Assembly: GCA_902790935.1 (NCBI GenBank)
Contig: CADATP010000008.1
Location: 1-51,713, forward strand
Direction of reading: 5' to 3'
Source: an uncultured Lachnospiraceae bacterium
Lineage (GTDB): Bacteria > Bacillota > Clostridia > Lachnospirales > Lachnospiraceae
Length of the DNA stretch: 51,713 nt
Part shown: positions 1-51,713 of the stretch, one piece after another
Position numbering within the stretch: the first letter of the stretch is position 1
Layout of the letters: every line of letters starts with the position of its first letter
Program-made: the position numbers and the translations under genes
The notes under the pieces: generated by a model
The model's input: the letters and a program-made list of their open reading frames with translations, nothing else
Told to the model about the DNA's origin: nothing
Database searches by the model: none

Positions 1-6
1 TAAAAA

Positions 7-97
7 ATGACACAGGGGGACGGGGTTGGGGGTTCATAGTCAGAATAATTTCAAAATTATCTGACTATGAACCCCCAACCCCGTCCCCCTGTGTCAT
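7..97. repeat. Perfect GC-rich palindrome (REP-like hairpin)
   Basis: Arms 7-43 and 61-97 are exact reverse complements (37 bp); the AT-rich centre 44-60 can extend the stem with one bulged base. The first 31 nt (7-37) recur exactly at 51372-51402, and the core GGGGACGGGGTT also occurs at 51302-51313. There is no T-run after the arm, so it is not a typical terminator. From memory, similar GGGGACGG repeats accompany REP-associated (Y1/IS200-like) transposases in many bacteria; no such gene is in this window, so that link is inference. Confidence 0.85.
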
Positions 98-175
98 CTC
101 TTTTGGGGCTCTTTATTGGACTCTAAATGTGGATAATAGAATTATAGAAACATCCATTGAGAGAGGAGAAAACAT

Positions 176-763
176 ATGAGAAGAGTATTTTCTGAAGAGC
201 CCATTATCTTTTTTGACCAGGACGGTACTTTAAACAGATGGCGCTGGATCGATATTAATGAGGTAAAAAAGGAGGGGTATTTTAAAAGTGTGTTGCCCAG
301 GGAAAATGTGATAGATGCTTCCCATATCCTTAAAATCCGGGGGATACCGATCGCAACCTACGGCGCGGCCTGGCTTGACGACGGTCATTCGGTTGATGAC
401 AAGAACTGGTGGATGGACAGATTTGTTCCGCATATAGATATAAGCAAAAGGATATATGTCCCTTGTGGAAGCGAAAAGGTTGAATACTTCTATGAAAAGG
501 TCGGCAGAGATATTACGAGGGCTGATATTTTGATAGATGATAATTCCGATGTGTTAAGAAGCTGGGAGATAAACGGCGGTACCGGGATAAAGGTAAGAAC
601 TGCCGAGAACGGAAGGTTCGGAACGTGGCGAGGCTTCTCTTTCAGAGAGACCGACGATCCCGGAAGCATAGCGTCCTATATTGTATATATAAGACGCTTA
701 GCTATTGCGGCCGCAGAGGCTAAAGCTACAGGATATACTCCATCTGAGTCTCTTTTGGCTTAA
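176..763 (+). CDS. HAD-superfamily hydrolase, 5'-nucleotidase-like
   Basis: A 195-residue soluble protein. Motif I of the HAD fold is clear near the N-terminus (FFDQDGTL, with nucleophile Asp14 and acid/base Asp16), and a DDN motif at 121-123 fits motif IV for Mg2+ binding. The size and the layout with a small cap resemble the deoxy-5'-nucleotidase (NT5C-like) branch of HAD phosphatases; the substrate cannot be read from sequence. The ATG is preceded by GAGAGGAG at a good distance. The 3' end overlaps the tail of the convergent acetyltransferase gene by 38 bp. The HAD fold is secure; the nucleotidase label is an inference. Confidence 0.75.
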   Translation: MRRVFSEEPIIFFDQDGTLNRWRWIDINEVKKEGYFKSVLPRENVIDASHILKIRGIPIATYGAAWLDDGHSVDDKNWWMDRFVPHIDISKRIYVPCGSEKVEYFYEKVGRDITRADILIDDNSDVLRSWEINGGTGIKVRTAENGRFGTWRGFSFRETDDPGSIASYIVYIRRLAIAAAEAKATGYTPSESLLA

Positions 764-1196
764 GTCCGAGATTTTCGTAGAAGCCCTTTGCTGCGTCATT
801 GCCCTCCCAGACATTAAGGGTGATCTCGTAGCAGCCCAGGGCTTTTGCCTGATCCTTAACAAAATCAAAAAGCTTCTGCCCAATATGCATTCCGCGGCAG
901 GATTCATCGACGCAAAGATCGTCTATAAACAGAGATGTAAAGGGAACCATATTGTTTGAAAAGGGCTGCTTTTTTAATACGCAAAAGGCGTATCCCAGGA
1001 CTTTATCATCATCGCTAACAGCGACAAAGACCGGTCTTGTGTCATCTTTGAACATATCGTAGAGTTCTGACTCGGTGTATTTAGTGGTATCAGGAATAAA
1101 TACATCGGGTCTTATTGCGGCATGTATATTTAATACCTGCATCAGTAAATCCAGAATCTTTTCGGCATCTTTATTTTCAGCTCTTCTTATCTGCAT
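726..1196 (-). CDS. GNAT-family N-acetyltransferase
   Basis: A 156-residue protein with the GNAT layout: beta-strand 'VFVAVSDDDKVLGYAF', then acetyl-CoA-binding motif A (LCVDESCRGMHIGQKLF, an RGxxIG pyrophosphate loop), then motif B (LNVWEGNDAAKGFYENLGL). It likely moves an acetyl group from acetyl-CoA to a small amine or a protein N-terminus; the acceptor is unknown. The start is supported by TTGGAGGCG directly upstream on the minus strand (about 1199-1204). It converges on and overlaps the HAD gene, so the two are expressed from opposite directions and share 38 bp of coding sequence. Confidence 0.85.
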   Translation of the reverse strand: MQIRRAENKDAEKILDLLMQVLNIHAAIRPDVFIPDTTKYTESELYDMFKDDTRPVFVAVSDDDKVLGYAFCVLKKQPFSNNMVPFTSLFIDDLCVDESCRGMHIGQKLFDFVKDQAKALGCYEITLNVWEGNDAAKGFYENLGLKPKETQMEYIL

Positions 1197-1274
1197 AACG
1201 CCTCCAAATAATTTTTTAAAAATATCATAAAACTTCTCTAAAGAATCTTCAATAAGTATTTTAAGCGCATTCCA

Positions 1275-1344
1275 TGTGATATAATTTTCGCGAAGCGAAA
1301 CCGGAATCGATCACAGACTTGCGAAGCAATGTCTGTGATATAAT
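1275..1344 (+). promoter_or_regulatory. Duplicated extended -10 with mini-hairpins
   Basis: The 11-mer TGTGATATAAT occurs at 1275-1285 and 1334-1344; each contains an extended -10 (TGATATAAT). The second lies 29 nt before the phosphoesterase ATG. Between them are two small inverted repeats centred on GCGAAGC (1286-1300 and 1319-1329); the latter sits inside a 9-bp stem pairing 1310-1318 with 1331-1339. No good -35 was found, which fits an extended -10 promoter. Confidence 0.5.
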
Positions 1345-1373
1345 AAACAAAGTTCAGGAAAAGAGGGCAGATT

Positions 1374-1880
1374 ATGGCTACTTTTTTTATTGCGGATACG
1401 CATTTTTCGGATGACTCAATCAGAAGATACGAAAACCGTCCCTTTGAATCAGCTAAGGAGATGGATGAAAGGATGATCGACAACTGGAATCTAACCGCCT
1501 GTGACGATGATACAGTTTTTCTTGTCGGAGATATCGGTGATGAAAGAAAGCTAACAAGGCTAAAGGGAAAGATAATCCTTATAAGGGGAAACCATGACAA
1601 GCTTTCTGAAGAAGAGTACAAAAAACTTGGAGTGTATGCCGTCTACGATTATCCTATCGTATATAAAGACTTTTGGCTTGTATCCCACGAGCCGATGTAT
1701 GTAAACAGAAATGCACCCTACGCAAATATCTTTGGGCATATACATTCAAATCCGGAATACAGGTCCGTGAGTCCAAGGAGCTTTTGCGTAAGCGTAGAAA
1801 GGACCGGATATAAGCCGGTTTCCTTCGAGGAGATCGCGGAAGCGGTAAAAAAAGCTGACAAGGAAGCGGACAAAGCTTAA
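1374..1880 (+). CDS. Calcineurin-like metallophosphoesterase
   Basis: A 168-residue single-domain phosphoesterase. All metal-ligand motifs are present in order: DxH (Asp8, His10), GD (52-53), GNHD (72-75), a later SHEP histidine and a GHIH near the C-terminal third. This compact form matches small bacterial calcineurin-like hydrolases that act on phosphodiesters or nucleotides; the substrate is unknown. The last residues are a Lys/Glu/Ala-rich tail. The ATG follows AAGAGGG at a usable distance. It stands alone between its own likely promoter and larE. Confidence 0.85.
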   Translation: MATFFIADTHFSDDSIRRYENRPFESAKEMDERMIDNWNLTACDDDTVFLVGDIGDERKLTRLKGKIILIRGNHDKLSEEEYKKLGVYAVYDYPIVYKDFWLVSHEPMYVNRNAPYANIFGHIHSNPEYRSVSPRSFCVSVERTGYKPVSFEEIAEAVKKADKEADKA

Positions 1881-1957
1881 ATGCGCCATAGGTCTATGCG
1901 AAAACTATAGGAAGCCTTTAGTATAAACATAAAAATGCACATAGATTGGAGCCCAAA

Positions 1958-2797
1958 ATGATTACTGAAGAAAATGTGCTTTCAGAAAAAGTAAATGACA
2001 AACTAAATAGATTAAGAGATTATATCAAAGGTCTCGGTTCATTAGCTGTAGGTTTCTCAGGAGGAGTGGATTCATCCCTTCTTCTTGTTGTGGCTAAGGA
2101 AGTTCTTGGAGATAAAGCTATTGCCGTTACGGGAGTAGACGCTTCAATCCCGGAAAGAGAGCTTAAAGAAGCAAATGCTTTTTGCGAGGAGCGTGGGATT
2201 AAGCATATTACTTTTAAGTTTAACCCCATGACGGAAGAAAACTACCGGAAAAACTCTCCGGACAGGTGCTACTACTGCAAACGCGGTATTTTTTCCGAGA
2301 TCTTAAATATAGCAAAAGAAAACGGGATTGAGTATGCTGCGGAAGGCTCAAATATGGACGATCTTGGGGATTACAGACCGGGACTCAAAGCAGTCGCAGA
2401 GCTTTCGGTTAAAAGCCCTTTAAGAGAGGCGGGGTTAAACAAAGAGGAAATCAGGCTGATATCAAAAGCCTTAGGACTTCCTACCTGGAGTAAGCCTGCT
2501 TACGCCTGTCTTGCTTCAAGATTTGTCTACGGTGAGGAGATTACGGAGGAGAAGCTTTTAATGATCGACAAGGCAGAGCAGTTTCTAGTAGGGCTTGGCT
2601 TTTTCGAAGAAAGGGTCAGACTTCACGGGAACCTTGCAAGGATCGAAGTTCCCGAAAAAGACATCGAACGCCTCGCCTCTAAGGAGATACGAGAAGCCGT
2701 ATACGCGAAATTCAAAGAGATCGGGTTTATGTTTGTAAGCCTCGATATGCGCGGCTACAAGATGGGAAGCATGAATGCAACGATAAAAACGGGCTGA
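1958..2797 (+). CDS. larE: LarE-type ATP-dependent sulfur transferase
   Basis: A 279-residue protein of the PP-loop ATPase family. SGGVDSS (34-40) binds ATP. LarE enzymes adenylate pyridinium biscarboxylic acid mononucleotide and insert sulfur on the way to the nickel-pincer cofactor of lactate racemase. Cys184 in ACLASR matches the position of the sacrificial cysteine, and Cys104/Cys107 in PDRCYYCK add two more cysteines, which could support the cluster-type LarE variant (inference). The ATG at 1958 is chosen over an in-frame TTG at 1946 because GGAG sits at 1948-1951. larA, larB and larC are not nearby, so the target enzyme is not shown by context. Confidence 0.82.
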   Translation: MITEENVLSEKVNDKLNRLRDYIKGLGSLAVGFSGGVDSSLLLVVAKEVLGDKAIAVTGVDASIPERELKEANAFCEERGIKHITFKFNPMTEENYRKNSPDRCYYCKRGIFSEILNIAKENGIEYAAEGSNMDDLGDYRPGLKAVAELSVKSPLREAGLNKEEIRLISKALGLPTWSKPAYACLASRFVYGEEITEEKLLMIDKAEQFLVGLGFFEERVRLHGNLARIEVPEKDIERLASKEIREAVYAKFKEIGFMFVSLDMRGYKMGSMNATIKTG

Positions 2798-2805
2798 AAA
2801 ACTAT

Positions 2806-2834
2806 TTGACAAATAAATGATCCGTGCTTATAAT
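2806..2834 (+). promoter_or_regulatory. Sigma-A promoter of pyrG
   Basis: Consensus -35 TTGACA (2806-2811), 17-nt spacer, consensus -10 TATAAT (2829-2834). Transcription should begin near 2840. It lies just after larE and 150 nt before pyrG, and is followed at once by a hairpin with a T-run. Confidence 0.88.
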
Positions 2835-2855
2835 TCATATTTGTTCAAGGACAAA

Positions 2856-2890
2856 GGCGTCTTAACCTCTTGGTTAAGACGCCCCTTTTT
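2856..2890 (+). terminator. Leader terminator/attenuator before pyrG
   Basis: A perfect 12-bp stem (2856-2867 with 2872-2883), TCTT loop, then CC and seven T. It begins about 15 nt into the transcript of the strong promoter at 2806, so it either attenuates pyrG or makes a tiny RNA of about 50 nt; it may also end larE transcripts. The sequence from 2845 through the 5' arm is nearly identical to that at 4772-4793 before amt. Confidence 0.8.
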
Positions 2891-2971
2891 TTGTTTTAAA
2901 ACCTCTTACTTAAGTAAAACAGGATACTGCAATAACGGGAAAAAGAAGCAATATAGTTTAGAGAAGGTTAG

Positions 2972-4588
<1,617 letters not shown>

Positions 4589-4733
4589 AAGAGTATACTT
4601 TAAGAATACTGCCCGTGGGATTTACTTGTGATATATTTTTTCTTGTATGGGATCCCTATTAGTGCCGCAAAGCCCTTATTTTAGCGGGTAATTGGGAACA
4701 CGAAAAAATTCTACAAAAAATTTAAAAAAGTGG

Positions 4734-4762
4734 TTGACAAGTAACTCGGCACCAAGTATACT
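4734..4762 (+). promoter_or_regulatory. Sigma-A promoter of amt-asnB
   Basis: -35 TTGACA (4734-4739), 17-nt spacer, -10 TATACT (4757-4762). The expected start is near 4769, giving a leader of about 235 nt before the amt ATG. The 145 nt between pyrG and this promoter is AT-rich; I see no gene and no clear terminator in it. Confidence 0.85.
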
Positions 4763-4780
4763 TGTATACAATTCAAGACA

Positions 4781-4810
4781 AAGGCGTCTTAACTTAGGTT
4801 AAGGCGCCTT
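4781..4810 (+). promoter_or_regulatory. 5'-end hairpin of the amt leader
   Basis: A 13-bp stem (4781-4793 with 4798-4810, one G-U pair) with TTAG loop starts about 12 nt into the transcript. The 5' arm matches that of the pyrG leader hairpin base for base; the 3' arm differs by a change that keeps pairing. The T-run after it is short and interrupted, so termination here should be weaker than at pyrG. Confidence 0.65.
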
Positions 4811-4878
4811 TTCACGTTTTATGAATGGCGTATTTATGCGCTTCTTTATAGCTTAATATTTTGAATCTGATATTAATC

Positions 4879-4988
4879 AGGCGATGCAAAGGGGCATCAG
4901 TGCACGTGTCCCGGAGTGTCGCCTCTTTTAATATAAAAAAATAGGTGCGCCGCAGCTTAGTATTACATCATATTGCGCACCTTGTTTT
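4879..4988 (+). promoter_or_regulatory. Structured amt leader with second terminator
   Basis: Two alternative folds are visible. A small hairpin (GATGC 4883-4887 with GCATC 4894-4898) has the six-base loop AAAGGG. A larger one closes AGGCGA (4879-4884) with TCGCCT (4919-4924). Downstream, AGGTGCGC (4943-4950) pairs with GCGCACCT (4975-4982), followed by TGTTTT and then the ribosome binding site AAGGAGG. This has the layout of a conditional terminator; the controlling factor is not shown. Confidence 0.4.
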
Positions 4989-5004
4989 AAGGAGGAGTTA
5001 AAAA

Positions 5005-6768
5005 ATGGATGAGATTTTACAATTGATCGACGGAAAAGTATTTGGCGTCTGGTTTTTAATCGGTGCAGCGCTTGTTTTCTGGATGCAGGCGGGCTTCGCA
5101 ATGTGTGAGGCGGGTTTTACGAGGGCTAAGAATACGGGAAATATCATCATGAAGAACCTGATGGATTTCTGTATCGGTACTGTAGTTTTCATTCTGATCG
5201 GCTTTGGTCTTTTTCTCGGTGAGGACCTTGTGGGAATCATCGGAAAACCCGGATTTGATATTTTTACGGACTATGCACATTTCGACTGGTCCAATTTCGT
5301 GTTTAACCTGGTTTTCTGCGCAACAACCGCAACGATAGTTTCCGGTTCTATGGCAGAGAGAACAAAGTTCCTTTCATACTGCGTGTATTCAGCGGTCATT
5401 TCTGCAGTTATCTATCCCATCGAGGCCCACTGGACCTGGGGCGGCGGATGGCTTTCCCAGATAGGCTTCCACGATTTTGCCGGATCTAACTGCATTCACA
5501 TGGTCGGCGGTATTTCAGCACTCATCGGTGCCGCATTCCTCGGACCCCGTATCGGAAAGTTCGTTAAGGACAAGGCAGGAAAAGTCACCAAGGTAAATGC
5601 AATCCCCGGACACAACCTTACGGCAGCAGCCCTCGGCGTATTTATCCTTTGGCTAGGCTGGTACGGATTTAACGGAGCGGCCTGCACTACCGTTGAACAG
5701 CTCGGTTCTGTATTTGTTACTACAACCATCGCTCCCGCGCTTGCAACTGTTACCTGTATGATCTTTACCTGGATCAAGTATGGCAAGCCCGATGTTTCAA
5801 TGTGTCTTAACGCTTCACTTGCAGGTCTTGTAGCCATCACAGCTCCCTGCGATGTAACCGATGCTTTCGGTGCATCCATTATCGGTATTGTAGCCGGACT
5901 TCTTGTTTGCTTCGGTGTTTGGCTTCTTGATTACAAGCTTCATATTGACGATCCCGTCGGTGCGGTTTCGGTTCACTGCTTAAACGGAATCTGGGGAACT
6001 ATCGCAGTCGGACTTTTTGCTACTAATTCGGCTCCCGGATATTCAATCGCAGATAAAGCAGGAAACGAAATGATAGGTCTTTTCTACGGCGGCGGACTTA
6101 AATTACTTGGAATTCAGATGGTAGGTCTTTTATCAACAGCTCTTTGGACTGCAGTAGCAATTACCGTTACCTTCCTTCTCATCAAGAAGATCTTCGGACT
6201 CAGGGTAAGCGCTGAAGAGGAGATTACAGGTCTTGATGCTACCGAGCACGGACTCGCATCTGCTTACTCAGGCTTCTCGATCATGGACGTTGCAAGTATG
6301 GAGATGAGCGTAAACGAGAACACAGACCTTGGAAGTCAGGATTACTTCGAGGCTACAAAGGCTCAGAGAGATGCTTCGGTTCCCGTAGTCGGAAGCGTAA
6401 GTCATATAGATACAGGTATTCATAAAGTTGTTATCATCGCTAAACTTGCAAGATATGATGCGCTTCGTAAGGCTATGAACGATCTGGGCGTAACCGGAAT
6501 GACTGTTACTCAGGTTATGGGATGCGGAATCCAGAAGGGCGCCGGAGAGTACTACAGAGGAGTCGAGACAGATGCAACCCTTCTTCCCAAGGTTAAGGTT
6601 GAGGTTGTTGTCAGCAAGATCCCTGTTGAAAGCGTGATCGAGGCAGCCAAGAAAACTCTTTACTCCGGACATATCGGAGACGGCAAGATCTTTGTTTACA
6701 GCGTAGATAAGGTAGTAAAGATAAGAACCGGTGAGGAAGATTATTTAGCACTTCAGGACGTTGAATAA
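5005..6768 (+). CDS. amt: Ammonium transporter fused to a PII domain
   Basis: A 587-residue fusion. Residues 1-405 are an Amt/MEP ammonium channel with about 11 membrane segments: FCATTATIVSGSMAER, the Trp143 region, Asp157 in HDFAG, His165 and His324 of the twin-His pore. Residues from about 472 to 577 are a complete GlnB/GlnK-like PII domain with T-loop (KGAGEYYRG) and the GDGKIFV signature. The residue matching uridylylated Tyr51 is Thr522, so UMP control at that site is not possible; ATP/ADP/2-oxoglutarate sensing may remain. The link of about 65 residues is polar. The ATG has a strong AAGGAGGAG site. The next gene, asnB, starts 22 nt after the stop, so both are probably one transcript. 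Confidence 0.95.
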   Translation: MDEILQLIDGKVFGVWFLIGAALVFWMQAGFAMCEAGFTRAKNTGNIIMKNLMDFCIGTVVFILIGFGLFLGEDLVGIIGKPGFDIFTDYAHFDWSNFVFNLVFCATTATIVSGSMAERTKFLSYCVYSAVISAVIYPIEAHWTWGGGWLSQIGFHDFAGSNCIHMVGGISALIGAAFLGPRIGKFVKDKAGKVTKVNAIPGHNLTAAALGVFILWLGWYGFNGAACTTVEQLGSVFVTTTIAPALATVTCMIFTWIKYGKPDVSMCLNASLAGLVAITAPCDVTDAFGASIIGIVAGLLVCFGVWLLDYKLHIDDPVGAVSVHCLNGIWGTIAVGLFATNSAPGYSIADKAGNEMIGLFYGGGLKLLGIQMVGLLSTALWTAVAITVTFLLIKKIFGLRVSAEEEITGLDATEHGLASAYSGFSIMDVASMEMSVNENTDLGSQDYFEATKAQRDASVPVVGSVSHIDTGIHKVVIIAKLARYDALRKAMNDLGVTGMTVTQVMGCGIQKGAGEYYRGVETDATLLPKVKVEVVVSKIPVESVIEAAKKTLYSGHIGDGKIFVYSVDKVVKIRTGEEDYLALQDVE

Positions 6769-6790
6769 AAATGAAACGGAGATAAGAAAA

Positions 6791-8401
6791 ATGTGTGCCA
6801 TATTAACATACACAGGGGATGTGAGCGAAGAGCTTTTTAAGAGCATGCTCCAAAAGATGAAAGACAGAGGTCCGGATATGGACCGTATCCTGAAAGGAAC
6901 AAGAAAAGACGGAAAGAGCTTCTATATGGGATTTAACCGGCTTTCCATCATGGGACTTAATCCAAACGGAATGCAGCCCTTTGTTCACAATAATAATATG
7001 GCAATAACCAACGGTGAACTTTACGGATTTGAGTTTTTAAAATCTTATCTTTCTTCTCTCGGAGAAAAATTTGAGAGCGGGAGCGATTGCGAAATATTGC
7101 TCCCCCTCTACGAGAGGCTGGGAACAGCGGTATTTAGTCTGCTTGATGCGGAGTTTGCCTGCGTGATATATGATGCGGAAAAAGATGATTTTATCGCGGC
7201 GAGAGATCCTATAGGAATCCGCCCTTTGTACTATGGATATGACAGATCGGGGACCATAGTTTTCGCATCGGAGCCGGTAGCACTTGTGGGAGTCTGTGAT
7301 AGGATCTCGCCCTTTCCCCCCGGACATTATTACGCTGAAGGTAAGTTCGTAAGATACCGCGATATGACTTTGGTAAGTGAAAAGATAGGAGAGTTTTCAA
7401 AGTCGGCTGATATTGAGAAGGTTTGTGAAGGGATTCACGATAGACTTATACGCGGCGTGGAAAAGAGATTAAACTCCGACGCGCCGGTAGGATTTTTACT
7501 TTCGGGAGGACTTGATTCTTCCCTTGTTTGCGGCATAGCCGCCGCAAGAAGCGAAAAGCCAATAGAGACTTTTGCAATCGGAATGGATATAGATGCCATC
7601 GATCTTAAATACGCAAGGATCGTTGCAGAGTATATCGGAAGCAACCACCATGAGGTCATCATCTCGAAAAAGGATGTGTGTGACGCCTTGGAGACGGTTA
7701 TAAAAGCTCTCGGAACTTACGACATTACAACAGTAAGAGCTTCCATCGGAATGTATCTTCTTTGCAAATGGATAAGGGCAAACACAGATATCAAGGTAGT
7801 CCTTACGGGTGAGATTTCGGATGAGCTTTTCGGATATAAGTACACGGATTTCGCTCCCGGCGCCGAAGCTTTCCAGGAAGAAGCGGCAAAGAGGATAAGA
7901 GAGCTTCATATGTACGATGTCTTAAGGGCGGACAGGTGCATCAGTGCCAACAGCTTAGAGGCGAGAGTACCCTTTGGTGATCTTGATTTTGTCTCTTACG
8001 TGATGAGCATCGATCCAGAGAGAAAGTTAAATACTTACGGTATCGGAAAGTATCTTTTAAGACATGCATTTGAAAAAGATGAGTTTATTCCGGAAAGCAT
8101 CTTGATGCGTGAGAAAGCTGCTTTTTCTGACGCTGTGGGGCATTCGCTCCGCGACGATTTAATAGAACTTGCTGAAAATACATACACTGACGCTTCTTAC
8201 GAAGAGGGAATTAAAAAGTACGATCATTCAAGACCTTTTACGAAGGAATCGTTACTTTACAGAGATATTTTTGAAAAGTATTATCCCGGCCAGTCACATA
8301 TGGTAGTTGATTTCTGGATGCCCAATAAGGAGTGGGAAGGATGTAATGTGAACGATCCTTCCGCCAGGGTTTTATCCAACTACGGGGCGTCGGGTGTGTA
8401 A
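6791..8401 (+). CDS. asnB: Asparagine synthase, glutamine-hydrolysing
   Basis: A 537-residue class II amidotransferase that makes asparagine from aspartate, glutamine and ATP. The start is set at ATG 6791 so that Cys2 (MCAIL) is the N-terminal nucleophile after Met removal; an in-frame TTG 30 nt upstream would bury it. CGGAG lies 9 nt before. Glutaminase motifs: RLSI, NGEL (74-77) and GSDCE. Synthetase motifs: SGGLDSS (238-244), GEISDELFGYKY and SLEARVPF. The usual 'GEGSDE' reads GEISDE here, a small change. It follows the ammonium transporter closely, consistent with nitrogen assimilation. Confidence 0.93.
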   Translation: MCAILTYTGDVSEELFKSMLQKMKDRGPDMDRILKGTRKDGKSFYMGFNRLSIMGLNPNGMQPFVHNNNMAITNGELYGFEFLKSYLSSLGEKFESGSDCEILLPLYERLGTAVFSLLDAEFACVIYDAEKDDFIAARDPIGIRPLYYGYDRSGTIVFASEPVALVGVCDRISPFPPGHYYAEGKFVRYRDMTLVSEKIGEFSKSADIEKVCEGIHDRLIRGVEKRLNSDAPVGFLLSGGLDSSLVCGIAAARSEKPIETFAIGMDIDAIDLKYARIVAEYIGSNHHEVIISKKDVCDALETVIKALGTYDITTVRASIGMYLLCKWIRANTDIKVVLTGEISDELFGYKYTDFAPGAEAFQEEAAKRIRELHMYDVLRADRCISANSLEARVPFGDLDFVSYVMSIDPERKLNTYGIGKYLLRHAFEKDEFIPESILMREKAAFSDAVGHSLRDDLIELAENTYTDASYEEGIKKYDHSRPFTKESLLYRDIFEKYYPGQSHMVVDFWMPNKEWEGCNVNDPSARVLSNYGASGV

Positions 8402-8427
8402 TCCTTTTAGATATTCATTCGAGTGAC

Positions 8428-8579
8428 GCTGCTTTGCATATATATGTCCTACGAGCACCGCCTCTCGGCTATGAAGTCCTCGTGGCAGCGGTACTAGACT
8501 CATACTTCGCTAATGCTCGTATTCGTCAAGTGCCGGCCTCGGACACATTGCTCTTAAGGACACATATATGTAAAGCAGC
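8428..8579. repeat. Structured dispersed element, copy A
   Basis: A 23-position outer stem (8428-8450 with 8557-8579; one mismatch, one G-U) and an inner GAGC/GCTC pairing enclose a core of about 95 nt. The core contains GCACCGCCTCTCGGCT (8455-8470), GTCCTCGTGGCAGCGG (8476-8491) and CCGGCCTCGGACA (8533-8545). The same three blocks in the same order occur on the minus strand at 45764-45858. The outer stems of the two copies differ in sequence but both pair. It carries no ORF and lies between asnB and glnN. It could be a non-coding RNA or a hairpin-type mobile element; I do not recognise a named family. Confidence 0.75.
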
Positions 8580-8655
8580 TGTGAAGAAAGAGAATTTATA
8601 GATAAAAGAAAAAAATACACAGACCCGAAGATAGAAGATAAAAGAAAAATAAGAT

Positions 8656-8728
8656 AAAAGCAAAAGCAAAAGCAAAAACAAAAACAAAAGCAAAAGCAAA
8701 AAACAAAAACAAAAGCAAAAACAAAAAG
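8656..8728 (+). repeat. Hexamer tandem repeat AAAAGC/AAAAAC
   Basis: Twelve units in tandem, mostly AAAAGC or AAAAAC, with one 7-nt unit (8698-8704). Further A-rich AGATAAAAG motifs precede it from about 8600. It sits 48 nt before the glnN start, in the presumed 5' UTR, and would form a long unstructured purine-rich stretch in the mRNA. Confidence 0.9.
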
Positions 8729-8776
8729 AGAATAATCATCTTAGATATAAATATTACACACCAGGAGGAAAAGGAA

Positions 8777-10885
8777 ATGGAAAAAGGACAGCACATTACA
8801 GACATCTACGGACAGCTTGTTTTTAATGACAAGGTGATGAGGGCGCGTCTCCCCAAGGATGTATATAAGGCAGTTAAAAAGACTATAGAAAGCGGAACGC
8901 ATCTTGAACTTGATGTTGCGAATTCGGTAGCTGCAGCTATGAAGGAATGGGCGGTAGAACACGGAGCAACACATTTTACCCATTGGTTCCAGCCGATGAC
9001 AGGTCTTACGGCAGAAAAGCATGACAGTTTCTTAAATCCCGAAAAGGACGGAACTGTTATTCTGGAGTTTTCCGGAAAGGAACTCGTTAAGGGAGAGCCT
9101 GATGCGTCAAGCTTCCCTTCAGGCGGCCTTAGGGCTACCTTCGAAGCAAGAGGATATACAGCATGGGATCCTTCTTCTCCTGCATTCATTAAAGACGGAT
9201 CGCTGTATATTCCAACCGCTTTTTGTTCATACACAGGAGAAGCGCTTGATAAAAAGACTCCTTTACTTCGCTCTATGGAGGCTCTTTCAAGAGAGGCGGT
9301 AAAGGTTCTTAAACTTCTCGGACATGAAGAAGTAACAAGAGTAGATACAACCATTGGTTCGGAACAGGAGTACTTCCTTATCGACAAGGAAATGTATAAA
9401 CAAAGAAAGGACCTTCTGCTTTGCGGAAGAACTCTTCTCGGAGCACCCGCGCCAAAAGGACAGGAGATGGAGGATCATTACTTCGGTGTTCTTAAGCCGA
9501 AGGTTTCGGAGTTTATGCATGATCTTGACGAGGAGCTTTGGAAGCTGGGTATCCCCGCTAAAACGAAGCATAACGAGGTTGCGCCGGCACAGCACGAGCT
9601 TGCACCAGTATTCGAGACCGCAAACGTTGCCGTAGACCACAACCAGCTTACGATGGAGGTTATGAAGAAGGTGGCGGATAAGCGTGGCTTTGCATGTCTG
9701 CTTCACGAAAAGCCCTTCGCAGGCGTAAACGGATCCGGTAAGCACAACAACTGGTCGATCCAGACTGATACAGGTATCAATCTTTTAAATCCCGGAAAGC
9801 ATCCCGCAGAGAATACGGAATTCCTTCTTTTCCTTATGGCTGTTATTTCGGCGGTTGACAAGTATGCGGATATCTTAAGAGTATCTGTTGCCTCCGCCGG
9901 AAACGACCACAGACTCGGAGCTAACGAGGCACCGCCCGCTATCGTTTCGGTATTTGTGGGAGATGAGCTTCAGGCAATACTCGATTCCATCGAGCAGGGC
10001 AAGGAGTTTACCGAGAGCGGAAAGGTACAGATGGAGATGGGCGCAGAGGTGCTTCCCCATATTCAGAAAGATACCACAGACAGAAACCGGACATCACCCT
10101 TTGCATTTACCGGAAATAAATTTGAGTTCCGCATGCCCGGTTCAGCAGTATCGGTTGCCAACGCAAATATTGTTCTTAACACCGCTGTTGCAGAAACCCT
10201 TGAGGAGATCTACGAATCCCTTAAGGATGTTTCAAAGGAAGATATTCCTTCGGCCGTAAAGGAACTTACAAAGTCACTTTTAGAGGAACATAAGAGAGTT
10301 ATCTTTAACGGAAACGGCTATACCGATGAGTGGGTAGTTGAAGCCGAAAAAAGAGGACTTGATAACTTAAAGAGTCTCCCCGACGCAATGCCCAGATGGA
10401 TCTCCGAAAAAAGCATTGAGCTTTTTACAAAGCATAAGATCTTTACCAAAGAAGAGATCCTCTCGAGATACGAGATCTTACTTGAGAACTATTCAAAGAC
10501 CCGCCACATTGAGTCTTTAACATTACAGGAGATGGTAAGAAAAGATTTTCTCGAGGGACTTATCACTTACCAGAGCGATGTGCTTGACGAAGCTCTTAAG
10601 AAAAAGAGTATTCTTCCCGACTCCGCATGCAGTCTCGAAACCCACGTTGCTTCTAAGCTCGACTGTATATCCTCAAAGATCGTAAAGGCTCTTGATAAGC
10701 TTAGCGAAGATACTGCTGAGGCGGAGAAAAACACGGACGCACTTTCCTGCGCAAAGTTCTATCAGGAGACAGTCCTTGCCGATATGGAAGTTTTAAGATC
10801 CTATGTTGATGTAGCAGAGAGTATGATACCCGAAAGCTATCTTCCTTACCCTACCTACGGCGAGCTTCTTTTCTCTTTAAGATAA
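8777..10885 (+). CDS. glnN: Glutamine synthetase type III
   Basis: A 702-residue enzyme of the large GSIII class (about 700-730 residues), which makes glutamine from glutamate, ammonia and ATP. Typical features are the long N-terminal extension, SSFPSGGLRATFEARGYTAWD, the metal-binding IGSEQEYFL, NEVAPAQHELAP, NGSGKHNNWS and NRTSPFAFTGNKFEFRMPG. No GSI adenylylation site is expected in this class. The ATG has a very strong AGGAGGAAAAGGAA site. It is the first gene of a glnN-gltB-gltD run (gltB begins 43 nt later), pairing GS with glutamate synthase. Its long leader includes structured element A and the hexamer repeat. Confidence 0.97.
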   Translation: MEKGQHITDIYGQLVFNDKVMRARLPKDVYKAVKKTIESGTHLELDVANSVAAAMKEWAVEHGATHFTHWFQPMTGLTAEKHDSFLNPEKDGTVILEFSGKELVKGEPDASSFPSGGLRATFEARGYTAWDPSSPAFIKDGSLYIPTAFCSYTGEALDKKTPLLRSMEALSREAVKVLKLLGHEEVTRVDTTIGSEQEYFLIDKEMYKQRKDLLLCGRTLLGAPAPKGQEMEDHYFGVLKPKVSEFMHDLDEELWKLGIPAKTKHNEVAPAQHELAPVFETANVAVDHNQLTMEVMKKVADKRGFACLLHEKPFAGVNGSGKHNNWSIQTDTGINLLNPGKHPAENTEFLLFLMAVISAVDKYADILRVSVASAGNDHRLGANEAPPAIVSVFVGDELQAILDSIEQGKEFTESGKVQMEMGAEVLPHIQKDTTDRNRTSPFAFTGNKFEFRMPGSAVSVANANIVLNTAVAETLEEIYESLKDVSKEDIPSAVKELTKSLLEEHKRVIFNGNGYTDEWVVEAEKRGLDNLKSLPDAMPRWISEKSIELFTKHKIFTKEEILSRYEILLENYSKTRHIESLTLQEMVRKDFLEGLITYQSDVLDEALKKKSILPDSACSLETHVASKLDCISSKIVKALDKLSEDTAEAEKNTDALSCAKFYQETVLADMEVLRSYVDVAESMIPESYLPYPTYGELLFSLR

Positions 10886-10927
10886 GCCGGGAGCATACTT
10901 AAAACAAAAACGAACCAGAGGTTAAAA

Positions 10928-13900
10928 ATGAGCAATCAAGATACTACACAGATAAATTATGATTTGGAGCGCGACGCCTGCGGAATAGGCATGATCGTCA
11001 ATATAAACGGTATTGGTGATTACCGCGTACTTGACGATGCGCTTACTATAGTGGAAAAGCTTGAGCACCGCGCGGGAAAAGATGCGACCGGTGAGGTCGG
11101 CGACGGTGTAGGAATCCTCCTTCAGATATCCCATAGCTTTTTCAAGAAAGCTGCAAAAAGCGCCGGTATCCAGATCGGGGAGCGGGGCGATTACGGAGTC
11201 GGAATGTTTTTCCTTCCCGGGGATGCTTTAAAGAGGACCTTCGCTAAAAGAATGCTTGAAGTGATACTCGAAAAAGAAGGTCTTCCCTTCCTCGGCTGGA
11301 GAGATGTGCCCGTACGCCCCGAAATTCTCGGTAAAAAAGCGGCTGACTGTATGCCTTATATAGCCCAGTGCTTTGTGAAAAGGCCCGAGGATACCGAGAG
11401 AGGATACGAATTTGACAGACGGCTTTATGTGGTCAGAAGAGAGTTTGAACAAAGCTCCGAGGATACCTATATTTGCTCATTTTCCTCAAGAACCATTGTT
11501 TATAAAGGTATGTTTCTTGTAGGCCAGCTGCGTGCCTTTTATGACGATTTAAGAAGCAAGGATTATAAGAGCGCCATTGCTCTTGTGCATTCAAGATTCT
11601 CTACAAATACGACTCCTTCATGGAACCGCGCTCATCCCTATCGTATGATCGCACATAACGGTGAGATCAATACCATAAGGGGTAATGCGGATCGTATGCT
11701 TGCAAGGCAGGAGACTATGACTCCGGACTTTGATGAGAATGACAGGGATAAGATATTCCCCGTGATCTCAAGTTCCGGATCCGATTCCGCTATGCTTGAT
11801 AATACGCTGGAGTTTCTCTATATGAACGGCATGGATCTTCCTCTTGCGATGATGATGCTTGTTCCGGAACCCTGGAAGCATAACGGATTTATGAAGCAGG
11901 AGAGGAAGGACTTTTATCATTACTACGCTACGATGATGGAGCCCTGGGACGGACCCGCTGCAATACTGTTCACCGATGGTGATATTGTTGGTGCAACGCT
12001 TGACAGAAACGGACTAAGGCCTTCAAGATATTACGTTACCGATGACGGAAGGCTTATCCTAAGCTCCGAGGTAGGAGTGCTTGATATTGAGCCGGAACAT
12101 ATAGTTAAAAAATCAAGGCTTTCTCCCGGAAGGATCCTTCTTGTTGATACGAAGAAAAAGCGTATCATCTCAGATGAGGAGTGCAAGGAGTATTACGCTA
12201 CGAGAAAGCCATATGGAGAGTGGCTTGACCAGAGCCTTTTAAAGCTAAAGAGCCTCTCTATTCCAAACAAAAAGGTACCTGTTCATACGCAGAAGATGCG
12301 TGACAGACTGTATAAGGTTTTCGGATACAATTATGAGGATGTCAAGGTGCAGATCCTTCCTATGGCTGAAAACGGCGTAGAGCCTACGGCTTCCATGGGA
12401 CATGATGTGCCCCTTGCCATGCTCTCAAATATGCACCCTTCTTTATTCCATTACTTTAAGCAGCAGTTTGCCCAGGTTACAAATCCGCCTATCGACTCTT
12501 TAAGAGAGAAGGTTGTTACGGATACTACCGTTTATATAGGATCCGATGGTGATCTTTTAAAGGAAAAAAGCTCCAACTGCCGCGTACTTGAAATCGAGCA
12601 CCCCATCCTTACGGGAGTCGATCTTATGAAGATTAAGACTCTCGACAGGGAGGGATTTAAGCCCGAGGTTATCTCACTTTTATATTACAAAAACACTTCC
12701 CTTGAGAAAGCTCTTGAACAGCTTAACGTGGCTGTGGACAGAGCGGCTCTCCTTGGAAAGAACATCCTTATACTTTCCGACAGAGGGGTGGACGAAAACC
12801 ATGTACCAATTCCATCGCTTCTTGCGGTATCCTCTGTTGAGCAGCATCTTGTACGCACAAGAAAGCGTACCGCCGTTTCCATCATCTTAGAGAGCGGTGA
12901 AGTAAGGGACGTGCATCAGTGTGCGGCGCTTATGGGATACGGTGTGAGAGCTATTCACCCATACCTCGCCCACGAATGCATCGGAGAGCTTATAGAGCTT
13001 GGACTCCTTGATAAGGATTTTGGAGCGGCAGTAGACGATTATAACAAGGCGCTTCTCGGAGGCGTCGTAAAGATTGCTGCAAAGATGGGTATCTCCACCT
13101 TGCAGTCCTATCAGTCCGCAAGGATTTTCGAGGCTGTAGGCCTATCAAAGGAAATGATAGACAGGTACTTTACGGGTACTGTCTGCCATGTTGGCGGAGT
13201 CGGCATCAAAGAGATTTCTGAGGACGTCATCTACAGACACGACAAGGCCTTTGATCCCCTGGGACTTCCTGTTGATGCAAGCCTTGATTCCGTGGGATTC
13301 CACGGCCTTCGGAGCGGAGAGGACAAGGAAAACCACCTCTACAGCCCCGAGATAATCGTAACGCTCCAGCAGTCTGTAAGGAGCGGAGATTACGGAAAGT
13401 TCCGTGAGTATACGGATATGGTGGACGATGAAAAGTATCCTCATACCTTAAGGAGTCTTTTTGAGATCGTTCCTGCCGGAAAGCCGATTCCTATCGAAGA
13501 AGTTGAGAGCGAGGAATCTATAGTAAAGAGATTCCAAAGCGGAGCAATGAGTTACGGCTCCCTTTCGCAGGAGGCCCACGAATGCCTCGCGGAAGCGATG
13601 AACAGACTTGGAGGCAAGTCCAATACAGGTGAAGGCGGCGAGCTTTCGTCAAGATTCGGAACAATCAAAAACAGCGCTGTTAAGCAGGTAGCTTCCGGCA
13701 GATTCGGTGTTACCAGCGAGTACTTAACGAGCGCGAAAGAGATACAGATAAAAATGGCACAGGGGGCTAAGCCCGGTGAAGGCGGACATCTTCCCGGAAA
13801 GAAGGTTTACCCCTGGGTTGCAACTACGCGTTTTTCAACTCCGGGAGTTGCGCTGATATCGCCGCCTCCTCATCATGACATCTACTCCATCGAAGACCTT

Positions 13901-15475
13901 GCACAGCTTATATATGACCTGAAAAATGCCAACAGGGACGCGAGAATCTCGGTTAAACTTGTTTCCGAAGCCGGTGTCGGAACAATAGCAAGCGGTGTTG
14001 CAAAGGCGGGAGCCGATGTCATCCTGATCTCCGGATATGACGGAGGAACCGGAGCAGCGCCGATCTCATCCATCCACCATGCAGGTCTTCCCTGGGAAGT
14101 CGGACTCTCCGAGGCCCACAAGTGTCTTGTGGAAAACGGCTTGAGAGACAGAGTTATCTTAGAGACGGACGGAAAACTGATGAGCGGCAGGGATGTTGCT
14201 ATCGCGGCCCTTCTCGGAGCCGAGGAGTTCGGATTTGCCACAGCACCCCTTGTCTGTATGGGATGCATGATGATGAGGGTTTGCTCTAAGGATACCTGTC
14301 CCGCAGGCATCGCTACCCAAAATGCGGAGCTTCGTAAGCGCTTTGCGGGTAAGCCGGAGCATGTTATGAATTTTATGCTCTTTATCGCAAGACAGCTGCG
14401 TGAGATCATGGCGGAAAACGGCTTTAAGAGCCTAGGCGAGATGGTCGGAAGAAGTGACCTTCTTAAAAAGAAGGAGGCACACGCTTCCGAAAGAGCCGGA
14501 CTTATCGATCTGTCTTATATCCTTAAGGATGAGAACCTTCCGAGGGATGAAAAGGGAAACATCATCCCGGTTCACTTCGGGGGAGAAAGAGTCGATCCTT
14601 TGGGACTTGAAAAGAGCAAGGATGTTACCATCCTTCTTCCGGCCTTTAAGGATGTGTATAAAGGAAAATCGAAGAAAAAGAGCGTTGATGTCAGCGTAAG
14701 CAGCACCGACAGAAGCTTTGGAACAATTCTTGGAAGCGAAGTGACAAAAGCTCTCGGAAACAATCTGCCTGAGGATTCAATACTTATTAATGCCTGCGGC
14801 GGAGGCGGCCAGAGCTTTGGCGCTTTCCTGCCAAAGGGCATAACAATAAGGCTTTCCGGAGATGCCAATGACGGCTTCGGAAAAGGTCTATCCGGCGGAA
14901 AGCTTATAGTAACGCCGCCAGGGAAATCAACCTTTGAGCCCGGTGAAAATGTTATTGTCGGTAACGTGGCTCTTTACGGAGCTACCGCAGGAAAGGCATA
15001 TTTTTGCGGGGTAGCGGGAGAGAGATTCTGCGTAAGAAATTCCGGAGCTTTGGCAGTATCGGAAGGATGCGGAGACCACGGCCTTGAATATATGACGGGA
15101 GGTAAAGCCGTAATATTAGGGCCTACGGGCAAGAACTTTGCCGCAGGTATGAGCGGAGGAATCGCTTACGTTTTAGACAGGGAGCACACCCTGTACCTTC
15201 GAACAAATAAGGATATGGTTTCTCTTTCAGAGATTACGGAAAAGTACGATATTTTAGAGCTTGAGGATATATTAAAGGATTACTATAAGGAAACGGGGTC
15301 GAAGCTTGCAAAGGAAATACTTGAAAACTTTGAAGGCTATTTGCCCGACTTTAAGAAGGTAATTCCCAACGATTATTTCAGGATGCAGACTCTTATAGGT
15401 AAAAACGAAGAGCAGGGAATCCCATACGAAAAGGCTGTTTTGGAAGCATTTGAGGAGATGTGTAAAAATGGGTAA
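10928..15475 (+). CDS. gltB: Glutamate synthase large (alpha) subunit
   Basis: A 1515-residue enzyme that, with GltD, converts glutamine and 2-oxoglutarate to two glutamates. Cys18 in ERDACGIG is the Ntn nucleophile, exposed after removal of a 17-residue propeptide. The class II glutaminase domain occupies about 18-430, followed by the central and FMN-binding domains (TGEGGE, KPGEGGHLPG, ISGYDGGTGAAP). The 3Fe-4S motif is VCSKDTCPAG, and the C-terminal right-handed beta-helix is glycine-rich (GGGGQSFGAF, LSGDANDGFGKGLSGG). The length is typical. The stop overlaps the start of gltD by 8 nt, showing translational coupling. Confidence 0.97.
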   Translation: MSNQDTTQINYDLERDACGIGMIVNINGIGDYRVLDDALTIVEKLEHRAGKDATGEVGDGVGILLQISHSFFKKAAKSAGIQIGERGDYGVGMFFLPGDALKRTFAKRMLEVILEKEGLPFLGWRDVPVRPEILGKKAADCMPYIAQCFVKRPEDTERGYEFDRRLYVVRREFEQSSEDTYICSFSSRTIVYKGMFLVGQLRAFYDDLRSKDYKSAIALVHSRFSTNTTPSWNRAHPYRMIAHNGEINTIRGNADRMLARQETMTPDFDENDRDKIFPVISSSGSDSAMLDNTLEFLYMNGMDLPLAMMMLVPEPWKHNGFMKQERKDFYHYYATMMEPWDGPAAILFTDGDIVGATLDRNGLRPSRYYVTDDGRLILSSEVGVLDIEPEHIVKKSRLSPGRILLVDTKKKRIISDEECKEYYATRKPYGEWLDQSLLKLKSLSIPNKKVPVHTQKMRDRLYKVFGYNYEDVKVQILPMAENGVEPTASMGHDVPLAMLSNMHPSLFHYFKQQFAQVTNPPIDSLREKVVTDTTVYIGSDGDLLKEKSSNCRVLEIEHPILTGVDLMKIKTLDREGFKPEVISLLYYKNTSLEKALEQLNVAVDRAALLGKNILILSDRGVDENHVPIPSLLAVSSVEQHLVRTRKRTAVSIILESGEVRDVHQCAALMGYGVRAIHPYLAHECIGELIELGLLDKDFGAAVDDYNKALLGGVVKIAAKMGISTLQSYQSARIFEAVGLSKEMIDRYFTGTVCHVGGVGIKEISEDVIYRHDKAFDPLGLPVDASLDSVGFHGLRSGEDKENHLYSPEIIVTLQQSVRSGDYGKFREYTDMVDDEKYPHTLRSLFEIVPAGKPIPIEEVESEESIVKRFQSGAMSYGSLSQEAHECLAEAMNRLGGKSNTGEGGELSSRFGTIKNSAVKQVASGRFGVTSEYLTSAKEIQIKMAQGAKPGEGGHLPGKKVYPWVATTRFSTPGVALISPPPHHDIYSIEDLAQLIYDLKNANRDARISVKLVSEAGVGTIASGVAKAGADVILISGYDGGTGAAPISSIHHAGLPWEVGLSEAHKCLVENGLRDRVILETDGKLMSGRDVAIAALLGAEEFGFATAPLVCMGCMMMRVCSKDTCPAGIATQNAELRKRFAGKPEHVMNFMLFIARQLREIMAENGFKSLGEMVGRSDLLKKKEAHASERAGLIDLSYILKDENLPRDEKGNIIPVHFGGERVDPLGLEKSKDVTILLPAFKDVYKGKSKKKSVDVSVSSTDRSFGTILGSEVTKALGNNLPEDSILINACGGGGQSFGAFLPKGITIRLSGDANDGFGKGLSGGKLIVTPPGKSTFEPGENVIVGNVALYGATAGKAYFCGVAGERFCVRNSGALAVSEGCGDHGLEYMTGGKAVILGPTGKNFAAGMSGGIAYVLDREHTLYLRTNKDMVSLSEITEKYDILELEDILKDYYKETGSKLAKEILENFEGYLPDFKKVIPNDYFRMQTLIGKNEEQGIPYEKAVLEAFEEMCKNG

Positions 15476-17006
15476 ACTAACAGGATTTATGGAAGTAAAA
15501 AGAAATAACAATCCAATGGTTACTTGCGAAGAGCGCATAAAGAACTTTTCGGAGTTTTACATCAGTTTACCCGAAAAGGACAGAAGGGAGCAGGCCTCTA
15601 AATGTATGGACTGCGGAGTCCCTTTTTGCCAGTCGGCTATGAAGCTTAGCGGTATGGTGGTAGGGTGCCCTCTTCACAATCTTATCCCGGAGTGGAATGA
15701 CGAGATTTACAAAGGTCATGAAAAGCACGCCTTCGAGAGACTTATAAAGACAAACAACTTCCCGGAGTTTACCGGAAGAGTTTGCCCCGCTCTTTGTGAA
15801 AAAGCCTGTATGTGCGGGCAGTGGGGAGAATCCGTAACAGTCCATGACAATGAGAAATACCTGATTGAAACCGCGTACGAAAGGGGTTATATGAAGCCCA
15901 ATCCTCCGGCTAAAAGAAGCGGGAAAAAGGTAGCCGTTATAGGAAGCGGCCCCTCCGGTCTTGCTGTGGCAGCAGAGTTAAACCACAGAGGTCATCTTGT
16001 TACCGTATTTGAAAGGGAGAATCGGATAGGCGGACTCTTAATGTACGGAATCCCAAATATGAAGCTTGATAAAAAGGTCATCTTCCGAAGACAAAAGCTT
16101 ATGGAAGAGGAAGGGATCGTTTTTAAGACAGGTGAAAATATTGATTCCGCGGAAAAGGTTAAAAAGCTTAAGGATGAGTTTGATGCCATAGTCCTTTGCT
16201 GCGGCGCCAAGAAGGCAAGAAGTTTGCCGGCAGCCTGCCAAAAAGAAGGTAAGCAAAATGAGAATAAACTGATCCCCGGAGCATATATGGCGGTAGACTT
16301 TTTAGCAAGCGCCACGAAAGACGTCTTAAAAGCTGTTGATACAGAAAAGAAGAATACTCTATCTGAAGAAGGTGAAAGCAGAATAACCGACGGCAATACC
16401 AACTTTAAGATATCCGCGGCGGGAAAACATGTTGTTGTGGTCGGCGGAGGAGATACGGGAAATGACTGTATCGGAACCGTTATAAGACAGGGGTGTAAAT
16501 CGGTAACGGCTCTTGAGATGATGCCAAAGCCCCCGTTAGAAAGAGCTGCAAACAATCCATGGCCCGAATGGCCGAAGGTTTTAAAGACCGATTACGGACA
16601 TGAAGAGGCAATATATAAATTCGGAAAAGACCCCAGAGTTTTTGAGACAACGGTTAAAAAGGTGAACACCGGCAAGAAGGGTGAGATAAAGAGTATTGTA
16701 ACCGTTGGTTTAAAATGGGAAGGGGGAAAGTTTACGGAAAATTCCGGAAGCGAAAAAGAGATTCCCTGTGATATGCTTCTTATCGCGGCGGGATTTGTAG
16801 GATGCGAGGACTATACCGCGGAAAGCTTCGGAGTCAGGCTTACGGGCCGGGGAGTTGTTGAAACCCCCGAAGGAGACTACGCGACTTCCGTCCCCGGCAT
16901 ATTTACCGCAGGGGATATGAGAAGGGGGCAGTCTTTGGTTGTCTGGGCAATTGCGGAAGGAAGAATGTGTGCAAAGCAGGTAGACAAATACCTGATAGGA
17001 TATTAA
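15468..17006 (+). CDS. gltD: Glutamate synthase small (beta) subunit
   Basis: A 512-residue FAD/NAD(P)H oxidoreductase that feeds electrons to GltB. N-terminal cysteines for two 4Fe-4S clusters are C46, C49, C54, C67 and C106, C110, C114, C116. FAD-binding GSGPSGLA and NAD(P)-binding GGGDTGND follow, with a C-terminal FAD-closing TAGDMRRGQSLVVWAIAEGR. The ATG at 15468 is chosen because GAGGAG lies at 15452-15457 inside the gltB end; an in-frame TTG at 15450 has no such site. A GC-rich hairpin follows the stop, ending the glnN-gltB-gltD unit. Confidence 0.96.
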   Translation: MGKLTGFMEVKRNNNPMVTCEERIKNFSEFYISLPEKDRREQASKCMDCGVPFCQSAMKLSGMVVGCPLHNLIPEWNDEIYKGHEKHAFERLIKTNNFPEFTGRVCPALCEKACMCGQWGESVTVHDNEKYLIETAYERGYMKPNPPAKRSGKKVAVIGSGPSGLAVAAELNHRGHLVTVFERENRIGGLLMYGIPNMKLDKKVIFRRQKLMEEEGIVFKTGENIDSAEKVKKLKDEFDAIVLCCGAKKARSLPAACQKEGKQNENKLIPGAYMAVDFLASATKDVLKAVDTEKKNTLSEEGESRITDGNTNFKISAAGKHVVVVGGGDTGNDCIGTVIRQGCKSVTALEMMPKPPLERAANNPWPEWPKVLKTDYGHEEAIYKFGKDPRVFETTVKKVNTGKKGEIKSIVTVGLKWEGGKFTENSGSEKEIPCDMLLIAAGFVGCEDYTAESFGVRLTGRGVVETPEGDYATSVPGIFTAGDMRRGQSLVVWAIAEGRMCAKQVDKYLIGY

Positions 17007-17020
17007 CAAATAAAGGGCAG

Positions 17021-17042
17021 ACCCCGGCTTTTTAGCCGGGGT
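17021..17042 (+). terminator. Hairpin after gltD
   Basis: A 9-bp GC-rich stem (17021-17029 with 17034-17042) and TTTT loop, followed by ATTTCCCGTTT. The downstream T-run is weak, so termination may be partial and some transcripts could continue into purF 38 nt later. Confidence 0.6.
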
Positions 17043-17080
17043 ATTTCCCGTTTAAATATATTTAAGGAGTATGTACTAAA

Positions 17081-18463
17081 ATGGATGAATTAAGAGAAGA
17101 ATGCGGAGTATTCGGTATATGGTCACCGGAAAAAGAGGCGCTTCCCTATACTGTAGCCACAGGTCTTACAGCCCTGCAGCACAGAGGACAGGAAGCAGCG
17201 GGAATGGCTGTAAATGAGGACAGAAATATCCGCTATCATAAAGCCCCCGGGCTTGTGGGAGATGTCTTTTCACATCAGGTTTTGGAGGAGCTGGGGAGCG
17301 GACAAATCGCGGTAGGACATGTAAGATACGCTACATGCGGCGGCGGAAGCGCGCTAAACGCCCAACCGATGGTTGTACGTCATGTAAAGGGACAGCTTGC
17401 TCTTTGCCATAACGGAAATCTTACCAATTCTTCAAAGCTTAGAAGGGAACTTGAACTTAAGGGATGTATTTTCCAGACAACATCGGATACGGAGGTTATA
17501 TCCTATATCATTACAAGAAAAAGACTTGAAAAGCCCTCTATAGAAACGGCTCTTGAAGCGGCGATGGAAGAGATAAAGGGAGCATATTCACTTGTCCTTA
17601 CTTCCCCGACAAAGCTCATGGCCTGCAGAGATCCTTTTGGAATGCGTCCGCTTGTGTACGGAAAGACCGATGACGGAAAGATTGTTTTTGCCTCTGAAAG
17701 CTGCGCTCTGACTGCAGTGGGGGCACATATTATAAGAGACGTTAAGCCCGGAGAGATTATAGTTGTGGATGCGGACGGTGTAAGGAGCATCGAGACCCAT
17801 TGCAACAAAGAAAAGAGGAAATTCTGCGTATTTGAGTACATATACTTTTCGAGACCTGATTCTGTTATTGAAGGGGAGAGCGCACATGAAGCGAGAGTAA
17901 GGGCGGGAAAGTATCTTGCGAAGAGTCACCCCGCAAATGCGGATATAGTTATCGGAGTTCCCGATTCGGGTCTGGATGCGGCTCTTGGATTTTCGATGGA
18001 GTCGGGAATACCCTACGGCATCGGACTTATAAAGAATAAATATATCGGCAGGACCTTTATAGCTCCGGGACAAACCTACAGAGAAAATCTTGTAGCACAG
18101 AAAATGGGTCCCATAGAATCAGTCTTAAGGGGAAAGAGTGTCGTACTTGTAGATGACTCTATCGTAAGAGGAACAACAAGTGAGCGTATTGTAGCTATGA
18201 TACGAAAGGCAGGAGCAAGTAAGGTTCATATGAGGATCTCATCACCGCCCTTTTTAAATCCCTGTTACTACGGAACGGATGTTGATTCAAGAGAAAACCT
18301 TATCGCGGTTCACCATACAAATGATGAGATCTGTAAGATGATAGGAGCGGATTCCCTTGGATTTTTATCACCAATGGATGCCCGTAATCTGACCGGTACC
18401 GATCCTGAGAGCTTTTGCGCAGCCTGCTTTGACGGTTTGTATCCGATAGAAAAAGAAGAATAG
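17081..18463 (+). CDS. purF: Amidophosphoribosyltransferase
   Basis: A 460-residue enzyme for the first step of purine synthesis (PRPP plus glutamine to phosphoribosylamine). MDELREE is a short propeptide; Cys8 (ECGVFGIW) becomes the Ntn nucleophile. The PRPP-binding loop is VLVDDSIVRGTT at about 355-366. Four cysteines fit the 4Fe-4S cluster of the Bacillus-type enzyme: FCVFEY, NPCYYG and the C-terminal FCAACFDG pair, so oxygen sensitivity is expected. The ATG is preceded by AAGGAG. It stands alone in purine synthesis here; purL is 24 kb away. Confidence 0.97.
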   Translation: MDELREECGVFGIWSPEKEALPYTVATGLTALQHRGQEAAGMAVNEDRNIRYHKAPGLVGDVFSHQVLEELGSGQIAVGHVRYATCGGGSALNAQPMVVRHVKGQLALCHNGNLTNSSKLRRELELKGCIFQTTSDTEVISYIITRKRLEKPSIETALEAAMEEIKGAYSLVLTSPTKLMACRDPFGMRPLVYGKTDDGKIVFASESCALTAVGAHIIRDVKPGEIIVVDADGVRSIETHCNKEKRKFCVFEYIYFSRPDSVIEGESAHEARVRAGKYLAKSHPANADIVIGVPDSGLDAALGFSMESGIPYGIGLIKNKYIGRTFIAPGQTYRENLVAQKMGPIESVLRGKSVVLVDDSIVRGTTSERIVAMIRKAGASKVHMRISSPPFLNPCYYGTDVDSRENLIAVHHTNDEICKMIGADSLGFLSPMDARNLTGTDPESFCAACFDGLYPIEKEE

Positions 18464-18479
18464 ATAAATTTTTTCATTT

Positions 18480-18503
18480 AGGCGGTTTTTCGATAAACCG
18501 CCT
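18480..18503 (+). terminator. Hairpin after purF
   Basis: A 9-bp stem (18480-18488 with 18495-18503) with a six-base loop. The following bases (TGACTTT) give only a poor T-run and overlap the -35 box of the next promoter. Confidence 0.5.
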
Positions 18504-18531
18504 TGACTTTACCCGAAGGTTAGTGTATCCT
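18503..18531 (+). promoter_or_regulatory. Sigma-A promoter of a non-coding transcript
   Basis: -35 TTGACT (18503-18508), exact 17-nt spacer, -10 TATCCT (18526-18531); start expected near 18538. No ORF follows on this strand before the terminator at 18663. Confidence 0.7.
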
Positions 18532-18556
18532 AACTATCGTGTTAGGAAAAACTAAC
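18519..18556. promoter_or_regulatory. Two tandem GTTAG-N6-CTAAC operators
   Basis: Perfect inverted repeats GTTAG-N6-CTAAC at 18519-18534 and 18541-18556. Their starts are 22 bp apart, about two helical turns. The first covers the -10 box and the second the transcribed start region, a classic repressor layout. The half-site resembles DtxR/IdeR-type (TTAGGTTAG...) and some MarR-type operators; which family binds is inference. Confidence 0.7.
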
Positions 18557-18690
18557 AAGAGATTTAAGAAACCAATTATCACTTAATAGAAGTCTATTAC
18601 AGATGACCGTCGGTGCTTAATATTGCTTATTTCTTTATATACATAGTTTTCTTCTCAAAAGGGCACTTCACTTTGTGGAGTGCTTTTTTG
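18538..18690 (+). ncRNA. Putative regulated small RNA
   Basis: A region of about 150 nt between a good promoter and a perfect intrinsic terminator with no credible ORF: the only ATG (18603) gives five codons with no ribosome binding site. It lies between the convergent purF and pepD genes, so it is not the leader of either. The doubled operator suggests regulated expression. It could also be what remains after loss of a gene. Confidence 0.5.
18663..18689. terminator. Strong bidirectional terminator
   Basis: A 9-bp stem (18663-18671 with 18675-18683), TTT loop and six T (18684-18689). On the minus strand the same hairpin is followed by CCTTTT, so it can also end pepD transcripts. Confidence 0.85.
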
Positions 18691-18748
18691 AGGGGAAAAT
18701 TTGGCATTTATCGCATACCATATCGGACTTCTTATCTGGCCGGTATAA

Positions 18749-20209
18749 TTACTTCTCTTCGATAAGAGCTCTTACAAATTCATAAACTCTTCTTGAGGAG
18801 GAGATATAAAGCTTTTCCTCGGTGGTATGAATATCTTTCATATCGGGGCCGATGGAAACGCAGTCAAGATCCTTTATCTTGTTTCCGAGGAGTCCGCATT
18901 CGAGACCTGCATGTATTGCCTTGAGTGCGGGCTTTTTGCCGTACATTTTTTCAAAGAGACCCATCATCTTTTCTCTTAAAGGAGAGTCTGCTCTGTAAGC
19001 CCAACCGGGGTAATTGCCGCTTGTTACGGTCTTACCGCCGAAGGTTTTTGCAAGAAGGACGGTCTTTTCGGTAAGCTCATTCTTTGCGCTCTCTACGCTG
19101 CTTCTGATAGAAAAGGTTGTGTGAACAACCTGTGCGCCTTCTTTTTCGGTAAGCTCGATGATGCCAAGGTTAAGGGAAGTCTCAACAAGTCCCTCGATAT
19201 CTCCGCTCATAGTCTGAACTCCGTTAGGGCAGGTAAAGATAAACTTTAAAGCGCCCTGCGCATCAAAAAGCTTTGATTTGTCAGAAGGAGATACCTTCTT
19301 AACTCTTACGTAAAGTCCGGGATCTTTTGATGCAAATTCCTTTTTTAGATCTGCTTCAAAAGATGAAACATACTTTTCAAAAGCCTCACAGTCTTTTACC
19401 GCTACAGTCAGGGTAGTAACTCTGGGGATCGCATTATCCGCAAGGCCGCCCTTTAAAGAAGAGAGATATACTTTATCATTACCGGACTCTTCGTAGGATA
19501 CAAGTAGTCTTCCGGTAAGCTTATTTGAGTTTGCTCTGCCTTTAATGATCTCTTCACCGGAATGACCTCCGAGGAGTCCTCCGATCTCTACTTCGTAAAA
19601 GCCCAGTCCTTCAGCAGGAACTTGCTTTACCGGGAAGTATGCATTAAGTCTGAGTCCTCCGGCACAGCTTGTAAGGAAGATTCCCTCATCCTCGGAGTCA
19701 AGGTTTAAGAGTCTGTTTCCTTTAAGCATAGAAAGGTCGATGCCTGAAGCACCTTCCATACCGGTTTCTTCATTGGTAGTAAATACAACTTCAAGACGAG
19801 GGTGCTTTAACGTTTCGTCATCTAAAAGAGCAAGTCCCGAAGCAACGGCGATCCCGTCATCGCCTCCTAAGGAGGTGCCTTCGGCATAGATATAATCTTC
19901 CTTTTCGTTTATGGCCACCTTGAGGGGTTCTTTTTTCATATCGATATTAAGCTCCGGCTTATGTACCGCAACCATATCCATATGTCCCTGAATGATAAGA
20001 GGGGGCTCGTTTTCGTATCCCGGGGTAGCCTCTTTGATAATGATCACATTTTTAAGATCGTCCTGATAAGTCTCTAAGCCGCGATCTTTGCCAAACTTTG
20101 CAAGATAATCGCTGATGGCATCCACGTTGTAGGAGCCGTGAGGGATCTTTGTAAGTTCCTCGAAATAGTAGAAAAGTTTTGATGGTTCAAGATTAGATAA
20201 AACGCCCAT
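18749..20209 (-). CDS. pepD: Aminoacyl-histidine dipeptidase (M20)
   Basis: A 486-residue zinc peptidase of family M20 that hydrolyses dipeptides such as Xaa-His. Metal and catalytic motifs are in the expected order: GHMDMV (His and catalytic Asp), the bridging Asp in LGGDDGIA, TTNEETGMEGA (catalytic Glu and ligand) and LNLDSEDEG. A C-terminal HAGLECG supplies the last ligand. The length matches PepD enzymes of about 485 residues. It has no signal peptide, so it acts in the cytoplasm on imported peptides. It is preceded by GAAAGGACTT on the minus strand and is divergent from the alpha/beta hydrolase. It ends near the bidirectional terminator. Confidence 0.93.
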   Translation of the reverse strand: MGVLSNLEPSKLFYYFEELTKIPHGSYNVDAISDYLAKFGKDRGLETYQDDLKNVIIIKEATPGYENEPPLIIQGHMDMVAVHKPELNIDMKKEPLKVAINEKEDYIYAEGTSLGGDDGIAVASGLALLDDETLKHPRLEVVFTTNEETGMEGASGIDLSMLKGNRLLNLDSEDEGIFLTSCAGGLRLNAYFPVKQVPAEGLGFYEVEIGGLLGGHSGEEIIKGRANSNKLTGRLLVSYEESGNDKVYLSSLKGGLADNAIPRVTTLTVAVKDCEAFEKYVSSFEADLKKEFASKDPGLYVRVKKVSPSDKSKLFDAQGALKFIFTCPNGVQTMSGDIEGLVETSLNLGIIELTEKEGAQVVHTTFSIRSSVESAKNELTEKTVLLAKTFGGKTVTSGNYPGWAYRADSPLREKMMGLFEKMYGKKPALKAIHAGLECGLLGNKIKDLDCVSIGPDMKDIHTTEEKLYISSSRRVYEFVRALIEEK

Positions 20210-20263
20210 ATTTAAGTCCTTTCAACTGTGTTTCAAAAATTCGTTAAAAAATTATCAAATAAA

Positions 20264-20293
20264 TGACACAGAAAATAAATTTAGTAGTATAAT
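20264..20293 (+). promoter_or_regulatory. Promoter of the alpha/beta hydrolase
   Basis: -10 TATAAT at 20288-20293 with a weak -35-like TGACAC at 20264-20269. The ATG at 20292 overlaps this -10 box, so it would lie upstream of the transcript; this supports the downstream start at 20340. Confidence 0.5.
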
Positions 20294-20339
20294 GGTTAAT
20301 CATACACCAACATTAGGAACAATTCAAACGAGGTTACAG

Positions 20340-21272
20340 ATGATTTTTACCAATAATGCTCTTGGCGTAATCCTTATAGTGGCTGCAGTGCTTATCCTTC
20401 TTTGCCTTTTATTTGTTGTTATATTTGCCGTAGGCCTTGCGAGGATGGTTGCCTATCCACATATCATTTCAATCCCTGACGAGATAAAGTACGAAAAAGA
20501 AAAGGGGATGTGGAAGGATTTCGATAAGCTTTCAAAAGAGGAGTTTAAGATCGCGTCCTACGACGGATATGAGCTTAACGCAATCTATGTACCTGCGGAT
20601 AAAGAGAGCGATAAATACGTTATCATATCCCACGGCTACAGCGGCTGCAGATTGGGGAGCGTCAAGTATCTCCATCTTTTCAGGCGCCTTGGTTTTAATG
20701 CCGTAATGTACGATGACAGAGGACACGGGGACAATGCAAAAACCTATTGCACTATGGGCTATAGGGAGAGCAGGGACCTTATAAGCGTAATAGATTACGT
20801 ATACGGAAGATTCGGAGATGATATACTCCTCGGGCTTCACGGAGAGTCCATGGGATCGGGACTTACAAATACCGCTCTCAAGTACTCACCAAAGGTTAGA
20901 TTTATCGTAAGCGACTGCGGATATGCAGACCTCCCGGAGCTTTTAAAGTATCTTGTAAGTCACAATCTTCATCTGCCCGGATTTTTGGAGAAGGCTGCGG
21001 GCATCGCCTCAAAGCTTATTTATAAATACAATTTCAAAGAAGTTAAGCCCATCGAGCAGATAAAAAACAACGAAATCCCCATCTGCTTTTTCCATGGAGA
21101 GGATGACGACTTCATCCCTTGCGAGCATGCAAAGAAGATGTATGAGGCGAATAAGGGATACAAGGAGCTTTATATAGTACCCGGAGCCGGACACGCTATG
21201 TGCGTTATTACTGATGAGGAAGCTTATTTTTCCAATGTTAAAGGCTTTTTAAGCCGGATCGGGGTTATTTAG
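20340..21272 (+). CDS. Membrane-anchored alpha/beta hydrolase
   Basis: A 310-residue protein with one N-terminal hydrophobic segment (about residues 7-33) that looks like a signal anchor, then an alpha/beta hydrolase domain. The nucleophile motif is GESMG, the oxyanion region IISHGYSG, the catalytic Asp in FHGEDDDFIP and the His in GAGHAM. It resembles the BAAT/acyl-hydrolase or prolyl-oligopeptidase-like 'YqkD' group; the substrate is unknown. The start at 20340 is chosen because GAGG lies at 20330-20333 and the earlier in-frame ATG (20292) sits on the promoter. It is divergent from pepD. Confidence 0.82.
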   Translation: MIFTNNALGVILIVAAVLILLCLLFVVIFAVGLARMVAYPHIISIPDEIKYEKEKGMWKDFDKLSKEEFKIASYDGYELNAIYVPADKESDKYVIISHGYSGCRLGSVKYLHLFRRLGFNAVMYDDRGHGDNAKTYCTMGYRESRDLISVIDYVYGRFGDDILLGLHGESMGSGLTNTALKYSPKVRFIVSDCGYADLPELLKYLVSHNLHLPGFLEKAAGIASKLIYKYNFKEVKPIEQIKNNEIPICFFHGEDDDFIPCEHAKKMYEANKGYKELYIVPGAGHAMCVITDEEAYFSNVKGFLSRIGVI

Positions 21273-21338
21273 ATTTATCCGGGAGTAGGATGCGAAACCG
21301 AATATATATGATTTTTTTTGTACTAAGGAAGAGAGACT

Positions 21339-22790
21339 ATGTTTGCTGATGAAAATGTTATCAGAGTAAAGCACGAAATCCTCGAAGAGGTTGCAAAGCT
21401 TGCCTTCGCAGGTGAGCTTGAAGAGAAAAAGAAAGACCTTCCCTACAAGCTGCACAAGGGACCTAAGCCCCAGTACAGATGCTGCATCTACAGGGAAAGA
21501 GAGATTACAAGAGAGAGAATTGAACTCGCCATCGGAAGGACTCTGTCCGGAAACAGCGAGAAAAATATAATCCAGGTTATAAGATCGGCCTGTGAGGACT
21601 GTCCGATCTCCAGCTATACCGTTACGGAAAACTGCCAGAACTGTATGGGTAAGGCCTGCGTCAACGCCTGCAGATTCGGCGCCGTTGAGCCGGGAAGAGA
21701 TCGTTCACATATCGATGCACAGAAATGCAAGGAATGCGGAAGATGTGCTGAGGCCTGCCCTTACAACGCTATTGCGCACCTTGTAAGACCCTGCAAGAAT
21801 TCATGTCCCGTTGGTGCGATCAGTTATGATGAGGACGGTATTTCCGTTATAGACGAAAGCAAGTGTATCAGATGCGGAAAGTGTATCCACAGCTGCCCCT
21901 TCGGCGCTATCGGATCAAAGACCTTTATAGTACCGGTTATTGAAGCACTAAAGTCGGATAAGAAAGTTTACGCTATCGTAGCACCTGCTTCGGAAGGAAT
22001 GTTTGGACCCGACAGAGGCTTTGCAAGCTGGGAAAAGGCGATGAAGGAAATTGGCTTTGACGGCTTTTTTGAGGTTGGGATCGGAGCTGATATGACGGCC
22101 TATGCAGAGGCGAAAGAGTGGTTAGAGGCCGTAAAAGAGGGAAAGAATAAGGTAACCAGCTGCTGCCCTGCTTTTGTTAATTTTATAAAGAGACATTTCA
22201 CGGATCTCGAGGGGCTGATCTCCAATACGGTAAGCCCTATGTGCGCTACATCAAGGATGATAAAAAGAGATCATCCCGGTGCGGTGGTGGTATTTATCGG
22301 ACCTTGCATCGCCAAAAAGTCAGAGATAGTTGACGAAAATATCGAGGGTAATGCCGATTACGTTCTCACATACAGTGAGATCCGTGCTATAATGCGAGCT
22401 AAAGGAGTAAGGCTTGAGCCATGTGACAATCCTTATAACCAGCAGGCTTCCGTTTACGGAAAGAGATTCGGAAATGCGGGAGGCGTTACTGCGGCAGTAC
22501 TTGAGAGCATGAAAGAGATGGGATGCGAAGAGACTCCCCCGGTATACAAGGCCGACGGAATCTTAGAATGCAAGAAGGCCCTTCTTTTAATGAGAGCCGG
22601 AAAGCTTCCGGAGAACTTTATCGAGGGAATGGTGTGCGAGGGAGGCTGCGTAGGCGGCCCCAGCGCGTACAGCAAGGAGGTCTCCGCCAAGAGATACAGA
22701 GACGATATGCTCTCGAAGGCAGACGACAGGAAAATCAGTGACAACATTGGGAATTACTCTGCCTCAGATATTCATATGGAAAAAGTATGA
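21339..22790 (+). CDS. [FeFe]-hydrogenase-like protein, group B type
   Basis: A 483-residue iron-sulfur protein. N-terminal cysteine clusters (CEDCPIS, CQNCMGKACVNAC, then CKECGRCAEAC and CIRCGKCIHSC) give ferredoxin-type 4Fe-4S sites at about 85-190. The H-cluster motifs follow: L1 TSCCPAF (273-279), L2 GPCIAKKSE (Cys323) and L3 EGMVCEGGCVGGP (Cys433, Cys437). All four H-cluster cysteines are present. L2 has Gly where classic enzymes have Met (MPC), and L1 ends in Phe not Trp, as in the poorly studied monomeric group B. It may catalyse H2/H+ conversion with ferredoxin or sense H2. The HydEFG maturases are not in the window. The ATG follows AAGGAAGAG. Confidence 0.85.
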   Translation: MFADENVIRVKHEILEEVAKLAFAGELEEKKKDLPYKLHKGPKPQYRCCIYREREITRERIELAIGRTLSGNSEKNIIQVIRSACEDCPISSYTVTENCQNCMGKACVNACRFGAVEPGRDRSHIDAQKCKECGRCAEACPYNAIAHLVRPCKNSCPVGAISYDEDGISVIDESKCIRCGKCIHSCPFGAIGSKTFIVPVIEALKSDKKVYAIVAPASEGMFGPDRGFASWEKAMKEIGFDGFFEVGIGADMTAYAEAKEWLEAVKEGKNKVTSCCPAFVNFIKRHFTDLEGLISNTVSPMCATSRMIKRDHPGAVVVFIGPCIAKKSEIVDENIEGNADYVLTYSEIRAIMRAKGVRLEPCDNPYNQQASVYGKRFGNAGGVTAAVLESMKEMGCEETPPVYKADGILECKKALLLMRAGKLPENFIEGMVCEGGCVGGPSAYSKEVSAKRYRDDMLSKADDRKISDNIGNYSASDIHMEKV

Positions 22791-22806
22791 TACAGCTTTG
22801 CTGTAT
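22790..22806 (+). other. Small hairpin between hydrogenase and ABC genes
   Basis: ATACAGC (22790-22796) pairs with GCTGTAT (22800-22806) around a TTT loop, directly at the hydrogenase stop codon. There is no T-run, so it may mark mRNA processing or partial uncoupling rather than termination. Confidence 0.4.
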
Positions 22807-22838
22807 ATATAAAAGAAAACAGAAAGAAGGACGGAAAG

Positions 22839-23828
22839 ATGAAAAAAAGCTTTTTTGGCAGAGTTCTTTCGGCAGTGATGGCACTGACCCTTGCGGGAAG
22901 TATACTTACCGGCTGCGGAGCTTCCAAGGATGAGACATTGGTCAAGGTCGGAGCTATGAGCGGACCTACCGCTATGAGTATGGTAAAGATCATGGAAGAT
23001 TCCTCAAACGGACAGTCATTGTGCAATTATGAGTTTGACGAGCTGGCTACGGATGCGTCGGCATTTGTCGCTCCGATCGCAAAGGGAGAGCTTGATATAG
23101 CCTGCATCCCCTCAAACCTTGCCTCAGTTATTTACAACAAGACCGAGGGAGGAGTTGTGGTACTTGCCACATGTAATCTTGGTGTGCTTAATGTAGTAGC
23201 CAAAGATGACAGTATCGCTGCAGTTTCAGATCTTGCCGGAAAGAAGATTTATATGACCGGAGAGGGCGCCGTGCCCGAGTTTACCGTAAGATATATCCTT
23301 TCCAAGAACGGACTGGATTTTGACAAGGATATTGAGGTAATCTGGTGCGCTGATACAACCGAGGCTCTTTCATATATCAAGGCAGATGAAGCTGCAGTAG
23401 CTGTTCTTCCTCAGCCCTTTGTTACCGCCGCCTGTGCTCAGGTAGAGGGACTTAAGCCTGTGATAGATCTTAATGACGCATGGAGCGAGGCTTCCGAAGG
23501 CGGAAATATTGTTACCGGAGTAGTTTTGGCAAGAAAAGAATTCGTAGAAAGCCATCCAAAGGTTATAGAGAATTTCCTTAAGGAGTATGAGCTTTCAGTT
23601 GCCTTCGCAAATGAAAAAACAGAGGAGGCAGCGGCTCTTATCGAAAAGTACGGCATCGTCGCAAAGGCAGCCATAGCGCAGAAAGCACTTCCGGGATGCA
23701 ACTTGACCTGCAAGACGGGGGATGAGCTTAAGACTTATCTTGAAGGATATTTAAGCGCTCTTTACGAATTAAACCCCGCAAGTGTCGGCGGACAGCTTCC
23801 TGCAGATGATTTCTATTTCAGCAAATAA
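22839..23828 (+). CDS. ABC transporter substrate-binding lipoprotein
   Basis: A 329-residue secreted lipoprotein: basic N-terminus, hydrophobic stretch and lipobox LTGC (Cys near residue 26). The mature part resembles the NMT1/SsuA/TauA-like binding proteins: 'KVGAMSGPTAMSMVKIM', 'GELDIACIPSNLASVIYN', 'LAGKKIYMTGEGAVPEF' and 'AVLPQPFVTAA'. This family binds sulfonates, thiamine precursors and related small molecules; the ligand here is unknown. It is followed 6 nt later by its permease. It comes after the hydrogenase gene with a 48-nt gap, so joint transcription is possible. Confidence 0.88.
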   Translation: MKKSFFGRVLSAVMALTLAGSILTGCGASKDETLVKVGAMSGPTAMSMVKIMEDSSNGQSLCNYEFDELATDASAFVAPIAKGELDIACIPSNLASVIYNKTEGGVVVLATCNLGVLNVVAKDDSIAAVSDLAGKKIYMTGEGAVPEFTVRYILSKNGLDFDKDIEVIWCADTTEALSYIKADEAAVAVLPQPFVTAACAQVEGLKPVIDLNDAWSEASEGGNIVTGVVLARKEFVESHPKVIENFLKEYELSVAFANEKTEEAAALIEKYGIVAKAAIAQKALPGCNLTCKTGDELKTYLEGYLSALYELNPASVGGQLPADDFYFSK

Positions 23829-23834
23829 CAGATT

Positions 23835-24599
23835 ATGAAGGACAAGAAAACATCCGAAAAAAAATCTATTCTTTATAAAGCTTTATCAATAGCCACCGCG
23901 CTGCTTCTCTGGCAGCTGGTGGCGCTTTTGGTGGATAGCGATATTCTACTTGTGGGCCCATGGCAGGTTATAACTAGGCTTGTTTTCATTTGGCGTGAAG
24001 ACGGTTTTTTAACTGCTGTGGGCTTTAGCTTACTCCATATATTCGGAGGTTTTTTACTTGGCATTGTATTAGGACTTATCCTTGCCTGCCTTGCCGCAAG
24101 ATATAAAGCCGTAAAGATTTTCTTATGGCCCTATATGGCCTGCATAAAATCAGTGCCTGTTGCTTCTTTTGTTGTCATCTGTCTGGTATGGCTCTCGCCT
24201 GCGAGGCTTTCTGTATTTATATCCTTTTTGATCGTTCTTCCCATCATGTACCAAAATACGCTTACTGCAATAGAGGGACTTGATAAGTCTCTTACGGATC
24301 TGGCAAAGCTTGAAAAATTATCTTATCCGAGGGCACTTAAGGAAATCTTTCTTCCGAGTATCGCTCCTCAGATAAAGTCAAGCACCTCACTATGCGCGGG
24401 AATAGCATGGAAGGCGGGAATTGCCGCAGAGGTGATCGGAACGCCGCATTTTTCCATTGGCCGAAAGCTCTATCTTGCAAAGACCTATCTTGCGACGGAC
24501 GATCTTCTTGCATGGACGGTTATAGTCGTACTTGTGAGCATACTTTTTGAGAAACTATTTGTACTTGTCATAGGGAAGATTTTGGGGGAGTCTGATTGA
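23835..24599 (+). CDS. ABC transporter permease (SsuC/TauC type)
   Basis: A 254-residue inner-membrane protein with about six hydrophobic segments. The cytoplasmic coupling loop typical of the family is at the expected place (EGLDKSLTDLAKLEKLSYPR...LKEIFLPSI). It pairs with the lipoprotein just upstream. The expected ATPase gene is missing: the next gene is a GGDEF protein on the same strand. Either an unlinked ATPase serves this transporter or the ATPase was lost. The ATG has only weak upstream purines, fitting translational coupling to the previous gene. Confidence 0.88.
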   Translation: MKDKKTSEKKSILYKALSIATALLLWQLVALLVDSDILLVGPWQVITRLVFIWREDGFLTAVGFSLLHIFGGFLLGIVLGLILACLAARYKAVKIFLWPYMACIKSVPVASFVVICLVWLSPARLSVFISFLIVLPIMYQNTLTAIEGLDKSLTDLAKLEKLSYPRALKEIFLPSIAPQIKSSTSLCAGIAWKAGIAAEVIGTPHFSIGRKLYLAKTYLATDDLLAWTVIVVLVSILFEKLFVLVIGKILGESD

Positions 24600-24645
24600 G
24601 ATAAAGGCAAATGCATGGTATTATAAAAAGCAGGTGGAAGTAAAC

Positions 24646-25752
24646 ATGTATGAGACGATAAAAGATTTAGTGCTGATAAATTTCATACCTATTTGTACAC
24701 TTATTTTTTTATTTGTGACGCTGAGACTTAACGATGCATATGAGCGAGACGTATCAAGGCTGTTTTATCCGGTCCTGATCAGTATAGCTTTGCTCCTTGT
24801 TATAGACAACATGGACTACCAGCTTACTGTGATAAAATACGGTAACCTTTTCCATGCGATCGTTGTTTTTCTGGGCTACAATTTAAGGATCAGGATACTT
24901 GTGAGACTTATGGAAATAGCTATGAGGGACCGCAAGGTGTATAGGACCAATTTCCTGGGAGACTGGAGAAAGATGATTCTTCAGGTTCCTTTTCTTGTTG
25001 CGTTCTTTATTACGGTTACTTCCTTCTTCTCACAGTGGGTCTTCTGGTATGACGAAGATGGCGCTTTTCGCCGGGGACCTCTTAGCTACACACCTCATAT
25101 AGTCAGCATTATCTACGGATTGATTATTATTGTTTACTCCATCAGGATATGGGTAAAGAACAGGCGCGTATCGGAAGCCGTGATCCTTATTATCACCACG
25201 ATCCTTGCCGTCGGAGCGACTGCGATTGAAACTGTGTTCGGAGTCTGGGGCATACTTGTTTCCTTTATGTCGCTAGCCACCGTATTTTACTACCTGTGTA
25301 TCCATACCGAATACTTTAAATATGATCTTCTTACCGGAGCTTTTAACCGTACGATCTTTAAGGCTGATCTTAAAAAGGCAAGAAGCAAGGGAAGATGCGC
25401 TGTTTTGTCCATCGACCTTAACGACCTTAAAAAGATAAACGACAATAAGGGCCATCTGGCCGGAGATGAGGCCTTAAAAAAGACCGCGGAGATAATTGTA
25501 TCAAGCATAGATCCCGGATGCACCTTATACAGAACGGGAGGGGATGAGTTTACTGTTATAGCAAGGGGAGTCGAGGAGAAAGACGTTGAGGATATGATCG
25601 CTAAAATGCGTCTTGAAATGATCGGGACGGATTATACATTTGCCATCGGTTACTCTATGTGGGAGAAGGAAACCAGTTTTAACGAAGCATACGCAAAGGC
25701 AGACAAAAAAATGTATGAAAACAAGGCCGATATGAAAAAGTCGTCAAGATAA
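24646..25752 (+). CDS. Membrane GGDEF diguanylate cyclase
   Basis: A 368-residue protein. Residues 1-220 contain about seven hydrophobic segments, like 7TM-type sensor inputs; 225-368 form a GGDEF domain with DLNDLKKINDNKGHLAGDEAL and an intact GGDEF at 298-302. It is therefore predicted to make c-di-GMP from two GTP. No RxxD inhibitory site is seen before GGDEF, so product inhibition at that site is unlikely. The ATG at 24646 is chosen over an in-frame GTG at 24634 because AGGTGGA precedes it. It is located 46 nt after the permease and is not functionally tied to it. Confidence 0.88.
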   Translation: MYETIKDLVLINFIPICTLIFLFVTLRLNDAYERDVSRLFYPVLISIALLLVIDNMDYQLTVIKYGNLFHAIVVFLGYNLRIRILVRLMEIAMRDRKVYRTNFLGDWRKMILQVPFLVAFFITVTSFFSQWVFWYDEDGAFRRGPLSYTPHIVSIIYGLIIIVYSIRIWVKNRRVSEAVILIITTILAVGATAIETVFGVWGILVSFMSLATVFYYLCIHTEYFKYDLLTGAFNRTIFKADLKKARSKGRCAVLSIDLNDLKKINDNKGHLAGDEALKKTAEIIVSSIDPGCTLYRTGGDEFTVIARGVEEKDVEDMIAKMRLEMIGTDYTFAIGYSMWEKETSFNEAYAKADKKMYENKADMKKSSR

Positions 25753-25784
25753 AACAAGATAAAATAAGATAAAAATAAAATAAG
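25746..25784 (+). repeat. Phased A-tract repeat
   Basis: Three decamers AAGATAAAAC / AAGATAAAAT / AAGATAAAAA in tandem (25746-25775) and a partial fourth. A-tracts every 10 bp predict a DNA bend. The repeat begins in the last codons of the GGDEF gene and lies 75 nt before the sulfhydrylase. Confidence 0.75.
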
Positions 25785-25858
25785 AACTTTAAACATATTA
25801 AAAAATTGAAAAAATCGGGTATTTATTTCCCGTAAAATACAGACAAAGAGGAGATTTT

Positions 25859-27142
25859 ATGGAAAACTACACTATCAACACCAAATGTGTACAGGCCGGA
25901 TACAGACCCGGCAACGGAGAGCCCAGACAGATTCCTATAGTTCAGTCAACAACGTTTAAATATGACACCAGCGAAGATATGGGTAAGCTTTTTGACTTAG
26001 AGGCCAGCGGATATTTCTACACCAGGCTTCAAAACCCCACCAATGACTATGTTGCGGCAAAGATCGCAGCTCTTGAAGGCGGCACTGCTGCGATGCTTAC
26101 TTCATCCGGACAGGCGGCAAACTTTTTTGCCCTCTTTAATATCTGTGAATGCGGAAGCCACATCGTAGCATCTTCATCAATCTACGGAGGAACCTTTAAT
26201 CTTATCTCTGTTACTATGGCAAAGATGGGAATCGAAGTTACCTTCGTAAGCCCTACAGCTTCCGAAGAGGAGCTTAACGCGGCATTTAGGGACAATACAA
26301 GAGCCGTTTTCGGAGAGACTATCGCAAACCCCGCTCTTACTGTACTTGATATTGAGAAGTTTGCAAAGGCTGCACATGCACATGGCGTACCTCTTATTGT
26401 AGACAATACATTCCCCACTCCCGTAAACTGCAGACCTATCGAGTGGGGAGCTGATATCGTTACACATTCAACAACAAAGTATATGGACGGACACGGCGCC
26501 GCTGTAGGCGGAGCTATCGTAGATTCCGGAAAGTTTGACTGGATGGCACATGCCGACAAGTTCCCCGGACTTTGCACTCCCGACGAATCTTACCACGGGA
26601 TCACATACGCGGAGAAGTTCGGTAAAGAAGGAGCCTTCATCACAAAGGCTACAGCACAGCTTATGAGAGACTTTGGATCCATCCAGTCTCCTCAGCATGC
26701 ATTTATCTTAAATCTCGGACTTGAGTCACTTCACGTTCGTATGCCCAGACATGTTGAAAACGGACAGGCTGTTGCGGAGTTCCTTGAAAAGCATCCTAAA
26801 GTTGTAAAGGTCAACTATCCCGGACTTAAGTCAGATCCTTATTACGAGCTTGGACAGAAATATCTTCCTAACGGCGGATGCGGCGTAGTAAGCTTTGAAC
26901 TTAAGGGCGGAAGAGATGCGGCACAGAAATTCATGAAAGGGCTGAAGTTAGCGGCAATCGAGACACATGTTGCTGATGCAAGAACCTGTTGCCTCAATCC
27001 CGCAACCTCTACCCACAGACAGATGAGCGATGAGCAGCTCGCCCAGGCAGGCATCCCTGCGGGACTTGTAAGAATGTCCTGCGGACTTGAAGATAAAAAG
27101 GATCTTATCGCAGATATAGAGAATGCGTTAAATCAGATTTAA
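25859..27142 (+). CDS. metY: O-acetylhomoserine aminocarboxypropyltransferase
   Basis: A 427-residue PLP enzyme of the Cys/Met metabolism family that makes homocysteine from O-acetylhomoserine and sulfide. YTRLQNPTND supplies the Tyr/Arg phosphate-binding residues from the partner subunit; Lys207 in THSTTKYMDGHG is the PLP Schiff base; SSGQAA binds phosphate. The length of about 430 is typical of MetY rather than the shorter MetB/MetC group (about 390). The ATG is preceded by GAGGAGATTTT. A weak inverted repeat (CGGG/CCCG at 25816-25832) lies upstream; no clear promoter spacing was found. Some relatives have cysteine synthase activity. Confidence 0.9.
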   Translation: MENYTINTKCVQAGYRPGNGEPRQIPIVQSTTFKYDTSEDMGKLFDLEASGYFYTRLQNPTNDYVAAKIAALEGGTAAMLTSSGQAANFFALFNICECGSHIVASSSIYGGTFNLISVTMAKMGIEVTFVSPTASEEELNAAFRDNTRAVFGETIANPALTVLDIEKFAKAAHAHGVPLIVDNTFPTPVNCRPIEWGADIVTHSTTKYMDGHGAAVGGAIVDSGKFDWMAHADKFPGLCTPDESYHGITYAEKFGKEGAFITKATAQLMRDFGSIQSPQHAFILNLGLESLHVRMPRHVENGQAVAEFLEKHPKVVKVNYPGLKSDPYYELGQKYLPNGGCGVVSFELKGGRDAAQKFMKGLKLAAIETHVADARTCCLNPATSTHRQMSDEQLAQAGIPAGLVRMSCGLEDKKDLIADIENALNQI

Positions 27143-27167
27143 TACTATAAACGATGTGAGGACAGTT

Positions 27168-30100
27168 ATGATAGATTTCAGTAAATTGGCAGATCCGGAG
27201 TTTTTCTCCGAAAACAAGCTTCCGGGGCATTCCGACCATACAACTCTTTTTACGGAAAAGACCGGTGAGGTAATAAGCCTTGACGGCCTTTGGAAGTTTA
27301 AGTATTCAAAAAATCCGGATGAAGTATCGGGAGGCTTTTATGCCGAAGGGTATGACACAAGCGGCTGGGATGATATAAGGGTACCGGCTCATATTCAGAT
27401 GGAAGGGTACGACAAGCCGCAGTATGTCAATCTTCAGTATCCCTTTGACGGAAGAGAAGAATGCGAACCCGGCGAGGTGCCTATGAACTTCAACCCTGTC
27501 GGAAGCTATGTAAAATCTATAGGGCTTGATGAAGTGTCCAAAAAGGATACCTTTATCATCTCTTTTGAAGGCGTGGAGAGCGCCTTCGCTCTTTGGGTAA
27601 ACGGAGAGTATGTAGGCTACAGTGAGGGTTCATTCCTTCCCGCAGAGTTTGATATTTCTTCTTTTGTGAAAAAAGGGGTAAACAAGATAGCTGCCGCTGT
27701 ATTTAAGTGGAGCGCTTCAAGCTGGGCGGAAGACCAGGACTTTTTCCGGTTTTCAGGTATCTTCAGAAGCGTTAAATTATACAGATATAAAGCTCCTTAC
27801 GTTATCGACTTAAAGACTGTCTGCACACTTAATTCTAATCTTAAAAAGGGCAAGGTGCAGATAAGCACCATAACCGATGGTGATATAAACACTAAGCTTG
27901 AGATCATTAAGATCGGCAGGAGCGACGAGGCTATGCCTTCGGAGAGCTTCCCTGCGTACTGGAAAGCCGACGCCCTCGGAGAAGTTATCTACTCTGAAAA
28001 AGTAAAGCTTTCAAAGGGAGAGAATAAATTCGAAGTTCCGGTAGAGAATCCTCTTCTTTGGAGCGCGGAAGAGCCCAATCTTTACAAGGTAAGAGTAGGT
28101 GGAGCTGAGACTCTATTCGGATTCAGAAAATTTGAGATAAAAGACGGTGTTATGTACCTTAACGGAAAGCGCATAATCTTTAAGGGCGTTAACCGTCATG
28201 AATTCTCCGGCAAAATAGGCAGAGTCCCCGATTTAGAGGAGCTCTGGCAGGATATTGTTACGATGAAAAGACACAATATCAATGCCATCAGAACCTGCCA
28301 CTATCCCGACAACTCGCCTATATACGAGCTTTGTGACAGACTTGGACTTTATATGATCGATGAGACGGACCTTGAGACTCACGGTATCTGGACGCCTATC
28401 ATGTGGGGCGGAAAGGATATCGAAAAGGCCATCCCCGGCAATAATCCCAAGTGGAAGGAGATGGTTCTTGACAGAGCCCGCAGAATGTACGAGAGGGATA
28501 AAAACCACCCGGCTATACTCCTTTGGTCCTGCGGAAACGAATCCTTCGGCGGAACGAATATAAAAGCTATGGCAGACCTTTTCAGAAAGCTTGATAAGAC
28601 AAGGTTTGTTCATTACGAGGGAGTATTTAACGACAGAAGAGTATCAGGCATCAGCGATGTTGAAAGCCAGATGTACACTCCTGTTGAGAGGATCAAAGAG
28701 TTCCTGAAAAAGGACAGCTCCAAGCCCTTTATTATGTGCGAGTATATGCATGCTATGGGAAATTCCTGCGGTGCGATGCATAAATACACCGAGTACGCAG
28801 AAGAAGAGCCTCATTTCCAGGGCGGCTTTATCTGGGACTATATTGACCAGTCATTAAATGCCACCGACCGCTACGGCGTAAAGTTCCAAAAGTACGGCGG
28901 CGATTTCGACGACAGACCCTCCGATTACCAGTTTAGCGGAAACGGTATTGTTTACGGTGGCAGCAGGCTTCCTTCGCCCAAGATGCAGGAAGTTAAGTAC
29001 AACTATAGAAATATTAAGGCTTCCTTTGAGTTTACCCAAAAGGGCGGAAAGACCCTTGCAGATCTTATCGTAAAGAACGGATTTCTTTTTACCGATCTTT
29101 CGGATTATGAATGCGTTCTTGAGGTCAGAAAAGACGGCGTAAGAGTAGATGATCTTATACTTGATGTAAACGTCCGTCCCGGAGAAGAGAAGCGTTTTGA
29201 TAAGGTTTATACGCTTCCGGAGGACGAGGGAGAATATGTATTAACAGCATCCTTCTTTACGAGAAACTGCTACGCATGGGCCGAGAGAGGACACGAAGTC
29301 TCCTTCGGACAGGGAGTGTTTGGAGCCTGCGAATGCAAGTATCTTGAAGGAAAGACAAGCGAAGTTATAGGGGGCAAGAAGGCTGTTATCGTAAGGCCGG
29401 ATACTTTACAGGTTGTTCACGGCGAGTACAATCTTGGCGTTAAGGGCGAGAACTTTACCGCGATCTTTAACTATGGCGATGCCGGCCTTCAGTCCTATAC
29501 CTATGGCGGAAAAGAGCTCTTTAAGGCTGCCCCTAAGCCGAACTTCTGGAGAGCGCCTATAGACAATGACAATGGAAACAGGATGCCCTTCAGATACTCC
29601 CAGTGGAAGGTTGCCAGCCTTTACCAGGTTCGTTCCGATAAGGTTAAGGGACCCAATCCCTTTGTCAAAGAGTTTAAGGACAGGGTTGAGGTTACCTACG
29701 AGCTCTGCATGGCAACTGTGCCCGTAAGCTACTCTACATTAAAATATACCGTTTACGGAAACGGTGTTATAAAGACAAATCTCTCCTATAAGCCTGTTAA
29801 GGAACTTGGGGATATGCCTGAGTTCGGCGTATGCTTTAAGCTGGATGCGGATTATGACAGGCTTACCTGGTACGGAAACGGGCCTGCGGAGACCTACAGC
29901 GACAGACAGATGGGAGCTAAGCTTTCTTTGTTTGACGGCCTTGTAAAGGACCAGATGGCAGCTTATATGGTACCTCAGGAATGCGGAAACCATACAGAAG
30001 TCAGATACGCAAAGGTTACTGATGAAAGAGGAAGAGGACTGATGTTTGCTTTTTCCGGAGAGCCTATGAGCTTTTCCGCCCTTCCCTACTCGCCGCACGA

Positions 30101-30278
30101 GCTGGAAAATGCGACTCATCCCAATGAGCTTCCGCCCGTACACTATACATATGTCAGAGCCGCAAAGGCTCAGATGGGTGTCGGGGGAGATGACAGCTGG
30201 GGAGCAAAGGTTCATCCCGAGTACCTCATAGATGTAAAAAAGAAATTAGAATTTGAGTTTTGTTTTAAGGGAATCTGA
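27168..30278 (+). CDS. lacZ: Beta-galactosidase, GH2 (LacZ type)
   Basis: A 1036-residue glycosidase of family 2, close in length to E. coli LacZ. The N-terminal jelly-roll begins at LDGLWKFKY; the TIM barrel has acid/base Glu458 in WSCGNESFGG and nucleophile Glu525 in MCEYMHAMGNS; the C-terminal small-chain domain includes NFWRAPIDNDNG and WYGNGPAETYSDR. It has no signal peptide, so it is cytoplasmic and needs a sugar importer, which is not seen here. The ATG at 27168 is chosen over an in-frame GTG at 27156, since GTGAGGA sits in front. It is 25 nt after metY; co-transcription is possible but functionally odd. Confidence 0.93.
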   Translation: MIDFSKLADPEFFSENKLPGHSDHTTLFTEKTGEVISLDGLWKFKYSKNPDEVSGGFYAEGYDTSGWDDIRVPAHIQMEGYDKPQYVNLQYPFDGREECEPGEVPMNFNPVGSYVKSIGLDEVSKKDTFIISFEGVESAFALWVNGEYVGYSEGSFLPAEFDISSFVKKGVNKIAAAVFKWSASSWAEDQDFFRFSGIFRSVKLYRYKAPYVIDLKTVCTLNSNLKKGKVQISTITDGDINTKLEIIKIGRSDEAMPSESFPAYWKADALGEVIYSEKVKLSKGENKFEVPVENPLLWSAEEPNLYKVRVGGAETLFGFRKFEIKDGVMYLNGKRIIFKGVNRHEFSGKIGRVPDLEELWQDIVTMKRHNINAIRTCHYPDNSPIYELCDRLGLYMIDETDLETHGIWTPIMWGGKDIEKAIPGNNPKWKEMVLDRARRMYERDKNHPAILLWSCGNESFGGTNIKAMADLFRKLDKTRFVHYEGVFNDRRVSGISDVESQMYTPVERIKEFLKKDSSKPFIMCEYMHAMGNSCGAMHKYTEYAEEEPHFQGGFIWDYIDQSLNATDRYGVKFQKYGGDFDDRPSDYQFSGNGIVYGGSRLPSPKMQEVKYNYRNIKASFEFTQKGGKTLADLIVKNGFLFTDLSDYECVLEVRKDGVRVDDLILDVNVRPGEEKRFDKVYTLPEDEGEYVLTASFFTRNCYAWAERGHEVSFGQGVFGACECKYLEGKTSEVIGGKKAVIVRPDTLQVVHGEYNLGVKGENFTAIFNYGDAGLQSYTYGGKELFKAAPKPNFWRAPIDNDNGNRMPFRYSQWKVASLYQVRSDKVKGPNPFVKEFKDRVEVTYELCMATVPVSYSTLKYTVYGNGVIKTNLSYKPVKELGDMPEFGVCFKLDADYDRLTWYGNGPAETYSDRQMGAKLSLFDGLVKDQMAAYMVPQECGNHTEVRYAKVTDERGRGLMFAFSGEPMSFSALPYSPHELENATHPNELPPVHYTYVRAAKAQMGVGGDDSWGAKVHPEYLIDVKKKLEFEFCFKGI

Positions 30279-30323
30279 TAAGCCTGAAATGTTCTGAAAA
30301 TGCACTGAAATCCGGAGGTGTAT

Positions 30324-32459
30324 ATGAAAGTCTCTGAAAGGTTTTTTGTACTTTTAAAAAAACGGAATCTCATGGCGGCGCTTATTTGTCTTGCCGGCGT
30401 GGGAACTAATTTCCTGCTCAGCTTTATAGTATCGCTTTTTGATCTGCCACTTTATCTTGATACGATGGGTACAATCATCGTATCGGCTATGGGCGGACCG
30501 TTGCCCGGTGTGCTTGTTGGATTTGTAACAAATATTATCAAAATTATTTACAGCCCCACATCTGTTTACTATGGGGTTATAAATGTTCTTATTGCCGTTG
30601 CGGCCGCGTTTTTCTATAAGCGCGGCCTTATGAAGAAAGTAATTGGCGTGGTAGGTCTTGTGTTTGTCCTTACTTTCATCGGCGGCGGCGTGGGCTGTCT
30701 TATCCCGTGGTTTATCGATGGGATTCCTTTCGACGGTGAATCCCTAAGCGGTATCTTTTTCTCGACGGGTATTTTCAATGAATTCTTTTCACACTTTTTG
30801 TCGAGTCTTATTTTAGATCTGCCCGATAAGGCTATCACGGTTGTCTTATCATATTTCCTTTTACGCATTATCCCTAAAAAACTTAATAAATATGCCGGCT
30901 TTGAGATGTGGATGCAGGCTCCCGTTTCGGAAGAGGAAAAGAAAATACAAAGGAAAAGCCACGTAAGGGTTATGTCTCTTAAGGCAAAGTTTCTTATTGT
31001 AGTAGGCGTCTCACTCGTTCTTGTGGCGGTAGTCGGGATGGCTATAAGTATCGTTGTCTACAGAAAGACCATCATCAGGGAGCATACCAGGATTGCCGAG
31101 GGAACAGCAGAGATTGCGGCCGGCGTTATAGACGGAGATAAGGTCTCGGAGTTTCTTGAGACTAAGGGAACTACTACCGAGTATAAAGAGACAAATCTGC
31201 TCCTTTCAAAGATACTTTCCAGTTCCACGGATATTGAATATCTTTATGTTTATCAGATCCTCGAGGACGGATGCCATGTGGTCTTCGATATCGATACCGA
31301 GAGCCTTGAGGCAGAGGGTATAGGCGAGGTTATTAATTTTGACGAAGGCTTTATGGATGTTGTCCCCGATCTTTTGAAGGGCAAAGAAATAGATCCTATA
31401 ATCACGGATGACCAGTTTGGATATTTGCTTACCGCCTATAAGCCTGTCTTTGACTCAAACGGACGCTGCGTCTGCTACGTAGGTGCAGATGTTGATATGG
31501 GCCAGTTAGCGGGCATGGAGAAAAGTTTCCTTATGGAAATGATTTCGGTTTTCATGGGATTCTTTATCGTGCTTTGTGTATTTATCATGTGGCTTTCGGA
31601 ATACACGCTTATTATGCCTATCAAGACTATAACAAGACTTTTGGATGTTTTCTCGAATACAGAAGCGACTCAGGACAATCTTGACGGGGATGTAAGGAAA
31701 TTCAGAGCTGCGGATATCCGCACGGGAGATGAGGTCGAAAAGCTTTACGGATCCGTGGAGAGGATGCTTCTTAACCAGACAGAGCAGTTTAGAAGTATAA
31801 GACGTCTTTCGGAGTCCACGGCGCAGATGCAGGACGGACTTATCATCACAATGGCGGATATGGTCGAAAACCGCGATTCCGATACGGGCGCGCATATTCA
31901 AAAGACTGCCGCCTACGTGAAGATTTTGGTTGAGGGTCTAAAAGACAAGGGATACTACGCCGAAAAGATCACACCCAAATTTATCTCGGATATAGTAAGA
32001 AGCGCACCTCTTCACGACGTAGGAAAGATCAATATTCCTGATGAAGTACTTAACAAGCCCGGAAAGCTTACGGATGAAGAGTATGCGATCATGAAGACCC
32101 ATACAACGGCCGGAAAGATTATCCTTGAAAAGGCCATGAATACGGTTAAGGGCGGAAACTACTTAAAGGAAGCAAGGAATATGGCTGCCTACCATCATGA
32201 GAGATGGGACGGAAAAGGCTATCCCGAGGGGCTTCACGGGGAGATCATCCCCTTGTCCGCCCGTATAATGGCGGTTGCGGATGTTCTTGATGCGCTTACC
32301 AGCCCGAGAGTTTACAAGCCTGCTTTTACGCTTGAGAAGGCGCTTACGATCATTGAAGAAGGAAGAGGAACCCAGTTTGATCCCAAAGTTGTTGAAGTAC
32401 TTATGGATTCTCTTCCCGAAGTACAGGTTATCCTCAGAAAGTATTCAAGGGAGATTTAG
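30324..32459 (+). CDS. HD-GYP phosphodiesterase with ECF-S-like N-terminus
   Basis: A 711-residue membrane protein. Residues 1-190 hold about five to six hydrophobic helices with 'LDTMGTIIVSAMGGPLPGVLVG', resembling ECF-type vitamin-uptake S components. A further TM (222-245), an extracytoplasmic PDC/Cache-like region (250-395), a TM (405-425) and a HAMP-like linker follow. The HD-GYP domain covers about 500-700 with His564-Asp565 and GYP (632-634) intact, so c-di-GMP hydrolysis is predicted. The ATG at 30324 is chosen because GGAGGTG lies at 30313-30319; the GTG at 30318 overlaps that site. The next gene begins 12 nt after the stop. Confidence 0.85.
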   Translation: MKVSERFFVLLKKRNLMAALICLAGVGTNFLLSFIVSLFDLPLYLDTMGTIIVSAMGGPLPGVLVGFVTNIIKIIYSPTSVYYGVINVLIAVAAAFFYKRGLMKKVIGVVGLVFVLTFIGGGVGCLIPWFIDGIPFDGESLSGIFFSTGIFNEFFSHFLSSLILDLPDKAITVVLSYFLLRIIPKKLNKYAGFEMWMQAPVSEEEKKIQRKSHVRVMSLKAKFLIVVGVSLVLVAVVGMAISIVVYRKTIIREHTRIAEGTAEIAAGVIDGDKVSEFLETKGTTTEYKETNLLLSKILSSSTDIEYLYVYQILEDGCHVVFDIDTESLEAEGIGEVINFDEGFMDVVPDLLKGKEIDPIITDDQFGYLLTAYKPVFDSNGRCVCYVGADVDMGQLAGMEKSFLMEMISVFMGFFIVLCVFIMWLSEYTLIMPIKTITRLLDVFSNTEATQDNLDGDVRKFRAADIRTGDEVEKLYGSVERMLLNQTEQFRSIRRLSESTAQMQDGLIITMADMVENRDSDTGAHIQKTAAYVKILVEGLKDKGYYAEKITPKFISDIVRSAPLHDVGKINIPDEVLNKPGKLTDEEYAIMKTHTTAGKIILEKAMNTVKGGNYLKEARNMAAYHHERWDGKGYPEGLHGEIIPLSARIMAVADVLDALTSPRVYKPAFTLEKALTIIEEGRGTQFDPKVVEVLMDSLPEVQVILRKYSREI

Positions 32460-32471
32460 GGAGGCGATTGT

Positions 32472-35400
32472 ATGTTAGGTAAAAAAAACAAAGTAAAATT
32501 TGTGACAGCCGCTCTTGCCCTTGCTCTCGGAGTATTGAGCACAGGCTCTTTTAAAGTCCTTGCAGGCGAAATCTCCGGCTTGCAGGCACAGCAGGATGAA
32601 AATGCAAAGGAGCTTATTGGCGGAGGATATGCTGCGACAAGGCAGATAGATAACGTCGGATATACCACGCAGGTGTATGATGCCTCCAACGGACTTCCCA
32701 CCTCTGATGCCAATTATATTTTAGGCTCAAGCAGCGGATATATCTGGATAGGCGGATATAGCGGGATCATCAGATATGACGGTACGAATTTTGAACGCCT
32801 TGATACGAGCAGCGGTCTTACCAGCGGAAGAGGCCTTTTTGAGGACAGCGAGGGAAGAGTCTGGGTTGCTACCAATGACAACGGTGTTGTTGTTATTTCG
32901 AAATACAAAATTACGCATATAACTTATAAAGAAGGCCTGCCTTCCTCCTCCATCAGAGTGTTTTCCGAGGATGAAGAGGGAAATGTATATATCGGAACGA
33001 CATCAGGGCTTTGCTACGCGGATACCGATCTGAATATACATATTATTGACTGCGAAGATTTAAACGCCGAGAGGATTTTAAGGCTTGATAAGGGAAAAGA
33101 CGGATATATATACGGTCAATCCGGAGACGGGCTTATCTTTAGAATTAAGGACAGGAAAGTAACGGATATATATACGGGGGATGACATTGGAACCGACAGG
33201 ATTACAACTATACTTGCCGATCCTAAAAATGCGGGACAGGTATATCTGGGCACTGAGTCCGGAACGGTTTATTACGGACTTTTTGGTTCTAAAGCTTCAA
33301 AGCTTAAAAGAGTGGAGACGGGAATGGGAAGTATCCACTGGTTATCCTATGACTGTGACAGAGTCTGGGCTTCATCGACAACTCAGCTTGGATATATCGA
33401 TCCGCTTCTGCACTTTAATATTATTGAAGATATACCCTTTGATAGCGCTATCGAGATGACGACCTCCGACTACCAGGGAAATATCTGGGTAGCTTCCTCT
33501 ACACTGGGAGTAATGAAGATCGTCAGAAATAATTTCGTGGATCTTTCCAATAAAGCGGGCCTTGAGGAGGTCGTTACAAACACGACATGCCTTGTGGGAG
33601 ATTTCCTCTACGTCGGAACGGACAGCGGACTTAGGATAATCAACAAGAAAAATGAAACCGTTGAAAATGAACTGACAGAGTACTTAGAGGGAGTCCGTAT
33701 AAGATGCATCAAAGAAGATAAGGACGGTAATGTCTGGATCTGTGCCTTTAATAAGGATATGGGACTTGTCTGCTATTCAAAGGACGGAACCATAAAGGCG
33801 CTTAAAAAAGAAGACGGTATGCCGGGAAATGAAATCCGCTGCATTTCTTTTTGCGATGACGGAAGGATACTTGCGGGAACAAACAGCGGACTTGCGGTTA
33901 TCAAAGGCGGAAAGGTGGTTTCGAAATACGGAACCGAGGAGAAAATCAAAAACTCTGTATTTTTAACTGTCTGCGCCGGAGATGACGGAGCCTTTTACGC
34001 CGGAAGCGACGGAGACGGAATATACGTTATAAAGGATGATGGCATTACGAGGATATCGCGAGATGAAGGCCTTACGAGTGATGTTATCATGCGTATCAAG
34101 AAGGATGAAAAAAGAGGAGTATACTGGATCGTTACATCAAACTCCATCGAGTATATGAAGGATGGAGAGATTCACGCTGTAACTACCTTCCCTTATAACA
34201 ATAACTACGATATCTATTGTGATCACAACGACAATATGTGGATCGTTTCCTCCTACGGAATCTATATGGTTTCCGCGGATGAGATGATACAGGACAATAT
34301 CACAGACTATAAGCTTTACACTATGGCTAACGGTCTTACAAGTACGCCTACCTCCAACTCCTACAGTGAATTTTCCGGGGACGGATATCTTTATATATCC
34401 GGAAGGACCGGTGTCTGCAAGGTAAATATAGACCATTTCACGGATGAAAACGTTTTTGTTAAGACGGCGGTGGGAACTGTTTACTGCGGAGACGAGAGGA
34501 TAGACATGAGTAAGGACGGCTCATATATAATCCCGGCTTCCGACGGGCGTATAAGGATCTCCGCATCGGTCATGGATTACACTCTTGCCAATCCGATGGT
34601 TAATGTCTTTATTGAAGGAAAAGAAGGAGACGGAATATATGCCACAAGAAATAAGCTTACCGCGCTTGAGTATACAGGCCTTTCATACGGCAATTACAAT
34701 TTACATATAAAAGTCCTGGACAATATGGGAAACCAGATTTGCGATGATGTTTACAAGATCGTAAAACAGCCCAAATTTACAGAGCTTTTGCTCTTTAGGA
34801 TCCTTGTATTTGTAGCAGGAGCATTTCTTGTGGGATTTATCGTCTGGAGAGTTTTAAAGAGCACTGTCATCCAAAGCCAGTACGAGGTTATCAGGCAGGC
34901 AAAGGAGGACGCGGAAAGGGCCAATACTGCAAAGTCAAGATTCCTTGCAAATATGTCCCACGAGATCCGTACACCTATCAATACGATCATGGGTATGAAC
35001 GAACTGGCTCTCAGAGAGGACTCCACCGGGGTACCCAAAGGTTATTTCATGTCTATGATGAATTATGCCTTTGATATAAGAAACGCTTCGGAGACACTTC
35101 TCGGACTTATAAACGATCTCCTTGATATGTCAAAGATCGAGTCCGGAAAGATGCATGTTGTGGAGCAGGAATACGATACCGCAGATATGCTCCGCTCGAT
35201 TGTTTCGATGATAAGAGTAAGGAGCAATGAAAAAGAGCTTTTGTTTGACGTAACGGTTGACGAGATCCTGCCTTCCCGTCTTTACGGAGATTCCGGAAAG
35301 ATCAAGCAGATCGTCCTCAATCTTCTCACCAACGCCGTTAAGTATACACAAAAGGGAGGCTTTGCCCTTAATGTGTATATGGAAGAAAGGCATGATGATG

Positions 35401-36719
35401 AATGTCAGCTTAAGTTCTGCGTAAAGGACACCGGAATCGGAGTAAGGCCTGAGGATATGGACAAGCTTTTCTCGGCTTACGAGAGACTGGATGAAGAGAA
35501 AAACAGCGGTATTCAGGGAACGGGACTGGGACTTGATATCTCGAGAAAATTTGCCCAGCTTATGGGTGGAACTCTTATTTGCGAGAGTGAGTACGGAAAG
35601 GGCTCGGAGTTTATTCTTACCGTAAAGCAAAAGATTGCGGATAAGACGCCTCTCGGAGCGTTTATAGAGCATGACGAGTCAAAGACCCAGGGACCTTATA
35701 TACCTCAGTTTATTGCTCCCGATGCGGATGTTCTTGTGGTTGATGATAACCAGATGAACTTAAACGTATTTAAGGGACTTTTAAAGGCTACCAAGATACT
35801 TGTCTCCACGGCGTCAAGCGGAGAAGAATGCCTTGAAGCTGTAAAACAGACCAATTTCGACATTGTTTTCCTTGACCATATGATGCCGGGAATGGACGGA
35901 ATAGAAACAATCCAGAGGCTGAGGGTAGATTTCCCGCATCTTCCGGTATATGCTCTTACGGCAAATACGGCTGTTGGTGAGGAATTCTACGTTTCAAAGG
36001 GATTTGACGGTTATCTGACAAAGCCTATAGACGGAAGGCTTCTCGAAAAGACTATCCTGAAGCATCTGCCCGAAGAGATCGTTCAAAGACCGGAGAGTAC
36101 GGAAAATGCACAGGTCATCGAAGAAATTCCCGAGGAAATGTCCTGGATCTACGATACGGAAGGACTTAATGCAGAGGAAGGTATTACGAATTCCGGCGGA
36201 GTTTCAAGCTTTATGTTTGCCCTAGATCTTTTCTACGATACGATCGAGGAAAACTCAAAGGTTATAAACGACGCTCTTGCAGACGGAGATATAAGGCTCT
36301 ATACCATCAAGGTTCACTCCTTAAAGAGCTCCGCAAGGATCATCGGCGCCCTTGAGCTCTCAGAAGCTTGTGCCCAGCTTGAGAATGCCGGTAATAAGGA
36401 AGATACAGCATTTATAGATGAAAATACCGATAAGATGATGGCCATGTACCTTGGATTCAGGGAAAAACTCTCAGGTCTTAAAAAGGAAGAGGCTTCGGAT
36501 GAAGGAAAGCCGCCCATACCCGAGGCTGAGCTTAAGGATGCCTACGATGCCTTAAAGGATGTGGCCGCCCAGATGGATTACGATTCCGTTGAGATGATCT
36601 TAGAGCAGGTCGGGGAGTACAAGCTTCCGGATGAAGACGCAAAGCTTATGAAAGAGATCGAGAAAAAACTGAAGGCCTTTGACTGGGAAGGGATGGAAGA
36701 ACTTGTTTCCGATAAATAA
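32472..36719 (+). CDS. Hybrid histidine kinase with beta-propeller sensor
   Basis: A 1415-residue protein. After a signal peptide (1-31), about 60-650 shows repeated 'G.IWIGG..GI..YDG' units typical of two-component-regulator propellers; a Y_Y_Y-like domain leads to one TM (772-795). The HisKA domain has His830 in MSHEIRTP, the ATPase has [15 protein letters not shown] and GTGLGL. The receiver has Asp1135 in [11 protein letters not shown]. An Hpt domain near the C-terminus has His1282 in VHSLKSSA. So an internal His-Asp-His phosphorelay is complete. The architecture lacks the DNA-binding domain of Bacteroides-type hybrids. It sits between two HD-GYP genes with 12-nt gaps. Confidence 0.9.
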
Positions 36720-36731
36720 GGAGATTGAAAA

Positions 36732-39080
36732 ATGTTTCAACTTTTCAAGGATCATCAATTAAATATCATGCTGCTTCTTTGCGGCGCCTGTGCGGTTATG
36801 ATTCTCCTTTTGATCAATACCAGGTTTTTGGCGCGAAAAAGAAAAATGGTTCTTATCCTTATGGAATCGGTAGCATTTTTACTGCTCTGGTTTGACAGAC
36901 AGGCGTACCTTTATTCCGGAAATACGAGCTTTACGGGATATATAATGGTCAGAGTCAGCAATTTTGCTGTGTTCTTTCTGACCTCTATGGTAGTATTCGG
37001 ATTCAATCTATACGTGGAGGATATTATAACCAGCGGTGATAAAGAAGCTGTTATCCCTACGAGGCTTAAGATAACCAAGTATGTTTCAATCGTCGGAATG
37101 CTTCTTGCCGTAATTTCCGCATTTACGGGACTGTATTATTACTTTGATGAAACCAATGTTTATCACAGAGGCAACGGATTCTTGGTGGCTTATATAGTGC
37201 CTATTGCCTGTCCGATCATACAGTACACTGTTATAAGGGGCATAAAGGATAAGGTCAGCAAGCTTATTTATATTTCCCTGGTACTTTATCTTTTTGTACC
37301 GATAGCCTGCGGTATATTACAGATCTTTACCTACGGAATCTCCATCGTTAATATGTCAATGGTTATTGTGTCAATCTCTCTTTACATATTTGCTTATCTG
37401 GATATCAACGATACTGTGGAGCGGGCACACAAAGTCGAAAAGGCACAGTTTAACGAAGAACGAAAGAATATGAAAAAGATCTTCGACCAGACGGCTACTG
37501 CCTTTGTTACAGCTATTGAGAAAAAGGATGCTTTTTCCAAGGGACACTCTTTAAAGGTTGCGGAGTATGCAAAAAGGATCGCAGAGCTTAGCGGACGGGA
37601 TGAGAGAGAATGCGATATGGCTTACTATGCCGCGCTTTTGCATGATGTCGGTATGATAGGAATTCCGGACAGTGTGATCGACAGAAATGAAGCGCCGGAC
37701 GAGGCTGCAAGAGAAATATACAAAAAGAAGCCTTTGATCTCAAAGGAAATCCTTTCGAATATCTCGGAGTTTCCTTTCCTCGCCAAGGGGGCGTATTACA
37801 GCCATGAAAGATTCGACGGAAGCGGATATCCCGAGGGACTTAAAGGAAAATCAATCCCTGAGATCGCCAGGATCATCGCCGTAGCTGATGCTTACGTTAC
37901 GCAGACAAGCGCCAAAAGATACAGAGAGCCGCACCCGGATTTTGTGGTAAGAGAAAACTTTGTAAAGGGCGCGGGAACCATATATGATCCTGAATTTGCC
38001 GAGTGCATGCTTAAGATAATCGATACGGAGGTAAGCGCCGAAGAGGTTGAGATAGAAAGCTCTTTAGAGTGCGGCGAGTACAGAAAGAGCTATACCGCGG
38101 GTATCGTTGTAGAAGAGCAGTATCTTAACATAGACTTTGACTGTTCTCCCGAGAGATACAAGGATAAAAAGTACAATGCTCCGTCAATAATACTTTTTGA
38201 CTCCTTTGACAAACGTATTCATACGGAAGAGGTTATGATAGAGGAGTACAGATACCTCGAATACGGAGAACTCTGGTTTAACGGGAACAGCGTAAATACC
38301 GGAGCCAAAAAGATAAAAGAAGATTATATCAAGGATACGGACGAGGTCTGTGAGGGACACTATCGTATAAGGGCCGGAAGATACGAGGATCACGTTAAAT
38401 TAGAGATGATCAGTCCCTTCGGTAAAAAGGTTGTTACCGTTGCGCTCCCCGGGGGTTCCAAAGCGCTTTATATCTCTCTTACGGGAGAGAACTGTTCACT
38501 CAGCGATATAAATATAGAATACACAAAGGACAGAGTGCTTGAGGGAGATATAGAGAGGATCGAGGAAGAGGTAAGCTACATCGACCGTCTCGAGTCGGAT
38601 ATTAAGAATGTACAGATAGACAGAACGAGATCGGCATACACCGAAGGCATACAGATAAAGGATAAGCTGAGGATACTTTTCCATACGATGAGTCTTCCGG
38701 GCGCCGATCTTGTCTGGCACTGCCCGTATATAGTTCTTTATACTTCCGAGGACGGAAAACCGGAAGGCAAGGGCTATGTTGAATATGCCTTTATAAAGCT
38801 GAACGGAGAAAATGACGATAAGGTAACGGGCGCGGTAAACAGATTTACCATGAAACGAGGGGATGAGTTTCCGGGATGGGATGCCTGGAAGGAGAAAAAC
38901 TCCGTGGGGCTTGAGTGCGAGATATTCCTTGAAAAGAAGGGAAAGCGGGTAAGCCTTACCACAAAGAACCTGGGAATATTCATAGAGAACATAACGGAGC
39001 CTGCGGATGAGGCAAAGCCCGTATACGTAGCCCTTACGGGAGACCAGTGCGCGCTTACGGATATCAGAATAAGAAACTGA
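36732..39080 (+). CDS. HD-GYP phosphodiesterase with duplicated C-terminal domain
   Basis: A 782-residue protein. Residues 1-235 contain about seven hydrophobic segments; a short coiled region leads to an HD-GYP domain (about 255-410) with His304-Asp305 and GYP 365-367 intact. The last 370 residues are a tandem repeat of a beta-rich domain I do not recognise: unit 1 ends with YISLTGENCSLSDINI (580-595) and unit 2 with YVALTGDQCALTDIRI (765-780), spaced by 185 residues. The repeat lies after the catalytic domain and without a later TM, so it should be cytoplasmic. It starts 12 nt after the hybrid kinase and is probably co-transcribed. Confidence 0.88.
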   Translation: MFQLFKDHQLNIMLLLCGACAVMILLLINTRFLARKRKMVLILMESVAFLLLWFDRQAYLYSGNTSFTGYIMVRVSNFAVFFLTSMVVFGFNLYVEDIITSGDKEAVIPTRLKITKYVSIVGMLLAVISAFTGLYYYFDETNVYHRGNGFLVAYIVPIACPIIQYTVIRGIKDKVSKLIYISLVLYLFVPIACGILQIFTYGISIVNMSMVIVSISLYIFAYLDINDTVERAHKVEKAQFNEERKNMKKIFDQTATAFVTAIEKKDAFSKGHSLKVAEYAKRIAELSGRDERECDMAYYAALLHDVGMIGIPDSVIDRNEAPDEAAREIYKKKPLISKEILSNISEFPFLAKGAYYSHERFDGSGYPEGLKGKSIPEIARIIAVADAYVTQTSAKRYREPHPDFVVRENFVKGAGTIYDPEFAECMLKIIDTEVSAEEVEIESSLECGEYRKSYTAGIVVEEQYLNIDFDCSPERYKDKKYNAPSIILFDSFDKRIHTEEVMIEEYRYLEYGELWFNGNSVNTGAKKIKEDYIKDTDEVCEGHYRIRAGRYEDHVKLEMISPFGKKVVTVALPGGSKALYISLTGENCSLSDINIEYTKDRVLEGDIERIEEEVSYIDRLESDIKNVQIDRTRSAYTEGIQIKDKLRILFHTMSLPGADLVWHCPYIVLYTSEDGKPEGKGYVEYAFIKLNGENDDKVTGAVNRFTMKRGDEFPGWDAWKEKNSVGLECEIFLEKKGKRVSLTTKNLGIFIENITEPADEAKPVYVALTGDQCALTDIRIRN

Positions 39081-39089
39081 AAAAAGAAG

Positions 39090-39118
39090 TTTACATTTGG
39101 AGTAACCTGTGTTAAACT
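39090..39118 (+). promoter_or_regulatory. Sigma-A promoter of rpsO
   Basis: -35 TTTACA (39090-39095), 17-nt spacer, -10 TAAACT (39113-39118). Transcription should start near 39125, giving a leader of about 105 nt. Confidence 0.75.
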
Positions 39119-39124
39119 AACAAA

Positions 39125-39225
39125 CGTATGTGTAAAAGCCTTCACTCAGATGTCGGACACTCCGACCGCTTCTTGGTGGACGGCGTTAACCCGGAAACTT
39201 TCCGGAGATTTTTATAGGAGGAATC
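39125..39225 (+). promoter_or_regulatory. Structured rpsO leader
   Basis: GTCGGA (39152-39157) pairs with TCCGAC (39161-39166), and CCGGA with TCCGG (39191-39205) sits just before AGGAGG. Bacterial rpsO mRNAs are often bound by S15 in the leader for feedback; the fold here fits that idea but the exact S15 site was not identified. Confidence 0.45.
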
Positions 39226-39228
39226 GTA

Positions 39229-39495
39229 ATGATTACCAAAGAAAAAAAGACAGCTATTATGAACGAGTATGCAAGAACTCCCGGCGATACAGGATCACCT
39301 GAAGTACAGGTAGCAGTTCTTACAGCAAGAATCCAGGAGCTCACCGAGCACCTCAAGGAGAACCCCAAGGATCATCATTCACGTCGCGGAATGCTTAAGA
39401 TGATCGGTCAGAGACGTGGTCTCCTCAATTACCTTCAGGGTAAGGACATTGAGAGATATCGTGCTCTTATCGAGAAACTTGGTCTTCGTAAATAA
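39229..39495 (+). CDS. rpsO: Ribosomal protein S15
   Basis: An 88-residue protein of the small ribosomal subunit that binds the 16S rRNA central domain early in assembly. It has the S15 signature ([37 protein letters not shown]) and the standard length. The ATG has a strong TAGGAGG site. It is directly upstream of pnp, the arrangement known from many bacteria, where the two genes are co-transcribed and separated by RNA processing. Codon use is more biased than in neighbouring signalling genes, as expected for a highly expressed protein. Confidence 0.98.
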
Positions 39496-39511
39496 GTTTG
39501 TCGGTACAATC

Positions 39512-39540
39512 AGCGGAGTCGCCCGAGAGGGTGCTCCGCT
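39512..39540 (+). other. Hairpin after rpsO
   Basis: AGCGGAG (39512-39518) pairs with CTCCGCT (39534-39540); inside, CCC pairs with GGG around a GAGA tetraloop. The following sequence (ATTGTTGC) is not a T-run, so read-through into pnp is likely and the hairpin probably protects the rpsO 3' end. Confidence 0.6.
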
Positions 39541-39564
39541 ATTGTTGCATTATTTCAGGTTACT

Positions 39565-39686
39565 TTGAAGCAGAAAGCTCTTCCGAGACCGCTGAAAAGA
39601 TTGGGAATCCTCCCGGCATTTTCAGTAGTTTCGGTAGCATCTGCTTCAAGAATATAAACAGCGCTTCGGCGCAGTCGCAAAGCGAC
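39565..39686 (+). promoter_or_regulatory. pnp leader with long stem and two small hairpins
   Basis: A long stem-loop: 10 perfect bp (39565-39574 with 39640-39649), then 16 positions with one mismatch (39583-39598 with 39619-39634), capped by GGGA/TCCC. It is followed by GCGC-TTCG-GCGC (39661-39672) and GTCGC-AAA-GCGAC (39674-39686), then AAAGGAG. In E. coli a long pnp leader hairpin is cut by RNase III and PNPase then represses its own mRNA; the same logic is inferred here. Confidence 0.7.
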
Positions 39687-39699
39687 AGAAAGGAGCAGT

Positions 39700-41793
39700 A
39701 TGGCATACAAGACATACGAATTGGAACTTGCAGGCAGAACCCTCAAGGTTGACATTGACCGTGTGGGCAAGCAGGCAAACGGCTGTGCGTTTATGCATTA
39801 CGGTGATACTACCGTTTTATGTACCGCCACAGCATCAGAAAAACCCCGTGAGGGCATCGATTTCTTCCCTCTTTCAGTAGAGTACGAAGAGAAGATGTAC
39901 GCAGTAGGAAAGATTCCCGGAGGATTTAATAAGCGTGAGGGTAAGGCAAGCGAGAACGCTATCCTTACAAGCCGTGTTATCGACCGCCCCATGCGTCCTC
40001 TTTTCCCCAAGGATTATCGTAACGACGTTACCCTTAACACAATGGTAATGAGCGTTGATCCCGAGACCCGTCCCGAGCTTGTTGCAATGCTTGGTGCTTC
40101 AATCGCTACCAGCATTTCAGACATTCCCTTCGACGGTCCCTGTGCTATGACACAGGTTGGTATGATTGACGGCGAGTTTATCATCAACCCTTCACAGGAG
40201 CAGTGGGCAAGCGGAGACCTTAAGCTTACCGTTGCTTCCACAAAGCAGAAGGTTATTATGATCGAGGCAGGAGCTAACGAGATCCCCGAGGCGAAGATGA
40301 TCGAGGCAATCTACAAGGCTCATGACGTTAACCAGACCGTTATCGCATTCATCGACAAGATCGTAGCAGAGTGCGGTAAGAAGAAGCATGAGTATACCAG
40401 CTGTGCAGTTCCCGAGGAACTTTTCGCAGCTATGAAGGAAATCGTTCCTCCCGCTGAGATGGAGACTGCTGTATTTACCGATGACAAGCAGACCCGTGAG
40501 GAGAACATCCGCGTTATCACCGAGAAATTCGAAGAGGCATTTGCTGAGAACGAAGAGTGGCTCGCAGTTCTTGGCGAAGCTGTATATCAGTACGAGAAGA
40601 AGACCGTACGTAAGATGATCCTTAAGGACCACAAGCGTCCCGACGGTCGTGAGATCACCCAGATCCGTCCTCTCTCAGCTGAAGTTGATATCATCCCCAG
40701 AGTACACGGTTCATCAATGTTCACCCGTGGACAGACCCAGATCTGTGACGTTGTAACCCTCGCTCCTCTTTCAGAGATGCAGAAGGTTGACGGACTTGAT
40801 GACAATGTTACCGAGAAGAGATACATCCACCACTACAACTTCCCTTCATACTCCGTTGGTGAGACAAAGCCCAGCAGAGGACCGGGACGTCGTGAGATCG
40901 GACACGGAGCTCTTGCAGAGCGCGCTCTTATCCCTGTACTTCCCAGCGTAGAAGAGTTCCCTTATGCTATTCGTGCCGTATCCGAGACCTTCGAGTCTAA
41001 CGGATCTACTTCAATGGCATCTACCTGCGCATCCTGCATGTCACTTATGGCAGCCGGCGTTCCCATCAAGAAGATGGTTGCAGGTATCAGCTGCGGCCTC
41101 GTTACCGGTGATACCGATGACGATTTCGTACTCCTTACCGATATCCAGGGACTTGAGGACTTCTTCGGAGATATGGACTTTAAGGTTACCGGTACTACCG
41201 ACGGTATTACCGCTATCCAGATGGATATTAAGATCCACGGTCTTACCAGACCTATCGTTGAAGGCGCTATCGCAAGATGCCGTGAAGCAAGACTTTTCAT
41301 CATGGATACCTGCATGAAGCCTGCTATCGCAGCTCCCAGACCTACCGTTAACGAGTGGGCTCCCAAGATCGTTTCTATGCAGATCGATCCCGATAAGATC
41401 GGTGAGGTTGTCGGACAGCGCGGAAAGACCATCAACGAGATCATCGCCCGTACCGGCGTTAAGATCGATATCGATGATGACGGACGCGTATCTGTTTGCG
41501 GTACCGACAAGAAGGGCATGGATGATGCAATCGAGATGATCAAAATGATCGTTACCGACTTCGAAGAAGGACAGGTATTTAAGGGCAAGGTTGTATCAAT
41601 CAAGGAATTCGGTGCATTTATCGAGTTCGCTCCCGGAAAAGAGGGAATGGTACACATCTCCAAGATCGCAAAAGAGAGAGTTGAGCACGTTGAGGATTAC
41701 TTAACACTCGGCGATATCGTTACCGTAGTTTGCCTCGGTAAGGACAAGATGGGCCGCATCAGCTTCTCAATGAAGGATGTAGCACAGAAATAA
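39700..41793 (+). CDS. pnp: Polynucleotide phosphorylase
   Basis: A 697-residue 3'-to-5' exoribonuclease that uses phosphate to release nucleoside diphosphates. Two RNase PH-like domains (about 1-230 and 300-540) are joined by a helical domain; the catalytic region includes FTRGQTQ and GPGRREIGHGALAER. A KH domain (IGEVVGQRGKTINEI) and an S1 domain (FKGKVVSIKEFGAFIEF) end the protein. The length is standard. The ATG is preceded by AAAGGAG right after the small leader hairpins. Codon use is strongly biased, indicating high expression. Confidence 0.98.
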   Translation: MAYKTYELELAGRTLKVDIDRVGKQANGCAFMHYGDTTVLCTATASEKPREGIDFFPLSVEYEEKMYAVGKIPGGFNKREGKASENAILTSRVIDRPMRPLFPKDYRNDVTLNTMVMSVDPETRPELVAMLGASIATSISDIPFDGPCAMTQVGMIDGEFIINPSQEQWASGDLKLTVASTKQKVIMIEAGANEIPEAKMIEAIYKAHDVNQTVIAFIDKIVAECGKKKHEYTSCAVPEELFAAMKEIVPPAEMETAVFTDDKQTREENIRVITEKFEEAFAENEEWLAVLGEAVYQYEKKTVRKMILKDHKRPDGREITQIRPLSAEVDIIPRVHGSSMFTRGQTQICDVVTLAPLSEMQKVDGLDDNVTEKRYIHHYNFPSYSVGETKPSRGPGRREIGHGALAERALIPVLPSVEEFPYAIRAVSETFESNGSTSMASTCASCMSLMAAGVPIKKMVAGISCGLVTGDTDDDFVLLTDIQGLEDFFGDMDFKVTGTTDGITAIQMDIKIHGLTRPIVEGAIARCREARLFIMDTCMKPAIAAPRPTVNEWAPKIVSMQIDPDKIGEVVGQRGKTINEIIARTGVKIDIDDDGRVSVCGTDKKGMDDAIEMIKMIVTDFEEGQVFKGKVVSIKEFGAFIEFAPGKEGMVHISKIAKERVEHVEDYLTLGDIVTVVCLGKDKMGRISFSMKDVAQK

Positions 41794-41816
41794 TTGATAA
41801 ATCAATTATTTCTGTG
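41783..41816. other. Perfect 16-bp inverted repeat over the pnp stop codon
   Basis: 41783-41798 and 41801-41816 are exact reverse complements with two bases between; the pnp stop (41791-41793) lies inside the left arm. The few innermost pairs must open to form a loop. It is followed by a small GGC-TTC-GCC hairpin with TTT. Confidence 0.8.
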
Positions 41817-41843
41817 GGCTTCGCCTTTAAAACAATATATATG

Positions 41844-41868
41844 GGCTCCCCGGAAGCGGGGAGCCTTT
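41844..41868 (+). terminator. Terminator after pnp
   Basis: A 9-bp GC-rich stem (41844-41852 with 41857-41865) with GAAG loop, then TTTA. It lies 48 nt before the purL start and rules out the longer in-frame purL N-terminus that would begin at 41794. Confidence 0.7.
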
Positions 41869-41913
41869 AGTAGAATAAAGTTTAACAGTTTACATAAAGA
41901 GGAATTTATTTTC

Positions 41914-44900
41914 ATGGGTAATGTAAGGCGCGTTTACGTCGAAAAGAAAAAGCCTTTTGCGGTTAAAGCAAATGAGCTTCATGAAGAACTTAAGAATTAT
42001 CTTGGGATTAATGTGGCTGAGGTTAGGATCTTCATCAGATATGATGTAGAGAATATTTCAGATGCCACTTTTGAGAAAGCCTGCAAGACGGTATTTTCCG
42101 AGCCGCCTGTAGACGATCTTTATATGGAGAAGATCGATATCCCCGAAAAGAGTCATATTTTCTCCGTAGAGTTTTTACCGGGCCAGTTCGACCAGAGAGC
42201 AGATTCGGCCGTTCAGTGTGTACAGTTTTTAAATGAAAAAGAAAACCCCGTTATACGTACAGCTGTTACTTATATGATCATCGGCGACATTTCAGACGCC
42301 GATTTCGAAAAAATCAAATCTTATTGTATAAACCCTGTGGACTCAAGAGAGACAGGCCTTGAAAAGCCCGAGACTCTTATTACCAATTACGACGAGCCCG
42401 CAAATGTCAAGATCCTTGATGGCTTTACCAAAATGGAAGAGCATGAATTAAAAGAGCTCTACGATTCACTTGGACTTGCCATGACATTCAAGGATTTCCT
42501 CCACATCAGAAATTATTTCGAAAATGAAGAAAAGCGCGATCCTTCAATGACTGAGATCCGCGTTCTTGATACATATTGGTCAGACCATTGCCGTCATACC
42601 ACATTCTCTACGGAACTTAAGAGTGTTGAATTCGGCGACGGATACTACCGTTCTCCCATCGAGACTACCTACCAGAGCTACCTCGATACAAGAGAAGAGC
42701 TTTTTGCCGGAAGGGATGACAAGTTCTCATGCCTTATGGATCTTGGTACCATCGCTGCCAAGAAATTAAAGAAGGACGGAAAGCTCGAAGACCAGGAAGA
42801 GTCCGATGAAATCAATGCCTGCTCCATCGTCGTTCCTATCGAAATGGATTACGGCGACAGAAGAGAGACAGAGGAGTGGCTTGTATTCTTTAAAAACGAA
42901 ACTCACAACCATCCCACTGAGATCGAGCCCTTCGGAGGCGCAGCTACCTGCCTCGGCGGAGCTATCAGAGATCCTCTTTCGGGAAGAGGATATGTTTACC
43001 AGGCGATGCGTGTTACCGGTGCGGCAGATCCTACCGTTCCTGTATCCGAAACCTTAAAGGGTAAGCTTTCACAGAAAAAGATCGTAAGAACCGCAGCCAG
43101 CGGTTATTCATCATATGGTAACCAGATAGGACTTGCCACCGGTTACGTTAAAGAAATTTACCACCCCAACTACGTTGCTAAGCGTATGGAAATCGGTGCC
43201 GTTATGGGTGCCGCTCCCAGAAGAAACGTTATCCGTGAGACCTCCGATCCCGGAGATATCATCATCCTCCTCGGCGGACGTACCGGAAGAGACGGATGCG
43301 GCGGTGCTACCGGATCTTCAAAGGTTCATACCACAAGCTCCATCGAGACTTGCGGAGCCGAGGTTCAAAAGGGTAATGCACCTACCGAGAGAAAAATCCA
43401 GAGACTCTTCAGAAGAGCCGAGGTTACAAAGCTTATCAAGAAGTGTAACGACTTCGGTGCAGGCGGTGTGTCTGTAGCCATTGGTGAGCTTGCAGACGGA
43501 CTTACCGTTGACCTCGATAAGGTTCCCAAGAAGTATGCCGGTCTTGACGGAACCGAGCTTGCCATCTCCGAATCACAGGAGAGAATGGCAGTTGTCGTTG
43601 ACCCTAAGGATGTAGACCAGTTCCTTGCATACGCTGAGGAAGAAAACCTCGAGGCTGTTGCTGTTGCTACCGTTACCGAGGAGCCCAGACTCGTACTTAA
43701 CTGGAGAGGAACTCCCATCGTTAACCTAAGCAGAGCTTTCCTCGATACCAACGGAGCTCATCAGGAGACCTCTGTAAAGGTAGATATCCCTTCGGAAGAA
43801 GACAACTACTTTGAGAAGTATTCAATCCCCGCTGTTGGCGAGGCTATAGATAAAGAGAGCTTTGAAGAAGCCCTTCTTGCTACCTTAAGAGATTTAAACA
43901 CCTGCTCACAGAAAGGCCTTGTTGAGATGTTCGACGCCTCCATCGGTGCAGGCAGTGTGCTTATGCCTTACGGCGGAAAGTACCAGCTTACCGAGACCCA
44001 GTCTATGGTAGCCAAAATTCCTACCCTTGAAGGAAAGACCGATACCGTAACTATGATGAGCTACGGCTTCGATCCATATCTTTCAAGCTGGAGCCCTTAC
44101 CACGGAGCAATTTACGCTGTAGTTGAGTCTATGGCAAGGATTGTAGCTTCCGGCGGCGACGCTTCCAAGATCCGCTTCACATTCCAGGAGTACTTCCGCA
44201 GAATGACCTCCGACCCTGAGCGTTGGAGCCAGCCTTTTGCCGCTCTCCTTGGAGCATACGATGCACAGATCGGTTTCGGCCTTCCTTCAATCGGAGGTAA
44301 GGATTCAATGTCCGGAACCTTTAACGATATTGACGTACCTCCCACACTCGTTTCCTTCGCGGTTGATATCGCAAAGGACAAGGAAATCGTTACCCCCGAG
44401 CTTAAAAATGCCGGAGATAAGCTTATCCTCGTTGAGATTGAGAAGGACGACTTCGAGATTCCTATGTACGAAGCTGTATCCGAAACTTACGGCAAGGTAC
44501 ATGAGCTTATGCTCAAGGGACTTGTAAAGGCTGCTTACGCGGTAGATGCGAAGGGTATCGCTGCTGCCTGCGCTAAGATGGCATTCGGTAACGGACTCGG
44601 AGTAAGCTTTGCTTCGGATTTAGAGCTTGAAGAGCTGTTTTCAAACGGACTCGGAAACCTTGTACTTGAGGTTCCCGCTGACAAGGTATCCGCATTCGAA
44701 GATCTTGAAGTAAAGGTTGTAGGTACTGTAACCGACAAGGCTGAATTTACCTTCGGTGAGACAAGCGTTTCTCTTGACAGTGCTCTTAAGGCTTGGACCG
44801 GAACCCTTGAAAAGGTATTCCCTACAAAGGCTGATAAGGGCACCGAAAAGGTAGAGAGCCCTCTTTACAAGGCTGAGAGCATCTACGTTTGCAAGAATAA

Positions 44901-45705
44901 AGTCGCAAAACCTACAGTATTTATCCCTGTATTCCCCGGAACCAACTGCGAGTACGATTCCGCAAAGGCATTCGAGGCAGCCGGTGCGCATGTTATTACT
45001 AAGGTATTTAAGAACCTTTCCGAGAGCCAGATCACAGACTCTGTTGAAGAGTATGTTAAGGCTATAGATCAGTCACAGATCATTATGTTCCCCGGAGGAT
45101 TCTCCGCAGGTGACGAGCCCGACGGAAGCGCAAAGTTCTTTGCTACCGCTTTCCAGAATGCTCATCTTAAGGATGCCGTAACAAGACTCCTTAACGAGAG
45201 AGACGGACTTGCTCTTGGTATCTGTAACGGATTCCAGGCACTTATAAAGCTTGGCCTTGTTCCTAACGGCGAGATCACAGGACAGACTGCTAACTCACCT
45301 ACACTTACCTTTAACACCATCGGACGTCATATCTCCAAGATGGTTTACACAAAGGTTGTTTCAAACAAGAGCCCCTGGCTAGCAGGAGCTGAGCTTGGCG
45401 CTACTTACTGTAGCCCTGCTTCACACGGTGAAGGACGTTTCGTAGGTCCTGCTGACGTTATTAAGAAACTCTTTGAAAACGGCCAGGTTGCCACTCAGTA
45501 TGCGGATTTTAACGGAAACGTCAGCATGGATGAAGAGTGGAACGTTAACGGTTCTTACATGTCCATCGAAGGAATCACATCTCCCGACGGAAGATGCTTT
45601 GGTAAGATGGCACATGCAGAGCGTCGCGGCGACGGCGTAGCTATCAACATCTACGGCGAGCAGGATCTCAAGATTTTCGAGAGCGGCGTCAGATATTTCA
45701 TGTAA
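41914..45705 (+). CDS. purL: Phosphoribosylformylglycinamidine synthase, single-chain
   Basis: A 1263-residue enzyme for step four of purine synthesis (FGAR to FGAM with glutamine and ATP). It is the large one-chain type, not the PurS/PurL/PurQ complex of Bacillus. Synthetase motifs: ETHNHPTEIEPFGGA, GAGGVSVAIGELADG and GGKDSMSGTF. The C-terminal class I glutaminase has VFPGTNCEYD, FPGGFSAGDE, Cys1104 in GICNGFQ, and the later SPASHGEGRF histidine/glutamate. The ATG at 41914 is preceded by AAAGAGGAA; an in-frame TTG at 41794 lies before the pnp terminator and is rejected. It probably has its own promoter in the short gap, but none was clear. Confidence 0.95.
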   Translation: MGNVRRVYVEKKKPFAVKANELHEELKNYLGINVAEVRIFIRYDVENISDATFEKACKTVFSEPPVDDLYMEKIDIPEKSHIFSVEFLPGQFDQRADSAVQCVQFLNEKENPVIRTAVTYMIIGDISDADFEKIKSYCINPVDSRETGLEKPETLITNYDEPANVKILDGFTKMEEHELKELYDSLGLAMTFKDFLHIRNYFENEEKRDPSMTEIRVLDTYWSDHCRHTTFSTELKSVEFGDGYYRSPIETTYQSYLDTREELFAGRDDKFSCLMDLGTIAAKKLKKDGKLEDQEESDEINACSIVVPIEMDYGDRRETEEWLVFFKNETHNHPTEIEPFGGAATCLGGAIRDPLSGRGYVYQAMRVTGAADPTVPVSETLKGKLSQKKIVRTAASGYSSYGNQIGLATGYVKEIYHPNYVAKRMEIGAVMGAAPRRNVIRETSDPGDIIILLGGRTGRDGCGGATGSSKVHTTSSIETCGAEVQKGNAPTERKIQRLFRRAEVTKLIKKCNDFGAGGVSVAIGELADGLTVDLDKVPKKYAGLDGTELAISESQERMAVVVDPKDVDQFLAYAEEENLEAVAVATVTEEPRLVLNWRGTPIVNLSRAFLDTNGAHQETSVKVDIPSEEDNYFEKYSIPAVGEAIDKESFEEALLATLRDLNTCSQKGLVEMFDASIGAGSVLMPYGGKYQLTETQSMVAKIPTLEGKTDTVTMMSYGFDPYLSSWSPYHGAIYAVVESMARIVASGGDASKIRFTFQEYFRRMTSDPERWSQPFAALLGAYDAQIGFGLPSIGGKDSMSGTFNDIDVPPTLVSFAVDIAKDKEIVTPELKNAGDKLILVEIEKDDFEIPMYEAVSETYGKVHELMLKGLVKAAYAVDAKGIAAACAKMAFGNGLGVSFASDLELEELFSNGLGNLVLEVPADKVSAFEDLEVKVVGTVTDKAEFTFGETSVSLDSALKAWTGTLEKVFPTKADKGTEKVESPLYKAESIYVCKNKVAKPTVFIPVFPGTNCEYDSAKAFEAAGAHVITKVFKNLSESQITDSVEEYVKAIDQSQIIMFPGGFSAGDEPDGSAKFFATAFQNAHLKDAVTRLLNERDGLALGICNGFQALIKLGLVPNGEITGQTANSPTLTFNTIGRHISKMVYTKVVSNKSPWLAGAELGATYCSPASHGEGRFVGPADVIKKLFENGQVATQYADFNGNVSMDEEWNVNGSYMSIEGITSPDGRCFGKMAHAERRGDGVAINIYGEQDLKIFESGVRYFM

Positions 45706-45732
45706 TCTTTGTTAATTTTAAAATCCAAAACA

Positions 45733-45887
45733 GGTTCGAGACCGCGCGCGGTATGCAATCCGGCAGCATGTCCGAGGCCGGTACTTAACGAAAACAAGCG
45801 AAGCGCTGTTTGAGTTTAGTTCCGCTGCCACGAGGACGCTGAAGCCGAGAGGCGGTGCCGGATGTATACGCACGTGGTATGCGAACC
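45733..45887. repeat. Structured dispersed element, copy B (inverted)
   Basis: On the minus strand this carries the same three blocks as 8455-8545: GCACCGCCTCTCGGCT, GTCCTCGTGGCAGCGG and CCGGCCTCGGACA. Its arms pair too: 45733-45738 with 45882-45887, and 45751-45765 with 45856-45869 (one bulge, one G-U). The arm sequences differ from copy A. The central loop includes AAGCGAAGCGCT. There is no ORF; it lies between purL and carA. Confidence 0.75.
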
Positions 45888-45906
45888 GTAACTTGGAAGA
45901 AATACT

Positions 45907-45976
45907 AACCGCCGATTTTCGGCTTCTCTACAATGGAGTAGAACCAGGGGAGAGGTGCGTTTATTGGCGGTTTTTT
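45907..45976 (+). promoter_or_regulatory. carA leader terminator (attenuator candidate)
   Basis: AACCGCC (45907-45913) pairs with GGCGGTT (45966-45972), which runs into six T (45971-45976) and then AAGGAG of carA. A competing hairpin GCCGA/TCGGC (45911-45923) would free the 3' arm. Another hairpin TCTAC/GTAGA (45927-45942) has the loop AATGGA. CCAGGGGAGAGGT at 45944-45956 loosely resembles a PyrR-binding loop, but not exactly. Regulator unknown. Confidence 0.5.
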
Positions 45977-45991
45977 AAGGAGACACACTGT

Positions 45992-47182
45992 ATGAAAGCA
46001 TTTCTTATATTAGAAGACGGAACGGTGTTTGAAGGAACCCACTTCGGAGCGGACAAAGAAATAATCAGCGAGATCGTTTTCAACACTTCTATGGCCGGAT
46101 ATCTCGAAGTGCTAACAGACCCTTCCTATGCCGGACAGGCCGTTTGTATGACCTATCCTCTTATCGGAAACTACGGTGTCTGCTATGAAGATATGGAGTC
46201 AAGGCAGGCCTGGCCCGACGGATTTATCGTCAGGGAGCTTTCGAAGATCCCCAGCAATTTCAGATGCGACTGTTCGCTGCAGGACTTCCTTGTAGCGCAG
46301 GGAATCCCCGGAATCGCCGGAATCGATACAAGACAGCTTACAAGGATCCTTCGTGAAAAGGGTACTATGAACGGCTGCATTACAACAAATGAAAATTATG
46401 ATCTTGAGAAACTTATTCCCAAGATGAAAGCATACACCACTGGAAAGGTCGTGGAGAAGGTTACCTGCGACAAAAAGTACACCGTATCCGGAAGCAAGGA
46501 TCTTTCCGAGAACGGCCCTGTAAGCGGTATGGCAATATTCGATAAGGCTGCTTACGAGGCGGGTAAGCGTGAGATGCGTCCCAGCATGGTAACTGAGCTT
46601 AATGGTAAGGGACTTAGGGTTGCTCTTATGGACTTCGGAGCAAAGAAAAATATCATCACTTCTCTTGCCCAGAGAGGATGTGACGTGACTGTATATCCCG
46701 CCAATACTCCCGCGAGCGAGATCTTAGCGGATAATCCCGACGGAATCATGCTCTCAAACGGCCCCGGAGACCCGAAGGACTGCGGACCTATAATCGATGA
46801 AGTAAGAAAACTCTACGAGAGCGATGTTACCATCTTTGCGATCTGCCTCGGACATCAGCTTATGGCCCTTGCGACCGGTGCTGATACACATAAGCTTAAA
46901 TACGGACACAGAGGCGGCAACCACCCTGTTAAAGACCTTTCAAACGGAAGAGTTTATATATCATCCCAGAACCATGGATATGTTGTTGATACGGACAATC
47001 TGAAAAGCGATATTGCAGTACCTGCATTTATCAATGTAAACGACGGAACCAATGAGGGATTAAAGTATACCGGTAAGAATATCTTTACCGTACAGTTCCA
47101 TCCCGAGGCCTGTCCCGGACCTCAGGATTCAGGTTATCTCTTTGACAGATTCATAAAGATGATGAAGAAGGAGGAAATCTGA
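45992..47182 (+). CDS. carA: Carbamoyl-phosphate synthase small subunit
   Basis: A 396-residue glutaminase subunit that passes ammonia to CarB to form carbamoyl phosphate for pyrimidines and arginine. The N-terminal domain starts MKAFLILEDGTVFEG and contains GIDTRQLTR; the class I glutaminase has LSNGPGDP, Cys285 in AICLGHQ, and QFHPEACPGP. The ATG at 45992 is chosen because it gives the normal N-terminus and AAGGAG precedes it; the longer in-frame ORF from 45893 would run through the leader terminator. carB begins 1 nt after its stop, so they form one operon. Confidence 0.97.
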   Translation: MKAFLILEDGTVFEGTHFGADKEIISEIVFNTSMAGYLEVLTDPSYAGQAVCMTYPLIGNYGVCYEDMESRQAWPDGFIVRELSKIPSNFRCDCSLQDFLVAQGIPGIAGIDTRQLTRILREKGTMNGCITTNENYDLEKLIPKMKAYTTGKVVEKVTCDKKYTVSGSKDLSENGPVSGMAIFDKAAYEAGKREMRPSMVTELNGKGLRVALMDFGAKKNIITSLAQRGCDVTVYPANTPASEILADNPDGIMLSNGPGDPKDCGPIIDEVRKLYESDVTIFAICLGHQLMALATGADTHKLKYGHRGGNHPVKDLSNGRVYISSQNHGYVVDTDNLKSDIAVPAFINVNDGTNEGLKYTGKNIFTVQFHPEACPGPQDSGYLFDRFIKMMKKEEI

Positions 47183-47183
47183 T

Positions 47184-50100
47184 ATGCCTAAGAATCAAAA
47201 TGTACATCGCGTAATGGTAATAGGCTCAGGCCCTATTGTGATCGGCCAGGCAGCAGAGTTTGACTATGCAGGAACACAGGCCTGCCGTTCCCTTAAGGAA
47301 GAGGGAGTTGAGGTTATCCTCGTAAACTCAAACCCCGCCACTATCATGACGGATAAAAATATTGCGGATAAGGTTTATATCGAACCCCTTACCGTACCTG
47401 TTCTTGAACAGATAATCGAAAAAGAAAAGCCCGATTCGATCCTTCCTACCCTTGGAGGCCAGGCAGGACTCAACCTCGGAATGGAGCTTGAGGAATCCGG
47501 ATTTTTAAAGGCACATAACGTTACTTTACTAGGTACTACCGCTGAGACTATCCGCAACGCCGAAGGACGTCAGGAATTCAAGGATCTGATGGAGAGAATC
47601 GGAGAGCCTGTAGCCGCTTCAAAGGTTGTCACGAACGTTAAAGACGGTATCGATTTTACAAACACCATCGGTTATCCTGTAGTACTGCGCCCCGCTTATA
47701 CATTAGGCGGATCCGGCGGAGGTATTGCACACAACCAGGCAGAGCTCGAAGAAATCCTTGAAAACGGACTCAGACTTTCCAGAGTAGGAGAGGTCCTTGT
47801 AGAGCGCTGCATCGCAGGATGGAAGGAAATCGAGTACGAGGTAATGAGAGACTCTGCAGGCAACGTTATCACAGTCTGCAACATGGAGAACATCGACCCC
47901 GTCGGAGTTCATACCGGAGACTCTATCGTAGTAGCCCCTTCCCAGACTCTTTCCGACAAGGAATATCAGATGCTCAGAAGCTCGGCTCTTAAGATCATTT
48001 CAGAGCTTAAGATAACCGGCGGCTGTAACGTTCAGTTCGCATTACACCCCACAAGCTTCGAGTATTGTGTTATCGAGGTTAACCCCAGAGTATCCCGTTC
48101 TTCAGCTCTTGCTTCAAAGGCTACAGGTTATCCTATAGCCAAGGTTGCTGCGAAGATCGCCCTCGGATTTACTCTCGATGAGATAAAGAATGCTATTACC
48201 AAGAAGACTTACGCATCCTTCGAGCCTGCTCTTGACTACTGCGTGGTTAAGATGCCGAGACTTCCCTTTGATAAATTTATTACCGCTAAGCGTACCCTTA
48301 CTACTCAGATGAAGGCTACCGGAGAGGTAATGAGTATCTGCAACAATTTCGAAGGCGCTCTTATGAAGGCAATCCGTTCTCTTGAGCAGCACGTTGACTG
48401 CTTAAGAAGCTACGATTTCTCGGCTCTTTCAGCAGATGAGCTTAGGACGAGACTTACCGTTGTAGACGACCAGAGAATCTGGGTTATTGCAGAGGCTTTA
48501 AGAAAGGGAATCTCCTACGAAGAGATTCACGATATTACAAAGATCGACATTTGGTTTATCGATAAGATAAATACCATCGTAGAGATGGAAAGCGCTCTTG
48601 AGGAAGTTAAGGGAGGAAAAGCTCTTGATAAGGAGCTTCTTTCACATGCTAAGAGGATCGAGTTCCCCGATAATGTCATCGCACGCCTTACAGGTATGAA
48701 GGAGGATGATATCCTTGCCCTTAGGAGAAAAGAGGGTATCACTCCCGTATACAAGATCGTTGATACCTGTGCCGCAGAGTTTGACGCCGAGACCCCTTAT
48801 TACTACTCCGTATACGGCGGAGAAAACGAAGCAAGAGAGACCTCCGGAAAGAAGAAGGTTCTTGTACTTGGATCCGGACCTATAAGAATCGGCCAGGGTG
48901 TTGAGTTTGACTACTGCTCGGTACATGCAACATGGGCTTTTGCAAAGGCAGGATACGAAACTATCATCGTAAACAACAACCCTGAGACGGTTTCCACTGA
49001 CTTTGATATCGCTGACAAGCTTTATTTCGAGCCTCTTACAAATGAGGATGTGGAAGCTATCGTTGATATAGAAAAGCCTGACGGAGCTGTTGTTCAGTTC
49101 GGCGGACAGACTGCGATAAAGCTTACAGAGCACCTTATGAAGATTGGAGTTCCTATCCTCGGAACAAAGGCTGAGGATGTAGATGCAGCCGAGGACAGAG
49201 AGCTCTTTGACGAGATCTTACAGCAGACCGGAATACCCAGAGCTGCCGGCGGAACAGTTTATACTGCCGAGGAAGCTAAGGCGGTAGCTAACCGCTTAGG
49301 TTACCCCGTACTTGTACGTCCTTCCTATGTACTTGGCGGACAGGGAATGCAGATTGCTACAAACGATGAAGAGATTGAGATCTTTATGGAGATCATCAAC
49401 CGTATCGCCCAGGATCACCCCATCCTTGTAGATAAGTATCTCCAGGGCAAGGAGATTGAGGTTGATGCTGTCTGCGACGGAACAGATATCCTTATACCCG
49501 GAATCATGGAGCATATCGAGCGTACCGGAATTCACTCCGGAGACTCTATAAGCGTATATCCCGCGCCTACCATCGGTAAGCTTATAAAGGATAAGATCGC
49601 AGAGTACACAAGACGCCTTGCTAAGGCTCTTCACGTAAAGGGTATGATAAACATCCAGTTCATCGCCATCGATGAGGATGTATATGTTATCGAGGTTAAC
49701 CCCAGGTCTTCCAGAACCGTTCCTTACATCAGTAAGGTAACCGGTATTCCTATTGTTGATCTTGCTACTGAAGTTATCCTCGGAAAGACTATTAGAGAAC
49801 TTGGGTACGAGCCGGGTCTTCAGCCCGAGTCTCCTTACTACGCTATCAAGATGCCTGTCTTCTCCTTCGAGAAGATAAGAGGCGCTGAGATAAGCTTAGG
49901 ACCGGAGATGAAGTCTACCGGTGAATGCTTAGGCATCTCAAAGAGCTACCACGAAGCGCTCTATAAGGCATTCCTCGGAGCGGGAGTCGAGCTTCCGAAG
50001 CATAAGCAGATGATCATCACCGTAAAGGATGCGGATAAGGGTGAAGCAATCGCTGTTGCAAAGAGATTCGAAAAGCTGGGATATATCATCTATGCGACAA

Positions 50101-50396
50101 GGTCTACAGCTAAGGCTCTTACCGAGGCCGGAGTTAAGGCGAGAAAGGTAAATAAGATCTCTCAGGAGTCACCGACGGTTATGGACCTTATCCTTGGTCA
50201 CAAGATCGATCTTGTAATCGATACACCTACCCAGGGTAGAGACAAGACCCGTGACGGATTCCTCATCCGCCGTAACGCTATTGAGACCGGAGTGTACTGT
50301 ATTACTGCTATGGATACGGCAAATGCTCTTGCAAAGGCACTTGAAAACGCTGTCGCTGAGGAGAGTCTCTCCTTGGTGGATATCGCTTCTATCTGA
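47184..50396 (+). CDS. carB: Carbamoyl-phosphate synthase large subunit
   Basis: A 1070-residue enzyme with two homologous halves, each an ATP-grasp unit: first half with GSGPIVIGQAAEFDYAGTQ and RPAYTLGGSGGGIA; second half with GSGPIRIGQGVEFDYCSVH and RPSYVLGGQGMQIA. The first phosphorylates bicarbonate, the second carbamate. The C-terminal MGS-like domain (about 935-1070) is the allosteric region; DTPTQGRDKTRDGFLIRRNA belongs to it. The length is standard. The start is coupled to carA (1-nt gap) with AAGGAGG inside the carA end. A strong terminator follows. Confidence 0.98.
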   Translation: MPKNQNVHRVMVIGSGPIVIGQAAEFDYAGTQACRSLKEEGVEVILVNSNPATIMTDKNIADKVYIEPLTVPVLEQIIEKEKPDSILPTLGGQAGLNLGMELEESGFLKAHNVTLLGTTAETIRNAEGRQEFKDLMERIGEPVAASKVVTNVKDGIDFTNTIGYPVVLRPAYTLGGSGGGIAHNQAELEEILENGLRLSRVGEVLVERCIAGWKEIEYEVMRDSAGNVITVCNMENIDPVGVHTGDSIVVAPSQTLSDKEYQMLRSSALKIISELKITGGCNVQFALHPTSFEYCVIEVNPRVSRSSALASKATGYPIAKVAAKIALGFTLDEIKNAITKKTYASFEPALDYCVVKMPRLPFDKFITAKRTLTTQMKATGEVMSICNNFEGALMKAIRSLEQHVDCLRSYDFSALSADELRTRLTVVDDQRIWVIAEALRKGISYEEIHDITKIDIWFIDKINTIVEMESALEEVKGGKALDKELLSHAKRIEFPDNVIARLTGMKEDDILALRRKEGITPVYKIVDTCAAEFDAETPYYYSVYGGENEARETSGKKKVLVLGSGPIRIGQGVEFDYCSVHATWAFAKAGYETIIVNNNPETVSTDFDIADKLYFEPLTNEDVEAIVDIEKPDGAVVQFGGQTAIKLTEHLMKIGVPILGTKAEDVDAAEDRELFDEILQQTGIPRAAGGTVYTAEEAKAVANRLGYPVLVRPSYVLGGQGMQIATNDEEIEIFMEIINRIAQDHPILVDKYLQGKEIEVDAVCDGTDILIPGIMEHIERTGIHSGDSISVYPAPTIGKLIKDKIAEYTRRLAKALHVKGMINIQFIAIDEDVYVIEVNPRSSRTVPYISKVTGIPIVDLATEVILGKTIRELGYEPGLQPESPYYAIKMPVFSFEKIRGAEISLGPEMKSTGECLGISKSYHEALYKAFLGAGVELPKHKQMIITVKDADKGEAIAVAKRFEKLGYIIYATRSTAKALTEAGVKARKVNKISQESPTVMDLILGHKIDLVIDTPTQGRDKTRDGFLIRRNAIETGVYCITAMDTANALAKALENAVAEESLSLVDIASI

Positions 50397-50410
50397 TATG
50401 ATTTTCGAAA

Positions 50411-50445
50411 AGAACTGCAGCAATTTGTTGTAGTTCTTTTTTTTT
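50411..50445 (+). terminator. Terminator after carB
   Basis: An 11-bp stem (50411-50421 with 50427-50437, two G-U) with AATTT loop followed by a run of T to 50445. Confidence 0.93.
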
Positions 50446-50453
50446 AATAAATC

Positions 50454-50482
50454 TTTCTTTATGTAATTTTATTTAGTATAAT
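50454..50482 (+). promoter_or_regulatory. Promoter of the response regulator
   Basis: -10 TATAAT (50477-50482) with a weak -35 TTTCTT (50454-50459) at 17 nt. The gene start is 48 nt further on. Confidence 0.55.
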
Positions 50483-50530
50483 TACGTCAAAGGGTTTATT
50501 TTGTGAATTCTGTCCATTCTTGGAGGGATT

Positions 50531-51289
50531 ATGGTAAAAGAGAGCGTAATGGTGCTTGGGGACAAGGAGACATTTATCATCAGAGTCCTTGTTAAAAAGA
50601 TTAAGGATGCAGGGATGGATGCCGCTTTTGTTCCTGCTACAGTCAATGATATAAACGAGCAGTGGAACAATTACAGTATCATCACTTACTACTTCGAGAC
50701 GGGAGAGATAGTCCCGGGAGAAATCGTGAGCTATCTGAATGATAAGCTGATAGATACGGACAGACAGATAATCCTTATCGGAGAGCAGGAGGATACAAGA
50801 CATTTTGTTGATGGTATTGTCCCGACTCGGATCGCAAAGGTATTTACGAGACCTTTGGACAATGACAAGTATCTTGAAAAGGTAAGGCAGATGCTGGGAG
50901 CTCTTGCGGAAAATGAGAGCAAAAAGAGTATACTTATCGTTGATGACGACCCGAATTATCTTAGCCTTATAAGGGATTGGCTTAAGGATACTTACAAGCT
51001 TAATATGGCAAGCTCCGGGCTTCAGGCAATAAAGTGGCTTGGCAAAAATACGGTCGATCTAATACTTCTTGACCATGAAATGCCCGTTACGACAGGACCT
51101 CAGGTCCTTGAGATGCTTAGGAGCGAAGAAGAGACAAGAAAGATTCCCGTTATATTCCTTACGGGAAAGGGGGACAAGGCCAGTGTTATGCAGGTCGTGG
51201 CCCTAAAGCCGGAAGGCTATTTTTTGAAAACTGTCAAAAAAGATGAGCTTTTGGAAAAACTGAAGGAGTTTTTTGATCAAAGAGCCTGA
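50531..51289 (+). CDS. Response regulator, pseudo-receiver plus receiver
   Basis: A 252-residue protein with no DNA-binding or enzymatic output domain. The C-terminal part (about 132-252) is a full receiver: ILIVDDDPNYL, phospho-Asp181 in LLDHEMP, Thr in FLTGKGD and a late Lys. The first 125 residues have a receiver-like length and alternation, but no acidic pair and no Asp at the phosphorylation position, so they look like a degenerate receiver. It may relay or titrate phosphate from a kinase such as the hybrid kinase at 32472, though that is a guess. The ATG has a strong TGGAGGG site. It forms a single-gene unit with its own promoter and terminator. Confidence 0.85.
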   Translation: MVKESVMVLGDKETFIIRVLVKKIKDAGMDAAFVPATVNDINEQWNNYSIITYYFETGEIVPGEIVSYLNDKLIDTDRQIILIGEQEDTRHFVDGIVPTRIAKVFTRPLDNDKYLEKVRQMLGALAENESKKSILIVDDDPNYLSLIRDWLKDTYKLNMASSGLQAIKWLGKNTVDLILLDHEMPVTTGPQVLEMLRSEEETRKIPVIFLTGKGDKASVMQVVALKPEGYFLKTVKKDELLEKLKEFFDQRA

Positions 51290-51291
51290 AA

Positions 51292-51324
51292 AATGACCCC
51301 CGGGGACGGGGTTACTGTGTCATT
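51292..51324. repeat. GC-rich repeat, short copy
   Basis: AATGAC (51292-51297) pairs with GTCATT (51319-51324); inside is GGGGACGGGGTT (51302-51313), the same core as at 17-28 and 51381-51392. It starts 3 nt after the response regulator stop. Confidence 0.75.
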
Positions 51325-51328
51325 ATTT

Positions 51329-51359
51329 ACAGCGTAGCTATCAAAGCTACGCTGTTTTT
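51329..51359 (+). terminator. Terminator after the response regulator
   Basis: A perfect 11-bp stem (51329-51339 with 51345-51355), ATCAA loop, then TTTT. Confidence 0.9.
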
Positions 51360-51371
51360 GTGCCTAAAAAA

Positions 51372-51402
51372 ATGACACAGGGGGACGGGGTTGGGGGTTC
51401 AT
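51372..51402 (+). repeat. GC-rich repeat, half palindrome
   Basis: 31 nt identical to positions 7-37, without the second arm. It is followed by TTTTT. The two window ends therefore carry the same half-site. Confidence 0.9.
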
Positions 51403-51470
51403 TTTTTGCGCAGCGTTTGCAGCGCTTTTTTATTGTGATTATAGACAAAGATTTGTGCTGTTTAGTTGTG

Positions 51471-51495
51471 GCCTCAAACCTCTTTGGGCATTTTT
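51471..51495 (+). terminator. Weak terminator-like hairpin in the last intergenic region
   Basis: GCC-T-CAAA (51471-51478) pairs with TTTGGGC (51483-51489) with one bulge, then ATTTTT. The stretch 51403-51592 otherwise has no gene; an 11-nt inverted repeat (51445-51455 with 51555-51565) flanks this hairpin. Confidence 0.4.
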
Positions 51496-51592
51496 ACAAG
51501 AGTTTTTCTCTGCAATTTCAAGGCTTTGGGATAGTTTTGTAAGTATTGACGAAGCAAATCTTTGTGCAGGTTGACGGATTTTTTGTTTCTTG

Positions 51593-51620
51593 TTGAATTT
51601 CGGAAATTGCAGGATATAAT
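51593..51620 (+). promoter_or_regulatory. Promoter of the gene at the window end
   Basis: -35 TTGAAT (51593-51598), 16-nt spacer, -10 TATAAT (51615-51620); the ATG follows 70 nt later. Confidence 0.7.
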
Positions 51621-51689
51621 AAAGCCTGTTCTTTACTCGCGAGAAAGAATTCTTTATTTTCAACAATTCTATATTTAATTGGAGGGGAA

Positions 51690-51713
51690 ATGAAACTAAA
51701 AACAGAGATCAGC
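51690..51713 (+). CDS. Start of a gene cut by the window end
   Basis: ATG at 51690 after GGAGGGG, encoding MKLKTEIS before the sequence ends. The good ribosome binding site and the promoter upstream make it a likely true start. Function cannot be told from eight residues. Confidence 0.6.

Follow-up and report, generated by a model that had tools for sequence, protein, structure and literature searches.

The window, by which we mean the whole stretch of 51,713 nucleotides of Lachnospiraceae DNA that was analyzed, holds two hairpin elements, which were recovered at exactly the coordinates given in a preliminary description of the sequence (Table 1). Copy 1 is flanked by asnB and glnN, the latter being a type III glutamine synthetase gene by its Pfam domains, and copy 2 is flanked by purL and carA, with all four genes on the plus strand. 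As described, the copies are inverted relative to each other beside co-directional genes, they share three exact blocks in the same order (GCACCGCCTCTCGGCT, 16 nt; GTCCTCGTGGCAGCGG, 16 nt; and CCGGCCTCGGACA, 13 nt; on the plus strand for copy 1 and the minus strand for copy 2), and their outer stems differ in sequence with pairing kept in both. R2, the broader of two covariance models used below, matched copy 1 at 8441-8566 on the minus strand (92.4 bits, E 3.4e-30) and copy 2 at 45748-45872 on the plus strand (84.3 bits, E 3.4e-27). A GTNACTNAG-like terminus stands beside many copies of the element in the window's genus.

Table 1. Features of the two element copies in the window.
Feature	Position	Strand	Partner or basis
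Copy 1, whole element	8428..8579	-	RNA-like fold on minus strand; stem ends directly visible
Copy 1, outer stem P1, 3' arm, copy-specific sequence	8428..8455	-	pairs with 8548-8579
Copy 1, outer stem P1, 5' arm	8548..8579	-	pairs with 8428-8455
Copy 1, small hairpin P2 with GAGA (GNRA) tetraloop	8460..8469; loop 8463-8466 read on minus strand	-	GNRA in 69/71 family members
Copy 1, conserved P4 helix, GCCGGCACTTGACGA ... GAGTCTAGTACCGCTGC	8485..8537; variable tip hairpin 8502-8522	-	covariation
Copy 1, terminal motif GTCACT (sense direction), just beyond the arm	8422..8427	-	likeness to the genus terminus
Copy 2, whole element	45733..45887	+	RNA-like fold on plus strand
Copy 2, small hairpin P2 with GAGA (GNRA) tetraloop	45844..45853; loop 45847-45850	+	
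Copy 2, conserved P4 helix	45776..45828; variable tip hairpin 45792-45811	+	covariation
Copy 2, terminal motif CGTAACTT	45887..45894	+	at and just beyond the end of the 3' arm

Two other stretches adjoin the copies. Positions 45907-45977, before carA, form a leader-like stretch (AACCGCCGATTTTCGGCTTCTCTACAATGGAGTAG ... TTGGCGGTTTTTT) that is a possible attenuator of carAB; it had no Rfam 15 match at the gathering score, is recognizable in genomes G013, G014, G012, G005 and G008 with or without an element copy, and is missing in G003. On the glnN side of copy 1, repeated AAAAGC/AAAAAC units fill 8655-8730; G013 lacks them.

Folding of single sequences on the proposed sense strand (144 and 145 nt) gave z = -6.6 and -4.4, with 0 of 200 shuffles each doing as well; the opposite strands gave z = -6.4 and -3.0 (0/200 and 2/200 shuffles), and because z was low on both strands this analysis cannot pick the strand. 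When the seven full copies of the window genome were aligned, 96.2% of 238 cells paired and 14 of 34 pairs had changed on both sides, in a test that favors the structure because the structure was derived from those same sequences. None of 500 shuffles reached four of the five measures applied to these seven copies, 201 of 500 reached the fifth (the number of pair types), and registers shifted along the alignment all fell far short of the true structure. Across 71 diverse members, read in the direction opposite to that of the seven-copy alignment, 19 of 23 consensus pairs showed double-sided, compensatory change, which bears out the earlier claim of a conserved core with covarying stems. The paired fold is not due to chance.

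The fold consists of a long P1, a P2 of 2-3 bp with its tetraloop, a P3 with variable letters, and P4 (CCGGYACTTAGYGA ... GARCTTAGTACCG), which has two covarying pairs next to a GA/GA internal loop and ends in a variable hairpin at its tip. A longer P4 with an extra inserted stem was present in three loci (L057, L143 and L147). The arms remain paired in most copies, with 112 elements aligning arm to arm at a score of at least 10; a cruder walk along the predicted fold found at least 12 enclosing pairs in 103 of 148 elements and at most 8 in the other 45.

Three features argue that the structure-forming strand is the minus strand for copy 1 and the plus strand for copy 2. The P2 loop is GNRA (GAGA, GCGA, GAAA, GGGA, GCAA or GGAA) in all but two of the 71 members, namely L020, whose loop letters include GAGA with the stem unscored, and L161 (GATA). 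A conserved TC/TC loop becomes tandem GA on the proposed sense strand. Lastly, within the inner 32 nt of the arms, mismatches were more often G-U than A-C (75 vs 36; 69 of the 71 rows used), and by element the bias was 34 vs 11 with 24 ties (p = 0.0008, uncorrected for shared ancestry). It was gone beyond the inner 32 nt (G-U 20, A-C 27). The larger count of 112 elements, read in the sense direction, gave 117 G-U and 45 A-C in the inner 30 nt and a reversed sign farther out (44 and 69). A point against this assignment is that a conserved P4 pair often reads C-A in the proposed sense direction and G-T on the other strand.

These strand-specific features also bear on whether the element might be a pure DNA palindrome, with its covariation produced only by hairpin-templated mutation and its folded strand without function. 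The outer arms, which covary without strand bias and in blocks, behave as this reading predicts, and their pairing could rest on DNA processes alone. The conserved unpaired letters, the one-strand GNRA loop, the tandem GA loop and the wobble bias of the inner stem do not, and we regard the pure palindrome as very improbable for the element as a whole.

We searched related genomes with R1, a covariance model built from seven copies of the window genome, and with R2, and both found many further copies. At E <= 0.01, R1 identified 16 copies in the window genome (which is 83% complete) and 25 in the relative G013; blastn of the window's own genome with copy 1 returned 14 matches, of which 8 were clearly the element (E 1e-7 or better) and 6 had E >0.1. 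With stricter filters, R1 matched 28 of 31 genomes of the genus, the window genome included, and 0 of 28 genomes outside it. This zero reflects the insensitivity of R1, since R2 was positive in two of those 28 (G031 and G032). R2 matched 170 of 299 genomes of the family, nearly all sampled at one per genus (139 of 245 of good quality), with 12 candidates scored per genome so that copy numbers are lower bounds; by genus, the element was present in 169 of 298 sampled genera of Lachnospiraceae. A class-wide sample gave R2 matches in 9 of 291 genomes, 8 within Lachnospiraceae and 1 outside.

A pattern scan of named genomes yielded at least 117 stretches, part of which are expected by chance; scanned with R1, 80 of these loci yielded 73 matches and the remaining 37 loci another 37. 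R2 confirmed copies in contigs labelled Butyrivibrio sp. CB08, Lachnospiraceae FE2018 and Bilifractor porci, in contigs of Hungatella sp. and [Clostridium] symbiosum (both MAGs), and once on a finished replicon, NC_012780.1 of Lachnospira eligens ATCC 27750, where two listed genes flank the copy and no annotated feature overlaps it, in a gene table that is incomplete and includes no RNA genes. With the L100 pair as query, no match was found in plasmids, and blastn found none in phages; another query returned two L. eligens megaplasmid records among 7 weak plasmid records at a permissive limit. Viral contigs were scanned by pattern as well, yielding 3, 1 and 1 stretches; the first three lacked an R1 match.

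The preliminary description had left room for a trivial known repeat, and none matched. Rfam 15 gave 0 matches at the gathering score over the whole window, and copy 1, nine loci and a further fourteen, each scanned permissively, likewise had none at that score; at the element in the fourteen further loci nothing appeared even permissively. The only models to score at the element itself stayed far below their cut-offs: RAGATH-21 at copy 1 in the permissive scan (16.6 of 70.3 bits), and two microRNA models over the L054 copies, mir-315 (35.1 of 63 bits) and MIR2606 (33.9 of 139.7). In L441, a neighbor of the element at 2589-2789 scored as a T-box leader just below the gathering score (86.4 of 93 bits). 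A description of the element was not found in the literature searched, which included the accessible parts of PMC8632094 and PMC6429828, most subscription papers being beyond reach. The element is a previously uncatalogued repeat spread through Lachnospiraceae.

The two window copies had been taken to argue against a simple cis leader, and the wider family agrees, with no constant orientation to the downstream gene. Using a simple open-frame rule, we could call both neighbors for 103 copies: 44 were in the same sense as the genes, 33 were antisense, 18 lay between converging genes and 8 between diverging genes. Six of 116 copies were inside a long open frame. Of 50 copies, 25 fell on each replication strand, with the leading strand judged by local GC skew, and 26 vs 24 were split with respect to the majority gene strand. 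Orientation relative to both genes and replication thus appears random. A cis-regulatory leader or mRNA-stability element of the neighboring genes would explain the closeness to genes and why co-directional copies are the largest class, but the 33 antisense copies, the opposed window copies and the 26:24 split make this reading barely credible. The GNRA loop was intact in 44/44 co-directional copies, 29/33 antisense copies and 26/26 others; that 4 of 33 antisense copies lacked a clean GNRA, compared with 0 of 44 in the sense direction, hints that the direction of transcription may matter. Close pairs face apart in the RNA sense, head to head, in all 20 readable cases among the matches listed and in 10 of 11 by a strict motif census; tandem pairs occur in L161, L096 and L106.

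The alternative half of the earlier proposal, a hairpin mobile element, gained support from sites at which relatives lack the element and from 8-bp target duplications in one lineage. The asnB-glnN gap contains the element in G013 and lacks it in G014, G029 and G012, a reading that leaves out the split G008 pieces. In the purL-carA gap, read by eye and leaving out L266, L268, L269 and L270, one copy is common to G000 and G013, a copy of another subfamily lies in the reverse direction in G014, G005 and G008, and no element is present in G029, G012, G016, G007 and G003. The asnB-glnN locus of G005 (L255) carries outer stem ends like those of copy 1 around a short loop that replaces the core, followed by an inverted full copy. 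We rejected the idea that the arms are taken from the target site, as the element-free sites read show nothing arm-like.

The target duplications were seen in G105, a relative from another genus in which 40 places were scored among 100 first-look candidates. Here the element is part of a unit of ~255 bp that is bounded by terminal inverted repeats and flanked by target duplications of 8 bp. Both ends, GTTACT..TCATGGGGTGGGGA, were present in 23 of 30 fetched copies at <=5 mismatches, and the flanking 8-mers were identical at 6 or more of 8 positions in 9 of these 23 (5 perfectly), compared with 1.0% of mismatched control pairs; three more copies look like duplications one base off. Target duplications of 8 bp are the mark of a cutting transposase that inserts double-stranded DNA, and together with the terminal inverted repeats they indicate that the element moves in G105 as double-stranded DNA. 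The stretches fetched around the G105 copies included one place with the ends but without the core, and one G000 site may carry an excision scar. In the window's own genus, flanking words of 7, 8 and 9 letters were shared in 55, 22 and 4 of 77 copies, with 41.95, 13.65 and 4.0 expected, a mild excess at 7 and 8 letters and none at 9, with no consistent position; this shared-word search of 77 copies thus gave no clear target duplications.

The mode of insertion matters for a rival in which the element is a single-stranded DNA hairpin of the REP/RAYT or attC type, whose fold an HUH or tyrosine enzyme would recognize as single-stranded DNA and not as RNA. GNRA-like loops, GA pairs and G-T wobble can form in DNA too, so the fold itself suits this rival. 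Within the genus, 9 of 31 genomes carry Y1 transposase genes, and these nine take in 6 of the 7 genomes richest in the element (at least 14 copies). Close copies are mostly head to head (20/20 among the matches listed, 10/11 in the census), as is often so in REP dimers. Against it stand the 8-bp duplications of G105 and the 25:25 split between replication strands, where single-stranded insertion would be expected to leave a lagging-strand bias. Moreover, R2 found 0 elements in the loci of the genus's 15 Y1 matches (~1.5 kb either side), and the RAYT-like Y1 gene of the window genome, which scored 74.6 bits with the REP-transposase model (below its cut-off of 80), adjoins a different short palindrome. 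We consider this rival unlikely, and RAYT was rejected as the mover since it is not linked to the element. In the 31 genomes of the genus, in which Y1 genes were searched, no transposase was linked to the element. Pairs of elements were also considered as ends of a gene-carrying transposon and rejected because the ~1-kb spacer of L092 holds no transposase; its gene is presumably panC, between panB and panD, judging by the translations.

How arms and cores change was compared within and between genomes. In G070, cores are near-identical while the outer arms differ and still pair in 6 of 8 copies, with outer flanks partly conserved. In an alignment of 21 G105 copies, from which the structure was also taken, 97.1% of cells are paired and both sides have changed in 19 of 84 pairs; in these copies, six varying neighboring pairs of one arm show double-sided changes with no one-sided standard intermediate. 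L498, a G105 copy excluded from this count because its right end is missing, shows mismatches between its arms at positions where the arms of the other copies match. For 10 of the 11 listed orthologues of G000 and G013, the tip could be measured and was at least 90% identical in 7 and different in 3. One of the three divergent pairs keeps arm stretches of 98% and 90% identity, and its G013 tip is the same as in a G000 copy from a different locus. The tip and arm patterns fit an exchange of core pieces between copies combined with a correction of each arm by the other, both of which we infer.

A host origin deserves weighing on the same evidence. In this reading the copies would be genes for a trans-acting RNA, an sRNA or ribozyme, multiplied by ordinary duplication, and the mobility in G105 would be secondary. 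Conservation of the core at a grade typical of RNA over many genera, in all gene orientations, is what such a family would produce. Its presence, however, varies site by site between relatives, the purL-carA gap is filled by different subfamilies in different species, genomes carry anywhere from 0 to dozens of copies, and a promoter common to the variable arms is probably not to be expected. We therefore find it improbable.

Both halves of the initial alternative between structured RNA family and hairpin mobile element thus found support, the RNA half from sequence covariation. Many dispersed copies lie in each genome in both orientations, and one strand forms a conserved multi-helix fold; it is shown in part that each copy has its own arm sequence, with pairing kept even beyond the reach of the strand bias, and likewise in part that core segments differ between some orthologous copies with the same arms. 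Our preferred interpretation, to which we give a probability of roughly 60%, is a small non-autonomous fold-back (MITE-like) transposon family of Lachnospiraceae whose apex carries a conserved, predicted folded RNA. An unlinked DDE-type transposase would move the element in trans. The two arms of a copy might correct each other through the hairpin, by template switching or inter-arm conversion, and cores might be exchanged between copies by ectopic conversion. The weakest step concerns the core, which may be kept by selection on a transcribed RNA; this putative RNA would most likely bind a protein, either the transposase itself or an RNA-binding protein of the host, and so favor the element. 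A MITE family with its core maintained as RNA is the most economical account.

A bolder proposal is a new class of selfish element, a DNA transposon that brings along its own structured RNA; this would work in trans, for instance as an RNA cofactor or decoy of the transposase or of a host RNA-binding protein, with arms diversifying per copy and the core spreading across Lachnospiraceae by homing-like conversion. We put it forward as a tentative possibility.

MITEs and fold-back elements (Correia, ERIC and BOX-like) are short, mostly intergenic and gene-free, with terminal inverted repeats and a target duplication. The element resembles them in being short, mostly intergenic and without an internal gene, and in the terminal inverted repeats and target duplication of G105; unlike them, it has a strictly conserved, one-strand branched core and arms that vary per copy yet stay paired. 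Integron attC sites have paired, sequence-variable stems with strand-specific unpaired bases, and their conserved part is the base. The element shares the first two properties, but its conserved part is the apex. In the accessible text of PMC3733652, REPs including the GTAG and CGTC types are 20-40 bp long with stems of 5-13 bp; REPs and REPINs with RAYT, as that text presents them, share with the element a palindromic, intergenic nature, head-to-head dimers and an unpaired tag beside the stem, from which it differs by its length of 150-260 bp, by 8-bp duplications in one lineage and in that no linked RAYT was seen. The mobile or repeat candidate MRSC-65-2 is described, in the accessible part of Narunsky et al. 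2024 (PMC11109978), as a single long stem with UYCCGG repeats in diverse phyla. As far as that part goes, both have covarying structure, dozens of copies and no consistent orientation, and both possibly act as DNA; by its description MRSC-65-2 is set apart from the element, whose core is branched and bears a GNRA loop and whose copies turned up almost exclusively in one family.

The element offers a natural test of how paired arms stay paired and of core exchange between copies, and equally of the possible dependence of a transposon on a structured RNA. Pipelines for RNA discovery should take note that DNA palindromes may account here for part of the covariation by which RNA families are recognized. 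It is also a repeat of more than half the sampled genera of a major gut family (169/298) that is without an Rfam match.

Several irregular copies and neighboring palindromes were encountered. Two copies are broken, L272 (G013 C23) and L301 (G000 C3); one of them is without its 3' half in the sense direction, and the other has been rearranged so that its own end recurs as an inverted repeat. A G012 subfamily (L307-L309, L311 and L323) has an extra tail of ~90 nt that ends in a similar GTCACTNAG terminus, the contig end falls inside this tail in L310, and some G012 copies form composites with an inverted second element. A second palindrome, GAAATCTGTCCCGAAGTTCT ... AGAAATTCGTGGAACATTT, is common to L291 (~2230-2480) and L298 (~2250-2450), with a terminator-like tip in one locus, and at the L291/L288 locus ~490 bp are inverted between two species. 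In L332, the RAYT-like Y1 gene of the window genome (1405-2244) has a AACCCCGTCCCC/GGGGACGGGGTT palindrome upstream, of which G013 contains two inverted copies.
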